The notes below the pieces were generated by a model, which saw only the letters and a list, made by a program, of their open reading frames with translations, did no database searches and was not told the origin of the DNA. From Polaribacter sp. KT25b (GTDB taxonomy: Bacteria > Bacteroidota > Bacteroidia > Flavobacteriales > Flavobacteriaceae), in assembly GCF_900105145.1 (NCBI RefSeq), contig NZ_LT629752.1, positions 2,080,001 to 2,144,000 on the forward strand: a stretch of 64,000 nt of DNA, in the 5' to 3' direction. The position numbers and the translations under genes were made by a program. Positions 1 through 64,000 of this stretch are shown here, in pieces. Each line of letters begins with the position of its first letter. Positions within the stretch are counted from its first letter, which is position 1.

Positions 1-74
1 GAAAAAGCTGGAACTAATAATACATCATCGTATGTTAAGCCTTCTCCTAAAATTTTGTTGTTGTGTGCTATCAT
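1..74 (-). CDS. guaB: IMP dehydrogenase, N-terminal fragment (runs off the window)
   Basis: Only the first 24 codons are inside the window, read leftward from the ATG at 74-72. The translation contains NKILGEGLTYDDVLLVPAF, the conserved start of IMP dehydrogenase in Bacteroidetes, where TYDDVLLVPA is a family hallmark. The enzyme oxidises IMP to XMP with NAD in guanine nucleotide synthesis in the cytoplasm. The rest of the gene lies left of the window, so completeness cannot be judged. The family call rests on this short but distinctive stretch. Confidence 0.85.
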   Translation of the reverse strand, partial: MIAHNNKILGEGLTYDDVLLVPAF

Positions 75-243
75 GTCGCAATTAAGGTATAATTGCGTGC
101 AAATTTACAACTTATTAATGAATTAAATGCTAATAATTCTATCTCTTATTATATCTCAGTATTAATTAAAGATTAAATTTTACCTCATACGTAAATGATA
201 TTCATAAAGTCACGTACCTTATTTTTATTTGTTCTAAATAAAA

Positions 244-274
244 TTTGCATAAGTGATAATACTTTATATATTTG
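244..274 (+). promoter_or_regulatory. Bacteroidetes-type promoter of the imelysin operon
   Basis: TTTG at 244-247 is followed after 19 bp by TATATTTG at 267-274, matching the Bacteroidetes -33/-7 consensus (TTTG and TAnnTTTG). This predicts a leader of about 35 nt before the ATG at 315. The palindrome ATGATATTCAT lies about 40 bp upstream at 194-204 and could be an operator, but nothing links it to a named regulator. Confidence 0.65.
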
Positions 275-314
275 CCATTGAAAAACAATATTATTTTTAA
301 TCAATCTAAATAAA

Positions 315-1484
315 ATGAATTTAAAATTATCCAAATTAATATTTGCAATTGGAATTACAACTATACTTTCTTGTACAAGCGAAAGTGAACCAATACCAGA
401 AATTACAATTGAAAAATCTTCTGTTCTAGATAACTATGCTACAATTGTTTTTGCAAATTATTCAGACGCAAAAACAGATGCAGAAAGTTTACAAACAGCA
501 ATTAATGTTTTTGTTACAACACCTACAGAAGCAAACTTTACAGCAGCAAAAGATGCTTGGTTAAATGCTAGAGAATCTTATGGACAAACAGAAGCGTTTC
601 GTTTTGCAAGTGGCCCAATTGATGACACTGATGGACCTGAAGGTTTATTAAATGCTTGGCCTTTGGATGAAAATTATGTAGATTATGTTGTTGGAGAAGC
701 AAACTCAGGAATCATTAATAATCTTGTTGATTATCCAACAATAGATAAAGCAACTTTAGAAAGTTTAAATGAAGTTGGTAGCGAAACAAATATTAGTGTT
801 GGTTACCATGCAATTGAGTTTCTTTTATGGGGACAAGATACAACTGTACCTTCAGAAAAATTAGCAGGACAAAGACCTTATACAGATTTTGTTGATGGCG
901 GAACTGCTGATAATCAAGATAGAAGAAGAGATTATTTAGCAGCTTGTGCAGATTTATTAATAGATCATTTACAATTAATGATTACTGAATGGCAAGTTGG
1001 TGGTGCTTATAGAACAACTTTTTTAGCGTTGGATGAAGATACTGCTATCAAAAATATTTTAACAGCTTTGGCTACTTTATCAAAATCTGAATTAGGTGGA
1101 GAAAGAATATTTGTAGCTTATGACAATCAAGATCAAGAAGATGAGCATTCTTGTTTTTCTGATAATACACATAGAGATATTCGTTTAAACTTAGCAGGAA
1201 TTGCAAATGTTTATAGAGGTTCTTATGGAAGTATTTCTGGCGATTCTTTAGAGGATTTAATATCAGAAACAAACCCAACTTTAGCAGCAGAAATTACAGC
1301 ACAATTAGTTGCTGCAGAAAATGCAATAGATGCTACTGCTACTCCTTTTGATTTTGCTATTTCTGATACATCAGAAAGACCATTTGTATTAGCTTCTGTA
1401 AATGCTTTACAAGATTTGGGTGATAAATTTGTTGAAGGTGGAAGTGCTTTAGGAATTTCTATTTCTTCTCAATTACCTGATTAA
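315..1484 (+). CDS. Imelysin-family (M75-like) lipoprotein
   Basis: The 389-aa protein begins with a lipoprotein signal ending in TILSC (Cys20), so it is probably anchored in the envelope. Residues 163-168 form the imelysin GxHxxE signature in GYHAIEFLLWGQD. The family includes insulin-cleaving imelysin and the iron-regulated IrpA/EfeO-like proteins; most members are now thought to act in iron handling rather than proteolysis. It is the first gene of a plus-strand operon with a di-heme oxidoreductase, a second imelysin and an HTTM protein. A promoter lies just upstream at 244-274. The substrate is not shown by the sequence; an iron-binding role is inferred from family and context. Confidence 0.9.
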   Translation: MNLKLSKLIFAIGITTILSCTSESEPIPEITIEKSSVLDNYATIVFANYSDAKTDAESLQTAINVFVTTPTEANFTAAKDAWLNARESYGQTEAFRFASGPIDDTDGPEGLLNAWPLDENYVDYVVGEANSGIINNLVDYPTIDKATLESLNEVGSETNISVGYHAIEFLLWGQDTTVPSEKLAGQRPYTDFVDGGTADNQDRRRDYLAACADLLIDHLQLMITEWQVGGAYRTTFLALDEDTAIKNILTALATLSKSELGGERIFVAYDNQDQEDEHSCFSDNTHRDIRLNLAGIANVYRGSYGSISGDSLEDLISETNPTLAAEITAQLVAAENAIDATATPFDFAISDTSERPFVLASVNALQDLGDKFVEGGSALGISISSQLPD

Positions 1485-1555
1485 TTTATAAAATTTTTAA
1501 TTATTTTGTCAGAATTTCAATTTTTATTGGAATTCTGACTTTTGTATTACATACT

Positions 1556-2953
1556 ATGACTAATAAAACAAAACCATTTTTAATACTACTAATCTTAATT
1601 ATGATTAGTTGTTCTAATAATGAAGAAATTTATATTCCTTTAGTTGCTGAAGAAAATGAAGCTTTTTCTGGTGGAGAAACTACCATTTTTGATGTTTCTG
1701 TAAATGCATTTGGATTTCAAGCACCTAATTTAGTAGGAGATAATTCGTTGTTTTTCTTTACAGGAAACTCTTTATTTAATCAGAATTGGGTAACTGCGCC
1801 AGCATCTACAACTGCAAGAGATGGATTAGGTCCATTTTTTAATGCGAGAGCTTGTTCTACTTGTCACTTTAAAGACGGAAGAGGAAAAGCTCCTGAATCT
1901 ATTGGAGATTTAAATCATGGTTTATTATTAAGGTTAAGTATTCCTGGTACAGATTTAAATGGAGGCAATAAACCAGATCCAATTTATGGAGGTCAATTAC
2001 AAGATCAATCTGTAACAAATACAACTACAGAAGCATCTTTTTCAATTTCATATTCAGATAAAATTGTTAATTATTCTGATGGAACTTCTGTAACTTTAAG
2101 AAATCCTGAATATATTATTAATGATTTAGCGTATGGAAATTTAGCTAGTAACTTACAAGTTTCGCCAAGAGTTGCACAACAAATGGTTGGTTTGGGCTTA
2201 TTAGAAGCCGTTACAGAAAATACTTTATTAAGTTTTGCTGATGAATTTGACACTGATAATGACGGAGTTTCTGGAAGACCAAATTATGTTTGGAACATAG
2301 AAACACAATCTACAACTATTGGACGTTTTGGATGGAAAGCAAATCAGCCAACTATAAAACAACAAATTTCTGCTGCTTTTGCTGGTGATTTAGGCATTAC
2401 TTCTACTTTATTTCCTGATGAAAATTGTCCTGAAGGAGTTGACTGTTCTAGTTTTGCTAATGGAGGATCTCCAGAAATTTCTGATGAAAATATTGGTAAA
2501 GTAACTTTATATTCAAGCACACTTGCTGTTCCTGGACGAAGAGATTATGATGAAATAAACATTTTAGAAGGAAAAAAATTATTTATTGATAGTAAATGTA
2601 CTTCTTGTCATATTGCAAAAATGACAACGGGTTCTCATGAAATTCCTGCGTTAGAAAATCAAACAATTAGACCTTATACAGATTTATTATTACATGATAT
2701 GGGTGTTGATTTGGCTGATAATACGCCAGATTTTAAAGCAACAGGAACTGAATGGAGAACGCCTCCATTATGGGGAATTGGTTTAATTGAAACTGTAAAT
2801 GGCCACACAAATTTATTACATGATGGACGTGCAAGAACTATTGAAGAAGCTATTTTATGGCATGGTGGAGAAGCAGAAAATTCTAAAAATATATTCGTCA
2901 ATTTAACATCAGAAGAAAGAACAAAAATCATCGACTTTATTAAAACTCTATAA
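1556..2953 (+). CDS. Di-heme oxidoreductase (DUF1111 / DHOR family) lipoprotein
   Basis: The 465-aa protein has a lipoprotein signal ending in IMISC (Cys19). Two c-type heme sites are visible: CSTCH at about residues 100-104 and CTSCH at about 348-352. The arrangement matches the DUF1111 thiol oxidoreductase / di-heme oxidoreductase family, distantly related to di-heme peroxidases. It should lie outside the cytoplasmic membrane because c-type heme attachment is extracytoplasmic. DUF1111 genes are commonly found between two imelysin genes, as here. The stop overlaps the next start by one base (TAATG at 2951-2955), so translation of the two is probably coupled. The electron donor and acceptor are unknown. 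Confidence 0.9.
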   Translation: MTNKTKPFLILLILIMISCSNNEEIYIPLVAEENEAFSGGETTIFDVSVNAFGFQAPNLVGDNSLFFFTGNSLFNQNWVTAPASTTARDGLGPFFNARACSTCHFKDGRGKAPESIGDLNHGLLLRLSIPGTDLNGGNKPDPIYGGQLQDQSVTNTTTEASFSISYSDKIVNYSDGTSVTLRNPEYIINDLAYGNLASNLQVSPRVAQQMVGLGLLEAVTENTLLSFADEFDTDNDGVSGRPNYVWNIETQSTTIGRFGWKANQPTIKQQISAAFAGDLGITSTLFPDENCPEGVDCSSFANGGSPEISDENIGKVTLYSSTLAVPGRRDYDEINILEGKKLFIDSKCTSCHIAKMTTGSHEIPALENQTIRPYTDLLLHDMGVDLADNTPDFKATGTEWRTPPLWGIGLIETVNGHTNLLHDGRARTIEEAILWHGGEAENSKNIFVNLTSEERTKIIDFIKTL

Positions 2954-4080
2954 TGAAATCTCAAATCAGAAAAAAACTTTTTTTTATACTTCCATTAAGT
3001 ATTCTAGCTTCGTTGCTAATTTTTATCAGTTGTAATACAGACGGAATTACAGAATCTGAATATCAAATTCAATATACAAGAACTGCACAGTTAGAAAATG
3101 TTTATGAGAATGAGATATTAGTTTTATCAAATGAATTTATTCAGCAAACTAGTTTGTTAGAAACAAGTATTCAAGAATTTAAAACGACGCCTACTTTAGT
3201 AAATTTAACGAAAACTCAAGCAAGTTGGCTTGCCACTTTAAAAGTTTGGAAACAATTAGAATTGTATAATTTAGGCGCTGTAGAAAATAGTTTTATCCAT
3301 TTTGAAATTAATAGGTGGCCAACAAATTCAGAAACTATCAATGAACATATTAATGGAACTGAAACTATTAATGAAGCTTTTATTGCATCCAAAGGTTCTT
3401 CTGCCAAAGGAATTTCTGCTTTAGAATATCTACTTTTTTCATCCGAAGAAAACCAAGAAATCTTAAATTCTTTTACAACTGAATTAAATTTTGAAAGAAG
3501 ATTAGATTATTTATTGTCTTTATCTAATAATTTAAAAACAAAAGCGAATGCTCTTTTAAGTCTTTGGGAAAATGATAAATCAGACTTTATTTCATCTGTA
3601 GAAAACGGAATTAGCGGAAGTCAAAACCAATTAACAAATGCAATGATTACTTTAATTGAAGAAGTAATTATTAGTAAATTAGGAAATCCTTTAGGAAATA
3701 ATACTGGTGGAATTATCAATCTTGATGATTTAGAAGCTTCGAGAAGTATAACATCTTTGGTAATTATTCAAGAACATTTAAACGCTTTAAAAAGATGCTA
3801 TAATGGCGATTTTTTAGAAAATGAAATCAATTGGGGATATGACAACTATTTGGGTTTAATTGAAAGAGATGATTTGGATTTAAGCATTATTGAAGCTTTT
3901 AATAATTGTCAAACAAAAATTGATGCAATTCATAATCCTTTAACTATAGAATTGATTAATAATCCTGAAAACGTAGAAAATTTACAAGATGCTTTTAGAG
4001 ATTTATTAGTACTTATTAAAGTAGATATGTCTAACGCAATTGGTACAACAGTTACCATAAATGACAATGATGGGGATTAA
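2953..4080 (+). CDS. Second imelysin-family lipoprotein, GxHxxE histidine replaced
   Basis: The 375-aa protein has a lipoprotein signal ending in FISC (Cys27). It is a diverged imelysin-like protein: the segment KGISALEYLLFSSEE aligns with the GxHxxE region of the upstream paralogue (GYHAIEFLLWGQD), but the His position is Ser. The metal site at that position is therefore altered, although the Glu and hydrophobic context are kept. Two dissimilar imelysins flanking a DUF1111 gene is a recurrent arrangement, which argues for a division of labour rather than decay. It overlaps the previous gene by 1 bp and the next by about 20 bp. Confidence 0.82.
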   Translation: MKSQIRKKLFFILPLSILASLLIFISCNTDGITESEYQIQYTRTAQLENVYENEILVLSNEFIQQTSLLETSIQEFKTTPTLVNLTKTQASWLATLKVWKQLELYNLGAVENSFIHFEINRWPTNSETINEHINGTETINEAFIASKGSSAKGISALEYLLFSSEENQEILNSFTTELNFERRLDYLLSLSNNLKTKANALLSLWENDKSDFISSVENGISGSQNQLTNAMITLIEEVIISKLGNPLGNNTGGIINLDDLEASRSITSLVIIQEHLNALKRCYNGDFLENEINWGYDNYLGLIERDDLDLSIIEAFNNCQTKIDAIHNPLTIELINNPENVENLQDAFRDLLVLIKVDMSNAIGTTVTINDNDGD

Positions 4081-5407
4081 AAAAATTACTTCTTATCTAC
4101 TAAAAGAAACATCCATATTACCACTTGCCATTTTTAGAATGGCATTTGGTTTTTTAATGTGTTTCTCAATGTTTCGTTTTATATTTAATGGTTGGATTGA
4201 AAAATGCTATACAAATCCTGAGTTTCATTTTACCTATCAATTCTTTGATTGGATTCAACCTCTTGATGTAAATGAAATGTATATTGTTGTAATTATTTGT
4301 GCATTATCTGCCTTATTAATTGGGTTAGGTTTTTTGTATAGAATTGCAACAATACTATTTTTTATCTCCTTTACATATTTAGAATTGATAGAAAAATCTT
4401 GGTATTTAAATCACTATTATTTTGTTTCTCTAGTCGCTTTTTTATTGATTTTAGTGCCTGCAAACAAAAACTATTCTGTTGAAACAAAAATCTTTAAAAA
4501 TTTAAAATTAAATTATGTACATAATTGGACGATTCTAATTTTTAAACTGCAACTGTGCGTTGTTTATTTATTTGGCGGAATTGCTAAAATAAAATCTGAT
4601 TGGTTACTAAATGCACAACCTTTAAAAATTTGGCTAAAAGCAAAAACAGATGTTCCTTTAATTGGTTGGTTATTTGAATATGATATAACTCCTTACCTAT
4701 TTAGTTGGAGTGGAATGCTGTACGATTTAACAATTCCTTTTTTACTTTTTATCAGAAAAACAAGACCAATTGCGTATATTTTTGTGGTTGTTTTTCATGT
4801 ATTGACATACGTTTTATTTAATATCGGTATGTTTCCTTGGTTGATGATTTTTGGCAGTTTGGTTTTTATTACACATCAAGAATGGAACACAATTTTAGGT
4901 TATTTAGGAAAAAAAATAAATTTAGAAGAAGATAAAAAAGAAAATAATAGTTTTAAAACGAATAAGATTGTACTTGCTTTTCTAGCTGCATTCTTTGCAT
5001 TTCAATTTTTATTTCCTTTAAGATATCATCTTTTAACAAACAATGTTTTATGGACAGAAAACGGGCTTCGTTTTGCTTGGCACGTAATGATTATGGAAAA
5101 AAATGGATTTGCAGAATTTACTGTATTTGATAAAAAAACGAGCAAACGTTGGGTTGAGTATCCTAAAAACCATTTAACAACAACTCAAGAAAAGCAAATG
5201 AGTTTTCAGCCAGATATGATTTGGCAATATGCGCAATTTCTAAAGGATAAATATGCAAAGAAAGGCATTACTGATGTTGCTATTTTTGTAGATTCTAGAG
5301 TTTCTTTAAACGGGCGAGTTTCTCAAAAATTTATAAATCCGAAGAAAGATTTACTAGAAATAAAAGATGTTGATGCAATTTATAAAGCTGTTTTAAAGCT
5401 TAATTAG
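4061..5407 (+). CDS. HTTM-domain multipass membrane protein
   Basis: The 448-aa protein has many hydrophobic helices and the HTTM / vitamin K-dependent gamma-carboxylase-like pattern. Examples are the RMAFG motif near the N terminus, the FGGIAKI loop, and a late soluble part with ENGLRFAWHVMIMEKNG. The ORF overlaps the preceding imelysin by about 20 bp; starts at 4061, 4067 or 4070 are possible and the last fits a MGIKK N terminus. The reaction of this subgroup is not established. Its place as fourth gene of an imelysin/DUF1111 operon, where proteobacterial versions often have DUF1513, suggests a role linked to the same process. It converges with and slightly overlaps the next gene. Confidence 0.8.
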   Translation: MTMMGIKKITSYLLKETSILPLAIFRMAFGFLMCFSMFRFIFNGWIEKCYTNPEFHFTYQFFDWIQPLDVNEMYIVVIICALSALLIGLGFLYRIATILFFISFTYLELIEKSWYLNHYYFVSLVAFLLILVPANKNYSVETKIFKNLKLNYVHNWTILIFKLQLCVVYLFGGIAKIKSDWLLNAQPLKIWLKAKTDVPLIGWLFEYDITPYLFSWSGMLYDLTIPFLLFIRKTRPIAYIFVVVFHVLTYVLFNIGMFPWLMIFGSLVFITHQEWNTILGYLGKKINLEEDKKENNSFKTNKIVLAFLAAFFAFQFLFPLRYHLLTNNVLWTENGLRFAWHVMIMEKNGFAEFTVFDKKTSKRWVEYPKNHLTTTQEKQMSFQPDMIWQYAQFLKDKYAKKGITDVAIFVDSRVSLNGRVSQKFINPKKDLLEIKDVDAIYKAVLKLN

Positions 5408-5891
5408 TTTTCTTTAAAGCTTGCTTTAAAATGATAAAAATTGATGCTGTATATGTTGCTGTCATAAAGAAACCAGAAATCATAATTACATACTTCATAA
5501 AGTATAAATCTTTCCATAATAAGTAAATTCCTCCAAAAGTAAAAATAAGAGAAAAGAAAGGTTCTATCATTAAAAAAAGTTTCAACTTCTGAGAAATATC
5601 TGTTGTTGATAGCAGTAAAGAAATAATAAAGAAAATTACTGAAAGTGATAAAATATGACTGTGAACTGTTGTCATAATTTCTCCTTCAGATTTCTTAAAC
5701 ATCATTTTTGTGGCACTTTCATCTTCTTCATTTCCTAAATAGCGATGCTCAATTCCTGTAGGATTTGCGTTAGTTGTTGATCTTACAAAAGAAATTCCGC
5801 TATAAAAACCAATACTTAACGTACAAACAAAAGCAACAATAAGTAGTTTTATTTCTTTTGGAAATTGAAAAATAAGTCCCTTTAAAACCAT
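5400..5891 (-). CDS. Four-helix membrane protein of unknown function, linked to FMN-binding protein
   Basis: The 163-aa protein has four predicted membrane helices (about residues 13-33, 78-98, 104-124, 132-155). An exposed loop after helix 1 contains GIEHRYLG, and helix 2 starts with VHSHILSLS. The paired histidines next to a membrane helix could bind heme or metal, but this is inference. I do not recognise a named family. Its start overlaps the FMN-binding gene stop by 1 bp, so the two are probably co-translated, following the porin gene upstream. The 3' end overlaps the HTTM gene convergently by 8 bp. Confidence 0.75.
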   Translation of the reverse strand: MVLKGLIFQFPKEIKLLIVAFVCTLSIGFYSGISFVRSTTNANPTGIEHRYLGNEEDESATKMMFKKSEGEIMTTVHSHILSLSVIFFIISLLLSTTDISQKLKLFLMIEPFFSLIFTFGGIYLLWKDLYFMKYVIMISGFFMTATYTASIFIILKQALKKTN

Positions 5892-6427
5892 TATAAAACC
5901 TTATTAATATGTAAGATATTTAAATCTAATAAGAACGAATTTACAGCTTTTGTCATAGAAAGTGCAGAAATTGTTGCTCCAGAAATTGGAATAATATCTT
6001 TTCTATATTTTAATTTATCAGCAGAAGATTTTCCTGTAAATTGGTTTAACCAACGTTTACTTCCAATTTCACCACCATAATCTTCTCTGTAAACTAATAC
6101 TTTTGTTTTAGCAATAATTAGATTCTTATCTAACAAGATTAAATAATCAAATTCGTCAGTTTTACTGGGCGATTTATCAACAAAAGCATAACCAATTAAT
6201 TTTGAGTTACTTTCAATTTTAAATAGATTGTCGTTACCAATTTTTTTAGGCAATTTATCATTTATAGAATCTTCAATTTTAACTAGCTTTAATTGAAAAT
6301 CTTTGATATCAAAAACACTTTTTATTTCCTTATTTACTTTCTTTAAAAGTTTATCCGGCAATGAAAAAGAAACCAACATAAAGCTTATGGCTATTATGGA
6401 TAAAGAAAAAAATCTTTTTAAAATCAT
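5891..6427 (-). CDS. FMN-binding domain protein, exported
   Basis: The 178-aa protein has an N-terminal signal/anchor (about residues 8-22) and one FMN_bind domain. The C-terminal ISGATISALSMT matches the SGATxSS-type motif whose Thr carries covalently bound FMN in RnfG/NqrC-like proteins. Covalent flavinylation by an ApbE enzyme would occur outside the cytoplasm; no apbE is in the window. Downstream is a four-helix membrane protein with two His, and upstream a porin, consistent with a small envelope electron-transfer unit. The convergent neighbour operon encodes c-type di-heme and imelysin lipoproteins. The specific substrate is unknown. Confidence 0.82.
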   Translation of the reverse strand: MILKRFFSLSIIAISFMLVSFSLPDKLLKKVNKEIKSVFDIKDFQLKLVKIEDSINDKLPKKIGNDNLFKIESNSKLIGYAFVDKSPSKTDEFDYLILLDKNLIIAKTKVLVYREDYGGEIGSKRWLNQFTGKSSADKLKYRKDIIPISGATISALSMTKAVNSFLLDLNILHINKVL

Positions 6428-6503
6428 CTTGAAAAATAATTAGAATGAATACAAAGAAAAGCAAATTCTAAATTAAATTTACTTTTCCTTATTTACTTTT
6501 ATA

Positions 6504-7691
6504 TTAGAACCAAACTCCGATTCCGAAATTTAATTGATTTATTGTTGCACCACCAATTACAGCATTGTCTTTTAATTGATAATCTCCCTTAATAACTGCT
6601 CCTGATGCAATTTGATAACTTAAACCAAAAGTCCATTCATGTCTGTCAAAACTATTATTTTTAGTTAAGTTACCTTCCACAGATGCATGTGTATCATAAT
6701 CTTCATATCTAACAAAACCAAATAATTGTTGTCTCTTTGTTTGTGGTAATAAATTGTAAGCTGCTTCTACATAATATCCTTGTAAAGCACTTCCTAAATC
6801 GCTACCAGTAGCTATATTATATGCATTAGTATCTGATAAACTTGCGTGTACAAACTGACCTCTAGCGGTAAAACGTTGGTATGCATAACGCGCATCTAAT
6901 CCTATCATAGAAATACCAACATCTGCACCAGAAAGATCTTCAACGTCAGCAGGAGATTGCGTTCTACCTAAATAACCAGATAATCCTAAACGCAATCCAG
7001 GTAATCCATAATAATCAATTTTTGTAGCAAAATTTGCGTTGTTAAATGTAGATTGAATTCCTTTTTGTTTTCCACCTCTTAAACCAGCTCTTCCGCCAAT
7101 TAATCCTGCAGTAATAGTACCTGCTTCATTAGATTCTACTGATTTAAAACCGTTAAAAATATAGGCTTGATAACGTAAAGAAGCTTCATTATATCTTCCA
7201 GAAACTCCAATTCCCATTTCTCGCCAAGTAGTAGGTACAATAGCATTATCCATACTTGGTCTTTCTACACCATTAAAGGTTGTTGGCTCATGGTATTCAT
7301 TTACAATTCCCATAGGAATTAACATTAAACCTGCGCGTAAATTTACATTATCATTTAATGAATATTGTAAAAATGCTTGCTCTACAAAAAGTTCATTTAC
7401 ATGTTCAAATTCAACTTCTGTAATAAATTGTGTTCTTTCATCAAATTTATATCCAAAAAAAAGGACTAATCTTTTAACATCTAAAACAGCATTATTATCA
7501 GAAACTTTATTGTAAATCAATTCTCCATAACCACCAACAGAAACTCCTTTTGTATTTATATTACCATTTAAAATACGCTGTGCACCATTTATTTGGTTTT
7601 TAGGATTGTTTATAGAATCTTTTTGATTGTTTTGTGCTGCAATACTTATTGTAGAAACAATAGCAATTGCAAAAGTTAAAAGCCTTTTCAT
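6504..7691 (-). CDS. Outer-membrane porin-like beta-barrel protein
   Basis: The 395-aa protein has a cleavable signal peptide (about residues 1-19, ending SIAAQ) and alternating hydrophobic strands ending in FGIGVWF, a typical outer-membrane C terminus. The GYGELIYN start of the barrel and YKFDERTQFITEVEFEH segment resemble phosphate-selective porin O/P-like proteins. It has its own promoter (7742-7772). The FMN-binding gene starts 76 bp downstream on the same strand, so it likely heads that operon. The transported solute is not shown; phosphate is not implied by the context. Confidence 0.78.
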   Translation of the reverse strand: MKRLLTFAIAIVSTISIAAQNNQKDSINNPKNQINGAQRILNGNINTKGVSVGGYGELIYNKVSDNNAVLDVKRLVLFFGYKFDERTQFITEVEFEHVNELFVEQAFLQYSLNDNVNLRAGLMLIPMGIVNEYHEPTTFNGVERPSMDNAIVPTTWREMGIGVSGRYNEASLRYQAYIFNGFKSVESNEAGTITAGLIGGRAGLRGGKQKGIQSTFNNANFATKIDYYGLPGLRLGLSGYLGRTQSPADVEDLSGADVGISMIGLDARYAYQRFTARGQFVHASLSDTNAYNIATGSDLGSALQGYYVEAAYNLLPQTKRQQLFGFVRYEDYDTHASVEGNLTKNNSFDRHEWTFGLSYQIASGAVIKGDYQLKDNAVIGGATINQLNFGIGVWF

Positions 7692-7741
7692 TAATAGTTA
7701 ACTTAATTTAGATTAATTATGAATAGTATTTATTTTGACTG

Positions 7742-7772
7742 CAAATATACATTGTAAAATAAACTACACAAA
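7742..7772 (-). promoter_or_regulatory. Promoter of the porin/FMN-binding operon
   Basis: On the minus strand TTTG (7772-7769), 19 bp, TATATTTG (7749-7742) match the Bacteroidetes promoter consensus exactly. The leader to the ATG at 7691 is about 45 nt. A 9-mer ATTTAGATT occurs in the leader (7706-7714) and upstream of -33 (7778-7786). Confidence 0.7.
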
Positions 7773-7864
7773 TAATTATTTAGATTAAATTTAAATTATA
7801 TAAAGTAAATATAATCACTTTAAACTCTAAAAATTAAAGAGTTAAAATAAAATTCATAAAAAAG

Positions 7865-7898
7865 ATAAAACCAGTAAAATTAAATTTACTGGTTTTAT
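7865..7898 (-). terminator. Rho-independent terminator after the SDR gene
   Basis: A perfect 14-bp inverted repeat (7865-7878 and 7885-7898) with a 6-nt loop lies 42 bp past the SDR stop on the minus strand, and its transcript ends in a run of U (complement of aaaaaag at 7858-7864). It ends the MFS-SDR transcript. Confidence 0.85.
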
Positions 7899-7939
7899 AT
7901 TATTTTAACTTAATAAAATTAATGGTAAAAATTAGAATC

Positions 7940-8704
7940 TTAAATTCCTAATGCCTGACCACCACCAACTTGAATAGTTTCTGCAGTAATAAATGCAGCA
8001 TCTTTACTAGCTAAGAAAGATACAACACCAGCTACATCTTCTGGTTGACCTAATCTACCTAACATAATATTGTTTGCCCAAGAAGCAAAAACTTCTGGCT
8101 TAGTTGCTTTAATTTGAGCATGAAAAGGAGTATCTATTGTACCTGGAGATACAGCATTTACTCTAATACCATATTCTGCTAAATCTTTTGCTAATGCTCT
8201 AGTAATTGCATGAACACCAGCTTTTGAAGTACCATAAATACCAGCACCAGGTCCACCTGCATTCCATCCTGCATTTGATGTATAGTTTATAATTGATGCG
8301 TTATCACTTTTCTTTAAAAAAGGAATTGCTGCTCTTGAAGCAAAAAATGCTGAATCAAGATTTAAAGCCATCACAAACCTGTAAAACTCAGTTGTCATTT
8401 CTTCGAATCTAGATCTACCACCTAAACCACCTGCATTATTAACTAAAACATCAATTTTGCCATATTTTTCACCAATTTTGGTAATATTAGCTGTTACTTC
8501 TTCATCTTTAGTAACATCAAATCCATAATACTCAGCAGTAATACCTTCTGCAGTTAATTCTTTAACTCTTTCAGCACCTGCTTCATCTTCAATACCGTTT
8601 AAAATTACAGTATAACCATCTTTTCCTAATCTTTTTGCTACTGCAAAACCTATTCCTCCTGTAGCACCTGTAATTACAGCTATTTTGTTTTCTAATTTGC
8701 TCAT
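7940..8704 (-). CDS. Short-chain dehydrogenase/reductase, probable DEH reductase of alginate catabolism
   Basis: The 254-aa protein is a classical SDR: the cofactor motif TGATGGIG lies near residues 13-20, NNAG near 89-92, and the catalytic pair YGTSK near 157-161 follows a Ser around residue 142. In the alginate locus the expected reaction is NAD(P)H reduction of 4-deoxy-L-erythro-5-hexoseulose uronate (DEH) to 2-keto-3-deoxygluconate; SDR enzymes with this role are known from alginate-degrading flavobacteria. Substrate assignment comes from context, since the fold alone would also fit FabG-like reductases. It follows the MFS transporter by 33 bp and is followed by a strong terminator. Confidence 0.85.
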   Translation of the reverse strand: MSKLENKIAVITGATGGIGFAVAKRLGKDGYTVILNGIEDEAGAERVKELTAEGITAEYYGFDVTKDEEVTANITKIGEKYGKIDVLVNNAGGLGGRSRFEEMTTEFYRFVMALNLDSAFFASRAAIPFLKKSDNASIINYTSNAGWNAGGPGAGIYGTSKAGVHAITRALAKDLAEYGIRVNAVSPGTIDTPFHAQIKATKPEVFASWANNIMLGRLGQPEDVAGVVSFLASKDAAFITAETIQVGGGQALGI

Positions 8705-8737
8705 GACTTTATTTAATTGTTATAATTATTATTATTT

Positions 8738-10027
8738 TTATTCTTCTACTGATTTAATTTCTCTTGCGAAATAATAAATTGCTCCTAAACCTAATGGTAC
8801 AAATGCAGCAATTGCAACAAATATTGGTGTGTAAGAAAATTTGTCTTGAATTATTGGAACTAAAAAGTTCATAAGAATTACAGAGAAAACACCAACCATA
8901 CCTGCTAAACCTGCTAATGAACCTACTGATTTACCACTGAATAAATCACTTGGTAGTGTTTGTACGTTTCCAATAGCAAATTGAAAACCAAATAATACAA
9001 AAAATACAATTGCAACAAAACGTTCTGGAGAATCACCAAATAATACTGTGGCAACTAAACCTAAGAACATTATAACACCACCAATTAATATGGTAAATTT
9101 TCTTCCTTTATCAATTGAATTTGTTTTAGAAATTATTTGTCCTGAAACATATCCACCAGCAATACTTCCTAAAGCTGCACCAACATAAGGTACCCAAGCA
9201 AACATACCAACTTCTTTTACGTTAAATCCATAAACATCAGCTAAGTATAAAGGCATCCAACCTACAAACAACCACCATATTGGTTCTAAGAAAAAACGAC
9301 CTACAACAATAGCCCAAGATTCTTTGTAAGAAAGAATTTCTTTTAAACTTTTCCCTTTAGTATCTGCAGTAGCATTTTGATCTGCTTTACTTTGACCTTC
9401 TGAAATATATTTCTGCTCCTCTGGAGTAATCCAAGGATGTTTTTTTGGTCCTGCTTTATTGATTAATAACCATGGAATAATCCAAAGTAAACCAAAGGAA
9501 CCAACTACCATAAAAGTGGTTCTCCAACCAAAAGCAACAAATAATGTTGCAATAAACGGCGGAGCTATAACAGATCCAATCGATGCACCTGCATTAAATA
9601 GACCTTGTGCAATAGCTCGTTCTTTAATAGGAAACCATTCTGCATTACTTTTAACACCTCCTGGCCAATTACCAGCTTCGGATATACCTAAAGTACTTCT
9701 AAAAAATGTAAGACCAACAATTCCTTGAACTGTAGAATGTAAGAAAGAAGATAATCCCCAAACACCAATACTAATTACATAACCAATTCTTGTTCCTACT
9801 TTGTCAAATAATTTACCTGAAAATAATTGACCAAGTGCATAGAACACCATAAAAATATTTAATATTAACCCGTAGTCACTTTTGGTTAGGTCTAATGATC
9901 CAGAAATTGAGTTGGGTTGATCACTACTACCCCACATAATGGCTAATGCACTTCTATCGATATAATTGATTACCGTAGCTAAAAATATTAACCCAATAAT
10001 AAACCATCTTAATCCTTTTACTTTCAT
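8738..10027 (-). CDS. MFS transporter, hexuronate/ACS subfamily
   Basis: The 429-aa protein has about twelve membrane helices and the N-terminal signature RWFIIGLIFLATVINYIDR, close to ExuT/GudP-type anion:cation symporters. The A-loop segment GKLFDKVGTRIGY matches the MFS loop 2-3 motif. It sits between a FadR-type regulator and the DEH reductase of the alginate locus, so the likely cargo is unsaturated uronate, DEH or a similar monomer crossing the inner membrane. It starts an operon with the SDR; 191 bp separate it from the regulator. No TTGG-N4-CCAA operator was seen in that gap. Confidence 0.87.
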   Translation of the reverse strand: MKVKGLRWFIIGLIFLATVINYIDRSALAIMWGSSDQPNSISGSLDLTKSDYGLILNIFMVFYALGQLFSGKLFDKVGTRIGYVISIGVWGLSSFLHSTVQGIVGLTFFRSTLGISEAGNWPGGVKSNAEWFPIKERAIAQGLFNAGASIGSVIAPPFIATLFVAFGWRTTFMVVGSFGLLWIIPWLLINKAGPKKHPWITPEEQKYISEGQSKADQNATADTKGKSLKEILSYKESWAIVVGRFFLEPIWWLFVGWMPLYLADVYGFNVKEVGMFAWVPYVGAALGSIAGGYVSGQIISKTNSIDKGRKFTILIGGVIMFLGLVATVLFGDSPERFVAIVFFVLFGFQFAIGNVQTLPSDLFSGKSVGSLAGLAGMVGVFSVILMNFLVPIIQDKFSYTPIFVAIAAFVPLGLGAIYYFAREIKSVEE

Positions 10028-10218
10028 TGTTTTAGTTAAATTAAAGTACTTAATAATCTAAAAACTAAATACTTAGTACTATTTGTAAATAATTTTGGCA
10101 TTTAAAAAAAAATCAAAAAACTCTATTCATAATTTATTTTTATTGATAAGAACATGAAAATTATTCGATGTCTATTTATAAATTATAATAATATAATTCT
10201 TTAAAATTTATTTATTTT

Positions 10219-10923
10219 TTATTCAATATTATAACAATACTGATAGAGTTCTTTAAAATGTTCTTTCATTTTTTGTTTTGCTAATTGAGGGTTTTGATCT
10301 TTTATAGCATCGTAAATAGCTTTATGATCTTCTATTCCTCTTTTAGATAAACCTGCATCACAAACATGATGCTTTTTAAAATTGTTAATAATTCCGGGTG
10401 TAATAATGAGCATAAAAGTATTCATTGTACTATTACCACAAGCTTTAGCAATTGCTAAATGAAATAATAAATCTTCTTGAACTGCATCTTCACCATTTAA
10501 AACTTTGGTATTATAAGCTTCTAATGCTTCTTTAATTTGAACTAAATCTTCATCTGTTCTTCTAATAGCTGCTAAGCGAGCTGTTTTTAATTCAAGTAAT
10601 ATTCTCGTTTCTACTAAAGCTTTAAACTCTGGTACTTCAAGCCTTAAAATATCTCCTATCATACCATTTAAAGCAACTATACCAATATCTGCCACAAAAG
10701 TTCCGCTTTGCGGGATAGATTTTAATAAACCATAAAACTCTAATTTTTGTATTGCTTCTCTAACAGCACTTCTTGACACTTCAAATTTATCAGAAAGCAT
10801 TCTTTCTGATGGTAATTTGTCTCCAGGTTCTAAATTTTTAAAGTTAATTAAATCTCTAATCTTAGAAATAATGTCTTTTTGAATGCTAGAACTATCTGAT
10901 TTTGTAAGTGTCTCTAATTTCAT
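10219..10923 (-). CDS. GntR-family regulator of the FadR/FCD subfamily, probable regulator of the alginate locus
   Basis: The 234-aa protein has an N-terminal winged helix-turn-helix (about residues 15-80), including LPSERMLSDKFEVSRSAVRE, and a C-terminal helical FCD ligand-binding domain (about 95-225) with conserved His in LFHLAIAKACGN. This subfamily includes ExuR and UxuR, which respond to uronates and bind sites close to TTGGTATACCAA. The same half-sites (TTGG-N4-CCAA, in tandem) occur at three promoters of this locus. It is therefore the likely regulator, with an unsaturated uronate or KDG as probable inducer. The operator link is inference. Confidence 0.85.
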   Translation of the reverse strand: MKLETLTKSDSSSIQKDIISKIRDLINFKNLEPGDKLPSERMLSDKFEVSRSAVREAIQKLEFYGLLKSIPQSGTFVADIGIVALNGMIGDILRLEVPEFKALVETRILLELKTARLAAIRRTDEDLVQIKEALEAYNTKVLNGEDAVQEDLLFHLAIAKACGNSTMNTFMLIITPGIINNFKKHHVCDAGLSKRGIEDHKAIYDAIKDQNPQLAKQKMKEHFKELYQYCYNIE

Positions 10924-10959
10924 GAAAATATTTTTTATATATAGCTAAGATAAAATTTA

Positions 10960-10982
10960 TTTTAATAGTTGAGCTATTAAAA
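10960..10982. promoter_or_regulatory. Inverted repeat upstream of the GntR gene
   Basis: TTTTAATAG (10960-10968), TTGAG, CTATTAAAA (10974-10982) form a perfect 9-bp inverted repeat 37 bp before the GntR start. It could be an autoregulatory site or a small hairpin; it does not match the TTGG-N4-CCAA operator. Confidence 0.35.
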
Positions 10983-11033
10983 TTTAACACACATTATTTG
11001 AACTTTAAATAATAAATAATGTGTGTTAAATTT
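10980..11033 (-). terminator. Long perfect hairpin after the SusCD-PKD operon
   Basis: A perfect 20-bp inverted repeat (10980-10999 and 11014-11033) with a 14-nt loop lies 34 bp past the PKD lipoprotein stop on the minus strand. It is AT-rich with a TGTGTG core and is followed only by a short U-rich tail, so it may act as a terminator or as an mRNA 3'-end stabiliser. Confidence 0.65.
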
Positions 11034-11067
11034 ATTTTTATCAATGAATTTATTTTATTAATAAACC

Positions 11068-12027
11068 TTAGTTTAAAGGATAAACCTTAACATTATCAAC
11101 ATACAATTCATCATTTGTAATTGCATAAATAAGTATAGATATTAAACCTGATCCATTAGAAGTAAAAGATACCTTATTAGTTTCAAAGTTACCTTTACCA
11201 TTTGCAACGTTACCTACTGATTGTACTAAAGCTCCTGCATCTGAACTAGCAACTCCTTCTGCTCCTGTAGAGAAATGACCATCTAAAATTTCTACAACTA
11301 CTCTATCTCCTCCATCTCTATCGCTATTGTCTGTTTTAATAGCATACTCATACTCTATTGTATATAATACGTTTGGTGTAACCGTAATTGCTTGATATGC
11401 ATATCTTGTTTTAGATGTAGCTGGACCTGTTGATGTTGAGCTAGTCCATTTTGCACCAGCCGTTTTAGATCCATTATCTGTACCGTCGTAGTTTAACCAA
11501 CTACCATCTGAACTAGAGTTAAACGGACTTGTTGTTCCACCTGAAAAGCTATCAAATTTCCATCCATCAAACTTATCTGTAAAATCTCCATTGATAATAT
11601 CTGGTGTTATTGAAACAGGAATTTCTGGTTCTACAACTTCGATATCTACAGAATAAGTATCTGTAGCACCTAATTTATCAGATACAGTTAAAGATATTGT
11701 AAATGATCCTTCATAAGGATATGTATACTCTGCATCTAACTCTGTAGATGAATCAGAAACACCATCACCATCACCATCATAACCAAAATCCCAAAGATAA
11801 TCTGTAGCACTAGAAGAAGTGTTAGCAAATGTATAAGTTAAATAATCTGATGTTACAGTTTCTTTAAAGCTAGCTGCTGGAGGGTTTAAATCTTCTTTAG
11901 ATCCAGCTTCTGCTAAATCATATTCTAAAGCATCAACACAAGATGATAGAGAAATGAATCCTATAAGTACAAATGCACTTAAAATGTGTAATGAAACACG
12001 TCGTTTAAATTTAATATTATTTTTCAT
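11068..12027 (-). CDS. PKD-domain surface glycan-binding lipoprotein (SusE/F analogue)
   Basis: The 319-aa protein has a lipoprotein signal ending in SLSSC (Cys30 region). A PKD domain occupies about residues 48-135 (YLWDFGYDGDGDG followed by TYPYEGSFTISLTV). A C-terminal carbohydrate-binding-like beta-sandwich follows (about 145-319), with DGWKFDSFSGG at its start and DELYVDNVKVYPLN at its end. It is the third gene after susC and susD (30-bp gap). Such third genes usually encode outer-membrane glycan-binding proteins, here presumably for alginate. No catalytic motif is visible. The asparagine- and aspartate-rich loop DGDGDGVSDSS may bind calcium. Confidence 0.82.
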   Translation of the reverse strand: MKNNIKFKRRVSLHILSAFVLIGFISLSSCVDALEYDLAEAGSKEDLNPPAASFKETVTSDYLTYTFANTSSSATDYLWDFGYDGDGDGVSDSSTELDAEYTYPYEGSFTISLTVSDKLGATDTYSVDIEVVEPEIPVSITPDIINGDFTDKFDGWKFDSFSGGTTSPFNSSSDGSWLNYDGTDNGSKTAGAKWTSSTSTGPATSKTRYAYQAITVTPNVLYTIEYEYAIKTDNSDRDGGDRVVVEILDGHFSTGAEGVASSDAGALVQSVGNVANGKGNFETNKVSFTSNGSGLISILIYAITNDELYVDNVKVYPLN

Positions 12028-12057
12028 GTCTTATATTATTGAGTTAATTTATTGCTA

Positions 12058-13494
12058 TTAATTATAACCAGGGTTTTGACTCATTACACCATCACTTAAA
12101 TTTATTTCATTTTGAGGAATAGGTAATAATAAATCTGTAGAAGTATATCCATAACCATTTGCAGTTGAGTAAGCAGATAATACAGATTCTGCTTTACCAA
12201 GACGAATTAAATCGAATAATCTATGGTTTTCGAAAGCTAATTCAACTCTTCTTTCTAACAATAATTCATCCAAAGTAATTTTTGATACTGCATCTGTAAT
12301 ACCAGCTCTTGCTCTTACTTTTTGAAAAGAAGTAATTGCAGAAGAAGAAGAAGTTTCTTCCGAGCCAGCCATTATAGCTTCTACATGTAGTAATAAAATG
12401 TCTGAATAACGTAATACAACCCAATCATTACCTGCTAATTCTGGATTTCCTGTAAAAACTCCATTAGATCCACCATTATCTCCATCAGGAAAATATTTAG
12501 CACATTGATATCTATCTGAAGTTAAATGGACAGGATCTTTTCTAAAAGAATATTCTGTTCTATTACCACCAAAATCATTTAATGACGTAACTAAATCATC
12601 AGTTGCGTAATTTAAACCACTAGATTGACCAACAGCGTTCATAAATTGAGCTGAATAATTTTGACTATCAGAAACAGATTCAAAACCAACTGCAAAAAGA
12701 ATTTCATCATTTAGTTCTGTATAAAAAACATCATAAAAACTAGGTTCCAAGTCAAACTCATTACTATTTATTATGCTTTCGCATAAAGATTGTGCCTCTG
12801 TATAATTCGGCGTATCTAAAGTAAGATATACTTTTGCTAATAATCCTTGAGCTGCTGCTTTAGATCCTCTTGTTTTATAAGTATTATCTAAACCACTAAT
12901 TGCAGTTGTTAAATCGCTAACAATTAAATCGTATATTAAACTTTTATCTACTCTTGTAAATTGAATTTCTTTTTCTGTCGGAGAAATAACACGATCTATA
13001 AATGGTAAATCTCCAAATAATCTTACCAAGTTAAAGTACGCATAAGCTCTAATAAATTTAGCTTCTGCCTCTATTGCAGAAGTATCACCTTCTACATTTC
13101 CTAAATTTTCTAAAACAACATTTGCTCTATAAATTACCTGAAAATAACTGTTATAATAGTTTTTTACAAAACCATTTGTAGCTAGCACATTAAAAGATTC
13201 AAATTGACCAGCATCAGAAGCATCATCTGAATCAGGAATTTTAGTAGAAGTATTACCACTTCTCATTTCTGTAACATAAAATTCGTATTGAATTCCATGA
13301 TTTTCTAGTTTATCATAACTATTAATTCCCTGTATTGCATCATAAGCACCAATTACAGCTGCTTGTAATTCTGCAGTAGTTGTATAATAGTTTTCTGATG
13401 TAATTGCAGAAGATGGGTCTGGCTCTAAAAAATCGCTACAAGAAGTAACTAAACCTCCAATTAGCATTATCGCTATATATATTCTAAATTTCAT
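12058..13494 (-). CDS. SusD/RagB-family glycan-binding lipoprotein of the alginate locus
   Basis: The 478-aa protein has a lipoprotein signal ending in LVTSC (Cys19). It carries the SusD TPR fold, with AEAKFIRAYAYFNLVRLFGD in the N-terminal half and LLLERRVELAFENHRLFDLIR near the C terminus, both family hallmarks. SusD forms the lid of the SusC transporter at the cell surface and binds oligosaccharides. It lies 28 bp after susC on the same strand. The substrate is inferred to be alginate oligosaccharides because PL6, PL17 and KdgF genes surround it. Confidence 0.95.
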   Translation of the reverse strand: MKFRIYIAIMLIGGLVTSCSDFLEPDPSSAITSENYYTTTAELQAAVIGAYDAIQGINSYDKLENHGIQYEFYVTEMRSGNTSTKIPDSDDASDAGQFESFNVLATNGFVKNYYNSYFQVIYRANVVLENLGNVEGDTSAIEAEAKFIRAYAYFNLVRLFGDLPFIDRVISPTEKEIQFTRVDKSLIYDLIVSDLTTAISGLDNTYKTRGSKAAAQGLLAKVYLTLDTPNYTEAQSLCESIINSNEFDLEPSFYDVFYTELNDEILFAVGFESVSDSQNYSAQFMNAVGQSSGLNYATDDLVTSLNDFGGNRTEYSFRKDPVHLTSDRYQCAKYFPDGDNGGSNGVFTGNPELAGNDWVVLRYSDILLLHVEAIMAGSEETSSSSAITSFQKVRARAGITDAVSKITLDELLLERRVELAFENHRLFDLIRLGKAESVLSAYSTANGYGYTSTDLLLPIPQNEINLSDGVMSQNPGYN

Positions 13495-13522
13495 AATATT
13501 ATGTTTTAACTAATTTAAATTA

Positions 13523-16500
13523 TTAAAGATCTAAATTTAATCCTAGTGATATTGTACTATATACTGGAGATCCACCTTTTTGGAATCCATAAGTTGTTGG
13601 ACCAGACTTATCTATAGCCTCAGGGTTCCATCCTGTATAATCATCTGCTGTGATATATAATAAATTTGAACCTGTAGCATAAATTCTTAATTTAGACACT
13701 CCTAATTTTTCAACTACATCTTCTGGTAAATTATAACCTATATTAACATTTCTTAATGCTATATAAGATGCATTTTGTACTACAGAATTAGTAAAGTATT
13801 TGTTCACTAAAAAAGTACCATCATAACCATCTGCTATGGCAAGGTCACTTAAAGTTTGGTTATTATTATGGCTAAATAAATAATGATCTCCAAGATTTCT
13901 TACCTCTGCACCATGAGATCCTTGAAACATAAAAGAAACATCTACATTACCAATAGTAAAATCATTTGTTAAACTCCAAATTAATTCTGGGTAAGGATTT
14001 CCTAAAACAGTTCTATCTTCCCCGTCTAAAACTCCATCACCATTTAAATCTTTTACTTTTACTAGACCAAACTCAGCACCAACATGTCTATATGGTCTAT
14101 CTCTATATTCTACCGGTACTTCTTCTTCTACTACATAACCATAATAAGATGATATTGGTAGACCTTCAGAGTTAATCCATTCCGCCTGAACAGAAGGTGT
14201 TCCGTCTGCTACTATTTGTCCATCAGAATCAGCAAAATCAACTAACGTATTTTTGTTTGTTGTTGCAATAAAAGTAGACCTCCAAGAGAAGTTTTCTTTT
14301 CTAATATTCTTAGTTCTTAATTCAAATTCAAAACCTTGATTTCTAACTTTACCTAAATTAACTAATGCACTAGTAAAACCAGTAGTAGCAGATATTGGGT
14401 TATTAAGTAATAATTGATCACTATTTCTTTGATACCAATCTACAGAACCAGAAATTCTATTATTAAAGAATCCGAAATCAATACCAGGATTAATTTCTAT
14501 TAATCTTTCCCATTTTAAATCTGGATTTGCAATATTTAAAGGAGAAAAACCAGCTGTTACGCTACCTGCATAAGCATAAGTTGTTGATTGTAACAATGAT
14601 AAGTGAGGGTAATAATCTGTTAAGATATCACCTGTACTTAAAACAGAGCTACTACCTTGTGCATCTGGATTAACACTACCTGTATTTAAACGATCATTAC
14701 CAGTAACACCATAACTTGCTCTAATTTTTAATTTTGATATAAAATTAGCATCCTTTAAGAAGTCTTCTTTATCAATATTCCAACCAAAAGAAGCTGCCGG
14801 AAAGTTTCCATATTTATAATCTGATCCGAAGATAGAACTACCATCTCTACGCATACTAAGAGATACTAAATATTTATCATTGTATGCATAGTTAAATCTT
14901 GAAACAAAAGAAACTCCTCTTTTTTGCCATTCAAAACCATCTGTATCATCTAAAATTATTTCTGTTGCATTTGTAATTTGTTGCACAACATCATTAGTAT
15001 AACCAATACCTTTAATTGTAGAGAAAAAATAATCTCTTGTTTCAATTGAATTACCAAGTGTAACACCTAAAGAATGTTTACCTATTTCTTTATTATAACT
15101 TAAGAAATTATCAAAAATATAATATTGTTCTTTTTGACTAGTTTCTACCATATAAGCATCAGAAACTTGTTCTTTAGCCAATGTACCTAAATAATCTGTT
15201 CTTTTAGTATCTTGTATAGAACCAGAAATGGTAGTTTTGAAATTTAAACCATCCATAATCTTGTATTTACCATATACACTACCAAATAATTTGAATTTTT
15301 TATCTCCTCTATTTCTTTCAGTAACTCTAGCATAAGGGTTAGAGTTATTACTATTTCCAATATTATTAAGTTCATCATTTATTAAACCATCGCCATCAAG
15401 ATCAAATATTGTAAAATGACTTTGTCTAGCATAATCACCTACTTGAAGATCTGCAAATGCTGCATTAGAAAAATCTACATGTTGTAAAGTTTCTTCTGTA
15501 TGATAAATTGGCAACCAAGGTTGGTGTCTTGCTACATTGTAAATAGATTCTGAAAATCTCTTACGATTTGTCATAGTTGGACTAAAACTAGCTCCAATAG
15601 AAAAGTTTTTGTTTATTTTATTATCAACTTTTAACCTTACACCATGTTTAGTATAGTTATCTCCTAATAATACACCTCCATCATCAGAATAATTTAAACT
15701 AGCTGCAAATTTAGTGCTTTCGCTACCTCCTCTAAAAGATAAAGAGTGACTTGTTATAGTTCCTCCATCAAAGAAAACATCTTGCCAAGAACGATCTGTA
15801 CCTGTTTGCAATTGTGCTTGTGTATAAATAGAAACTTCGCCATTTGTTGCCATTTGTTGATTTGCCCAACCTTGAGTTGTATAACCATAAGCATCACTTT
15901 TTCTAGCTGTTTTTATACCTGTATAAGTACTGTAGTTAATTCTTGTCTTACCTTCTAAACCAGATTTCATAGTAATCATAATAATACCATTAGATCCTTT
16001 TGATCCATAAATAGATGCAGAAGCAGCATCTTTTAATATTTCGAATGAATCTACATCATTCATGTTTAAAGATCCTAAAAAATCTGAATCTACAATTACA
16101 CCATCAACAACAATTAATGGAGTAGAATCTCCTGCCATAGAACCAACACCTCTAATTGTGATAGTTGGTGCAGCACCAGCTTCACCATCTGTAGCTTGTA
16201 TATTAACACCAGATACTTGCCCAACCAAAGCATCATCTACCCTAGAGGCTGCAATTTGATCAAGATCATCATTTTTTACTTTTGAAATAGCACCAGTTAA
16301 ATGACTCTTCTTTTGAGTACCATAACCAATAACAACTATTTCATCTAGTTGACTAGCACTTTCTTCTAATACTACATCAATAGTTTTTTGATTTGCTACT
16401 ATAACTTTTTTAGAAGCATAACCTAAATAAGAAAATTCTAAAACTTCTCCTACAGATACTTTTATGCTATAAATACCATCAAAATCTGTTTGAATCCCTC

Positions 16501-16654
16501 TTGTAGTATTCAAAACTCTAATTGTAACTCCTGGTAAAGGAGTATTATCACTTTTTGAAGACACAACACCAGTTATGGTCGTTGTTCCTTGCGCATAAAA
16601 GCAAATGTTTACTAACATTACAAACAATAATGTTAACCTAAATTTTAATTTCAT
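13523..16654 (-). CDS. SusC/RagA-family TonB-dependent outer-membrane transporter
   Basis: The 1043-aa protein has a signal peptide (about residues 1-21), a carboxypeptidase-regulatory-like domain (about 25-100, starting TTTITGVVSS), a plug domain opening with DEIVVIGYGTQKK, and a large beta barrel ending in the aromatic/hydrophobic LGLNLDL. It imports oligosaccharides released at the cell surface, energised by TonB-ExbBD. The pair with SusD and the surrounding lyases point to alginate oligomers. The transcript has a leader of about 130 nt starting at the tandem operator at 16771-16800. Confidence 0.95.
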   Translation of the reverse strand: MKLKFRLTLLFVMLVNICFYAQGTTTITGVVSSKSDNTPLPGVTIRVLNTTRGIQTDFDGIYSIKVSVGEVLEFSYLGYASKKVIVANQKTIDVVLEESASQLDEIVVIGYGTQKKSHLTGAISKVKNDDLDQIAASRVDDALVGQVSGVNIQATDGEAGAAPTITIRGVGSMAGDSTPLIVVDGVIVDSDFLGSLNMNDVDSFEILKDAASASIYGSKGSNGIIMITMKSGLEGKTRINYSTYTGIKTARKSDAYGYTTQGWANQQMATNGEVSIYTQAQLQTGTDRSWQDVFFDGGTITSHSLSFRGGSESTKFAASLNYSDDGGVLLGDNYTKHGVRLKVDNKINKNFSIGASFSPTMTNRKRFSESIYNVARHQPWLPIYHTEETLQHVDFSNAAFADLQVGDYARQSHFTIFDLDGDGLINDELNNIGNSNNSNPYARVTERNRGDKKFKLFGSVYGKYKIMDGLNFKTTISGSIQDTKRTDYLGTLAKEQVSDAYMVETSQKEQYYIFDNFLSYNKEIGKHSLGVTLGNSIETRDYFFSTIKGIGYTNDVVQQITNATEIILDDTDGFEWQKRGVSFVSRFNYAYNDKYLVSLSMRRDGSSIFGSDYKYGNFPAASFGWNIDKEDFLKDANFISKLKIRASYGVTGNDRLNTGSVNPDAQGSSSVLSTGDILTDYYPHLSLLQSTTYAYAGSVTAGFSPLNIANPDLKWERLIEINPGIDFGFFNNRISGSVDWYQRNSDQLLLNNPISATTGFTSALVNLGKVRNQGFEFELRTKNIRKENFSWRSTFIATTNKNTLVDFADSDGQIVADGTPSVQAEWINSEGLPISSYYGYVVEEEVPVEYRDRPYRHVGAEFGLVKVKDLNGDGVLDGEDRTVLGNPYPELIWSLTNDFTIGNVDVSFMFQGSHGAEVRNLGDHYLFSHNNNQTLSDLAIADGYDGTFLVNKYFTNSVVQNASYIALRNVNIGYNLPEDVVEKLGVSKLRIYATGSNLLYITADDYTGWNPEAIDKSGPTTYGFQKGGSPVYSTISLGLNLDL

Positions 16655-16979
16655 AATATTATTTTATTTTAAAAAATATAATTGACCCTCTATTAATTGT
16701 AAATTTTTGGTTTTTACAGAACTTTAAATATAATTTAGGTTTACTTGCTACTACATTTAAAGCGATATAATTGGTTTACCAATTTGGTTTACCAAATATA
16801 GATTATTTATTTAAATAAAAAAAGAATTTGTTAATTATTCCATAAAATCTTCTCGTAATAGGGTTAAAAACGCTTATTAATTCATTTTTTTATAAAAGTT
16901 ACTCTATAAATTACTTAAAATGTAATCCTTATTACCCAATAAAACGTTTTTAACCACTTATAAAATTAGATGATTTTAC
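16655..16979. other. Intergenic region between kdgF and susC
   Basis: These 325 bp have no gene. They hold the tandem operator/promoter (16771-16800), the long susC leader, and an 11-bp inverted repeat GGTTAAAAACG/CGTTTTTAACC (16862-16872 and 16945-16955) separated by 72 nt. No clear terminator for the upstream kdgF transcript was found. Confidence 0.6.
16771..16800 (-). promoter_or_regulatory. Tandem TTGG-N4-CCAA operator overlapping the susC -7 element
   Basis: Two copies of TTGGTTTACCAA lie at 16771-16782 and 16784-16795, 13 bp apart centre to centre. On the minus strand the second copy overlaps TATATTTG (16800-16793), a match to the TAnnTTTG -7 element. A bound repressor would cover the -7 region and the transcript start. 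The half-site layout resembles ExuR/UxuR operators. Confidence 0.75.
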
Positions 16980-17354
16980 CTATTCCTTATCTCCAAAATA
17001 AGATGGTCCATTACCAGTTAAGAAATCTTCTCTTACCGGGCTAAATGTATCAATTAGCTGTCCAGCTTCTAAACAAACTGCACTATGCAATAAATTAGGT
17101 TCTATATAAACGCCATCTCCTGCTTCTACAATTTGCTTAACTCCATCAATTTCAAATTCAAATTTTCCAGAAACACAATATGTAGCTTGTGTGTGAAAAT
17201 GTTGATGTGGTGCACCTAATGCTCCTTCTTCAAATTTCACGCTTACCATCATAATTTGATTATCGTAACCTAAGAACTTTCTTGATACTCCTCCTCCAAG
17301 CTCTTCCCATTTAATATCTTTTGCTATAACGTACTTTTCACTTACTCGTTTCAT
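16980..17354 (-). CDS. kdgF: KdgF-like cupin, unsaturated uronate linearising enzyme
   Basis: The 124-aa single-domain cupin has metal-ligand candidates His50, His52, Gln56 and His90 in PHQHFHTQATYCVSG and EPNLLHSAV, the pattern of KdgF. KdgF converts the cyclic 4,5-unsaturated monouronate released by exolytic lyases into linear DEH in the periplasm or cytoplasm. No signal peptide is visible, so it is likely cytoplasmic. It follows the PL17 lyase by 24 bp, matching its role directly after the exo-lyase step. Confidence 0.88.
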   Translation of the reverse strand: MKRVSEKYVIAKDIKWEELGGGVSRKFLGYDNQIMMVSVKFEEGALGAPHQHFHTQATYCVSGKFEFEIDGVKQIVEAGDGVYIEPNLLHSAVCLEAGQLIDTFSPVREDFLTGNGPSYFGDKE

Positions 17355-17378
17355 TTTTTCTATTTTTAGATGATTTGT

Positions 17379-19643
17379 TTAATTATAATAATAAGAACCT
17401 GTAAATGTATAATCCTTACTATTTATACTTACTGAATGTTTTTTATCGATACTATTATCGATATTTGATAGTATTAATATTTTTTCTTTACCTTCTTTAA
17501 ATTGAATTTTAATTGCAGTATAATTAGCATCATCTTTTAAAATTTCAATTTTAGAAAAATTGCTATATGCATTATTTGCAACCTCTTTTACAGGATCATA
17601 AGTTCCATGAGATTCTATAATAGACGCATACACTGTATTTTTTACACCTTTTTTTCTGATAATTATTGATGGATCTTTTCGTAAATTAAACTCAGGATCA
17701 TTTGCACCAATTCTTGCAAAAATAATTTCATCTTTTTTATCAGTAGCAGATGTAATTGTATAAAATCTTCTATTATCTAACCAAGTAAACTGAATACTTT
17801 CTTGATTTGCAATCCCACTTCCTTCATTCCAAATATGATTATAACCATTCTTTTTACCTAAAATTGATAGTGTTTTTGGTGTATTATAATCAAAATTTGT
17901 AGAAATAATTTGACCGAAATAATAGTAGGGTAAATCGTAATTATTGTTTTTGTTTGATTGTATTTTATTGATATCAATAACAAATGGTTTTTCTAAACTC
18001 TCATCTACAACCATTATCATTGTTCTGTGAATTTCTGTTCCTGGATATGCGTTTGCTTCTTTTGCACTTACAATTTGAAAATTAGGGTTTGAAGCATCAA
18101 AAATATATTTTTCTGAATGATGTGCACTTCCTGTTCCAAAATCATAATTAAAATGTGAAGTTTCGTTTTGTACAATTGTATTATGTGCAATACTTTGTTT
18201 TGCAAAAGTTTTGTTTTCTTTTAAATAACCACCACCATTTTTTTGCTCAACATTTACAAAACGTGCTAAACCATAATCTTGTAAAACTTCATCGCCATTT
18301 TCATAGAAAGAAAAAGATAATTTATCATAATGACCATGACTTAAACCCTGACCAGTATATTTTAATACTAAAGCTAACTTTTCATCTTCTTTTTGATATC
18401 TAAGAATACCAATTCCACCTTCATCACCTTTAGAACCATCTGTTAATTCCATCGATTTTTTAATGAATGGTTTTTCTTTATTTTCTTTTAAACCAATTGC
18501 AACCATTAAACCACTTGCATCTAACTGAACTTCATTTTGCTTCTGAGCAATAGAAAGTAATTCTGGATTTTGAGATCCATAATAAAAAGCAATATCAACT
18601 GCAGAAACTAAAGAAGATGTATAATGAGACATCCCTTTTTGCCCATCATTTAAAGGAAAAAATTCGCCATTATCGTCTGTTAAGTTCAATAATGCATCAA
18701 CTGCTTTTATTAAAACTCCGTTTTTATATTCAAAAATCTTTAACTCTGGTTTTTTATTCTGAAGTGCTTCTGCAAAAATCAAAAAAGGATACATTGCATA
18801 ACGCTGATAATAAGGCCCTTCTGTATAAAACCCATCAGGAGAAAAAGGAGAATCTAAATTAGCTAAAAAACCAGCTTTACCATCTTTATCAAAAATAAAA
18901 CCACCATCATTATCTTTAGCTTTAAGATCTAAATTTTCTTTTTTTAAACCATACAAAGCCCTATTTACAAGTTCTTCATCATCCATTACTAAACCAATCA
19001 TTCCAACAGCTACATTTCCCCAAGTTGAGTGATTATGTACTCTGTTAAAAAATTGTGGCGTTTCTATGGATAAAAAATCTGCGTAAGGTCTAAATAACGT
19101 TTTATTTAAATAATCTGATTGTTCTTTTGGTAACCAACTATAAATGCAGTCGTATGCCTGACTTGTAAAAACTAACCAATTGGAATCGTTTAAACATTGC
19201 CAAAATAATTTACCTCTAGAATAACTTCTAGTTTGTGGATGTAAAGGTAATGTTGGAAACATTTTAGCATATGTTAACAACATATCTCTTATATAGATTG
19301 CATATTTTTCGTCGCCTAATAACTGGAATAATACTCCAGCTTTTTGCATTGTTGCATAATTTAATTTATGTTGAGTATGTGTATAACCACCCGCCATATC
19401 TTTAGGAATTGGAACATCAATTCCTTTTTCAATTTCTAAATCAACTGCTTCTTTTGCTAATTTTAAAGTTTCATCAAAAACAGGAATTGTACCTAATTGT
19501 AATTTAATTTCTGCAACACTTTTATTTGTTAAAATTAAATTTGGATGCTTTGTTTCTGATACTATTTCAGTCTCTTTATCTTGTTTATCAGAACAAGAAA
19601 CAAAAATTAAAATCATTAAAAAAAGTCTATAAAAAATTTTCAT
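17379..19643 (-). CDS. PL17 oligoalginate lyase (exolytic), lipoprotein
   Basis: The 754-aa protein has a lipoprotein signal ending in IFVSC (Cys17). An N-terminal alpha/alpha toroid (about residues 35-370) and a C-terminal heparinase II/III-like beta domain (about 390-750) match PL17 enzymes such as Alg17c. Candidate catalytic elements are NHSTWGN (His205), the tyrosines in EGPYYQRYA (about 275-283) and the His in GLSHGHYDKLSF (about 434). The enzyme releases unsaturated monouronate from alginate oligomers, probably in the periplasm. It is followed by kdgF. No TTGG-N4-CCAA operator precedes it; it may depend on its own promoter or on read-through from the T9SS gene. Confidence 0.92.
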   Translation of the reverse strand: MKIFYRLFLMILIFVSCSDKQDKETEIVSETKHPNLILTNKSVAEIKLQLGTIPVFDETLKLAKEAVDLEIEKGIDVPIPKDMAGGYTHTQHKLNYATMQKAGVLFQLLGDEKYAIYIRDMLLTYAKMFPTLPLHPQTRSYSRGKLFWQCLNDSNWLVFTSQAYDCIYSWLPKEQSDYLNKTLFRPYADFLSIETPQFFNRVHNHSTWGNVAVGMIGLVMDDEELVNRALYGLKKENLDLKAKDNDGGFIFDKDGKAGFLANLDSPFSPDGFYTEGPYYQRYAMYPFLIFAEALQNKKPELKIFEYKNGVLIKAVDALLNLTDDNGEFFPLNDGQKGMSHYTSSLVSAVDIAFYYGSQNPELLSIAQKQNEVQLDASGLMVAIGLKENKEKPFIKKSMELTDGSKGDEGGIGILRYQKEDEKLALVLKYTGQGLSHGHYDKLSFSFYENGDEVLQDYGLARFVNVEQKNGGGYLKENKTFAKQSIAHNTIVQNETSHFNYDFGTGSAHHSEKYIFDASNPNFQIVSAKEANAYPGTEIHRTMIMVVDESLEKPFVIDINKIQSNKNNNYDLPYYYFGQIISTNFDYNTPKTLSILGKKNGYNHIWNEGSGIANQESIQFTWLDNRRFYTITSATDKKDEIIFARIGANDPEFNLRKDPSIIIRKKGVKNTVYASIIESHGTYDPVKEVANNAYSNFSKIEILKDDANYTAIKIQFKEGKEKILILSNIDNSIDKKHSVSINSKDYTFTGSYYYN

Positions 19644-19682
19644 GGATATATTTATTTCATAAATTAAATTATCAGAAAAAAC

Positions 19683-19727
19683 ATATTACTAAAACAACCA
19701 AGTATTTCTGGATAATTTTAGTAATAT
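19683..19727 (-). terminator. Terminator-like hairpin between the T9SS gene and PL17
   Basis: A perfect 12-bp inverted repeat (19683-19694 and 19716-19727) with a 21-nt loop lies 25 bp past the stop at 19752. On the minus strand it is followed by GTTTTTT, as in intrinsic terminators. It may partly separate PL17-kdgF from the upstream transcript. Confidence 0.65.
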
Positions 19728-19751
19728 ATTCTATTGATTGAGGAGCTTTAC

Positions 19752-20969
19752 TTACTCAATAATAACTTTTCTTGTACCCACAAGGTTATTACTCGTAACT
19801 TTTAAAACATAAACTCCTTTAGATAAATTAGAAACATCTACCCCTTCGTTACTTAAAGAAGAAACATTTAACACTTTTTTACCTATTAAATTATACATTT
19901 CTACACCTGTAATTTTTTCACTTGTTGAAATTTTCACAAAACTAGTAGCAGGATTAGGGTAAACACTAATTTTTGAAGAAAAAACATCGTTAACAGAAAG
20001 GCTTGCTGCTGTAGGATTTAATAACCCATACACATCTTTAATACCTTCCCAACCTAAAAACTCATCTGGATACACTTTTGAACTAGAAGTGCTAAACACC
20101 CAATTTGGCACACTAGAATCACTTCCATTTGCAGAAACAATCCAATCATCTGCTGTAAAACCTGTTTTAGTACCTTGTCTTAAAATATAGTTTGCATCTG
20201 AAGTTGTAGCAAAGTCTACAATTGTTGCGCTCGTTGTAATAAAATGTTTTGAAGAAAATGAAGCATTATCTTGTACATATACAATTTGACCATATAAAAA
20301 CTCTCCATTTTCTGAAGCATCAACATCATCATCATCTCCATAACCTACAGAATCATAAAGCACCCAAGAAGTATGATCTCCAGTATCATTTATAACTCCA
20401 TTTGCATCATCAGAATTAGAACTACCATCAATTCTTACCCCTTTAGGATTTGAAGGCGCAGAAATCAACATATAAGTTGCAGTTGCATCAATTAAATTTC
20501 CATCATAACCAATATCTGGCGTCTTTGTTACAACAGCAGAAGAACTACTACTAGTTACATCAGTACCAGTCAAAGCTATTTCTATAACAGTTGCGTCTGA
20601 AGAAATAACACTTTTATAAGGGCTTTCTGTAAGAGAATTATCATCTGTATCTGTATAATTAGTTATTACAACTAACATACCATTAGCCCCAAAAGTTAAT
20701 GTACCATCTCCTAATTGAATAGCCTCACTAACTTTTCCTCTACTTGAACTATTTCCATCTCCTTCAATAGAAATAAGATATAAATCTGAAGGGACAACTG
20801 CATTAGCTGCACCTCTAATTTCTATGTACTCGTTCGTTAAATCTGAACCTGATGGACTAGGAATAAGTTTATTAATATAATAACCTGAACCTGTAGGAAT
20901 ATTATCGAATGTTTGAGAATATCCCAAAAATGCAGAAAATAATGCAATAATAAGTAATGTTTTTTTCAT
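19752..20969 (-). CDS. Secreted lamin-tail-domain-like protein with T9SS sorting domain
   Basis: The 405-aa protein has a signal peptide (about residues 1-18, ending FLGYSQ). The segment YYINKLIPSPSGSDLTNEYI and what follows (about 30-160) resemble a lamin tail domain. The C-terminal about 75 residues are a type A T9SS sorting domain (VYPNPATSFVKIS, LSKGVYVLKV, RKVIIE). It should therefore be exported and anchored on the cell surface or released. No catalytic motif is visible and no lyase fold recognised. Its promoter carries the same tandem operator as susC and the PL6 gene, so it appears to be a member of the alginate response. A polymer- or cell-surface-binding role is inference. Confidence 0.82.
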   Translation of the reverse strand: MKKTLLIIALFSAFLGYSQTFDNIPTGSGYYINKLIPSPSGSDLTNEYIEIRGAANAVVPSDLYLISIEGDGNSSSRGKVSEAIQLGDGTLTFGANGMLVVITNYTDTDDNSLTESPYKSVISSDATVIEIALTGTDVTSSSSSAVVTKTPDIGYDGNLIDATATYMLISAPSNPKGVRIDGSSNSDDANGVINDTGDHTSWVLYDSVGYGDDDDVDASENGEFLYGQIVYVQDNASFSSKHFITTSATIVDFATTSDANYILRQGTKTGFTADDWIVSANGSDSSVPNWVFSTSSSKVYPDEFLGWEGIKDVYGLLNPTAASLSVNDVFSSKISVYPNPATSFVKISTSEKITGVEMYNLIGKKVLNVSSLSNEGVDVSNLSKGVYVLKVTSNNLVGTRKVIIE

Positions 20970-21009
20970 AATTAAAGTTTTAAATATTATTAATATTTGT
21001 TGATTTAGA

Positions 21010-21062
21010 CTGGTTAACCAATCTGGTTTTCCAAAAATACATATTTTTTTGGTATTCTCAAA
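21010..21062 (-). promoter_or_regulatory. Tandem operator and promoter of the T9SS lamin-tail gene
   Basis: Two imperfect copies, CTGGTTAACCAA (21010-21021) and CTGGTTTTCCAA (21023-21034), have the same 13-bp spacing as the susC and PL6 sites. On the minus strand TTTG (21062-21059), 19 bp, TATTTTTG (21039-21032) form a complete promoter whose -7 overlaps the second copy. The leader is about 60 nt. Confidence 0.75.
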
Positions 21063-21196
21063 ATATTATTAAATTATTTAATAATTGATATTTAAATCCT
21101 TAAAAAAACTAACTGATTGCAAAAAAATCTTTTTCTCACTTGTAAATAATTACAATATTCTACTTTAATATTAAAAAAGTGATTAATATATATTGT

Positions 21197-21240
21197 AAAA
21201 AAAATCCTACATAGTTTTTAAGCCTTGTAGGATTTTTTTT
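21197..21240. terminator. Strong intrinsic terminator after the PL6 lyase
   Basis: AAAAAAAATCCTACA (21197-21211) pairs perfectly with TGTAGGATTTTTTTT (21226-21240) around a 14-nt loop, giving a 15-bp stem with T-tracts on both strands. It lies 18 bp beyond the PL6 stop. Confidence 0.9.
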
Positions 21241-21257
21241 GTAAATATTTAATTTTA

Positions 21258-23564
21258 TTAATACATTAACTTCATTACTAAATTTTCTTCTGTTTTTATT
21301 TTTCCAGAATTAATTAAAGTATTTTCAGATTCAACATTGTTTTTTGCTCCCCAAAGTATAGAAACATAATCAACTTTATTGTTTTTAAATACATTTTTAG
21401 TAATGTTTACATTTACAATACCTCTATGATTTAATAACATTTTATTTTTTTCATCGCTTCCGCAATTTGTAAAAATACTATTAGAGACTAATAAATTACC
21501 ACCAATTGTAGATTCATCATAACCACCTCTATAATAATCAATTACATTTTGTTTTACGTTTTTAAAATTACAGTTTTCAATCGTTAAATATTCTGTGTTA
21601 TAATCTCCTCTATCATTTGTTTCTTCTGATAATTCTATTCCGTTTTCACAATTAGAAATTGAAGTACCTTCAAAAGTTACTTCTTCAGAAAATGTTTGCT
21701 TATATGCTTTTAGTACATAATCAAAATTACTTATTTCACAACCTTCAACTGCCAATCCGAAGTGATTAGACATATTTTCTTTTAAACTTGCAAATGCATA
21801 ATTAGACTTGTTTCCTTCAAGAATTACTTGTTTAATTGTTAATTTTCCTTTCGGATTTAACTCAAACAAAGGTGTATTTTCCTTCCCTGAAAAAACAATT
21901 TGTGCTTTTCCATCTCCTGAGCTTTGAATGGTAATTGTTTTATTTATTACTAGAGATTCATCAACCGTAAAAACACCAAATCCTAAATCTATAATATCTC
22001 CATTTGTTGCAGCATTAATTTTATCTTGTAATTCTGAAGCTTTTTTTACAGTATAAATTTTAGGTTCTCTTGCTTCCACAACATTTGAATACCAATCTGT
22101 ACCATATTTTGTTTTATCTAAAATTTTAGGATCATTTAACTCTCCTTTAATCGTTGCACCAATAGAATTTGAGTTTGCTCTAGAATTACCAAAAAGATCT
22201 TCTGTTATTGTATCAAAACCAAAGCCGTTATAAATATCAAAATCGCTTGTTAAATTAGGAATATAAATATTATCACTCACTTTTGTCAATTCAAATTTTG
22301 CTTCTTTAATTCTCTCTGGATTACTAAATGCTACACTTTGATTATTTATAATATTATTTTTAAACTTTACTCCATCTGCTTTATCATGTTCAATAATAGG
22401 GTTTTTATCACCTTCTTTATTATAAATTATATTATTGGCAACAACAGATCTTAAAGCTCTTGCAGAACGTATTTCTGATTTTGGTAAAACCGCTGCTTGA
22501 GCAATATTTGTACCAACACCAAATTGCCAAGGAGATTTACAATTAACATACGTATTATAAGCAACTACTACATCTGTAACTTGATTATATCTATTTAATG
22601 GAGATTTCGGAATTCCGTTCATAACTGCTAACGGGCTTCTAAAATTTTCTCCAATAATATTATAAAAATAATTATTAATAATCCAATGACCAGTGTTTAC
22701 AATTCTAATTCCTCCAAATTGTTTATTTACACCATCACCAATAAAATAATTTCCATCGATTGTAGCATAATTTCCATGACGAGTTACAACAGAACCTTCA
22801 CTTTTATAAAAAACATTATTTTTAATTAAATTAAAATTTGTTTTACTAGAAATAATTTCAACCTCACCGTTACATTCTTCAAATAAATTATTAGCAATCG
22901 TTGTATTACTTGGCGACATAGAAGTAAAACTACTACCCAATTGAATAGTTTCTCCTCTTGCACCACCTTTTCTGGGTCTTGGACCAAAATGATTATTTAC
23001 AATTTGATGATAATTTCTTATACTTTGGTTTCCTTTTAAGTCTACTCTAACTGTTGGTCCGCCATTTGTTTTACCAGCAATATAACAATTGGCTAATTTA
23101 TTATGTGTACCAAATAATTGTACCCAAAGATCATCTTTGTCTCTTTGAAGCTGATTAAAATCTAGAATTACACAATTCGTTACACTACAATAGTTTGCAA
23201 CTTTTTCTTCTGTAGTTCTAAATGCAATTACATTTTTTGTTGGCGTATATCCATTTCTAAAAAATAGCCCTTTTACTGATAAATATTTTCCACCAATTTC
23301 TAAGTTTGATACTCCTTCAATAAAAACTTCTCCAGCTGTTTCTGCACTTAAAGTTATTGGATTTTCTTCGGTACCTTCGCCATAAAACTTAATTTCTAAG
23401 TCTTTGTATGTTCCGTTTTTTAAAACAATATCATCACCTGGTTTTGCATTTTTAATTGCGTCATTAAGTTCAGATTCATTACTTACTAAAATACTACTTG
23501 TAACTTTCTCATTACAAGAAACGAACAATAAAATTAAACTGATAATTAGAAACGATTTCTTCAT
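21258..23564 (-). CDS. PL6 alginate lyase (chondroitinase-B fold), lipoprotein
   Basis: The 768-aa protein has a lipoprotein signal ending in LFVSC (Cys17). A right-handed parallel beta-helix catalytic domain (about residues 25-480) is followed by a second beta-helix domain (about 505-760), as in the two-domain PL6 enzyme AlyGC. Lys241 in SSKTNFN and Arg262 in TRHGN have the same 21-residue spacing as the catalytic Lys/Arg of AlyGC. Glu234 and Glu236 in GEVEIIS are candidate Ca2+ ligands. It cleaves alginate or its oligomers, probably outside the inner membrane, feeding the SusCD and PL17 steps. It is transcribed alone, with a tandem operator upstream and a strong terminator downstream. Confidence 0.92.
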   Translation of the reverse strand: MKKSFLIISLILLFVSCNEKVTSSILVSNESELNDAIKNAKPGDDIVLKNGTYKDLEIKFYGEGTEENPITLSAETAGEVFIEGVSNLEIGGKYLSVKGLFFRNGYTPTKNVIAFRTTEEKVANYCSVTNCVILDFNQLQRDKDDLWVQLFGTHNKLANCYIAGKTNGGPTVRVDLKGNQSIRNYHQIVNNHFGPRPRKGGARGETIQLGSSFTSMSPSNTTIANNLFEECNGEVEIISSKTNFNLIKNNVFYKSEGSVVTRHGNYATIDGNYFIGDGVNKQFGGIRIVNTGHWIINNYFYNIIGENFRSPLAVMNGIPKSPLNRYNQVTDVVVAYNTYVNCKSPWQFGVGTNIAQAAVLPKSEIRSARALRSVVANNIIYNKEGDKNPIIEHDKADGVKFKNNIINNQSVAFSNPERIKEAKFELTKVSDNIYIPNLTSDFDIYNGFGFDTITEDLFGNSRANSNSIGATIKGELNDPKILDKTKYGTDWYSNVVEAREPKIYTVKKASELQDKINAATNGDIIDLGFGVFTVDESLVINKTITIQSSGDGKAQIVFSGKENTPLFELNPKGKLTIKQVILEGNKSNYAFASLKENMSNHFGLAVEGCEISNFDYVLKAYKQTFSEEVTFEGTSISNCENGIELSEETNDRGDYNTEYLTIENCNFKNVKQNVIDYYRGGYDESTIGGNLLVSNSIFTNCGSDEKNKMLLNHRGIVNVNITKNVFKNNKVDYVSILWGAKNNVESENTLINSGKIKTEENLVMKLMY

Positions 23565-23938
23565 ATAATTTATAATAATTGATTAATGTGAAACAGATAA
23601 ATTTTAATATATAACACTAGAAAAAGTATTAGTCTCTGTATAACAACTGGCTCTAGCTCCTTATCTTTATTTGAGTATGAAAATACTAACAAAAAAAACA
23701 AATTATTGGTTTACCAAATTGGTTTACCAAATATAGGTACTAATTTTGGATAAAAAAAATATTTTATAAATACAACAATAAAGATATATAATTAACTGTA
23801 TCTATATCTTAGTAGAGCATAATAAAATATTATTTTCAAAAAAGGAATTTTAAGATAAAAAATTGATATTATAAAATATTCAATATTTTTTATTAGAAGA
23901 ATTGGAAAGACAAAACATTCCAGTTTGTATTTTTTTAT
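23565..23938. other. Intergenic region upstream of the PL6 lyase
   Basis: These 374 bp contain no convincing gene. They hold the tandem operator (23706-23735), a leader of about 160 nt for the PL6 mRNA, and AT-rich sequence toward the GT2-like gene stop at 23939 with no clear terminator. Confidence 0.6.
23706..23735 (-). promoter_or_regulatory. Tandem TTGG-N4-CCAA operator overlapping the PL6 -7 element
   Basis: Two perfect copies of TTGGTTTACCAA at 23706-23717 and 23719-23730 are spaced 13 bp, as at susC. On the minus strand the TATATTTG at 23735-23728 overlaps the promoter-proximal copy. The layout is nearly identical to the susC site, including the flanking TATA. Confidence 0.75.
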
Positions 23939-24376
23939 TTAAGCTACAGATTTCTTTTTCATTATTTCTTGAATAGAAAAAACATCAAACAAAACATTTC
24001 TACTAGACCTAGTTGGTAATGAAGTATAGTCTTGTTTATTTTCTTGAAAATTTTTAAGAAATGTTGTAAGTGATGGTAAAGAATCTAACATATTTGGTTT
24101 TAAATACACTATAAAATCAAATTCAGATTCACTTAATAATAATCTAGCACCATACTTTATGGCTGCTTTTAAACCTTTATTAAGTTTGATATCTAAAATA
24201 GAAATGTTTTTTTCTGATTTAAATTGAATATCTTTTAACAAGTTTAAAGTATTATCTGAACTTGCATTGTTTACAAAACAGATTTTACTTGCATTAATAT
24301 TCGATAAATATTCAGTATTAAAATTACTTATTTCTTTCTCGTTATTTGAAAAAACAATAATTACTCCCGAATTCAT
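23939..24376 (-). CDS. Short degenerate GT2-like (GT-A fold) protein
   Basis: The 145-aa protein resembles the first half of family 2 glycosyltransferases: an opening beta strand GVIIVFSNNEKEI, then FVNNASSDNT in place of the usual VDDGSxDGT, and NKGLKAAIKYGARL in place of NxGxxxAxNxG. Where a catalytic DxD should follow, the sequence reads VYLKPNML, so the metal and nucleotide-sugar site is missing, and the protein stops soon after. It is probably not an active transferase. No frameshifted remainder of a longer gene was found. It lies downstream of the LytTR and H-NOX signalling genes on the same strand. Its function is unknown. Confidence 0.6.
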   Translation of the reverse strand: MNSGVIIVFSNNEKEISNFNTEYLSNINASKICFVNNASSDNTLNLLKDIQFKSEKNISILDIKLNKGLKAAIKYGARLLLSESEFDFIVYLKPNMLDSLPSLTTFLKNFQENKQDYTSLPTRSSRNVLFDVFSIQEIMKKKSVA

Positions 24377-24579
24377 TAAACTAATAATTTATATGTTAGT
24401 ATAACCTAAAACACTTATCTACTACTTAAATCTAAAAATAAACTATATATATAAATTTATTAGTAATCCGTTTAGGTATTTATACTACGAAAATATAAAA
24501 TTATCAGGGTTATTTTAATGTGCCTTCGTTATTTGCAATTTATCTATAGACAAAAAGTACTATTGCTTTAGACGAAAAT

Positions 24580-25281
24580 TTAAAGCAAATCTAAACGTTT
24601 CATAAGTTCGGGTCTTTTAGATCTGCTTACAGGAATTACTTCCTTTTTTATAAGGACACTATTATCTTCGATATCAATTATTTTTTTAATATTGATAATG
24701 TAAGATCTATGTATTTTTAAAAATAAAGAATCCGGTAATTTTTCTTCTATTTTCTTTAATGTTGAGTGAACAACATATTTTTTATCGTCTGTTTTTATAT
24801 GAATATAATCTCCTTTTGCTTCAACCAAATAGATACTTGGTAAATCAATTTTAATTAAACGTCTGTCTATATTAACATAAAAATCGTTAGAAACATCTTT
24901 TACTTTTGATACCGGAGAAGCTACCTGAATGTTCTTTTTTTCTGCCTTGCTAATCGCTTTTTGAAAACGAGATAATTCAATTGGTTTTAACAAATAATCT
25001 ATAATAAAATCATACTCAAAAGCTTCTAAAGCAAATTTAGAATCTGATGTTGTTAAGATTATTTTTGGTGGGTTTTTAAGTGATTTAATAAAATCTAAGC
25101 CATTAAAATCTGGCATATGAATATCTAAAAAAATTAAATCGACTTTATTTTCATTCAAAAATTTCATTGCTTGTATAGCATTAGAAAATTCTTCAATAAT
25201 ATGTAAATCTTTAATTTCATTTGCAAGTGTCTGTATTATAACTCTTGCCATTTTCTCATCATCAACAATTATGCACTTCAT
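24580..25281 (-). CDS. LytTR-family response regulator
   Basis: The 233-aa protein has an N-terminal receiver domain (about residues 1-120) with VDDE acidic pocket, phospho-acceptor Asp53 in FLDIHMPD, TTSD and LLKP. A C-terminal LytTR DNA-binding domain (about 135-233) contains YLVEAKGDYIHI and HRSYIINIKKI. It lies 108 bp after the PAS-GAF histidine kinase on the same strand, so it is a plausible output regulator of the H-NOX system, although LytTR regulators more often pair with LytS/YehU-type kinases. Targets are not evident. Confidence 0.9.
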   Translation of the reverse strand: MKCIIVDDEKMARVIIQTLANEIKDLHIIEEFSNAIQAMKFLNENKVDLIFLDIHMPDFNGLDFIKSLKNPPKIILTTSDSKFALEAFEYDFIIDYLLKPIELSRFQKAISKAEKKNIQVASPVSKVKDVSNDFYVNIDRRLIKIDLPSIYLVEAKGDYIHIKTDDKKYVVHSTLKKIEEKLPDSLFLKIHRSYIINIKKIIDIEDNSVLIKKEVIPVSRSKRPELMKRLDLL

Positions 25282-25389
25282 AGAAACAATTTTTGTAAAA
25301 TATGTATTGTTTTTTTAAAGCTGTAAATTAGTAATTTTAAGATTAGTAATTAAATAAAATTAAACATTTTTATTATAAAGTAATAAATT

Positions 25390-27105
25390 TTATTTTTTTA
25401 TTGTAAAATAAAAAGTAGATCCTTTATCAATTTCTGATTCTACCCAAACTTCACCTTTATAAATATCAACAATTTTTTTAACAATTGATAATCCTATTCC
25501 AGATGAATTTTTTTCTTTTTTTAAGGATTGAAATATTTTAAATATGTTTTCAAAATGTCTATTTTGAATACCTATTCCATTATCACTAATTGAAAATTTA
25601 TAAAAAGAATTATGATCTTCTACATCGATATTTATAATTCCTTTTTCTTTATTATTAAACTTTATTGCATTACCAATTAAATTCTGAAATAATTGTTGAA
25701 ATTTAGTTTTATCTCCTTTTACTTTAGGTAAAGTATTTAAAATATTTATAGAAATACTATCAGGAACATATAAAACATGTATTAAATTTTTAACTAAAGA
25801 ATCTAAATCTACAATTTCTTCTTCAGAAACAGTTGCCTCTAAACTCGAGTATTGTAAAATATCAGTAATTAGATTCTCCATAGTTTCTAGCGTAATATCA
25901 ATGTCTTTAAAATTTTGAAGACTTGCTTCATCAAACGCTTCTATATTATCGGTTTTTATCCAAGAAGTTAAAGCTGCAAAACTTCTTAAAGGAGATTTTA
26001 AATCATGAGAAACTATATGCGCATATTCATGCAACTCTTCATTACTTTTTTTAAGTTTGTTTAAAAGCTCTGCGTTTATAGATTCTGTTTTCTTTCTTTC
26101 TCTAATATTAATTGCACTTTTTAATTGAAGAGATACTAAACTAGCAATATTTTCTATAGTATTTAATTGTTCTTTAATAAAAAAGTTTTCCTTTTTATGT
26201 TCTGCATCTATTACAGCTATAACTTTACCTTCGCTTATTATTGGAACCGTTATTTCTGATAATCTTCTTACACCGTCTAAAATATATCTTTCATCATTAT
26301 TAGTATTTACTACAATTTCTGATATACCTGTTTGTGCAACACTACCAACTATACCTTTACCAAACGGAATAACGACTTTATTTAATACTGGTTTATTTGG
26401 TATTGCTTTACTATGATAAGCTGTAATTTGTTCTAAACTTTTTGTTGCTTCATTAACAAGATAAATAACACAATCATTTGTATCTAAATAAGTAGCTATA
26501 CTGCTAGAAATTTCCCACGCAATTTCATAAATATTTTCTTTACCTAGAATAGATTTCATGATATTATTAATCATATCAACAATTAATCTCTTCTCTCTTT
26601 CTGCAGTAATATCTCTAATAATACCTTGTACAGCAATAGGTTTTTTTAAATTATCATAAATAATACTTCCGTTGATATTAACCCATTTAATATCATTATT
26701 TTTTGTTATTATTCTTGCTGTATAATTAGTAAAATAACCTTTATCAATAAGTATCGAAAAAGAATTAATTGCGTATTGATAATCTTCGCTATAAACGAGT
26801 TTTGCTGCATTTAATTTTTCTGATGTATTATATCCAAAGAATTTTTCTGCAACATCATTCATTTTTAAAACCTCGCCTTCTAAATCTATAACAACATAAG
26901 AATCATTAATGTTTTCAAAAACACCTTTTAATTGCGATGTTTTTTCGGCCAAAAGAGCAGCTAATTTAATATTTGCTTTATTTAACTCTTGTGAAGCATT
27001 AAATAAGGCAAGAGATTTTTCTTCAAGAATTTTTTCTGCCTGCTTTCTTGCTTTTTTTTGTCGATCTAAAGCCCTTTCTAAAATTTCAATTTTGTCTTGA
27101 TTCAT
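25390..27105 (-). CDS. PAS-GAF sensor histidine kinase associated with H-NOX
   Basis: The 571-aa soluble kinase has an N-terminal coiled coil (about residues 5-60), a PAS domain (about 60-170, ending in a PAC motif GIIRDITAER), a GAF domain (about 185-335), a HisKA domain with His367 in HIVSHDLKSPLRS, and an HATPase domain with N box NLIGNAIKFNN and G box ISDNGIGI. No membrane helices are seen. The start overlaps the H-NOX stop by 1 bp (TAATG), indicating coupled translation. H-NOX-associated kinases are inhibited or activated by NO-bound H-NOX. The partner receiver is likely the REC-only protein at 27644-28054 and possibly the LytTR regulator. Confidence 0.9.
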   Translation of the reverse strand: MNQDKIEILERALDRQKKARKQAEKILEEKSLALFNASQELNKANIKLAALLAEKTSQLKGVFENINDSYVVIDLEGEVLKMNDVAEKFFGYNTSEKLNAAKLVYSEDYQYAINSFSILIDKGYFTNYTARIITKNNDIKWVNINGSIIYDNLKKPIAVQGIIRDITAEREKRLIVDMINNIMKSILGKENIYEIAWEISSSIATYLDTNDCVIYLVNEATKSLEQITAYHSKAIPNKPVLNKVVIPFGKGIVGSVAQTGISEIVVNTNNDERYILDGVRRLSEITVPIISEGKVIAVIDAEHKKENFFIKEQLNTIENIASLVSLQLKSAINIRERKKTESINAELLNKLKKSNEELHEYAHIVSHDLKSPLRSFAALTSWIKTDNIEAFDEASLQNFKDIDITLETMENLITDILQYSSLEATVSEEEIVDLDSLVKNLIHVLYVPDSISINILNTLPKVKGDKTKFQQLFQNLIGNAIKFNNKEKGIINIDVEDHNSFYKFSISDNGIGIQNRHFENIFKIFQSLKKEKNSSGIGLSIVKKIVDIYKGEVWVESEIDKGSTFYFTIKK

Positions 27106-27644
27106 TAATTTTTATTTACAATGAATCTAACCTCCGTTCCATCTTCTTTAATTTTTTCTATAATTATTTCAGCAGTACTGTTAAAATATTCAAATGTTTT
27201 ATTCATTAACCCCAAACCAAAATGATGCATAGCTCTACTAGATTTGTAGTTCATAATTAGCCTTTTCTCACTCTTTTCTTCTATTAAAAAAGTTGGCAAT
27301 TCTGCATCGGGATAAATTTTTCTAACTTCTACATGAATATGGTTTTCAATAGAAGATAACATTTCCATAGGATCTTTATAAGTATCTAAAAGACCTGGAT
27401 AACTTCTTTCAATTACACTAAAAAAATGTTCACCATAAATTAATAATAAATTATCGATAGATATTCCTGATTTATCACTTAGATTTTTAAGAAGTTGAAG
27501 CATTTCAGAAAAACTATACGTGCCAATAGAAGTATAAACTCCTTCTGATTCTAGTGTTGAATTAAGTATAATTTCATCAACCATTTCAATACCAAACTTA
27601 TCTTCTACTAAATCTAAAAACTCTGTAAAAACTATACCTTTCAT
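27105..27644 (-). CDS. H-NOX heme nitric-oxide sensor
   Basis: The 179-aa stand-alone H-NOX domain begins MKGIVFTEFLDLVEDKFG, a family hallmark. The proximal heme ligand is probably His104, seven residues before the Tyr of the IYP motif, as in soluble guanylate cyclase. The propionate-binding YxSxR motif is Tyr133, Ser135, Arg137 in NYKSSR. It should bind b-type heme and sense NO in the cytoplasm. Whether a distal tyrosine for O2 binding exists cannot be decided here. It overlaps its neighbours by 1 bp on both sides, forming a REC / H-NOX / kinase transcription unit. Confidence 0.92.
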   Translation of the reverse strand: MKGIVFTEFLDLVEDKFGIEMVDEIILNSTLESEGVYTSIGTYSFSEMLQLLKNLSDKSGISIDNLLLIYGEHFFSVIERSYPGLLDTYKDPMEMLSSIENHIHVEVRKIYPDAELPTFLIEEKSEKRLIMNYKSSRAMHHFGLGLMNKTFEYFNSTAEIIIEKIKEDGTEVRFIVNKN

Positions 27645-28054
27645 TATTTTCGAATAAAATCATTAACACTCCAATACTTCATTATTTTATTTATCTTTAT
27701 TAGATAATCTTCATCATTTAAAGATTTTAAAAGATAGCCAGCAATACCTAATTTATAACACTTTTTAATATCATTAATATTATTAGATGTGGTTAAAACA
27801 ATAATTGGTATGTGCTTTATTTGAGAAAGATTTTTAACATTTGTTAAAAAATCAAAACCATTTATATCTGGCATATTCAAATCTAACAAAATAATATCAG
27901 GAAAACAATTTTCTAATATAGAAAGTGCTTCTTTGCCATTATTAGCAAAAATAATAGTGAAATCACTAAACTTAGAAGAGAGTGCTCTTTTAAATTTAAA
28001 AATTTCCATTTCATCATTTTCAATTAATAAAATTTTTACTTTTTTTTGCAACAT
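27644..28054 (-). CDS. Single-domain response regulator of the H-NOX operon
   Basis: The 136-aa protein is a lone receiver domain: acidic pair in IENDE, phospho-acceptor Asp58 in IILLDLNMPD, a TTS motif in IVLTTS, and the conserved Lys in GYLLKS. It has no output domain, so it acts by phosphotransfer or protein contact. It is the first gene of the overlapping REC/H-NOX/kinase unit, whose stop-start junctions are TAATG. This order makes it the probable cognate partner of the kinase at 25390-27105. Confidence 0.88.
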   Translation of the reverse strand: MLQKKVKILLIENDEMEIFKFKRALSSKFSDFTIIFANNGKEALSILENCFPDIILLDLNMPDINGFDFLTNVKNLSQIKHIPIIVLTTSNNINDIKKCYKLGIAGYLLKSLNDEDYLIKINKIMKYWSVNDFIRK

Positions 28055-28192
28055 TTGAATCTAATAAAAAAACTGATTCAAATATAAAGGAAATAAGAAA
28101 AACTTATAATCCAGATAGATGAAAACACTTTTTTTTTAGTTGAAATTCTATTTAATACTGATGAAATAATTTAAACTAAAGAAAACGGACTG

Positions 28193-28897
28193 TTAATGAC
28201 AACCATTTACAGTATCTCCTGCAGTATTTAAGATTGGCTCTAAAGGAGAAACAAAAGGAATTCCTAAACCTAAACCTCTTAAAATAAAAAGTGAACCAAT
28301 AAAAATGACCATAATAGGAATTGCTTTTTGAATATTTTTTCTAAGATTACCTTTTGCAAAACTACCTAAATACACAACTGCTGTCATTAAAGGTATTGTT
28401 CCTAAACCAAATAAAAACATATATAAAGCACCTGCAAATTCATTAGAAGTAGCTAAAGCGCCAAAAATAGCCATGTAAACTAAGCCACAAGGCAAAAAAC
28501 CATTTAAAAAACCAATTGTAAAAAAAGTATCATTTCCTTTCTTTTTAAGTTCATTACCTAAACTATTTTTAATTTTAAAAATAATTTTGCTAATCTTTTT
28601 AGAGAAACTCAATTTTTGAAAAATTTTAGGAAATAGAACAACTAAAATCATACTAACTCCTACAATTATAGATAATTGTTGCTGAAATCCGAAGAAATAA
28701 AAACCTTTGCCTAAAAAACCAAAAAGTAGACCTATTAAGCTATAGGTAAACAATCTACCTAAATGATAACTTAATATTTGAAAGAATTTTTTTACTGGTT
28801 TTTCTCTATCTACCGGCAACATAAAAGCTATTGGGCCGCACATACCTATGCAATGGAAACTACCCAATAAACCAAATAGAATTGCAGATAAAAACAT
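28193..28897 (-). CDS. TauE/SafE-like (DsbD_2-type) membrane protein of the cbb3 oxidase operon
   Basis: The 234-aa protein has about six membrane helices and starts with a helix carrying HCIGMCGPIAFMLP. A central NGFLPCGLVYMA repeats the cysteine-in-helix theme. This sulfite exporter TauE/SafE-like subgroup is commonly the last gene of Bacteroidetes cco operons and may handle copper or thiol/redox equivalents during oxidase assembly. That role is inference; sulfite export is not implied. It overlaps the ccoH gene by 1 bp. Confidence 0.82.
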   Translation of the reverse strand: MFLSAILFGLLGSFHCIGMCGPIAFMLPVDREKPVKKFFQILSYHLGRLFTYSLIGLLFGFLGKGFYFFGFQQQLSIIVGVSMILVVLFPKIFQKLSFSKKISKIIFKIKNSLGNELKKKGNDTFFTIGFLNGFLPCGLVYMAIFGALATSNEFAGALYMFLFGLGTIPLMTAVVYLGSFAKGNLRKNIQKAIPIMVIFIGSLFILRGLGLGIPFVSPLEPILNTAGDTVNGCH

Positions 28898-29343
28898 TAA
28901 TATTGTATTTCTTCTTTAATTAAATATTCTTTATTGTTATATTTGAAGGCTATATTAATGTTCCAGCGACCATCTAACAAACGTTTCTCAGGCACGAGCA
29001 AATATGTTTTAGAGATTGAAATAGGTATTTCAAAATCTAATTGTTTATTAGATGGTCTATATAGGAACACTTTTCCTTTAATTTCTTTTGGAGAAAAATC
29101 TGCTGGAAATTCTATTTTTAAACCTCCTTCTGATCTTTGTATTGTTACTTTTTCTTTTAATTCTAAAGCGTTTTTTTCGGCATTAATTTCATCTTGAAAA
29201 CCTAATTCTTGTTGATAGTATTTTTCTGTTACCAAATCATAACTATACGAATTGTCTGTACTCATCTTGACTACAAAAAATAATATAAAGCCAATAAAAG
29301 CTACAATTGCTATAACAATTCCTGTTCCCCAATTAAATTTCAT
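28897..29343 (-). CDS. ccoH: FixH/CcoH-like cbb3 oxidase assembly protein
   Basis: The 148-aa protein has one N-terminal membrane helix (about residues 5-26) and a periplasmic domain with YYQQELGFQDEINAEKNA, typical of FixH/CcoH. The family supports assembly of cbb3 oxidase, interacting with the copper ATPase CcoI and structural subunits. It sits between ccoG and the TauE/SafE-like gene with a 1-bp overlap downstream. Length and topology are usual for the family. Confidence 0.87.
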   Translation of the reverse strand: MKFNWGTGIVIAIVAFIGFILFFVVKMSTDNSYSYDLVTEKYYQQELGFQDEINAEKNALELKEKVTIQRSEGGLKIEFPADFSPKEIKGKVFLYRPSNKQLDFEIPISISKTYLLVPEKRLLDGRWNINIAFKYNNKEYLIKEEIQY

Positions 29344-29351
29344 AATCTAAA

Positions 29352-30773
29352 TTATTTATAACTTCTTGGTCCTAAAAAGTTGGTTATTGTTGTTTCAATC
29401 AATTTATCGCCACTGTAAACACCAATTTCAATTTTCTCTTTATCACTTTTTAATGCTGATGCATTTAACTCGATAAATAAAGTACCTTCTGCTAATCCTT
29501 GTTTAGGAACAGTAAAATCATGATTAGATACTAATTTAATAGTTCCTTTATGAGAAAGCAATTTATAACTAACATCATCTATATCTTTAGTTGTTTTATT
29601 AATTACCTTGTAAGTATAAACATTACTAATTATATTATTTTCTTTATGCTGATATAATTGTCCTGGTAATCTTAAAATGGTAGCTTCAACATCATTTCTT
29701 AAAAACAACATTCCTATTAAAATACCAACTAAAATAAATAATACAGCAGAATAACCTTTAACTCTTGCATTTAATTTAAATGGTTCTTTTTTAGCAATAT
29801 TATCTTCACTTGCATATCTAATTAAACCTTTTGGTAAACCTACGCTTTCCATCATATGATCACATTCATCTATACAAGCTGTACAATTTACACATTCTAA
29901 CTGTGTACCATTTCTTATATCTATATTAGTAGGACAAACAACAACACATTGTTTGCAATCTATACAATCTCCTTTTCCTAAAGCTTCTCTATCCTCATTT
30001 TTCTTAAATTTAGATCTACCTTCTTCTCTTTCTCCTCGTTTATAATCGTATGCAACATTTATAGTTTTGTTATCTAACAAAACACCTTGTAATCTTCCAT
30101 AAGGACAAGCAATAATACATACCTGCTCTCTAAACCAAGCAAAAATAAAATAGAAAACACCTGTAAAAATTAATAGAGAAATTAAAGTACTAATATTGTC
30201 TAAAGGATTTCCTGTGATATAGCTTATTAAAGTATCTCCACCAATTAGATACGCTAAAAAAACATTAGCAATTATAAAAGAGATTACAAAGAAAATAAAC
30301 CATTTTAAAAGTCTTTTTCTAATTTTTTCTGCGTTCCAAGGTTGTTTGTCTAGACGAATTTGTTTTCCTCTATCACCATCAATCCAATATTCTATTTTTC
30401 TAAAAACCATTTCCAGAAAAATAGTTTGCGGACAAATCCAGCCACAGAAAATTCGTCCAAAAACAACTGTAAATAGAATTATAAAAACAACACCTATGAT
30501 CATGGAAATAACCAATAAGTGAAAATCTTGCGGCCAAAACGGAAATCCGAAAATATTAAATTTACGTTCTAAAACATTAAAAAGTAAAAACTGATTTCCA
30601 TTAACTTTTATAAATGGAGCAGATAGTAAGAAAATTAATAAAAAGTAACTTACATACGATCTATATTTATAGAATTTACCACTTGGTTTTTTTGGATAAA
30701 CCCAAGAACGTTTACCAGACTTATCAATGGTACCAATACTATCTCTAAATTGTTCGTTTTTTGGAGTTTCCAT
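29352..30773 (-). CDS. ccoG: CcoG/FixG, ferredoxin-like cbb3 oxidase assembly protein
   Basis: The 473-aa protein has about five membrane helices, conserved GRIFCGWICPQTIFLE and CIIACPYGRLQ motifs, and a dicluster region CIDCKQCVVVCP ... CVNCTACIDECD for two [4Fe-4S] clusters. An IgG-like C-terminal domain (about 370-473) follows. CcoG is a membrane cupric reductase in copper delivery to the cbb3 oxidase. It lies 33 bp after ccoP on the same strand. Confidence 0.93.
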   Translation of the reverse strand: METPKNEQFRDSIGTIDKSGKRSWVYPKKPSGKFYKYRSYVSYFLLIFLLSAPFIKVNGNQFLLFNVLERKFNIFGFPFWPQDFHLLVISMIIGVVFIILFTVVFGRIFCGWICPQTIFLEMVFRKIEYWIDGDRGKQIRLDKQPWNAEKIRKRLLKWFIFFVISFIIANVFLAYLIGGDTLISYITGNPLDNISTLISLLIFTGVFYFIFAWFREQVCIIACPYGRLQGVLLDNKTINVAYDYKRGEREEGRSKFKKNEDREALGKGDCIDCKQCVVVCPTNIDIRNGTQLECVNCTACIDECDHMMESVGLPKGLIRYASEDNIAKKEPFKLNARVKGYSAVLFILVGILIGMLFLRNDVEATILRLPGQLYQHKENNIISNVYTYKVINKTTKDIDDVSYKLLSHKGTIKLVSNHDFTVPKQGLAEGTLFIELNASALKSDKEKIEIGVYSGDKLIETTITNFLGPRSYK

Positions 30774-30806
30774 AAATACACAATTAATCTATTCTACTAA
30801 ATTTAA

Positions 30807-31664
30807 TTATTCAGCAACCCATTTATCACCTTGAGGAGCTTTTGGGTTAGCAGGTGTAGTTCCTTGTAATGAAAGCACATAACTAGCTACTTTTTGCATG
30901 TCTGCTGCTTTTAAAGTCTTATTCCAAGCAATCATACCTTTACCATCTCTACCTCCGTTAGAAATTGTAGTAAAAACATTTTTGATTCCTCCTCCTAAAA
31001 TCCAGAATTCATCTGTTAAATTTGGTCCAATAGAACCACCTCCATCAGCTATATGACAAGAAGCACAGTTTAATTTAAAAATTGCTTTACCTCTGGCCAA
31101 ATCTTTAGCATCCGTTAACAAAGTAACACTTTCTGCTGTTATTAAATCTGTAGCAGTAGCTTTATATTTATCTAATGATGCTTTTGCTTCTGCTACTGCT
31201 TTATTATACTCTACAATTTGATTATCACCATCTAAAACATGAAATCTTACCAAATAAACAACTGCAAAGACAATTGATGCATAAAACATATATACCCACC
31301 ACGGCGGTAATGTATTGTCTAACTCTTGAATACCATCGTAATTATGATCTAAAATTATTTCTTCTTCACTATCTATATCTTTAGATTTAGTCCAAGATTG
31401 TAAAAGTTTTTTTATCCAAGCATTACTGTCTTCAGGAACAATACCTAATTTTTCATTTTGTAACTCTGTAGCCTTAGAAATAGCAATAATATTTACCATT
31501 TCTTTTAAAACAACAACTAAAACAAAACCAATTAAAGCTATCCAAACTAAAGGATTCTCATAAATATCAAATGGGTTTTCGTACACCATAAACGACTTTG
31601 CAAGCGCTAAAAACGTTACAATTACAAAGATTATATATATTGTAGATTGAAAATATTTTTTCAT
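30807..31664 (-). CDS. ccoP: cbb3 oxidase subunit III (CcoP), single c-type heme
   Basis: The 285-aa protein has two N-terminal membrane helices, a linker, a third helix (about residues 125-145, PPWWVYMFYASIVFAVVYL) and one cytochrome c domain (about 185-275) with CASCH. The classical CcoP carries two CxxCH sites; only one is visible here. The distal methionine is probably in GKGMIAWN. The protein passes electrons to the CcoNO core. It follows ccoQ by 12 bp and ends with KWVAE. Confidence 0.9.
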   Translation of the reverse strand: MKKYFQSTIYIIFVIVTFLALAKSFMVYENPFDIYENPLVWIALIGFVLVVVLKEMVNIIAISKATELQNEKLGIVPEDSNAWIKKLLQSWTKSKDIDSEEEIILDHNYDGIQELDNTLPPWWVYMFYASIVFAVVYLVRFHVLDGDNQIVEYNKAVAEAKASLDKYKATATDLITAESVTLLTDAKDLARGKAIFKLNCASCHIADGGGSIGPNLTDEFWILGGGIKNVFTTISNGGRDGKGMIAWNKTLKAADMQKVASYVLSLQGTTPANPKAPQGDKWVAE

Positions 31665-31676
31665 TTTTTTTTCTTT

Positions 31677-31844
31677 TTAGTTATCTAAAGGCAAATTACT
31701 TACCGTATTTATATATTCTTTTTTTGCTGTAAAAACCCACCAAAATAAAACCATAAAAAAAGTAAAGAATATAATTAACGATATTAAAGGATATATTTCT
31801 ATACCTGTAATGCTCTCCATATGACCTTTTATAAATTTTAACAT
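31677..31844 (-). CDS. ccoQ: CcoQ/FixQ-like small cbb3 subunit, 55 aa
   Basis: The reading frame from ATG at 31844 to TAA at 31677 encodes 55 residues: a short N terminus MLKFIKGHMESITG, one membrane helix (YPLISLIIFFTFFMVLFWWV) and a charged tail beginning TAKKEYINTV. Size, topology and position between ccoNO (4-bp gap) and ccoP (12-bp gap) match CcoQ, which stabilises CcoP in the complex. The gene is short enough to be missed by simple gene finders. Confidence 0.85.
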   Translation of the reverse strand: MLKFIKGHMESITGIEIYPLISLIIFFTFFMVLFWWVFTAKKEYINTVSNLPLDN

Positions 31845-31848
31845 CGCG

Positions 31849-34044
31849 TTAGTTTTTAGTAATTTTTTGTTCGTCTTTAACTTTTATATCTGTACCTAAA
31901 CGTTGTAAATATGCTATAACCGCTACGATCTCTCTATTTTTCATTTCTATAAATTCTTCTCCATTTTCTTTAGCATACTTTTTGTCTGCTTCATAATTTT
32001 TTGCAAAATCTGGATCTGAATGTAAGTTTTCTTCAATTTTGGTACCTTGTGCTAACATATGCTCTTGTGCATTTGCTATTTCTTCATCAGAATAAGGAAC
32101 TCCAAGAGTAACCATAGCTTTCATCTTACTTTCTATATCTCCTTTATAAAGTTCATCAGTAATTAACCATTTATAAGAAGGCATAATTGAACCGGGAGAA
32201 GTACTTTGTGGATCGTACATATGATTTAAATGCCAGCTATCTGAATATTTAGCTCCTAACCTATGTAAATCTGGTCCTGTTCGTTTAGACCCCCATAAAA
32301 ATGGATGATCATAAACGTATTCACCAGCTTTAGAATATTCTCCATAACGTTCTACTTCACTTCTAAAAGGTCTAATCATTTGAGAGTGACACCCTACACA
32401 ACCTTCTCTAATATAAATATCTCTTCCCTCTAACTCTAATGGCGTATATGGTTTTACACTACTAATAGTAGGAATATTAGATTTTATTAATAATGTTGGT
32501 ATAATTTGAACAGCTCCACCAATTAAAATAGCAATTGTTGCATAAATAGTTAATTTAATTGGTTTTCTTTCTAACCAAGTATGCCATCCTTCTCCTTTTG
32601 TTCTATAAGAACTTACTTTAGTTAATGCAGCTGCTTCTGCTAACTCATCTTCTACTTTACTTCCTGCTTTTATAGTTCTAATTACATTATAAAGCATCAC
32701 AAAAGCTCCAAGAATATATAAACTTCCACCAATAGCACGCATCCAATACATTGGTATAATTTCATGTACTGTTTCTAAAAAGTTACCATAAGTTAAAGAA
32801 CCATCTGGGTTAAACTGTTTCCACATAGAAGCTTGTACAAAACCTGCTACATACATTGGTAATGTATACATGATAATACCTAAGGTACCAATCCAAAAGT
32901 GAACATTTGCCAAGGCAACTGAATATAATTTTGTTTTAAACATTTTTGGAATCATCCAATATAACATACCAAATGTTAAGAATCCGTTCCAAGCTAACGC
33001 ACCTACGTGAACGTGTGCTATAATCCAATCACTAAAGTGTGCAATTGCATTTACATTTTTTAAAGATAACATTGGTCCTTCAAAAGTAGCCATACCATAA
33101 CCAGTAATTGCAACTACCATAAATTTTAAAACAGGATCTGTTCTTACTTTATCCCAAGCTCCTCTTAACGTTAATAAACCGTTAATCATACCTCCCCAAG
33201 AAGGTGCTAATAACATTATCGAAAATGCAACTCCTAAATTTTGAGCCCATTCTGGCAAAGCTGAGTATAATAAATGGTGAGGTCCTGCCCAGATATAGAT
33301 AAATATTAAAGACCAAAAGTGAACAATAGATAATCTATATGAGTAAACAGGTCTGTTTGCTGCTTTAGGTACAAAATAATACATTAAACCTAAAAACGGA
33401 GTTGTTAAGAAAAAAGCAACTGCATTATGCCCGTACCACCATTGCACTAAAGCATCTTGTACACCTGCATATACAGAATACGATTTAAACATAGTAACAG
33501 GCAACTCTAAACTATTAAAGATATGCAATACTGCAACCGTTACAAATGTTGCTAAATAAAACCAAATTGCTACGTATAAATGACGTTGTCTTCTTTGTAA
33601 GATTGTCCAAATCATATTAACACCAAAAGCAACCCAAACCAACGCGATAGCAATATCTATAGGCCATTCCAACTCTGCATATTCTTTAGAAGAAGAATAT
33701 CCCAAAGGTAAGGTAATCGCAGCTGCAACAATAATTAATTGCCAACCCCAAAAATTAAAATTACTTAAAAAATTACTCGCCATTCTTGCTTTTAACAATC
33801 GCTGAAGCGAATAATAAACCCCAGCAAAAATTGCATTACCTACAAAGGCAAAAATTACTGCATTGGTATGTAACGGTCTTAAACGACCAAAACTTAACCA
33901 TGATATTCCTTCTGTATAATACGGGAATAAAAACATAAAAGCAAGCATTAAGCCCACTGTAAACCCTACTATTCCCCAGAATAATGTAGCATAGATAAAT
34001 TTCTTTACGATCTTATTATCGTAATAAAATTGTTGCATTTCCAT
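31849..34044 (-). CDS. ccoN: Fused cbb3 oxidase subunits I and II (CcoNO)
   Basis: The 731-aa protein joins the CcoN heme-copper core (about residues 1-480, with many helices and HNAVAFFLTTPFLGLMYYF) to a CcoO-type cytochrome c domain (about 520-731) containing CVGCHSQMIRPF and GTPDLHR-like TGPDLHRLG. This fusion is usual in Bacteroidetes. The protein reduces O2 to water at high affinity using heme b, heme b3 and CuB. It is preceded by ccoS (10-bp gap) and followed by ccoQ. Confidence 0.95.
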   Translation of the reverse strand: MEMQQFYYDNKIVKKFIYATLFWGIVGFTVGLMLAFMFLFPYYTEGISWLSFGRLRPLHTNAVIFAFVGNAIFAGVYYSLQRLLKARMASNFLSNFNFWGWQLIIVAAAITLPLGYSSSKEYAELEWPIDIAIALVWVAFGVNMIWTILQRRQRHLYVAIWFYLATFVTVAVLHIFNSLELPVTMFKSYSVYAGVQDALVQWWYGHNAVAFFLTTPFLGLMYYFVPKAANRPVYSYRLSIVHFWSLIFIYIWAGPHHLLYSALPEWAQNLGVAFSIMLLAPSWGGMINGLLTLRGAWDKVRTDPVLKFMVVAITGYGMATFEGPMLSLKNVNAIAHFSDWIIAHVHVGALAWNGFLTFGMLYWMIPKMFKTKLYSVALANVHFWIGTLGIIMYTLPMYVAGFVQASMWKQFNPDGSLTYGNFLETVHEIIPMYWMRAIGGSLYILGAFVMLYNVIRTIKAGSKVEDELAEAAALTKVSSYRTKGEGWHTWLERKPIKLTIYATIAILIGGAVQIIPTLLIKSNIPTISSVKPYTPLELEGRDIYIREGCVGCHSQMIRPFRSEVERYGEYSKAGEYVYDHPFLWGSKRTGPDLHRLGAKYSDSWHLNHMYDPQSTSPGSIMPSYKWLITDELYKGDIESKMKAMVTLGVPYSDEEIANAQEHMLAQGTKIEENLHSDPDFAKNYEADKKYAKENGEEFIEMKNREIVAVIAYLQRLGTDIKVKDEQKITKN

Positions 34045-34054
34045 AATTTAATAT

Positions 34055-34231
34055 TTAATCTTTAGTTGGTTTTTCTTTTTTATCTTTTATTAATTCATCA
34101 TCAAACAACATACGAACAGATGGCGTATAAGAATCGTCAAATTGCCCAGTCTTAACTGAATAAATAAATGCGATAAAAAATAAGATGGCTACTAGTATAC
34201 TAATAGTTAGTAGTAGGTATATTACGCTCAT
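34055..34231 (-). CDS. ccoS: CcoS, cbb3 oxidase maturation protein, 58 aa
   Basis: The frame from ATG at 34231 to TAA at 34055 encodes 58 residues beginning MSVIYLLLTISILVAILFF, with one membrane helix followed by SVKTGQFDDSYTPSVRMLFD. The GQFDD-x-P pattern just after the helix is characteristic of CcoS, required for cofactor insertion into cbb3 oxidase. It is the first gene of the cco structural operon and has an FNR-type promoter directly upstream. Confidence 0.9.
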   Translation of the reverse strand: MSVIYLLLTISILVAILFFIAFIYSVKTGQFDDSYTPSVRMLFDDELIKDKKEKPTKD

Positions 34232-34259
34232 ATCTTGCCTGATAATTTTTTTAAAAATA

Positions 34260-34302
34260 CAAAAATAATATTGATAGAATAATTAAAACATGACATTTAT
34301 CA
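34260..34302 (-). promoter_or_regulatory. FNR-like box and -7 element of the ccoS-ccoNOQPGH operon
   Basis: TGACATTTATCA (34291-34302) matches TGAY-N4-ATCA, close to the FNR/CRP consensus. It sits inside a perfect 13-bp inverted repeat (34281-34293 and 34300-34312). On the minus strand TATTTTTG (34267-34260) fits the TAnnTTTG -7 element. The box centre is 36.5 bp from the last base of this element, that is about -41.5 from the expected start, the class II activation position. Confidence 0.75.
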
Positions 34303-34323
34303 TGTTTTAATTATTAAACAAAA

Positions 34324-34355
34324 AAAATATCATGATTTTAAAACCATGATATTTT
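34324..34355 (-). terminator. Terminator after the first 55-aa membrane protein gene
   Basis: An 11-bp perfect inverted repeat (34324-34334, 34345-34355) with a 10-nt loop lies 24 bp past the stop at 34379 and is followed on the minus strand by seven U. It isolates the small genes from the ccoS promoter. Confidence 0.85.
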
Positions 34356-34378
34356 AATTTTTTTATAAAAATAACTTC

Positions 34379-34546
34379 TTAAAAAATAATTGACTCAAAT
34401 AGGAAACCAGCACTAATAAAAAGGATTACTATAGAACAAATGTCTAAAAAATTTATTTTTGAATCGGTTAATTGACTTAAATCGTTATAATCGTTAGTAT
34501 CTTCTAATTCAGTATAACTACTTGGGGTTTGGTATACATTTTTCAT
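34379..34546 (-). CDS. 55-aa single-helix membrane protein, tandem copy A
   Basis: The frame from ATG at 34546 to TAA at 34379 encodes 55 residues: a polar N-terminal half (YTELEDTNDYNDLSQLTDSK) and one C-terminal membrane helix beginning INFLDICSIVILFISAG. It is 43/55 identical to copy B (34675-34842), with differences clustered in the N-terminal half. Both copies keep DYNDLS and the whole helix, which indicates selection on protein. It has its own FNR-like promoter (34601-34643) and terminator. I do not recognise the family. Its place next to the cbb3 operon suggests a small oxidase-linked or low-oxygen-induced membrane protein. Confidence 0.8.
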   Translation of the reverse strand: MKNVYQTPSSYTELEDTNDYNDLSQLTDSKINFLDICSIVILFISAGFLFESIIF

Positions 34547-34600
34547 GGGGGATGAATTTTATGGTTATTAAATAAAACTTTATATAAAGTATTTACAATA

Positions 34601-34643
34601 TAAAGGTAATCTTGATTGATTAATTAAAATATGATATTCATCA
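34601..34643 (-). promoter_or_regulatory. FNR-like box and -7 element of small protein gene A
   Basis: TGATATTCATCA (34632-34643) is followed on the minus strand by TACCTTTA (34608-34601), a one-mismatch TAnnTTTG. The centre-to-element distance is 36.5 bp, identical to that at ccoS and ccoI. Confidence 0.7.
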
Positions 34644-34674
34644 TAGTTTAAATTTTTATAAAAAATTGATGTTT

Positions 34675-34842
34675 TTAAAAAATAATTGACTCTAATAAGA
34701 AACCTGCGCTAATGAAAAGTATCACTATAGAGCAAATATCTAAAAAATTTATTTTTGAATCACTTAATTTGCTTAAATCGTTATAATCGCTAGAATCTTC
34801 GAATTCACTATAACCGTTAGGGTTTTGGTAAGTATTATTCAT
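34675..34842 (-). CDS. 55-aa single-helix membrane protein, tandem copy B
   Basis: The frame from ATG at 34842 to TAA at 34675 encodes 55 residues with the same architecture as copy A: polar half with YSEFEDSSDYNDLSKLSDSK, then helix INFLDICSIVILFISAG and end LLESIIF. The start codons of the two copies are 296 bp apart. The 18 bases before both ATGs are nearly identical and end in CCCCC, unusual in this AT-rich genome. No FNR-like box was found upstream of this copy. Family and function are unknown. Confidence 0.8.
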   Translation of the reverse strand: MNNTYQNPNGYSEFEDSSDYNDLSKLSDSKINFLDICSIVILFISAGFLLESIIF

Positions 34843-34982
34843 TGGGGGATGAATTTTATGGTTGTTAAAATAATATTGATAAAAGTAAGAAAAACATATT
34901 TAACTACCAACAAAATATAATTCTTTTTTATACCTGATAAAAAAGTTAAACAAAACTTGTAATTTCATAAAATTAAAATTTA

Positions 34983-36344
34983 TTAAATTGTCATAGAAAA
35001 CAACTTTGTTTCTGGCTGTTTCTTTTGTAATTTTTTATCAAAAGCCATACAAATATTTCTTACATAAGCTCTTGCTGAATCTGGAACTGACAATGAATTT
35101 TCTTTAATGATAACCAAACCATCATTTTGCATTTCTTGCAACAAGCTTAAATGAGATTCAATATTTTTTATTTTAGTAGATTTATCATCCCACGAAGTGG
35201 AAAAATTACACATAATATTTAAAATATGCTTTCTAATAATTTGATCTTCTTCTGATAAAATATGACCTCTAAAAACTGGGATTTCTCCTGAATTTACAAT
35301 CTTTTGATATTCTTTTACAGTTTTTACATTTTGTGCAAATCCGTACCAAGAATCAGAAATAGCAGACATTCCTAAACCAATCATTAATTGGGTTTTATTA
35401 GATGTATAACCCATAAAATTTCTATGCAAAGTTTTACTAATTGTTGCTTTATATAATGAGTCTGTTTTTAAAGCAAAATGATCCATACCTATTTCTTCGT
35501 AACCCAATTCAAAAAAAAGTTCTTTTCCTATTTCGTAAAGCTCTCTTTTTTCTTCATTTTTTGGTAAATCTTTTTCATTAAAACCTCTCTGCCCTACACC
35601 TTTTACCCAAGGAACATGAGCATAACTGTAAAAAGAAATTCTGTCTGGTTGTAATTCTTTTGTTTTTTTGATGGTATATAAAACGTTCTCTTTGGTTTGA
35701 AATGGTAAACCAAAAATTAAATCGTGACTTACTGATGTATAACCAATTTCTCTAGCCCAATTTGTAACGTTTTTAACTTCTTCAAAAGGTTGAATTCTAT
35801 GAATTGCTTGCTGAACTTTTTCATTATAGTCTTGTACCCCAAAACTAACTCTTGTAAAACCAACATCAAACAAAGTTTGTAATTGCTCTTTTGTGGTATT
35901 ACTTGGATGACCTTCAAAACTAAATTCTGATTCTGGATGTTTTATTGCATTCTCAAACAATCCATCAATTAAATATTTTAAATTTTCTTTAGAAAAAAAA
36001 GTTGGTGTTCCTCCTCCTAAATGCAACTCTTTTACAATTGGTTTTTCATCAACCAAATTAATATATAATTTCCATTCTTTTAAAACAGTTTCTATATAAT
36101 CTTCTTCAACTTCGTGACGTTTTGTAATGTGTTTATGACACGCGCAAAACGTGCATAAACTCTCACAAAAAGGCAAATGAATATATAAACTTATACCTTC
36201 TTTACTATTACTTTCTATAAATGATTGTTTAAATGTTTCAATCCATTTTTCTTTGGTAAAAGTTTCATTATCCCAAAAAGGTACCGTTGGATAACTCGTA
36301 TATCTTGGCCCTGGAATATTATATTTTTGTACTAATGATTTCAT
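34983..36344 (-). CDS. hemN: Oxygen-independent coproporphyrinogen III oxidase (radical SAM)
   Basis: The 453-aa protein has the HemN motif YIHLPFCESLCTFCACHKH, with the CxxxCxxC [4Fe-4S] radical SAM site and the additional Cys. HLGGGTPTFFS and SFGVQDYNEKVQQAIHR follow, and the C-terminal HemN domain ends near residue 450. It makes protoporphyrinogen IX when oxygen is low, fitting its place among cbb3 oxidase genes. The start at 36344 gives MKSLVQKYNIPGPRYTSYPT, the normal N terminus. No FNR-like box was seen in the 184-bp upstream gap. Confidence 0.93.
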   Translation of the reverse strand: MKSLVQKYNIPGPRYTSYPTVPFWDNETFTKEKWIETFKQSFIESNSKEGISLYIHLPFCESLCTFCACHKHITKRHEVEEDYIETVLKEWKLYINLVDEKPIVKELHLGGGTPTFFSKENLKYLIDGLFENAIKHPESEFSFEGHPSNTTKEQLQTLFDVGFTRVSFGVQDYNEKVQQAIHRIQPFEEVKNVTNWAREIGYTSVSHDLIFGLPFQTKENVLYTIKKTKELQPDRISFYSYAHVPWVKGVGQRGFNEKDLPKNEEKRELYEIGKELFFELGYEEIGMDHFALKTDSLYKATISKTLHRNFMGYTSNKTQLMIGLGMSAISDSWYGFAQNVKTVKEYQKIVNSGEIPVFRGHILSEEDQIIRKHILNIMCNFSTSWDDKSTKIKNIESHLSLLQEMQNDGLVIIKENSLSVPDSARAYVRNICMAFDKKLQKKQPETKLFSMTI

Positions 36345-36528
36345 GTATTTTTGTTACAATTGTATTTTATTATTGAAAACTAAACTTGAACCTTGCCAAG
36401 AATTCACAAATAATAAAACTTATACTTAAAAAAGAATTACACAAATTTTAAGGAAATATTTTATTAGTTAAATACCCCTTACAATTTAAAAACTCTAATT
36501 CGTGAATTTGTAGTTATTTTTTATCAAA

Positions 36529-37227
36529 CTAACTCAATTCTAAAGCAATTTCTATCATTTCTTTAAATGTTTGTTCTCTTTCTTCGGATGTGGTTCTTTC
36601 TTTGGTAACCAAACTATCAGAAATTGTTAAAATCGACAATGCGTTTACATTGTGTTTAGCGGCAACAGTATATAAACCAGAAGTTTCCATTTCTACACAT
36701 AAAACTCCATAATCTGCCCATTTTTTGTAACTGTCAAAATCATCTGCATAAAACTCATCAGAACTTAAAATACCTCCAGCTTTTACCTCAATATTTTTTT
36801 CTTTTGCTACTTCAATTGCTTTTTGAAATAATTTAAAACTAGCAGTTGGCGCATAATCTGCTCCATTAAAACGAATGGTATTTAATCCAGAATTTGTTGA
36901 AGCTGCCATTGCTAAAACAATATCTCTAATTTTAACTTCTTTTTGATAAGAACCTGCAGAGCCAACTCTTATTAAGTTTTTTACGCCGTAATCATTTATA
37001 AGCTCATGAGCATAAATTAGCGTAGACGGAATTCCCATTCCAGTTCCTTGTACAGAAATTCTTTTACCTTTATAAGTACCAGTAAAACCATACATTCCGC
37101 GTACATCATTATATTGAAAAATATCTTTTAGAAAAGTATCAGCAATCCATTTTGCTCTCATAGGATCTCCAGGTAATAAAACCGTTTCTGCTATTTCTCC
37201 TTTTTTTGCTCCGATGTGTACACTCAT
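36529..37227 (-). CDS. deoD: Purine-nucleoside phosphorylase, DeoD type
   Basis: The 232-aa protein shows the hexameric DeoD family pattern: [20 protein letters not shown] at the start, the phosphate loop RVGSAGS, and the catalytic Asp in TISDSL. It phosphorolyses purine (deoxy)nucleosides to base and pentose-1-phosphate in the cytoplasm. It begins only 2 bp after the ccoI stop, so it is very probably co-transcribed with ccoI, an unusual pairing without an obvious functional reason. Confidence 0.93.
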
Positions 37228-37229
37228 AA

Positions 37230-39605
37230 TTATTTTATTTTTTTTCCGATTAAATTGGTTAAAATTGTTGTAAAAATCACAATACTTATTGAACTTAAAG
37301 GCATTAATATTGCTGCAATTACTGGCATTAAATCTCCTTTTACTGCAAAATACAAACCAATTATATTATAACAAAGCGAAAGTAAAAAACTTTGCTTTAT
37401 TACTTTAATTCCTTTTTTTGATGCTTTTAAAAAATCATCAATTTTATTAAATTGAGAAGCATCTAAAATAGCATCACATGCAGGAGAAAACACATTAATA
37501 TCTTCTGATAAGGAAATACCAACATCACTTTTTGCCAGCGCTCCAGCATCATTTAAACCATCGCCAATCATGGCAACTTTTTTATTTTCTTTCTGAAAAC
37601 TAGCTACAACTTCTAATTTATCTTCTGGCTTTTGATTAAAAATTAATTTAGTTTCTTTTGGTAAGTTTTCTTGTAAAAATTCTTTTTCTCCTTCGTTATC
37701 TCCAGAAACTATTGCCAAATCATACTCGTTTTTTAACGAATTAAAAAGCGAACTCACTCCTTTTCTGTAAGAATTTTTAAAGATAAATTTACCTTTATAA
37801 TCATCATTAAAGCTTACATGCACAGAAGTATCAAAAGAAAATATATCTTCATCTTTTTTAACAAATGTAGCAGAACCTAATTTTAATTTTTCGCCTTTAT
37901 AATCTACCTCAATTCCTTTTCCAATAATTTCGTTATAATTAGAAACTGTTAACGTTTCTAATTCTGGAAATGTGTTATATAAACTTCTACTTAAAGGATG
38001 ATTTGATGCTCTTAAAGAACTTTTTAAAATCCTTTTTTCTTGTTTATTTAAAGTTTTACCAACATAAGAAACTGTGTTTTCTTTATTAGTTGTTAACGTA
38101 CCAGTTTTATCAAAAATAATTGAATTTATGCTCGCTAATTGCTCTATAACTGTTGCATTTTTTAAATAGAATTTTTTCTTACCAAAAATTCTTAACAGAT
38201 TTCCTAAAGCAAAAGGAGCTGCTAATGCAATTGCACAAGGACAAGCAATTATTAATACCGCTGTAAAAACATTTAATGCTTTTGATGAATCGAAATATAA
38301 CCAATATGCGGTTGATAAAAAAGCTACAGACAACACAAATATGGTAAAGTTTTTACTAATTTTATCTGTTAATGTTTTAAAAGATGATGATTTGTCTTTT
38401 GCAAAAACATCATTACTCCAAAGTTGGGTTAAATAACTTTGAGAAACAGAGGCTAAAACTTCCATTTCTATTACTCCAGAAAGTTGTTTTCCTCCTGCAA
38501 ATAATTTATCGCCAGATTTTTTAGCAACTGGCACAGCTTCACCAGTAACAAAACTGTAATCTATTTGTGCGTTTCCGTTAATAAGAATTCCATCAACAGG
38601 TATTAATTCTTGATTTCTTATTAATAATCTATCTCCTTTTTCAACATCATAAATTTGTATATTTTCTTCTTTCTGATTAGAAGTAATTCGAGTTACAGCA
38701 ATTGGAAAATACGATTTATAATCTCGTTCAAAAGACAAAAAATTGTATGTTTTTTGCTGAAAAAATCTTCCTAAAAGTAAGAAAAAAACCAAACCTGTTA
38801 AACTATCAAAAAAACCGGTTCCTAAATCAAAAATAATCTCAACTGTACTTCTTATAAAAAGCACAGAAATACCGAGTGCAATTGGCACATCAATATTTAA
38901 AATTCTAGAACGTAAACCTTTATAAGCCGAAATAAAATAATCATTTCCTGCGTAAAAAACAACAGGCAATGAGAAGAAAAACATTAACCATCTAAAGATA
39001 AATTTATATTGTTCTAACCAAAATTCTGATACTTCAAAATATTCTGGAAACGACAAAAACATTACATTACCAAAGGCAAAACCGGCAATACCAAGTTTAT
39101 AAATTAAACTTCTATCTACCTTCTTTTTACCCGTTTCATAATCTTCTAAACTAATATAAGGTTCGTAACCTATTGAACTTAACAACAGTACAATTTCTTT
39201 AAGTGAAATCGTTTCTGCATTAAATGTAATTCGAACTTTTTTATTAGGAAAATCTACTTGCGATGTATTAATTTTGGCGTTTAATTTATGTAGATTTTCT
39301 AAAACCCAAATACAAGAACTACAATGAATATGAGGAATATAAAAGGTCGCTATTTGAGTATTTCCGTCATTAAAATCTAACAGTTTTTCTATAATTTCTT
39401 TGTTATCAAGAAAATCATACTTACCAATAATTTCTGTTGGAATTGCACCTGGATTATCCTGAAAATCATAATAACAAGTTAAATCATTTTCAGAGAAAAT
39501 TTCATAAACTGTTTTACAGCCATTGCAGCAGAAAGATTTATCTCCTACTTTAATAATGGTATCATCACAAGAATCCCCACAATGATAACAATGTGTAGTT
39601 TTCAT
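37230..39605 (-). CDS. ccoI: Copper-translocating P1B-type ATPase CcoI (FixI)
   Basis: The protein has an N-terminal metal-binding region ([20 protein letters not shown]), an HMA-like domain with [13 protein letters not shown], eight membrane helices, the CPC motif ([13 protein letters not shown]), the phosphorylation site FDKTGTLT, the HP motif in SNHPLS and [12 protein letters not shown]. It exports copper for the CuB site of cbb3 oxidase. The open frame extends to 39635, but I prefer the ATG at 39605 ([11 protein letters not shown]), giving 791 aa: the longer start would lie inside the predicted -7 element at 39625-39632. It is followed after 2 bp by deoD. Confidence 0.93.
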
Positions 39606-39624
39606 ATTTACTCTTTTGCCTATA

Positions 39625-39667
39625 CAAATTTCCAATAAGAATCGATTTTAAAATATGATATTTATCA
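39625..39667 (-). promoter_or_regulatory. FNR-like box and -7 element of ccoI
   Basis: TGATATTTATCA (39656-39667) lies between the divergent ccoI and Crp/Fnr genes. On the minus strand GAAATTTG (39632-39625), a one-mismatch TAnnTTTG, is 36.5 bp from the box centre, the same distance as at the other two sites. Confidence 0.7.
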
Positions 39668-39677
39668 GTTTTTTCAA

Positions 39678-39685
39678 TATATTTG
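39678..39685 (+). promoter_or_regulatory. -7 element of the Crp/Fnr regulator gene
   Basis: TATATTTG at 39678-39685 is an exact TAnnTTTG match 22 bp before the ATG at 39708. The shared FNR-like box (39656-39667) overlaps the -33 region on this strand, so a bound regulator could block its own gene while activating ccoI. Confidence 0.6.
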
Positions 39686-39707
39686 TCTTGTAAAACACTT
39701 TCAAATA

Positions 39708-40394
39708 ATGAGTAAATGTGAACAATGTATTGTACGCAAATTTAATTCTTTAAAAGAACTAACCAAAGACGAATTAATTAGAATTACTGCTTGTAAAAGT
39801 TCTAAAAATATAAAAAAAGGTGACGTTATTTTTAAGGAAGGCGATCATTTAAACGGTATTTTTTGTATAAAAGATGGTGTCTGTAAAGTTTCTAAAATGA
39901 GTGATAACGGCAGAAATCAAATTATAAATTTAATACAAAAAGGAAATATACTTGGTGAAAGAAGTTTAATTTCTGATCAAACATCTAATTTAACAGCAAT
40001 TGCGCTAAGCGATATGTCTGTTTGTTTTATACCTAAAGAAGAAATTATTAGAGATCTTGAAAATAATCCTAATTTTACGCTAGACCTTTTAAAAACAATG
40101 GCAAATTCTTTAAAAAATGCCGATAATTTAGTGGTAGGAATGGCTCAAAAAAGTGTAAAACAACGTTTAGCAGATACGCTTTTACTTTTGCAAAAAAAAT
40201 TTAGTACCAATAGTAAAGGCGCAATAAATATTCAACTTTCTAGAGAAGATATTGCAAATATAATTGGTACTGCAACCGAATCTGCAATTCGTCTATTATC
40301 AGAATTAAAAAAGAAAAAAATTATTGGTTTTGTTGGTAAAGATATTACCATTTTAGACGATAAAGAACTAGAAAAAATTGCACAAGGTTTCTAG
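39708..40394 (+). CDS. Crp/Fnr-family transcriptional regulator with N-terminal cysteines
   Basis: The 228-aa protein has an N-terminal CxxC (Cys4, Cys7) and Cys29, a cyclic-nucleotide-binding-like domain (about residues 25-140), a dimer helix, and a winged helix-turn-helix (about 150-215) with LSREDIANIIGTATESAIRL. The E-x3-R spacing in ESAIR matches the recognition helix of FNR/CRP. Clustered cysteines allow an oxygen-labile Fe-S cluster, but this is not proven. It is divergent from ccoI and near three FNR-like boxes, so it likely controls the cbb3 cluster in low oxygen. Confidence 0.88.
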   Translation: MSKCEQCIVRKFNSLKELTKDELIRITACKSSKNIKKGDVIFKEGDHLNGIFCIKDGVCKVSKMSDNGRNQIINLIQKGNILGERSLISDQTSNLTAIALSDMSVCFIPKEEIIRDLENNPNFTLDLLKTMANSLKNADNLVVGMAQKSVKQRLADTLLLLQKKFSTNSKGAINIQLSREDIANIIGTATESAIRLLSELKKKKIIGFVGKDITILDDKELEKIAQGF

Positions 40395-40492
40395 TTAATT
40401 AATAGAAGTTTATTATTTAGTTAGTTACCGTTATTAAACATCAGTTTGTAAACTTTTACTACATTTGTTTAAACAATGAACCCCAACTTAAT

Positions 40493-41143
40493 ATGAAACA
40501 ACTTATAATTTTTATTCTTATAATTATAGCTGGCTTAATTGGTTATGGAAAATATAATCAATACAAAAGATATAATTCTCCTCAAATTAATTACAAAACC
40601 GATAAAAAACTTGATATTTCTTATCATAATCAAGATCTTGTTTTAAGATATTATGAAGCTGTAGAAAATTTAGATAGCTTTACAATGTTGCAATGGTCTG
40701 CAAATAATATTGATGTTAGAACGCCAGAAGATGATGATGATGCAACTAAAAATGCAGTAAATACTTATGCAAAAAAATTAGCAAAAGTTAATTATTACGA
40801 AATGATTCTTGAAAATTCTTTACAATTAAAAGAAAAAGGGCTTTCTAATAATGAAATAAAATTTATTGAAGAAAACGGAATTGATTTAGCTTCTTATAAA
40901 AAAGAAGTGAATTTTAAAATTATAAAAAACTTATTTGATCCAAAAGTAAATTTATATAAAGGCGAAAAAAACGCTATTATTTTTGAAGTTCAAAAACGAT
41001 TAAATGATCTTGGCAGCAATATTAAAATAGATGGTGTTTATAGAACAGAAACCTTAGAAGCTATTAAAAATTTTGAAGAAAAAAATAATCTTTTAGCCGA
41101 TGGTTTTATAGATGAATTAACTTTAGAATTAATGTTTAAATAA
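40493..41143 (+). CDS. Peptidoglycan-binding-domain protein, membrane anchored
   Basis: The 216-aa protein has an N-terminal membrane anchor (about residues 4-19), a largely polar middle with DVRTPEDDDDATKNAVNTYA, and a C-terminal PG_binding_1 domain (about 160-216) with EVQKRLNDLGSNIKIDGVYR followed by TLEAIKNFEEKNNL. It probably binds cell wall from the periplasmic side; no catalytic domain is visible. It stands alone, convergent with the menaquinone operon. Confidence 0.75.
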   Translation: MKQLIIFILIIIAGLIGYGKYNQYKRYNSPQINYKTDKKLDISYHNQDLVLRYYEAVENLDSFTMLQWSANNIDVRTPEDDDDATKNAVNTYAKKLAKVNYYEMILENSLQLKEKGLSNNEIKFIEENGIDLASYKKEVNFKIIKNLFDPKVNLYKGEKNAIIFEVQKRLNDLGSNIKIDGVYRTETLEAIKNFEEKNNLLADGFIDELTLELMFK

Positions 41144-41256
41144 AACTTTAAATCTTATTATTTTAATTAAAAAAAGCATCGCCACAAGGGCACCAGGTAT
41201 ATTTCTGAAATAAATATTTTGCATTTAAAAGAAGCTTAGCCGAATTAAATCCTTAT

Positions 41257-42333
41257 TTATCGCCCTGCGATTAAATCCAATGTTTTTTTACGTTGGATTT
41301 TTTTTGTTTCAGTTTCTAAAAAATTAGCAATAAAATAAATTTCTTTCGGAATTTCAAATTTTGAAAGTGATGCTGTTTTTTTTATTTCTTCTGATAAAAA
41401 ACTTTGATAATTAAAAATTTTAGAATTTTCTAACTCAACAATCAAAACCAATTTTTCTCCTAATTTTTCATCAGCAATTCCTGTTACAAAAAAACGGTTT
41501 ATAATTATTTCTGATAGCTTCTCCTCTATTTTCTCTGGATGTAATTTAATTCCGCCAGAATTTATAACATTATCAAAACGACCTAACCATTCAAACTGAG
41601 TATCAGAAATTAATTGCACAACATCATTTGTAAAAATGAGTTCTTCAGAAACTTTTGGAGCATCAATTACCAAACAATTTCTTTCATCTTTATAAATTGT
41701 AACATTTGGTAACGTTTGATAAAAATCAGGAATTAAATCAATGTTATTCAATTTTTTAACAGCAATATGTGTAATCGTTTCTGTCATTCCGTAAGTTGCA
41801 AAAACTGCTGTAGAAACATTTTGAATCTTACGCTCTAATTCTTTAGAAACAACCCCGCCACCAACAATTAATTTCTTTATTTTAGAAATTTTAGCAATTG
41901 AATTTTCTAATTGCAAAGGCACCATTGCAGAAAAGTCATATTCTTTATCAACCTTTTCTAAAGGATAAGAATTAGGTGCTACAACATCTAAATGCCAGCC
42001 CAGAGTAATAGCTCTAATCAACATTAATTTACCAGCAATATAAGCTGTAGGCAAACATAATAAAGCAGTTGTATTCTTTTGTAAATCAAAATAGTTACCT
42101 GTTGCAATTGCAGAATTTATAACAAATTCTTTTTTTAATAAAATAGGTTTTGGTCTTCCTGTAGAGCCAGAAGTTTGCACTGTAATTCTATCATCTACAG
42201 AAAACCAACTTTCTAAAAATGAATAAATTTCATCAGAAAAAGATTTTGTATACATTAAAATTTCATCTACAGAAGTAAATGAAAATCCATTTAATTTAAA
42301 ATCTTTATGAAATTTATTCTGTTCCAAGTTCAT
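41257..42333 (-). CDS. menE: o-Succinylbenzoate-CoA ligase
   Basis: The 358-aa protein is a short member of the AMP-forming acyl-CoA synthetase family. It has the P-loop-like VQTSGSTGRPKPILLKK, ATYGMTETITHIA, and the adenylate-binding RFDNVINSGGIKLHPE; the C-terminal ligase subdomain ends with KKIQRKKTL, carrying the acylation Lys. Flavobacterial MenE proteins are of this reduced length. It is the last gene of an operon with menC and menA, supporting the menaquinone assignment. It overlaps the CPBP gene by 20 bp. Confidence 0.87.
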   Translation of the reverse strand: MNLEQNKFHKDFKLNGFSFTSVDEILMYTKSFSDEIYSFLESWFSVDDRITVQTSGSTGRPKPILLKKEFVINSAIATGNYFDLQKNTTALLCLPTAYIAGKLMLIRAITLGWHLDVVAPNSYPLEKVDKEYDFSAMVPLQLENSIAKISKIKKLIVGGGVVSKELERKIQNVSTAVFATYGMTETITHIAVKKLNNIDLIPDFYQTLPNVTIYKDERNCLVIDAPKVSEELIFTNDVVQLISDTQFEWLGRFDNVINSGGIKLHPEKIEEKLSEIIINRFFVTGIADEKLGEKLVLIVELENSKIFNYQSFLSEEIKKTASLSKFEIPKEIYFIANFLETETKKIQRKKTLDLIAGR

Positions 42334-43291
42334 CTAAAACTCTATAGTTTTCTTTTAAATTTACTGGTTTTACAATTTTCCCTGTCAATTTTTCTAACCA
42401 ATTATTCCAACCATATTTTTTAGAAAACAGCCATAAAATTAAAGGATATAAAACAAAAACGGGGATAAACATCTCCCAAGTTACAGAAGGTTCTGACGAA
42501 TCTATAAAAAGCGCATCAGTTTGAAAAACCATCCAATCTGTTGTTACTAAAAAAGCTGCAAGCATATTATTTACTGCATGCAAACCTAAAGCTAATTCTG
42601 TTCCTTCGTCCATTAAAGTAGTAATTCCATAGAAAAAACCAGTTCCAATATAAAATACCATTGTAATCATTCCTAATTTTTGAACCTCAGGATTTGCGCC
42701 ATGTAACAAACCAAAACAAACAGAAGTTATTAATAAAGGAACCCACCTGTTTTTTGCTAAAACGCCCAATCCTTGCATAAAATATCCTCTAAATAGCAAC
42801 TCTTCTAAACTTGTTTGTAAGGGAATAAATACAACTGAAATTGCGACTAAAATGAAAAATGGTTTTGCATTAAAGTTAAAAGTGTAATGTTCTGGAGTTA
42901 ATAAAATACCTAAAATGGTAAAAACAACTACCAATGTTCCCCAAATTAAAAAGGCAAACCAAAAACGTTTCCAATCAATTTTTTTTCTACTTGTAACTAA
43001 AGATGTTATTGTTCTTTTATGAATATATTTAACGCCAATAATTAAAAAAACAAGACCAACTGCAAACATAAAAAGCATTAAAAACAAAAATAAATTTTTG
43101 TTAATGTCCAAAGTCATAAAATTATCTGCGCCAGCAGCAGCAAATTCTGCCAAATCTGCAGAATGAAAATAAGCTACAAGTGTTAACGGAATTGCGCCTA
43201 AAACTTGCCATCCTATAAAAACTAAAATAATAGTAAGTACCCAATGATACCATTCGTTATTTCCTTTAAAAGCTTGTTGTATATAATTCAT
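42314..43291 (-). CDS. CPBP-family intramembrane metalloprotease-like protein
   Basis: The 325-aa protein has about eight membrane helices and the CPBP/Abi motifs: EELLFRGYFMQG (motif 1, EExxxR), CFGLLHGANP (motif 2, His) and GLHAVNN (motif 3). Members are Rce1-type glutamate-histidine intramembrane proteases or related factors. It lies between menC and menE; this conserved neighbourhood need not mean a menaquinone role. The substrate is unknown. Confidence 0.87.
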   Translation of the reverse strand: MNYIQQAFKGNNEWYHWVLTIILVFIGWQVLGAIPLTLVAYFHSADLAEFAAAGADNFMTLDINKNLFLFLMLFMFAVGLVFLIIGVKYIHKRTITSLVTSRKKIDWKRFWFAFLIWGTLVVVFTILGILLTPEHYTFNFNAKPFFILVAISVVFIPLQTSLEELLFRGYFMQGLGVLAKNRWVPLLITSVCFGLLHGANPEVQKLGMITMVFYIGTGFFYGITTLMDEGTELALGLHAVNNMLAAFLVTTDWMVFQTDALFIDSSEPSVTWEMFIPVFVLYPLILWLFSKKYGWNNWLEKLTGKIVKPVNLKENYRVLDELGTE

Positions 43292-43326
43292 TTTTATTTT
43301 CTGTGAATCTGATTTTGAACTCAGAA

Positions 43327-44367
43327 TTAAGTTAAATTAAAATTCCAATTTAATGTTGGATTGTATGTTAATGTTCCGTTTTTAACCTCTAAAGGACTTT
43401 CAAAATTGTTTGTAAACAAACCTCCAGTTCCTAAACCTTGAGGCAAATTACTTTGTAAAGTATAGGTGAATTGTGCAATTGCATTTAGCCCAATATTACT
43501 TTCTAACGCAGAAGTTATCCACCAATCGCACTTATTTTGTGCTGCAAAATTAATCCATTCTTTACTACCACCAAAACCGCCAATCAAACTTGGTTTTAAA
43601 ATAATAAATTGTGGTTTTATGGTTGCTAATAATTCCTGTTTTTCTTCGGATGTAAAAACACCAATTAATTCTTCATCCAACGCAATTGGCAAAGGTGTTT
43701 TTGCACATAATTCTGCCATTTCTTGCACTTGACCTTGTTTGATAGGTTGTTCTATTGAATGAATTTCTAATGCTGATAATCGCTGTAATTTTTCTAAAGC
43801 ATTTTTTGGATTAAAAGCGCCATTTGCATCAACTCTTAATTCAATTTCTTTGGATGAAAATTCTTTTCTGATGGATTTTAACAACTCAATTTCTGCATCA
43901 AAATCAATGGCTCCAATTTTCATTTTGATACAAGAAAAACCCATTTTTAGTTTTTCTTTGATTTGATTTTTCATGAATTGCTGCGCTCCCATCCAAATTA
44001 AACCATTTATAGCAATAGCTTCTTTTCCTTTTGTAAATTTTGATGGAAATAACTCAAATTCAGATTTACTTTTTAGTGATAAAAAAGCTTGTTCTAATCC
44101 GAATTGAATTGAAGGAAATTCTACAACTACTGATACTAATTTTTCTAAACCAAGATTTATATTAGCACAAACCCAAATTAGTTTTTCTTCATAATTTGAA
44201 ACATCATCAATACTTAACCCTCTAAACAAACCCGTTTCTCCAATTCCTTTTTTACCATTTTTTTCTAAAATAATAAACCACGTTTCTTTTGTTTTTAAAA
44301 TTCCACGAGAAGTTCCACTTGGATTTTTAAAATTAAGAATGTATTTTTTGTAGGTTGCTTTTATCAA
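43327..44367 (-). CDS. menC: o-Succinylbenzoate synthase (enolase superfamily)
   Basis: The 346-aa protein has the enolase-superfamily pattern: KxK in CIKMKIGAIDF, metal ligands Asp in VDANGAFNP, Glu in HSIEQPI and Asp in ALDEELIG, and the second catalytic Lys in IILKPSLIGG. With menE and menA in the same operon the function is dehydration of SHCHC to o-succinylbenzoate. Dipeptide epimerase is the alternative within the fold, less likely given context. Confidence 0.9.
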   Translation of the reverse strand: MIKATYKKYILNFKNPSGTSRGILKTKETWFIILEKNGKKGIGETGLFRGLSIDDVSNYEEKLIWVCANINLGLEKLVSVVVEFPSIQFGLEQAFLSLKSKSEFELFPSKFTKGKEAIAINGLIWMGAQQFMKNQIKEKLKMGFSCIKMKIGAIDFDAEIELLKSIRKEFSSKEIELRVDANGAFNPKNALEKLQRLSALEIHSIEQPIKQGQVQEMAELCAKTPLPIALDEELIGVFTSEEKQELLATIKPQFIILKPSLIGGFGGSKEWINFAAQNKCDWWITSALESNIGLNAIAQFTYTLQSNLPQGLGTGGLFTNNFESPLEVKNGTLTYNPTLNWNFNLT

Positions 44368-44379
44368 AATCAGGAGTTA

Positions 44380-44892
44380 TTATTTTTCTACAAATGCTTT
44401 AAAATTATTTAAATATGTTTGGTCTTGTTCTTTAAAAGTTCCTTTAAAATAAGGAAACATACAAGCCATTAAATACGATTCACTTTGGCAACTAGAGTTT
44501 GATGTAATTGTTGTAATTCCGTTTTTTTCTTCAAAAATATAATCGTCTCGTTTTAACATATTTTCAGCATCGAAAAACAAGGTTACTTTTTCATTTTTAA
44601 CATAGGCAATTACTTTTTGCGTCATTACAATTTCTTGACCTTGATTTTCAATAATGATCTTATAACTGCTTCCAGTTTTTCCAATATTTTCGTTAATCAC
44701 CTCAAAAGATTTTATTTCTGGAATCCAATTTTTAATATTTTCTGATGTACTAAAAGCTTCAAAAACTTCTTCTACAGGTTTATTTATACTAACCTGAGTT
44801 GAATAATTGGTTTCCTTAACTAATAAACCAGTTGCTAAGAAAATAACAACAATAGTTGTGATGATTCCTAAAATTATTTTTATTGTTTTCAT
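44380..44892 (-). CDS. SRPBCC (START/Bet v1-like) protein with N-terminal anchor
   Basis: The 170-aa protein has one N-terminal hydrophobic helix (about residues 5-25) followed by a polyketide-cyclase/SRPBCC fold (about 35-165), with STQVSINKPVEEVFEAFST and NWIPEIKSFEVI. The family forms lipid- or isoprenoid-binding cavities. It lies between menC and menA with 9- to 12-bp gaps, so it is co-expressed; a quinone- or lipid-related role is possible but not shown. Confidence 0.8.
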   Translation of the reverse strand: MKTIKIILGIITTIVVIFLATGLLVKETNYSTQVSINKPVEEVFEAFSTSENIKNWIPEIKSFEVINENIGKTGSSYKIIIENQGQEIVMTQKVIAYVKNEKVTLFFDAENMLKRDDYIFEEKNGITTITSNSSCQSESYLMACMFPYFKGTFKEQDQTYLNNFKAFVEK

Positions 44893-44901
44893 AAATGATA
44901 T

Positions 44902-45828
44902 TTAAAAAATTTGTCCTATTCCAAAAAGAATTGCGAACAAAAAAGTACTTAATGCTACTTTTTTAAGTTCACTATCCAATTCAGCAGGAATATTATTTTG
45001 AGCTACTGTTTTTACATTTTTAATTAACGGAATAAAAGCTACTAAAAAAATAAGTTGATATACCGATTCAAAATCTAAAAAGACATAAACTAATGCAGTA
45101 ATTAATGCAGTAAAAATTAAAAAATAATGATATTTTTTCGCTTTTTCATTTCCTAATTTAACAACTAAAGTATTCTTATTATTCTTTTTATCTTCTAGTT
45201 GATCTCTTAAATTATTTAAATTTAAAACCGCTGTACTTAACAATCCGATAGAAATTGCAGGTAAAAATATTTTAAAATTGATGTTTTTTGTGTACAAAAA
45301 ATAACTTCCTACAACACTTAATAATCCGAAGAAAATAAAAACAAAAACATCGCCAAAACCACTGTAACCATAAGCTGAATTACCAACTGTATATTTAATT
45401 GCAGCTGCAATTGAGGCGATTCCTAATCCTAAAAACAAGATAGAATACCCAAAATTGTCACTCCCAAAAGCAACATAAATCAATAGTAAAGCAATAATTA
45501 AAGTGATAATTGTAGTAATTATCATTGCAGATTTCATTTGTTTTGGTGTAATTGCACCTGATGAAACCATTCTTGCTTCTCCTGTTCTATTTTTATCAGA
45601 ACCTTTTATTCCGTCTCCATAATCGTTTGCAAAATTAGATAATACTTGAAAACCAATTGTGGTTAGAATTGCTAGCCAGAAAATTGGAGTAAACCAAATT
45701 GGAGGTCTTACAAAAATTTCAGTTAGTAGTAAATCATTATTACCTAAATAACTTCCAACAATAATTCCTGATATTGATAAAGGCAATGTTCGTAAACGTG
45801 CTGCTTTTATAAAACTTTTTACATCCAT
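44902..45828 (-). CDS. menA: 1,4-Dihydroxy-2-naphthoate polyprenyltransferase
   Basis: The 308-aa protein is a UbiA-family membrane prenyltransferase with about nine helices. The aspartate-rich motif 1 is NFANDYGDGIKGSDKNR (about residues 65-82) and the second is NNLRDQLEDKKNNK. The MenA-specific start SFIKAARLRTLPLSISGI is present. It attaches the isoprenoid tail to DHNA. Its start overlaps the upstream PH-domain gene by 10 bp. Confidence 0.93.
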   Translation of the reverse strand: MDVKSFIKAARLRTLPLSISGIIVGSYLGNNDLLLTEIFVRPPIWFTPIFWLAILTTIGFQVLSNFANDYGDGIKGSDKNRTGEARMVSSGAITPKQMKSAMIITTIITLIIALLLIYVAFGSDNFGYSILFLGLGIASIAAAIKYTVGNSAYGYSGFGDVFVFIFFGLLSVVGSYFLYTKNINFKIFLPAISIGLLSTAVLNLNNLRDQLEDKKNNKNTLVVKLGNEKAKKYHYFLIFTALITALVYVFLDFESVYQLIFLVAFIPLIKNVKTVAQNNIPAELDSELKKVALSTFLFAILFGIGQIF

Positions 45829-47318
45829 GAAGTCTTGCTAGTTTCTACTTTATATAAAGTATGATTATAAATTTTAATTGCATCCTCGAAACGAATACAC
45901 GGAATATTAATTTTTCCAGAAGCGGTTTGCAGCATAATATCTGCAACGTTGCTTCTTTTTTGAAAAATATTTTGTTTCATTTTTATATTCTGAACCTTAA
46001 AAATTTCTAAATATGTTAAGTGTGTTTCTAATAATCCGCTACCAACTAATAACATCGAATCTGTAATTTTATAAAAACGTTTCTTTACTTTTTTGAGTAC
46101 CAAAAATGTAAGTAAAGGAAATACTAAAATTGCTGAATATAAAATTTCTACTTTCAAAAAAACTAGATATAAACCAACATATAAAATGATTGCAAACAGA
46201 AAAGTAAATAAGAATATTCTACGTTTATAATATTTATCTGGATATTTTTTTTCTCCATTTTCAAGTTCAGTTACATCAAATAAACTTGTTTTTATAATTT
46301 CAATTTGCTCTTTTTTGCAACCTACAATTCTAATTAATTTCTCTTTTTTCTTATTTAATTCTCCACTTACCGCTTGTTTAAAAGTGATAAAAGAAATGCC
46401 TATTAATCGTTTTAAAGGATTTGTAGAAATTGTAATATTTTGAACTTTTTGTTTTTTTAATACAATTGATTTTTTTGTAAACAAACCTTGATTAATTTCA
46501 AAAGCATCTTCTTTTAAATAAGCCGTTAAATTAAAATGTACCAAAAATATTTTAACAAAAGAACTCATCAAAGCTATTACAGTTAATAAAAACAACAAAA
46601 TAGTTATCAGAAAAAAACTTGTAGAAAGCGCATCTGTACTTTCTGAAATAAAACCATCTAACGCTTCTGTTCTTCCTAGACTATCAACAACTTGCTCTAT
46701 TTGCTGAAAAAAACCAATAATAAGCGCTAAAAACAGCATTAAATTTTGAAGATGGTTTTCTGTAAGACTTACTTTAAAAAGTTCTTTTATTCCAATTTTT
46801 ACAAGTGGCTTTTTATCAGTATCAATACTTGTTTTTGTATCAAAATTAGAACTCTTTGAAACAATTTCTTTTAAAGCTTCTGCTTTTGATAATGGCAGCG
46901 CTTTAATAGCAATTTCGGTATCTTTAGAACCTGCAGTTTCTATACTTACTTCAAATACACCAATAATTTGTTGAATAATATTCTGTTTAAAATTGATATT
47001 TTGAATTCTATAAAAAGGAATGGAAGTATTTGTTTTTTTTAAAATTCCTTGTTTTAATATAAAATGATCATTTTCTGTTTTAAATTGAAAATTTTTATAA
47101 ATTAAATAAGCTCTTATCAGTAAAAAAATTAAAACTCCTGCAATACTTAAATAAATATAGGTAAGTTTAATGCTAGATATCTTATTAAAATCTTTGACAA
47201 CAAAAAATAATAAAATCCAAGTTACTCTAATAACTTTGTAAATTAAGTTGAGATATATAACTAAAATCCCTTTCGAAGATTGTCTTGAAAAGTTAGAAAA
47301 ATCAAAAGAATTATTCAT
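45819..47318 (-). CDS. Bacterial PH-domain membrane protein, YdbT-like
   Basis: The 499-aa protein has three bPH2 (YdbS/YdbT-type) domains interleaved with pairs of membrane helices: ENDHFILKQGILKKTNTSIP (about residues 80-150), EINQGLFTKKSIVLKKQKVQ (about 270-345) and a last copy with LLVGSGLLETHLTYLEIFKV (about 405-490). The family is often encoded with a YdbS-like partner, as here with an 8-bp overlap. The function is not established; a role in membrane homeostasis or stress is reported for relatives. Confidence 0.85.
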   Translation of the reverse strand: MNNSFDFSNFSRQSSKGILVIYLNLIYKVIRVTWILLFFVVKDFNKISSIKLTYIYLSIAGVLIFLLIRAYLIYKNFQFKTENDHFILKQGILKKTNTSIPFYRIQNINFKQNIIQQIIGVFEVSIETAGSKDTEIAIKALPLSKAEALKEIVSKSSNFDTKTSIDTDKKPLVKIGIKELFKVSLTENHLQNLMLFLALIIGFFQQIEQVVDSLGRTEALDGFISESTDALSTSFFLITILLFLLTVIALMSSFVKIFLVHFNLTAYLKEDAFEINQGLFTKKSIVLKKQKVQNITISTNPLKRLIGISFITFKQAVSGELNKKKEKLIRIVGCKKEQIEIIKTSLFDVTELENGEKKYPDKYYKRRIFLFTFLFAIILYVGLYLVFLKVEILYSAILVFPLLTFLVLKKVKKRFYKITDSMLLVGSGLLETHLTYLEIFKVQNIKMKQNIFQKRSNVADIMLQTASGKINIPCIRFEDAIKIYNHTLYKVETSKTSWM

Positions 47319-47814
47319 TAATTTTTGTGCTGATAAATTCCTTAATTTCTAATGCTGTTTGTTTGCTAATTCCTTTAATTACCAAGTCGTCACTACTGTC
47401 TCCTGCTGTAAAAACACTTAAAGAAGCTAATTTAAAAAATCTAGAAAACAGACCTTCATCAACTTCTATGTGTTGAATTCTAGAAAACGGAACCGTTGTT
47501 AATTTCCGTAAGAAAATGCCACTCTTATAAGAAATATCTTTTTCTCTAACTGCATATTTTCTTTTTTTGAATCCTACAAACATAAATAGATTTACAAGAA
47601 TAAAAACAACAACAAAAGCGATATAAAAAAGATAAACATAACTATTAATTTCTTCAAAAAGATTAAAATAATCCGCAGAAAATAACCCTATTAAAATGGC
47701 CGTAAAAAGCAACAACACATTTAATAAAATAACTTTTAAATATTTTAAATCAATTGATTTAAAAATTATTTCTGAAATACTTGGATAGTTAGAAACTGTT
47801 TCGTTTTCAAACAT
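47311..47814 (-). CDS. Bacterial PH-domain membrane protein, YdbS-like
   Basis: The 167-aa protein has two membrane helices (about residues 28-48 and 58-78) and one bPH2 domain (about 85-160) with VREKDISYKSGIFLRKLTTV and SRIQHIEVDEGLFSRFF. It is the small partner of the YdbT-like protein downstream (8-bp overlap). The pair is widespread; the function is unclear. Confidence 0.87.
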   Translation of the reverse strand: MFENETVSNYPSISEIIFKSIDLKYLKVILLNVLLLFTAILIGLFSADYFNLFEEINSYVYLFYIAFVVVFILVNLFMFVGFKKRKYAVREKDISYKSGIFLRKLTTVPFSRIQHIEVDEGLFSRFFKLASLSVFTAGDSSDDLVIKGISKQTALEIKEFISTKINE

Positions 47815-47824
47815 GTAAGATTAA

Positions 47825-48217
47825 TTATTTTAATGCTTCTTTAATACTTATTGGAACACCATTTTTTAAAGCTTGTACAAAAGCATCATCATATCTATTT
47901 AAAATTGATGCTCTAAAATTCCTTGCTTCTTCGTAAGTTTCAAATTGCCCTAATCTATATTTTGTTAAATTATCTTCTTCAAAAGTTTGAATATTCTCTA
48001 TATTTTTTAAAACAATATCATTATTTTTTAATGCAGCTATTTGAACAGTAAAATAAATCTCAGGAACCTTTTTAATCTCTTCAACCTCAAGTACAGTTTC
48101 TTTAATAGTATCTAAAACAATAGGATCTTCGGTTTTAAATGTTTCTTTTTTAATTTCATTTTTTCCGCAAGAAATTAAAAAAAGAAATCCAAAAATAAAA
48201 GTATAAAAATATTTCAT
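47825..48217 (-). CDS. SPOR-domain lipoprotein
   Basis: The 130-aa protein has a lipoprotein signal ending in FLISC (Cys17), a short acidic linker and a C-terminal SPOR-like domain (about residues 50-130) with YFTVQIAALKNND and YRLGQFETYEEARNFR. SPOR domains bind denuded peptidoglycan at division sites. The gene lies 10 bp upstream of the PH-domain pair. The amidase at 51579-52697 also ends in a SPOR-like segment. Confidence 0.82.
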   Translation of the reverse strand: MKYFYTFIFGFLFLISCGKNEIKKETFKTEDPIVLDTIKETVLEVEEIKKVPEIYFTVQIAALKNNDIVLKNIENIQTFEEDNLTKYRLGQFETYEEARNFRASILNRYDDAFVQALKNGVPISIKEALK

Positions 48218-48220
48218 AAC

Positions 48221-49000
48221 TTATAAATTATTAGCTTCTGCAATTAATTCTGCTATATCTTTTACAACAACTTCAGTTTCTTTTTCTTTAAATTTAATTC
48301 CGTCTGTCATCATTGTATTGCAATAAGGACAACCTGTAGCAATAATTTGAGGTTTAGTTTCTAAAGCATCTTCTGTTCTTAAAACATTAATTTCTTTATC
48401 CCCTTTTTCTGCATCTTTAAACATTTGTGCACCTCCTGCTCCACAACATAAAGCGGTAGATTTATGGCGTTTCATTTCTGATAAATTTACACCTAACCTT
48501 TTAATTAAATCTCTTGGAGATTCATACACATCATTTCCTCTTCCTAAATAACAAGGATCATGAAATGTAACTCTTTTACCTTTTAAAGTAGTGTCATCAA
48601 TTTTTAAACGACCTTCTGATATTAAATTTTGAATAAATTGTGTGTGATGAAATACTTCATATTTACCTCCTAAACCTGGATATTCATTTTTTAAAGTATT
48701 AAAAGAATGAGGATCGCAAGTAACAATTTTCTTTACTTCATAACCATTCAAAACTTCAATATTCATCATTGCTTGCATCTGAAATAAAAACTCATTTCCA
48801 GCTCTTTTTGCAGCATCGCCTGTAGATGATTCTTCTGTTCCTAAAACTGCAAAATCTACATTTGCTTGATGTAATATTTTAACAAATGCTCTTGATATTT
48901 TTTTTGCTCTATCGTCATAACTTCCTGCTGCGCCAACCCAAAACAACACTTCTGGTTGTTTTCCTTGCGCCATCATGTCTGCCATTGTTGGTACTATCAT
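48221..49000 (-). CDS. (Fe-S)-binding protein with CCG domains, HdrB/LutA-like
   Basis: The 259-aa protein carries two cysteine-rich (CCG) modules: CDPHSFNTLKNEYPGLG with YLGRGNDVYESPRDL, and CCGAGGAQMFKD then GCPYCNTMMTD. These bind Fe-S clusters, as in HdrB, GlpC or LldE. It follows the membrane Fe-S protein at 49213-50529 and probably forms a redox complex with it at the inner membrane. The electron partner is unknown; an ETF- or quinone-linked role is inferred. The start MIVPTMADMMAQGKQ is the usual N terminus of the flavobacterial family. Confidence 0.87.
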   Translation of the reverse strand: MIVPTMADMMAQGKQPEVLFWVGAAGSYDDRAKKISRAFVKILHQANVDFAVLGTEESSTGDAAKRAGNEFLFQMQAMMNIEVLNGYEVKKIVTCDPHSFNTLKNEYPGLGGKYEVFHHTQFIQNLISEGRLKIDDTTLKGKRVTFHDPCYLGRGNDVYESPRDLIKRLGVNLSEMKRHKSTALCCGAGGAQMFKDAEKGDKEINVLRTEDALETKPQIIATGCPYCNTMMTDGIKFKEKETEVVVKDIAELIAEANNL

Positions 49001-49099
49001 AAATTACAAATTTTGAATTATAAATTATGAATTAAATTAACTCGTAATTGATAATTGTTAATTAAAAAATTGTTTATTCGTTGAAACGTTTAATTGTTA

Positions 49100-49152
49100 A
49101 AACTTCTCGATACAAATTTACTCGTTCCTCAAAAATTCACTCGAAGTGACAA
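49100..49152. repeat. Possible degenerate intergenic repeat (palindromic-like)
   Basis: In the 212-bp gap between the two Fe-S genes, aacttctcga (49100-49109) and cactcgaagtgac (49139-49151) are imperfect inverse copies and stand out from the AT-rich surroundings. Comparable ctcgaagtgac intergenic elements occur in flavobacterial genomes, but only one copy is in this window, so the call is weak. Confidence 0.35.
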
Positions 49153-49212
49153 TATTTAGCTACTTTTTCTAAAACATAACTGACAACTGCTCCTGAAAAC
49201 TATAACCTAATT

Positions 49213-50529
49213 TTACTCTTCATTTGCCCAATTCAACCTATCTTGTTGATTGTATTGCCAAGGAGCGCCATTGTTTTCGATATTTGTCATCATCATATTT
49301 AATTCTTGTGGAGCTGCACTTTCTTCCATCACTAAATATCTTCTCATATCTATAATTATAGATAAAGGATCAATATTTACAGGACATTCTTCTACACAAG
49401 CATTACAACTTGTACACGCCCAAAGTTCTTCTGGAGAAATATAATCGTTTAATAATTGCTTTCCGTCATCAACAAAAACACCTTTGTTAGCATCCATATT
49501 TCTACCAACTTCTTCTAAACGATCACGAGTATCCATCATGATTTTTCTTGGTGATAATTCTTTTCCTGTAAGATTTGCAGGACAAGCAGATGTACATCTA
49601 CCACATTCTGTACATGTGTATGCGTTTAATAATTGAACCCAATTTAAATCGGTAACATCACTTGCACCAAATTTTTCTGGCACTGCTTCTTCTGTTCCTT
49701 CTTCTGGTGTTGCATAAGGATCTGCATCTGGATCCATCATTAATTTAACTTCGTTAGTAACAGATTCTAAATTTGTAAATTGCCCCTTCGGATTTAAATT
49801 TGCAAAATAAGTATTAGGAAATGCTAATAAAATATGTAAATGTTTTGAATAATATAAATAGTTTAAGAAAACTAAGATTCCTAAAATATGAATCCACCAA
49901 CAAGTTCTTTCTATTGTATGAAGTGCATCTGGAGAAAATCCATCAAAAAAAGGTGCAATAAATTGACTGATTGTATTTCCAATTCCTGCTGTTTGAAATG
50001 CTGAATCTGTAGCATTCATCACCAAAAATAAAGACATTAAAACCATTTCGAAATACAGAATATAATTTCCATCTTTTTTAGGCCAACCTTTCATTTCTTT
50101 ACTTAAAAAACGCTTGATTTGTGCTACATTTCTTCGTAACCAAAAAATAACAACAGCTATAAAGACTAAGGCTGCTAAAACCTCGAAAAAGCCAATTAAA
50201 AATCCGTAGAAACTATCTCCTAAAACTCCTTGAAAAATTCTATGAGTACCGAATAAACCATCAATAATAATTTCTAAAACTTCTATATTTATGATAATAA
50301 AACCTACATAAACTATAATATGTAAAAATCCAGAAAGTGGTCTTCTTACCATTTTAGATTGCCCAAGAGCAATCTTCATCATATTCTTTAACCGTTCTGG
50401 TTTTTTATCTGATCTATCTATATCTTTTCCTAAATTGATATTTCTAGATAATTTGCGAATGTTTATCACAAAAAAACCAATTCCGGCAATTAATGCCAGT
50501 GCAAAAAACAGGTTTGGTAAGTATTCCAT
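49213..50529 (-). CDS. Membrane [4Fe-4S] dicluster redox protein, HdrC/NarI-like
   Basis: The 438-aa protein has five membrane helices in the first 260 residues, including histidines in helices (SGFLHIIVYVG, HILGILVFLNYLYYSKHLHIL) that may bind heme b. A cytoplasmic dicluster region follows: CTECGRCTSACPANLTGKEL (about 300-320) and CTSCNACVEECPVNIDP (about 368-384). It resembles fused NarI/HdrC-like subunits that pass electrons between the quinone pool and a soluble CCG protein, here the 259-aa product 212 bp downstream. Confidence 0.87.
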   Translation of the reverse strand: MEYLPNLFFALALIAGIGFFVINIRKLSRNINLGKDIDRSDKKPERLKNMMKIALGQSKMVRRPLSGFLHIIVYVGFIIINIEVLEIIIDGLFGTHRIFQGVLGDSFYGFLIGFFEVLAALVFIAVVIFWLRRNVAQIKRFLSKEMKGWPKKDGNYILYFEMVLMSLFLVMNATDSAFQTAGIGNTISQFIAPFFDGFSPDALHTIERTCWWIHILGILVFLNYLYYSKHLHILLAFPNTYFANLNPKGQFTNLESVTNEVKLMMDPDADPYATPEEGTEEAVPEKFGASDVTDLNWVQLLNAYTCTECGRCTSACPANLTGKELSPRKIMMDTRDRLEEVGRNMDANKGVFVDDGKQLLNDYISPEELWACTSCNACVEECPVNIDPLSIIIDMRRYLVMEESAAPQELNMMMTNIENNGAPWQYNQQDRLNWANEE

Positions 50530-50558
50530 AATATCTAAATTGTATTTTAAAACAACTT

Positions 50559-51524
50559 TTATTGAGTTGTTTTGTTAACTTTATTATTTTCTTCGTTATA
50601 AGGTTTTGCTTTTTTCCCGAATAAAGAAAAGTGTACAAATCTTTTAGGGTTCAACTTCATTTCTTTCAACAATTCTTCTAATTCTTTAGACATTGTTGCT
50701 AAATTATTATATAAAGTTTCATCATTTACTAATTTTCCAAAAGTACCTTTTCCTTTATCCATACCATCTAACAAAGAATTTACAGAACTTAAAGTCATTT
50801 CTGCTTTCTTCATTATTTCTCCAATATTAGAATTGGCTAAAGTGTCTGTTACTTTAGATAAGTTTGCTGTAATTGATTTTGTATTTTTTAAAGTTTCTTT
50901 AAAATCTGCAGAACTTTCATTCATTAGAGAATTTACAGAACCTAATGTTGTTCTAAAATCTACAATAGTAAGTTCTAATTCTTGCACAGAATTTCTAAGA
51001 CTTTCTGACGTTTTTTTATCTAAAACATTATTTACTCTATGAAAAAGTGTGTCTGCACTTACAATTACTTTTTCTAATTTTGATTGAATTGGATCTAACC
51101 TCTCACCAATTGACGTAAATAAACTAGATTCTATTTCTCCTTTTAAAAAATCTCCAGAAACTGCGTCTTCACCAGTATAACTTGGTATTATTGCCAAATT
51201 AGAACCAGATAAAGGGTTTGGAGAATAGATTTTTACAACGCTATTTTTAGAGAACTTAAAATCATTATGCATAGAAAATTGAACGATTAAATGTCCTCTT
51301 TTCTCTGGACTTTCATTCAAATTAATTTCATCAACTTTACCAACTTTTAATCCGTTTAAGGTAACTAAACTGGCCTTTGTTAAACCGCCAATATTATTAT
51401 ACTCTACCTTATAATATCTATTATTAGGTTGAAAAAGGTCTTGTCCTTTCAAAAAATTATAGCCCCAAATAAATGCGATTATAACTATAATTAGAACAAT
51501 ACCTGTTTTTAATTCTTTAGACAT
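50559..51524 (-). CDS. MlaD/MCE-family lipid transport protein
   Basis: The 321-aa protein has an N-terminal membrane anchor (about residues 7-24) and an MCE domain (about 38-120) with YKVEYNNIGGLTKASLVTLN and GLKVGKVDEI. A long helical, coiled-coil-like segment follows (about 135-290). It belongs to the MlaD-like substrate-binding proteins that move phospholipids between membranes. The partner ABC subunits are not in the window. It lies 54 bp after the amidase gene. Confidence 0.88.
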   Translation of the reverse strand: MSKELKTGIVLIIVIIAFIWGYNFLKGQDLFQPNNRYYKVEYNNIGGLTKASLVTLNGLKVGKVDEINLNESPEKRGHLIVQFSMHNDFKFSKNSVVKIYSPNPLSGSNLAIIPSYTGEDAVSGDFLKGEIESSLFTSIGERLDPIQSKLEKVIVSADTLFHRVNNVLDKKTSESLRNSVQELELTIVDFRTTLGSVNSLMNESSADFKETLKNTKSITANLSKVTDTLANSNIGEIMKKAEMTLSSVNSLLDGMDKGKGTFGKLVNDETLYNNLATMSKELEELLKEMKLNPKRFVHFSLFGKKAKPYNEENNKVNKTTQ

Positions 51525-51578
51525 AAATAGAAATTTAACAACAAAATTACTGATAATTTTTGGTTGAAGCTATCAAAA

Positions 51579-52697
51579 CTACTCCATTTTATTAGCTTCT
51601 TTAACTGAGATTTTTTCTCCATTTTTAAAGGCAACGACAAATGCAGAAGTATAACCTTTTTGTTTTGCAGTCTTTAAAGACTTTAAAACTTCTTTATATT
51701 GAGATGTAATACCGTAATAATATTTATAATAATTACCAACTTCTACCCTTTGCACTTCTCTTAATCCTTTAAAATTGTAAGATTTTGTAGAAATTAAATT
51801 TCTACCAGATGCAATTTGAACTTTAAATTCGATATCATTTTTAGATGTAACATCAGTTTTAATTTCATTTACAGATGCTGTAACCGTGTTTAGTTTTAAA
51901 TGATCTACATAACTTTCTATAGCCTCTGCAATAGACTTTGCCATTTGTTTTTGACCTGAACTAGAATTTAAAAATCTACCTTCTTTTTTATTTGTTAAAA
52001 AACCTAACTCAACTAAAACACTTGGCATAATCGTTTCTCTTAAAACCTGAAAATTATCTTGTTTTACTTTTCTATCTAATCTTTTTAATTTACTAGTAAA
52101 GTTTTTTTGAATTATACTTGCTATTTCTAAACTCTTATCTAAGTTTTCTTCTTGTAAAAGTGATAAACCAATTACAGATTCTGCTGAGTTTGGATCAAAA
52201 CCTGCATATTTTTCTTTATAATTATCTTCTAAAAGAATAACTGCATTTTCTCTTTTTGCTATTTCTAAGTTTTTTTTATTTCCTCTTAAACCCAAAACAA
52301 AAGTTCCTGCTCCATAAGCATTAGATGTATGAGAATCGCAATGAATTGACACAAATAAATCTGCTTTTGCAGTGTTTGCAATGTCTCCTCTTTTCCAAAG
52401 ATCTATAAAAACATCTTTATTTCTGGTAAAAATAACTTTTATATCTTTTTGTTTTTGCAGTTCTTTACCAACGAGTAAAGCTACATTTAAAGCTATATTT
52501 TTCTCTTTATAACCACTACCTTTTCGTCCTAAATTTCCGGGATCTTTACCTCCATGTCCAGCATCTAAAACGATTGTATAGTTTTTTTGAGCAAAAACTA
52601 TCGTTGATGAAGTGCTCAAAAATGTTATAAAAAATATAACATAAAATAGCTTTTTCAATAGGATATTAAATTTGTGCATTTGTAGAATAATCATCAA
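51579..52697 (-). CDS. N-acetylmuramoyl-L-alanine amidase with C-terminal SPOR-like segment
   Basis: The 372-aa protein has a signal peptide (about residues 12-35, ending VFAQ) and an Amidase_3 domain (about 38-265). Zn ligands are in LDAGHGGKDPGN, the catalytic Glu in MPSVLVELGFLTN, and FVSIHCDSHTSN gives another ligand. A C-terminal SPOR-like domain (about 285-370) includes EFKVQIASGRN and YKYYYGITSQYKEV. It cleaves cell-wall cross-link stems during division. The frame opens with MMIILQMHKFN; the second Met (MHKFN) may be the true start. Confidence 0.88.
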   Translation of the reverse strand: MMIILQMHKFNILLKKLFYVIFFITFLSTSSTIVFAQKNYTIVLDAGHGGKDPGNLGRKGSGYKEKNIALNVALLVGKELQKQKDIKVIFTRNKDVFIDLWKRGDIANTAKADLFVSIHCDSHTSNAYGAGTFVLGLRGNKKNLEIAKRENAVILLEDNYKEKYAGFDPNSAESVIGLSLLQEENLDKSLEIASIIQKNFTSKLKRLDRKVKQDNFQVLRETIMPSVLVELGFLTNKKEGRFLNSSSGQKQMAKSIAEAIESYVDHLKLNTVTASVNEIKTDVTSKNDIEFKVQIASGRNLISTKSYNFKGLREVQRVEVGNYYKYYYGITSQYKEVLKSLKTAKQKGYTSAFVVAFKNGEKISVKEANKME

Positions 52698-52786
52698 TAA
52701 AATTTAACTAATTTTGGCAACTTTAATTTGGTGTTCCAAATATTGAGCCATACTTTTACCTCCATACAAAAATACTATTTATAGCA

Positions 52787-55468
52787 TTGCAAACAAACCT
52801 ATCATACATTCTTTTATTTTGCAGCTTCTTTTTTATAAAGATAAGCTTTGCGCAAGATATTAAGACATCCAAAAAAACAGAAGTTCCTTTAATAAAAAAG
52901 GATACATCAATATTTAAGAAGAAAGATTCTTTATTTAATGTAAAAAAAGATAGCTTACTTTTAAAAAATATAGATACTATTTCTATGGATTCTTTAAAAC
53001 CTAAAGAAACTATAGAAGATATGATAACTCATATTGCAAAAGATTATACAATTCAAAATGCAAAAGAAAAAACGGTAACATTATATAATGAGGCAAATAT
53101 AACTTATACTGATATTGATTTAAAAGCCGGAATTATAGTTATCGATTACAAAAAAAACACGCTTTTTGCGAAAGGAATTAAAGATAGCACAGGCTATGTT
53201 CAAAGGCCAGTTTTTAAACAAGGTAATGAAGAATCAGAACAAGATTCTATGATTTATAATTTTAAAACTAAGCGTGCACTTATTTATGGTTTAAAAACCA
53301 AACAAGGAGAAATGTTTACTTATGGTGAAAAAACAAAACGTGTAAATGACTCAACAGTTTACATTAGAAATATACGTTTTACTACTTCGGATAAAAAAGT
53401 ACCAGATTATTATATTGCTACTGATAAAGCAAAATTAGTTCCTGGTAAAAAAATTATTGTTGGTGTAAGTAACTTGGTTTTAGCAGATGTACCAACACCT
53501 TTGTTTTTACCTTTTGCTTATTTCCCTATGACAGAAACTAGTGTTTCTGGTTTTTTAATTCCTTCTTTTGATACAGGAAGTAGTGATAGAGGAATTGGTT
53601 TTCAAAATGGTGGATATTATTTTGCCATGAGCGATTATGCAGATTTAACTGTTTTAGGTGATGTATATTCTAACGGAACTTGGGGTGCTAGAGTTACATC
53701 AAACTATAAAAAACGTTACAGATTTAATGGGACTTTTAGTTTTAATTATGAAAATATTATAACCGGAATTAGAGGTTTTGATGATTACAGTAAGGCTAAT
53801 AATTTTAATATTAGATGGTCTCATAATCAAGATGCAAAAGCAAGTCCTAATTCAAGATTTACAGCCTCTGTAAACTTAGGTAGTAGTAGTTTCTTTAAAG
53901 AATCTTTAAATCAATATAATGTTTCACAATCACAAAATAACACGTTTAATTCTTCTATAAATTACAGTAAAACTTTTGTTGACACACCATTTAACATGGC
54001 CATTACAGCTTCTCATCAACAAAACACAAATACAGAAAGTATTACAATGACTTTACCTTCTGTGTCATTAAATATGAACAGACTGTATCCGTTTGCAGGT
54101 AAAGATGGAATTAAAAAGACACCAATTCAAAAATTAGGTTTTAATTACAATATGTTAGGTCAATATTTAATTAATACTACAGATGATGAGTTTTTTACGA
54201 GTAAAATGTTTGAAACTGCCCGAGCGGGAATGCAGCATAAAACAAGCACAAATACAAACATTAAAGCATTTAAATACTTTACATTATCACCAAGTGCAAA
54301 TTATGAAGAAACTTGGCAGTTTGATTATATAAATAAAGAATATGATGTTACCGATAATGTTGTTGTAACAGATACTTTAAGAGGTTTTAAAACCTATAGA
54401 GAGTATAATATGGGAGTAAGTTTATCTACCAATATTTATGGAACTTTTAATTTTACAAAAGGAAGATTAAAGGCAATAAGACATACATTTAGACCTTCGA
54501 TATCTTATTCTTACAGACCAGATTTTAAAGATAAATATATTAAAGAAGTTCAGCAAAGTGCACTTGCAACAGATTTATTAGAATATACGGTTTTTGATCA
54601 AGGTATTTATGGTGCTCCTTCATCTGGATTAAGTAATTCTATTGGTATTTCCTTAAATAATGTTTTGGAGGCTAAAGTTGCGCCTAAAGACCCTGATAGT
54701 GATGAAGAAGATGAAAAAATTACGCTCTTAAATAATTTAAATTTTAGTTCATCTTATAATATTGCTGCGGATAGTTTACGTTGGTCTACAGTAAGTTTTT
54801 CTGCCGGAACACGTTTATTTAAAGATAAATTAGCTTTGAATTTTAATGGTTCTTTAGATCCTTATCAAGTTAATGATGATGGTGTAAGAATAGATAAATT
54901 TAATCCTAATATTTTTAGGTTAACAAATGCAAACCTAACAGCAAACTACTCTATTTCTAGTAAAGATCTTAGTAAAAACGAAAAAGACAATCCAAATGAC
55001 AATAAAAACGGAAATGGAGCAAATAACCCAACAGATACAATGGGTGCAAATATTGATCCAACAAATCCGCAAGGGAGAAGAGAAAATAGTCAGCAAAATA
55101 AAACTTCAAAAACCGAATTATATCAATCAACCATTCCTTGGTCAATTAATTTAGTTTATTCTGCCAATTACTCAAATAATGGAGTTGATCCAGGAAGTAT
55201 TGGAATACATACTTTAGGTTTTAGCGGAAATTTAGAATTATCTCCAAAATGGAAAGTTGGTTATTCTTCTGGTTATGATGTAAAAAATGGAGCATTTTCA
55301 TTTTCAAGATTTAATTTCACTAGAGATTTAGATAGCTGGCAATTTAATTTTAACTGGGTTCCTTTTGGTTCTGTTTCATCTTACACTTTCTTTATTGGTG
55401 TAAAATCTTCAACTTTATCAGATTTAAAATGGGATAAAAATAAGCCACCAGATAGAACTCTTTTTTAG
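52787..55468 (+). CDS. lptD: LPS-assembly outer-membrane protein LptD (OstA-like)
   Basis: The 893-aa protein has a signal peptide (about residues 1-22, ending SFAQ), an OstA-like N-terminal domain (about 70-250, with ANITYTDIDLKAGIIVIDYK) and a large beta barrel. It continues the LptA-LptC bridge and inserts LPS into the outer leaflet. The only suitable start is TTG at 52787, since no in-frame ATG precedes the signal peptide. A low-complexity Asn-rich insert (about 720-770, KDNPNDNKNGNGANNP) lies in an exposed loop. It is divergent from the amidase. Confidence 0.88.
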   Translation: MQTNLSYILLFCSFFFIKISFAQDIKTSKKTEVPLIKKDTSIFKKKDSLFNVKKDSLLLKNIDTISMDSLKPKETIEDMITHIAKDYTIQNAKEKTVTLYNEANITYTDIDLKAGIIVIDYKKNTLFAKGIKDSTGYVQRPVFKQGNEESEQDSMIYNFKTKRALIYGLKTKQGEMFTYGEKTKRVNDSTVYIRNIRFTTSDKKVPDYYIATDKAKLVPGKKIIVGVSNLVLADVPTPLFLPFAYFPMTETSVSGFLIPSFDTGSSDRGIGFQNGGYYFAMSDYADLTVLGDVYSNGTWGARVTSNYKKRYRFNGTFSFNYENIITGIRGFDDYSKANNFNIRWSHNQDAKASPNSRFTASVNLGSSSFFKESLNQYNVSQSQNNTFNSSINYSKTFVDTPFNMAITASHQQNTNTESITMTLPSVSLNMNRLYPFAGKDGIKKTPIQKLGFNYNMLGQYLINTTDDEFFTSKMFETARAGMQHKTSTNTNIKAFKYFTLSPSANYEETWQFDYINKEYDVTDNVVVTDTLRGFKTYREYNMGVSLSTNIYGTFNFTKGRLKAIRHTFRPSISYSYRPDFKDKYIKEVQQSALATDLLEYTVFDQGIYGAPSSGLSNSIGISLNNVLEAKVAPKDPDSDEEDEKITLLNNLNFSSSYNIAADSLRWSTVSFSAGTRLFKDKLALNFNGSLDPYQVNDDGVRIDKFNPNIFRLTNANLTANYSISSKDLSKNEKDNPNDNKNGNGANNPTDTMGANIDPTNPQGRRENSQQNKTSKTELYQSTIPWSINLVYSANYSNNGVDPGSIGIHTLGFSGNLELSPKWKVGYSSGYDVKNGAFSFSRFNFTRDLDSWQFNFNWVPFGSVSSYTFFIGVKSSTLSDLKWDKNKPPDRTLF

Positions 55469-55523
55469 CTGTTAGCAAAAATGAAAATAATTTAATTTTT
55501 AAAACTTTGAAACTTAAATAATA

Positions 55524-55904
55524 ATGAAAAAAATAATAACAACTACGAAAGCACCTGCTCCTATTGGTCCCTATAATCAAGCAATTTTAAGCGGAAATAC
55601 TTTATATACTTCTGGTCAAATTGCGATTAATCCAGAAACTGGTGAACTTGTTTTAGAATCTATTCAAGCAGAAACTACGCAAGTAATGAATAACATGAAA
55701 GAAGTTTTAGCTGCTGCAGACATGACTTTCGAAAATGTTATAAAAACATCTATTTTTATTTCTAATATGAATCAGTTTACTGAAATAAATAAAGTGTACG
55801 GTAGTTACTTTAATGAAGAAACTGCACCTGCAAGAGAAACTGTAGAAGTTGCAAATCTTCCAAAATTTGTGAATGTAGAAATTAGTATGATTGCTGTTAA
55901 ATAG
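55524..55904 (+). CDS. ridA: RidA-family enamine/imine deaminase
   Basis: The 126-aa protein matches RidA closely: APAPIGPYNQAILSGNTLYT, TSGQIAINPETGELV, NVIKTSIFISNMNQF and the catalytic Arg in APARETVEVANLP. It hydrolyses reactive 2-aminoacrylate and other enamines to protect PLP enzymes. It follows lptD by 55 bp. Its stop region overlaps the convergent mgsA gene by 8 bp. Confidence 0.95.
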   Translation: MKKIITTTKAPAPIGPYNQAILSGNTLYTSGQIAINPETGELVLESIQAETTQVMNNMKEVLAAADMTFENVIKTSIFISNMNQFTEINKVYGSYFNEETAPARETVEVANLPKFVNVEISMIAVK

Positions 55905-56259
55905 CTTTTATCAATAAATTTGCAGTTGCAGGATTAGTTGCTAAAGGAACATTGTGTACATCACAAATTCTAAGCAACATAATAATATCTGGTTCGTGAG
56001 GATGTTTAGCATGAGGATCTCTAAAAAATAAAACCATATTACATTTACCTTCTGCAACTCTAGCCGCAATTTGCGCATCACCACCAATTGGACCAGATAA
56101 AAATTTAGTTACTTTAAAACCTGCTTTTTCTGCTTTTGAACCTGTAGTTCCTGTAGAAACTAGTGTTATCTTTTTTTGAAGTAAAGCTTCTTTATTTTCA
56201 TTTAAAAACTGAACCATTTCTGCTTTCATTCCATCATGTGCAATTATAGCTATTTCCAT
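55897..56259 (-). CDS. mgsA: Methylglyoxal synthase
   Basis: The 120-aa protein has the MGS-like fold with the phosphate-binding TGTTGSK and GPIGGDAQIAARVAEGK, and the catalytic Asp in FFRDPHAKHPHEPD. It converts dihydroxyacetone phosphate to methylglyoxal. It lacks the longer tail of the E. coli enzyme, as many MgsA proteins do. It lies 87 bp downstream of gap, with a terminator in between. Confidence 0.93.
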   Translation of the reverse strand: MEIAIIAHDGMKAEMVQFLNENKEALLQKKITLVSTGTTGSKAEKAGFKVTKFLSGPIGGDAQIAARVAEGKCNMVLFFRDPHAKHPHEPDIIMLLRICDVHNVPLATNPATANLLIKAI

Positions 56260-56293
56260 AATCTAAATTTAATTTTTATAAAAATAACTAAAA

Positions 56294-56323
56294 AAACCTG
56301 AAAGTAATTAAACTTTCAGGTTT
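56294..56323 (-). terminator. Intrinsic terminator after gap
   Basis: AAACCTGAAAGT (56294-56305) and ACTTTCAGGTTT (56312-56323) form a perfect 12-bp stem with a 6-nt loop, followed on the minus strand by a run of U. It ends the pfkA-gap transcript. Confidence 0.9.
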
Positions 56324-56346
56324 ATATTTATATAAAAAAATACGTA

Positions 56347-57354
<1,008 letters not shown>

Positions 57355-57372
57355 TTAATTTAATTTTTTTTA

Positions 57373-58356
57373 TTATATAGACATTATGTCTGAAACTCTT
57401 ATTAATTCTTTATTGATTTTTGATTGTCCTTTTATAGCTCTTTCTAAAGGCGTTACAGTAATTCTATCGCTTATTAAACCTACCATTAAATTAGATTTTC
57501 CTTTTAATAAACTTTCTACTGCTTTCACACCCATTCTACTTGCTAAAACTCTATCAAAACAAGAAGGTGAACCACCTCTTTGCATGTGACCAAGAACAGA
57601 AACTCGAACATCATATTCTGGTAAATGCTCATTTACGTAGTCTTTTAATTCAAAGACATTTTTACCTGTTTTATCTCCTTCAGCAACAATTACGATACTA
57701 GAAGATTTACCCGTTTGCTTACTTCTATTTAGAGACTCTAACAAACGCTCTAAACCTAAATCTTCTTCAGGAATTAAAATTTCTTCTGCTCCTGCACCAA
57801 TACCAACGTTTAAAGCAATATGACCAACATCTCTACCCATTACTTCAATAAAAAACAATCTATTGTGTGATGATGCAGTATCTCTAATTTTATCAATTAC
57901 TTCTACTGCGTTATTTAAAGCTGTATCATAACCTAAAGTATGAGATGTACCAGCGATATCATTATCTATAGTTCCTGGAATTCCCATAACAGGGAAACCA
58001 AATTCTTGATTAAAAAGTAAAGCTCCTGTAAAACTACCATCTCCACCAATAACTACTAAAGCATCTATGTTTGCTTTTTTTAATTGATCGTATGCAGTTT
58101 GTCTTCCTTCTTTAGTTCTAAAACCCTTAGACCTTGCAGACTTTAAAAAAGTTCCACCTTTATTAATAATTCCTTTTACACTACGCGCATCTAGTTCAAT
58201 AAAATCACCTTCGATCATACCTTCATAACCTCTATAAATACCTGCACATTCAATTTTGTTAAAAGCACAAGTTCTTACTACAGCCCTAATTGCGGCGTTC
58301 ATTCCTGGAGAATCTCCTCCCGAAGTCATTACTCCTATTTTTTTGATTTTTTCCAT
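57373..58356 (-). CDS. pfkA: 6-Phosphofructokinase, ATP-dependent type
   Basis: The 327-aa protein has MTSGGDSPGMNAAIRAVVR at the ATP site, GGDGSFTGA, GIPGTIDNDIAGT with the catalytic Asp, and VMGRDVGHIAL at the substrate site. The second ATP-site residue is Gly in GGDGS, the pattern of ATP-using rather than PPi-using enzymes. It is the first gene of the pfkA-gap operon; 170 bp separate it from tamB. Confidence 0.95.
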   Translation of the reverse strand: MEKIKKIGVMTSGGDSPGMNAAIRAVVRTCAFNKIECAGIYRGYEGMIEGDFIELDARSVKGIINKGGTFLKSARSKGFRTKEGRQTAYDQLKKANIDALVVIGGDGSFTGALLFNQEFGFPVMGIPGTIDNDIAGTSHTLGYDTALNNAVEVIDKIRDTASSHNRLFFIEVMGRDVGHIALNVGIGAGAEEILIPEEDLGLERLLESLNRSKQTGKSSSIVIVAEGDKTGKNVFELKDYVNEHLPEYDVRVSVLGHMQRGGSPSCFDRVLASRMGVKAVESLLKGKSNLMVGLISDRITVTPLERAIKGQSKINKELIRVSDIMSI

Positions 58357-58527
58357 ATTTTAATGATACAAATTTACTGCTTTTTAATGGTTTAAAATAA
58401 AATAATTACGAAATCGTTTTAGAGTAAAACCCTTATTTTTAAAAGGAAAATTAACTCTTTTTCTTGAAAACGTTTTCGGTTTTTCACTTCTTTAAATTTT
58501 AAAAAATAATATCTAAATTTCAATTCA

Positions 58528-61500
58528 TTAATTCCCTTCAAAGTTAATAAATTCAGTCTTTTTTATTTTTAAAGTATCTTTTTTTATTATCTTTTTACTT
58601 TCTTTTTTTAATTTTTTATTTAAACGTGATCTTGAAAATAAATTTGACAATGTATTAAAATTTACTTGATACGACAATCCTACTCCTTGTGTATAGCCTT
58701 CTTCTTCTGTAGAATATTGAATTTCGTTTTGACGATTAAAAATAGTACCTCTTAAATTACCTTGTTTATTTAATAAAATTTCTACTTTTACTTCGCCAAT
58801 AACACTAGATTCTGATTGTGTACCAACAGGAACACCAACTTTACCGTTAATAATTACCCTATCACTTACTTGTGTACTTACAGATAAATCTACTTGATTA
58901 TCTATATTTAACGCTTCTATATCATTACCACTATCTCCTTGTTGATAATCTACACCTAATTGAAACTTACTATCGGGACTGTTTAATAAACTAGAAAAAG
59001 CTGCCGAAATTGCACTTGTAGCTGTATTTGTAAGTGTGTTATTTACATCAAAATTTGCTTTATCAGGGTTTCTAAATGTACCAAATGCTAATAAAGAGAT
59101 AAATTGTGTTGTTTTTTCATTAATATTATTATCGTTTAAAACAAACTCTAACTCACTTGCAATTGTTGGATCTACATTTGTTAATTGAATGTCTAATTCT
59201 TGCTTAGAACTAAATAATCCTCCTGTAATTCTAGTTACTAAATCTATTTCTTCTTTTCTACTAGAACTAAAATTTTCTAATAAAACTGCAGGATTTGCTT
59301 TTGCTTTATAAATAGCAGTAACATCTAAATTTGCATCATAAGGGCTTCCGCTCCAAGAAACTGTACCTCCTTTTTGAATTAAAAAAGGCTTACTAATAAA
59401 ACCTCCGTATTTAAAATCATACACACCATTATCAATAGTATAATCTCCAAACATATCAAATTTACCTCGAGTATTAATTCTAATTTGAAGATTTCCAGCA
59501 CCTCTTCCTGTTAATTGACTTCCAGAAGTTTCATCAATAACAACTTGTGCTTCGGCATCTTTTGTAACTTCAATATCGATATTTAAAGACAATCCTTTAA
59601 TAGCTTCTTGCGCTAATTTTCTTTGCCTATCTTCTAACTTTGTTTCATCAGATTTAAAATGAATTAACTTAAAATTATCTACTGTTACAATGTCTTTTAA
59701 CGGAACAACAAATTTAGTTCCTGCTTTCGTTTTTGCATTTACTTCAATTGTAAGTTGATCTGTTAAACCATAAATAATTGCATTTCCATCCATAAAAGCA
59801 GTTCCATAATAAACAGCTTCTTCTGTATTTTTAGTGTCTAAAACTACCAAATTTCTGGTATCTATTTCTAAATCTAAAAACCATTTATCAAAATTTTGAT
59901 GAGAAATATTACCTAATAATTTTCCTCTGGTTTTATATTTTGTATCTAACAACTTAATATCATCCAAAATAAATGATTGTTGCAATAATGAAATGGTTGA
60001 TTCACCTTCAAAATCATAATCAACATTTAAATAAGGAATTCTTAAACCTGCATTTTTAAGGTATAAAGTTCCGTCCATATCTGGATTTCCTAAAAAGCCA
60101 GATAAATAAAAATTACCAGAAATACTACCTCTTAAAGATGATATTACATCTTGCCCTAAAGGACTAAAAGCATCTAAAACATAATCTTCTAAAAAGACCT
60201 CTAGATCTATAATTGGTCTTAAATTAGAAAAATCTACAGAACCAATTGCTGCAATACTTTTTACTTTTTCATTATCAATTGATAAATCTACATTGTATTT
60301 TTTGTAAGAATTATCTCCTTTAATATTTATGGCTAAATCTCCTTGTTTAAACTTATTAACTTGAAAATCTTTAATAACAAGTACGGCTTCTGGGCTATAT
60401 ACATTCCCTTTTTGCACAAAATCTAAATTACCAGAAACTCTACCTTTTAGAGATAAACTATCTATTTCTGGCATAAAACTTTGTAATTTAACTTTTGTAA
60501 AATCAGCTAATAAAACTTTTTCAGAATCTCCACTTAAATTTCCATTAAAGTTAATTTTTTGAGATCCAGAAACCAATTCAAACTGACTAAAATTAAATTC
60601 ATCATTTTTTAAATCGAAGGTAATTTTATCTGTATTGGTTTCATTAGGGTTAATATCCCAAGCTGTATCTTTAAAAACAAAAGTTGATTTTTCGAAACCA
60701 AGTACAGATTTTGATGCTTCATTTATAGTATAGTAAAAATCTAAATTAAAATTTTCATTTTTATTAACACCTCCATTAAATTCTGATTTAAAAAAAAGTG
60801 TATCATTTTGAGTTAAATTCAATAAGTTTAACTTGGAAATATTGTAATATTTAGTATTAACTTCGGATGCTGTAATATGAGAATTGTATAACGGATTTTG
60901 GTTATCTGTACGCAATAAAATATCTTTTAATTCGTTACCATACGCATCAATTCTTAGTGATGAAAGCGTAAGTTTTAATAAATTTTTAGTAGACTCTATT
61001 TTCCCTTTAATTTTGGTATTATCATCAATAGAAATTTCTGGAAAGAACACATTTACAATTTGATTATAAACAGTAAAATTGAAATCTAAAAACTGATTAG
61101 GCGTTACTTTATAAGGTTTGTAATTGGTGTAAATACTACCCAACGCATTTTGGGCAACTTTAGAAACTTCAGAAAAAATAAATTTACCTGTTAAATAACC
61201 ATTTGCAATATCTTTAGATTCTACATCAATTCTTTTAATACTATCTTTTACAGAAGATAAAACTTTAAACTCTTCGAAACGAAATTCTTGTTTTTGATTG
61301 GTATAAAAAACATCTTTAAAAATTGCTTCTCCAACAATATCATCAAAAGTATTTCCTTCAATATCAAGCTCTATAATTCCTTTTAATAAAGCGATACTAT
61401 CTCTTACAAATAGGTTGGTTTTTTTTAAATTTAAATAGGCAATATTTGTCTTAAAATCAAACTTTCTAACTTCGGATGACAAATCTGCCAAACCATTAAA

Positions 61501-62937
61501 ATTCATTTTAAAATTTTCATCAGATATCGTAATATCACCATCAAATTTATTATTTTGATATTGCCCATTGGCTACTATATTTTTATACGGATATCCCTTA
61601 AATTCAATTTTAGAAACAGAACCATTAAAAGCAGTATTAATATTATCTAACTTAAAGCCACTACCTTTTACTTTACCTTTTAAAGAAACTGTACCAAATA
61701 AAGGATCATTAAAAAAAGTACCAATATTAAATTCATTTAACTGAATTACCCCCTCATAACCAGCATAATCTATATTATCAATATTGGTAATTTGCAAATC
61801 GGAAATTGCAGAACCTATTTGAGAATTAACGTCAATTTCTGCCTGTATTTGATCTGGAGTTACCCTAACATACCCCTTTAAAGCAAACTCGCCCAATTTA
61901 TGAAATTCTGAAGGTAAATTATTTCCTAAAACGTTTGGCAAAATATTTTTTAACTCCTGATATGTAGCTGTTAAATTCTTTAAATTTCCTTCAAAAACAA
62001 AACCTCTTTCTTGACTTACAGTATTTACAAAAGTTAAATCTCCTATAACTTTTATACCTTCTCTAGAGTAAAGTTTTAAATTTTTTAAGTCAAAAATATT
62101 AATAGTTCCATCAAAATTTCCACTAAAATCTAGAATGTCATTTCCGCTTAATTCATTATAAAAATTCTTAACATCTTGAATTGCAACTTTACTTTCATTA
62201 AATTTTGCTTTAATTTTTACCTTATCATTAAAGTTTACTAAATCTTTTCGATCGTAATTAAAATCAATATCAGCTTTAATACTTGTATTTTTAGTTTCTA
62301 AAGTAGTTTTTCTAAAATGCATTGCAGTTCTAGAATAAGAAAAATCTGTTGTTAAATTACTTACTTCTAAACCATTTTTATCAACAAAATATAAACCTCT
62401 AATATTTGATGAAAAATCTGGACCAACTATAGATAATTTTTGTAGATTTCCACCAACATTTTTAACGGCATAACTTATAGAATCTAAATTATTGGCATTA
62501 ATTAATGTAAAATTTAAATCATTTACATATACATTAGATGTTCTTAAAATAAACGGATTTAGAGAATCTGATGGTTTACCGCTATCAAAAGCATCAATAA
62601 AAATAGACATATTATCACTTTCTTCTCCTTTGTAGGTTTTCATAATAAAATCTACACCATCTAAAGAAACATTTTTTAAATTAACCTCATTATCTAAAAT
62701 TCTTTTAGCATTTAAAATTGATGTAGTTACATTTTTAGCAAAAATTAAAGTGTCTTTATGATGATCTCTAATTTGAACGCCTTTTAATTTTACACTTCCT
62801 AAAAGAGAAAAATCGACTTTTTCAATACTTAAGTTCGTACCAAAATCTTCGTTAATTGTATTTGTTACATAACTACCTAATTTAGTTTGCAAAGCAGGTA
62901 TAGAAAGCAACATACTTATCAACAGTAAAAAGAGCAC
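58528..62937 (-). CDS. tamB: TamB-like translocation/assembly module protein
   Basis: The protein has about 1469 residues, an N-terminal membrane helix (about residues 1-18), a very long repetitive beta-groove region, and a C-terminal DUF490/TamB domain ending in GVGLSYQVNFN. It bridges inner and outer membranes, in outer-membrane protein or lipid transport. The open frame has no ATG start: the first allowed codon is GTG at 62937. The frame remains open upstream to about 63018 with a basic stretch TIKKVGKKIVKWFG that would suit the usual cytoplasmic N terminus, so the true start may be upstream at a non-standard codon. Confidence 0.88.
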   Translation of the reverse strand: MLFLLLISMLLSIPALQTKLGSYVTNTINEDFGTNLSIEKVDFSLLGSVKLKGVQIRDHHKDTLIFAKNVTTSILNAKRILDNEVNLKNVSLDGVDFIMKTYKGEESDNMSIFIDAFDSGKPSDSLNPFILRTSNVYVNDLNFTLINANNLDSISYAVKNVGGNLQKLSIVGPDFSSNIRGLYFVDKNGLEVSNLTTDFSYSRTAMHFRKTTLETKNTSIKADIDFNYDRKDLVNFNDKVKIKAKFNESKVAIQDVKNFYNELSGNDILDFSGNFDGTINIFDLKNLKLYSREGIKVIGDLTFVNTVSQERGFVFEGNLKNLTATYQELKNILPNVLGNNLPSEFHKLGEFALKGYVRVTPDQIQAEIDVNSQIGSAISDLQITNIDNIDYAGYEGVIQLNEFNIGTFFNDPLFGTVSLKGKVKGSGFKLDNINTAFNGSVSKIEFKGYPYKNIVANGQYQNNKFDGDITISDENFKMNFNGLADLSSEVRKFDFKTNIAYLNLKKTNLFVRDSIALLKGIIELDIEGNTFDDIVGEAIFKDVFYTNQKQEFRFEEFKVLSSVKDSIKRIDVESKDIANGYLTGKFIFSEVSKVAQNALGSIYTNYKPYKVTPNQFLDFNFTVYNQIVNVFFPEISIDDNTKIKGKIESTKNLLKLTLSSLRIDAYGNELKDILLRTDNQNPLYNSHITASEVNTKYYNISKLNLLNLTQNDTLFFKSEFNGGVNKNENFNLDFYYTINEASKSVLGFEKSTFVFKDTAWDINPNETNTDKITFDLKNDEFNFSQFELVSGSQKINFNGNLSGDSEKVLLADFTKVKLQSFMPEIDSLSLKGRVSGNLDFVQKGNVYSPEAVLVIKDFQVNKFKQGDLAINIKGDNSYKKYNVDLSIDNEKVKSIAAIGSVDFSNLRPIIDLEVFLEDYVLDAFSPLGQDVISSLRGSISGNFYLSGFLGNPDMDGTLYLKNAGLRIPYLNVDYDFEGESTISLLQQSFILDDIKLLDTKYKTRGKLLGNISHQNFDKWFLDLEIDTRNLVVLDTKNTEEAVYYGTAFMDGNAIIYGLTDQLTIEVNAKTKAGTKFVVPLKDIVTVDNFKLIHFKSDETKLEDRQRKLAQEAIKGLSLNIDIEVTKDAEAQVVIDETSGSQLTGRGAGNLQIRINTRGKFDMFGDYTIDNGVYDFKYGGFISKPFLIQKGGTVSWSGSPYDANLDVTAIYKAKANPAVLLENFSSSRKEEIDLVTRITGGLFSSKQELDIQLTNVDPTIASELEFVLNDNNINEKTTQFISLLAFGTFRNPDKANFDVNNTLTNTATSAISAAFSSLLNSPDSKFQLGVDYQQGDSGNDIEALNIDNQVDLSVSTQVSDRVIINGKVGVPVGTQSESSVIGEVKVEILLNKQGNLRGTIFNRQNEIQYSTEEEGYTQGVGLSYQVNFNTLSNLFSRSRLNKKLKKESKKIIKKDTLKIKKTEFINFEGN

Positions 62938-63058
62938 AAAGTACCCAAACCATTTTACTATTTTTTTTCCTACTTTTTTGATGGTATTTGTATTTAAAGT
63001 TGCTATAAAGCCTTGTTAATTTTAATCAAAAATGTTGCCATTCATTACAAAGAACGTG

Positions 63059-63066
63059 CAAATTTA
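63059..63066 (-). promoter_or_regulatory. -7 element candidate of tamB
   Basis: On the minus strand TAAATTTG (63066-63059) matches TAnnTTTG. No TTTG at the -33 position was found. It would give a leader of at least 115 nt to the GTG at 62937. Confidence 0.45.
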
Positions 63067-63120
63067 GCAAAGAATTAAATATCTATTCTTAAAAAAATAA
63101 GGCATCCTTAAAATTATCCT

Positions 63121-63128
63121 TAATTTTG
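63121..63128 (+). promoter_or_regulatory. -7 element candidate of tsaD
   Basis: TAATTTTG at 63121-63128 matches TAnnTTTG and lies 21 bp before the tsaD ATG at 63150. No TTTG at the -33 position was seen. Confidence 0.45.
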
Positions 63129-63149
63129 CTAAAATTTAACTTTCTTTTA

Positions 63150-64000
63150 ATGAATAAACCTGTTTATATTTTAGGAATTGAATCTTCTTGTGATGATACA
63201 AGCGCTTCTGTTATTTGCAATGCAAAAGTATTAAGTAACGTTGTAGCAAACCAAGAGGTACACTCTAAATATGGCGGAGTTGTGCCAGAATTAGCATCGA
63301 GAGCCCATCAACAAAATATTGTACCAGTTGTGCAACAAGCTTTAGAACAAGCAAACATTACTAAAAAACAATTATCTGCAATAGCATTTACAAAAGGTCC
63401 TGGTTTAATGGGTTCTTTATTGGTTGGCACTTCTTTTGCAAAATCGTTGGCGTTGGGTTTACAAATTCCGTTAATTGATGTAAACCACATGCAAGCACAT
63501 ATTTTAGCACATTTTATTGATGATGACAAAAGTAAAAATCCAACATTTCCTTTTATTTGTTTAACCATAAGTGGCGGGCATACACAAATTGTAAAAGTTT
63601 CTAATTATTTTGATATGGAAATTTTAGGCGAAACTATTGATGATGCAGTTGGTGAAGCTTATGATAAATCTGCTAAAATTTTAGGTTTACCCTATCCTGG
63701 TGGTCCTTTAATTGATAAATATGCACAATTAGGAAATGAAAAAGCGTTTAAATTTACCAAACCAAAAGTAGGCGATTTAGAGTTTAGTTTTAGCGGATTA
63801 AAAACAGGAATTTTATATTTTATTCAGAAACAAGTAAGAATAAACCCAAACTTTATTCAAGAAAACTTAAATGATATTTGTGCGTCAATTCAATTTACAA
63901 TCGCAGAAATTTTGATGGACAAATTAAAAAAAGCGGTAAATTTAACTGACATTAAACAAATTGCAATTGCGGGCGGAGTTTCTGCAAATTCAGAAATAAG
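63150..64000 (+). CDS. tsaD: tRNA threonylcarbamoyladenosine transferase TsaD, N-terminal part (runs off the window)
   Basis: The visible 283 codons begin MNKPVYILGIESSCDDTS, the TsaD hallmark, with metal-binding His in VNHMQAHILAH and the segments GLMGSLLVGTSFAKSLALG and LTISGGHTQIVKV. Residues AIAGGVSANSEI at the window end are the ATP-binding region. The protein installs t6A37 on ANN-decoding tRNAs with TsaB and TsaE. The last part lies beyond 64000. No ATG precedes 63150 in frame with a better fit. Confidence 0.95.
   Translation, partial: MNKPVYILGIESSCDDTSASVICNAKVLSNVVANQEVHSKYGGVVPELASRAHQQNIVPVVQQALEQANITKKQLSAIAFTKGPGLMGSLLVGTSFAKSLALGLQIPLIDVNHMQAHILAHFIDDDKSKNPTFPFICLTISGGHTQIVKVSNYFDMEILGETIDDAVGEAYDKSAKILGLPYPGGPLIDKYAQLGNEKAFKFTKPKVGDLEFSFSGLKTGILYFIQKQVRINPNFIQENLNDICASIQFTIAEILMDKLKKAVNLTDIKQIAIAGGVSANSEI

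Follow-up and report, generated by a model that had tools for sequence, protein, structure and literature searches.

Two tandem genes for 55-residue membrane proteins, lying between hemN and ccoS in Polaribacter sp. KT25b, are almost certainly real, and sequence comparison makes them members of what appears to be an undescribed, lineage-restricted and fast-changing family of 38-55-aa proteins with a single predicted helix. The window (the whole stretch analysed, 64,000 nucleotides of contig NZ_LT629752.1) carries both on its reverse strand (Table 1). What was computed is the selection on the pair's coding sequence, the wider family, a C-run leader common to its members, and a promoter of copy 1 laid out like that of ccoS. 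The reading that we favour, that the proteins are condition-induced, translationally gated membrane modulators, has as a whole mechanism slightly less than an even chance of being right.

Table 1. Features of the hemN-ccoS region and its candidate regulator (positions in the window)
Feature	Position	Strand	Basis or detail
ccoS (context)	34055-34231	-	FixS and TIGR00847 above cut-off
Fnr-type promoter of ccoS	34260-34302	-	35-nt geometry as in copy 1
Terminator-like hairpin 3' of copy 1	34324-34355	-	11-bp stem then T run; read by hand
Copy 1, 55-aa tiny membrane protein gene	34379-34546	-	ORF; dN/dS 0.16 against copy 2; one helix (20-54) predicted for paralogue copy 2
Possible hairpin TTCAT-CCCCC-ATGAA with copy 1 start codon	34542-34556	-	fold prediction; hand-counted coordinates
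Leader AAATTCATCCCCC immediately 5' of copy 1 ATG	34547-34559	-	one of two exact genome occurrences
Fnr-type promoter of copy 1	34601-34643	-	box TGATGAATATCA (34632-34643), then TACCTTTA starting 35 nt after box start
Copy 2, 55-aa tiny membrane protein gene	34675-34842	-	ORF; dN/dS 0.16; helix 20-54, mean pLDDT 70
Possible hairpin ATTCAT-CCCCCA-ATGAAT with copy 2 start codon	34837-34854	-	fold prediction; hand-counted coordinates
Leader AAATTCATCCCCC one base 5' of copy 2 ATG	34844-34856	-	other exact genome occurrence
hemN (context)	34983-36344	-	TIGR00538 above cut-off
Crp/Fnr-family regulator, candidate activator of copy 1	39708-40394	+	cNMP_binding and HTH_Crp_2; NCBIfam Fnr models below cut-off only

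As the initial annotation had described, the interval between hemN and ccoS holds two 55-aa ORFs identical at 43 of 55 residues (78%), and the FNR-like promoter and terminator that it assigned to one copy are both found at copy 1. The interval is 751 nt long and the pair spacing is 296 bp; dinucleotide shuffling of it produces at least two sense-strand ATG ORFs of 50 aa or longer in 5 of 2000 trials. The copies differ by 13 synonymous changes over 30.3 sites and 13 non-synonymous changes over 134.7 (Fisher p = 4.3e-5), which shows purifying selection on the pair and gives a ratio far from the neutral value of 1 that had been named as grounds for rejection. The AlphaFold model of copy 2 (alignment A4) has a low-confidence N-terminal part ahead of its one helix. 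The claim that the pair stands outside recognised families also held, since neither it nor the family has a credible match in Pfam, NCBIfam, PHROGs, PDB or Rfam. Weak rows do occur (DUF5362 for one of 27 members at E 0.019, and four PHROGs at no better than E 0.024). Phage and plasmid records give no family match, and searches of the open-licence literature listed nothing on this protein family or on a C-loop leader of this kind.

Homologues beyond this strain, whose lack would have counted against the pair, come from profile searches of genomes of the genus (in GTDB a merged Polaribacter/Tenacibaculum group that includes T. finnmarkense, G018). Profiles A1, A3 and A5, together with a reading of the hemN-ccoS gaps, place the family in 10 of 166 genus genomes, a count that leaves aside other weak profile matches, most of them without inspection. 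The carriers are the window genome (G000), P. glomeratus (G149), P. dokdonensis (G024), G004, G078, G047, G085, G042, G096 and G032. The family subgroups match one another by profile (A1-A3 at 3.6e-7, A1-A5 at 1.4e-6, A3-A5 at 2.5e-9); reversed-alignment controls in such comparisons reach E 2.3e-5 with A3, 4.4e-5 with A5 and 0.026 with A1. A single-sequence search of 146 genus genomes is convincing in the window genome alone; five weak matches from the single-sequence and profile searches were inspected or set aside. Among the matches listed for 397 sampled genomes of the taxonomic family (at most 18 candidates scored each), the window genome is again the only convincing one, and P. glomeratus and the other carriers are absent from those matches; G200, the one inspected of 10 other genomes listed, has no such ORF. 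Eighty named cco loci from elsewhere contain no member recognisable by the end motif (two chance rows) or by a C-run plus helix. Three protein searches across 5.8 billion proteins return 4, 13 and 22 sequences, the window's own counted in, and the organism names among the matches listed are all Polaribacter, with most rows carrying no name (row P0008 bears the source label FliO). Pairwise codon tests were listed for 15 family pairs and computed for 13, of which 8 (the window pair and seven more) have a significant synonymous excess; the five that lack it include G149a-b (0.94), a-c (1.06), b-c (0.91) and G032a-G149c (0.73). This pattern indicates selection that is clear for the copies at the cco locus and weaker in the young array.

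The C-run ahead of both start codons is, like the wider family, an addition to the initial annotation. The exact 13-mer leader occurs twice in the 3.95-Mb genome, both times at the pair, and all five occurrences of a longer leader pattern with ATGAAA in 166 genomes precede family ORFs. A run of at least four Cs (C4-C6) lies within 20 nt before the ATG in 21 of 23 family copies versus 7 of 379 ATG ORFs that served as background. The latter were 120 aa or longer and came from fetched genus loci, some of them chosen for their C-runs, so that the background rate is inflated. The two family copies that differ, in G004 and G078, have the C-run 3' of the ATG. (The hemN-ccoS gap of these two genomes, L182 and L183, also has a second conserved ORF of 46 aa, MKFK...FSGMAKM, which has C6 before its ATG and adjoins the tiny gene.) The flanks of the C-run are complementary and often put the start codon in the 3' arm of a stem (TTCAT/ATGAA, ATTT/AAAT, ATAGT/ACTAT, ATAG/CTAT); in five leader classes just 2 or 3 pairs form, and the start codon is not clearly involved. 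Fold prediction leaves the C-run unpaired (at least 0.9) in 19 of 22 copies, and puts the AUG below 0.2 unpaired in 13 of 22 only. Swapping flanks among 18 distinct copies attains the mean stem of the real leaders in 5 of 5000 cases, and among 20 leaders (two of them from another kind of protein) in 0 of 5000; when the commonest leader class is cut to one (14 leaders), swapping reaches it in 7 of 5000 and full shuffling in 757 of 5000. Support for a stem around the C-run is moderate. Initiation in F. johnsoniae is helped by an A at -3, -6, -12 and -13 (PMC6847099, excerpt), and a C-run at such positions would be expected to lower translation. The leader suggests translation gated by something that recognises C-runs.

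Family genes also stand in tandem arrays (four intact copies and one broken in P. glomeratus, three in G096, one in G047) at one and the same syntenic site, next to a PAS kinase, TonB and either a LuxR-type regulator or receiver proteins. The two G032 copies are scattered. Array units are spaced 282-458 bp apart, and the spacing of the window pair recurs in the first two P. glomeratus array copies. The array promoter is marked by AAG..AAT.RCCTATT, 21 nt 5' of TAnnTTTG, and differs from the Fnr type. With up to two mismatches in ten chosen genomes, this motif has 36 matches in 8 of them (reversed control, 15) and none in the window genome or P. dokdonensis; 10 of its 11 exact matches are at the kinase/LuxR locus. 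Twelve of the 36 units were read in detail. Two (L436 and L447, near 1500) encode proteins of 72-81 aa with two likely helices and a C-run at the start codon, which look unrelated to the tiny family, and one encodes a 114-aa ORF that has no C-run leader. The other nine have no ATG ORF of at least 22 aa before their end, one having a 44-aa ORF past its terminator. These ORF-less units (near 1500 in L419, L424, L431, L442, L425, L433, L430, L444 and L435) mostly end in a GCTAAAC-type terminator at the conserved kinase/LuxR/TonB locus. They are a candidate for an undescribed sRNA family; Rfam returns nine rows for 11 array-promoter loci, all below the gathering score.

Such units would be expected if the family were one of C-loop regulatory RNAs, in which the primary product is the CCCCC RNA, with the tiny ORF as a second function, the siblings pairing with G-rich targets or titrating a C-binding protein under a LuxR-type or Fnr-type driver. 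All nine ORF-less units have a C4+ run within 165 nt, versus 468 of 2771 intergenic-like windows, and the exact promoter matches gather at one locus; since the nine come mostly from one syntenic locus, however, the counts are not independent, and in two of the nine the sole C4+ run is in the terminator. Stems at the C-runs of the ORF-less RNAs (8 runs) do not rise above controls (swap 4510 of 5000, shuffle 702 of 5000), and the tiny ORFs are under codon selection, so we regard this alternative as unlikely. Known systems offer parallels. Csr/Rsm systems use short RNAs with a repeated GGA loop motif that act by titration. The present units and family are like them in their repeated loop motif, short RNAs and adjacent kinase and LuxR-type regulator, and unlike them in that the motif is C5 and not GGA, tiny membrane proteins are among the outputs, and the binding protein is putative. 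The LhrC sibling sRNAs of Listeria are comparable multicopy, two-component-controlled RNA units with C-rich (UCCC) loop motifs; LhrC acts in trans, and a likeness to Csr/Rsm titration systems has been drawn for it (PMC4132741, excerpt). Here kinase/LuxR genes, candidates for the control of the units, adjoin the arrays and a promoter motif is common to the units, but some of these encode a selected membrane peptide, homology to LhrC is not seen as far as Rfam goes (no match at the gathering score), and the window pair has no array promoter.

At the cco locus itself, ccoS is present in 115 of 166 genus genomes, with hemN upstream on the fetched stretch in 104, and the gap between them is shorter than 170 nt in 63 of the 104. 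Between one and three family genes occupy the gap in nine of these genomes, and none in 95; the start of the P. glomeratus copy is masked, and its membership rests on its profile match. A hemN tree (100 rows, four long branches dropped) unites four carriers, the window genome, P. glomeratus, G004 and G078, in a single clade (98/90) and has three changes of the trait. A soluble-looking ORF of 111-112 aa (NWTKKELYTYLFIYCMNAD type) replaces the tiny genes in the gaps of L198, L199, L203, L211, L218, L219, L226, L231 (interrupted), L232, L237 and L239.

All 104 gaps contain a TGAY-N4-RTCA box within the 140 nt that precede ccoS (0.8 expected by shuffling), and 35 nt after the start of the box they have TAnnTTTG (102) or TAnnTTTA (2), the former being the published flavobacterial -7 element (PMC9723704, excerpt). 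The same 35-nt distance recurs at copy 1 and at the P. glomeratus copy, and in copy 1 the box sits at the class position before a -7 element with five of the six fixed bases of TAnnTTTG. Scans of the 200 nt before copy 2, before ten more hemN-ccoS copies and before the two G032 copies find no Fnr box. Box and -7 element as a combined pattern have 44 matches in the strain's own genome versus 0 for the reversed control, and the genes behind several of them were read by eye as UspA, thioredoxin, Hsp20 and dehydrogenases. Fnr-like boxes in the window number 6 against 5.0 expected, i.e. no enrichment, and are meaningful solely through their geometry and place. The cbb3 genes of F. psychrophilum rise under oxygen limitation (PMC9723704, excerpt). 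Because the promoter of copy 1 has the geometry of all 104 ccoS promoters, its expression at low oxygen is likely, and copy 1 very probably belongs to the Fnr-type regulon. A further Fnr-type box at 39656-39667, between ccoI and the Crp/Fnr gene, is 22 nt and not 35 from the regulator's -7 element, and perhaps serves autoregulation. A single-domain response regulator is encoded near the cco cluster (27644-28054), and its relative in G032 (L266 1717-2133, 63% identical) adjoins a tiny membrane protein gene and menE.

The initial annotation had offered two roles, oxidase accessory or low-oxygen membrane protein; the second fits copy 1 very well, and the first fares poorly. An accessory subunit or assembly factor of the cbb3 oxidase would account for the position between hemN and ccoS in nine genomes and for the Fnr-type promoter that copy 1 has in common with ccoS, and the pair does resemble the single-helix cbb3 proteins CcoS/FixS and CcoQ/FixQ in being tiny, in its one helix, in neighbourhood and, for copy 1, in likely low-oxygen control. 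A cbb3 component should, however, be present wherever the oxidase genes are, and the patchy presence at the locus argues against one. The pair further differs from those proteins in having paralogues elsewhere, some beside a two-component system and away from oxidase genes, and in profile: Pfam gives no match to FixS or FixQ, and a CcoS profile (3 sequences only) and CcoN helices reach at best E 0.0085 against the family. We consider such a subunit or factor improbable.

Type I toxins such as Ldr, Hok and TisB are tiny hydrophobic peptides with tandem copies and an occluded start. The window pair are likewise small, hydrophobic, single-helix peptides in tandem units, behind a leader that would hide the start codon, so that a peptide silenced by antisense RNA deserves mention. 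Antisense TAnnTTTG elements, however, number 4 against 9.0 in shuffles of the 22 units, i.e. fewer than by chance (for promoters of the TAnnTTTG type only), and the promoters here are of the activator type; a toxin is a poor prospect. Chance or neutral ORFs, which the small size, the lack of a known family and the dN/dS near 1 in some array pairs might suggest, are hardly credible given codon-level selection in the window pair and seven further pairs, the homologues and the conserved leader.

For condition-induced, translationally gated membrane modulators, the steps would be as follows. Low oxygen would activate the Crp/Fnr-type regulator, and copy 1 would come on together with the oxidase operon. 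The start codon would sit in a small hairpin, where a trans-acting RNA or protein might dock on the C5 loop, and the Cs at -1 to -6 would run counter to the A-rich context that promotes flavobacterial initiation; for both reasons translation would be held back. On release, the peptide would insert as one helix and modulate a membrane partner under low oxygen, and the array relatives would do likewise under their two-component system. Gating by the C-loop is an evenly balanced proposition, and a role of the pair as modulator of a membrane partner is possible but rather doubtful. A larger C-loop network, in which short CCCCC RNAs, driven by the PAS kinase/LuxR-type regulator or independently by the Fnr-type regulator, compete for one putative C-binding factor, itself gating translation of the tiny proteins where the hairpin encloses the start codon, is speculative and on the unlikely side.

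Tiny genes of this kind escape ordinary annotation and single-sequence homology searches. The C-loop network, if true, would amount to an Rsm/LhrC-like logic that works through C5 loops and has membrane peptides as its output. The C-run hairpin at the start codon would be an RNA element in a phylum whose messages have no natural Shine-Dalgarno sequences, and where regulated translation is little understood. The family itself provides a defined set of tiny membrane proteins of marine flavobacteria that appear to be under the control of low oxygen and perhaps of a two-component system.
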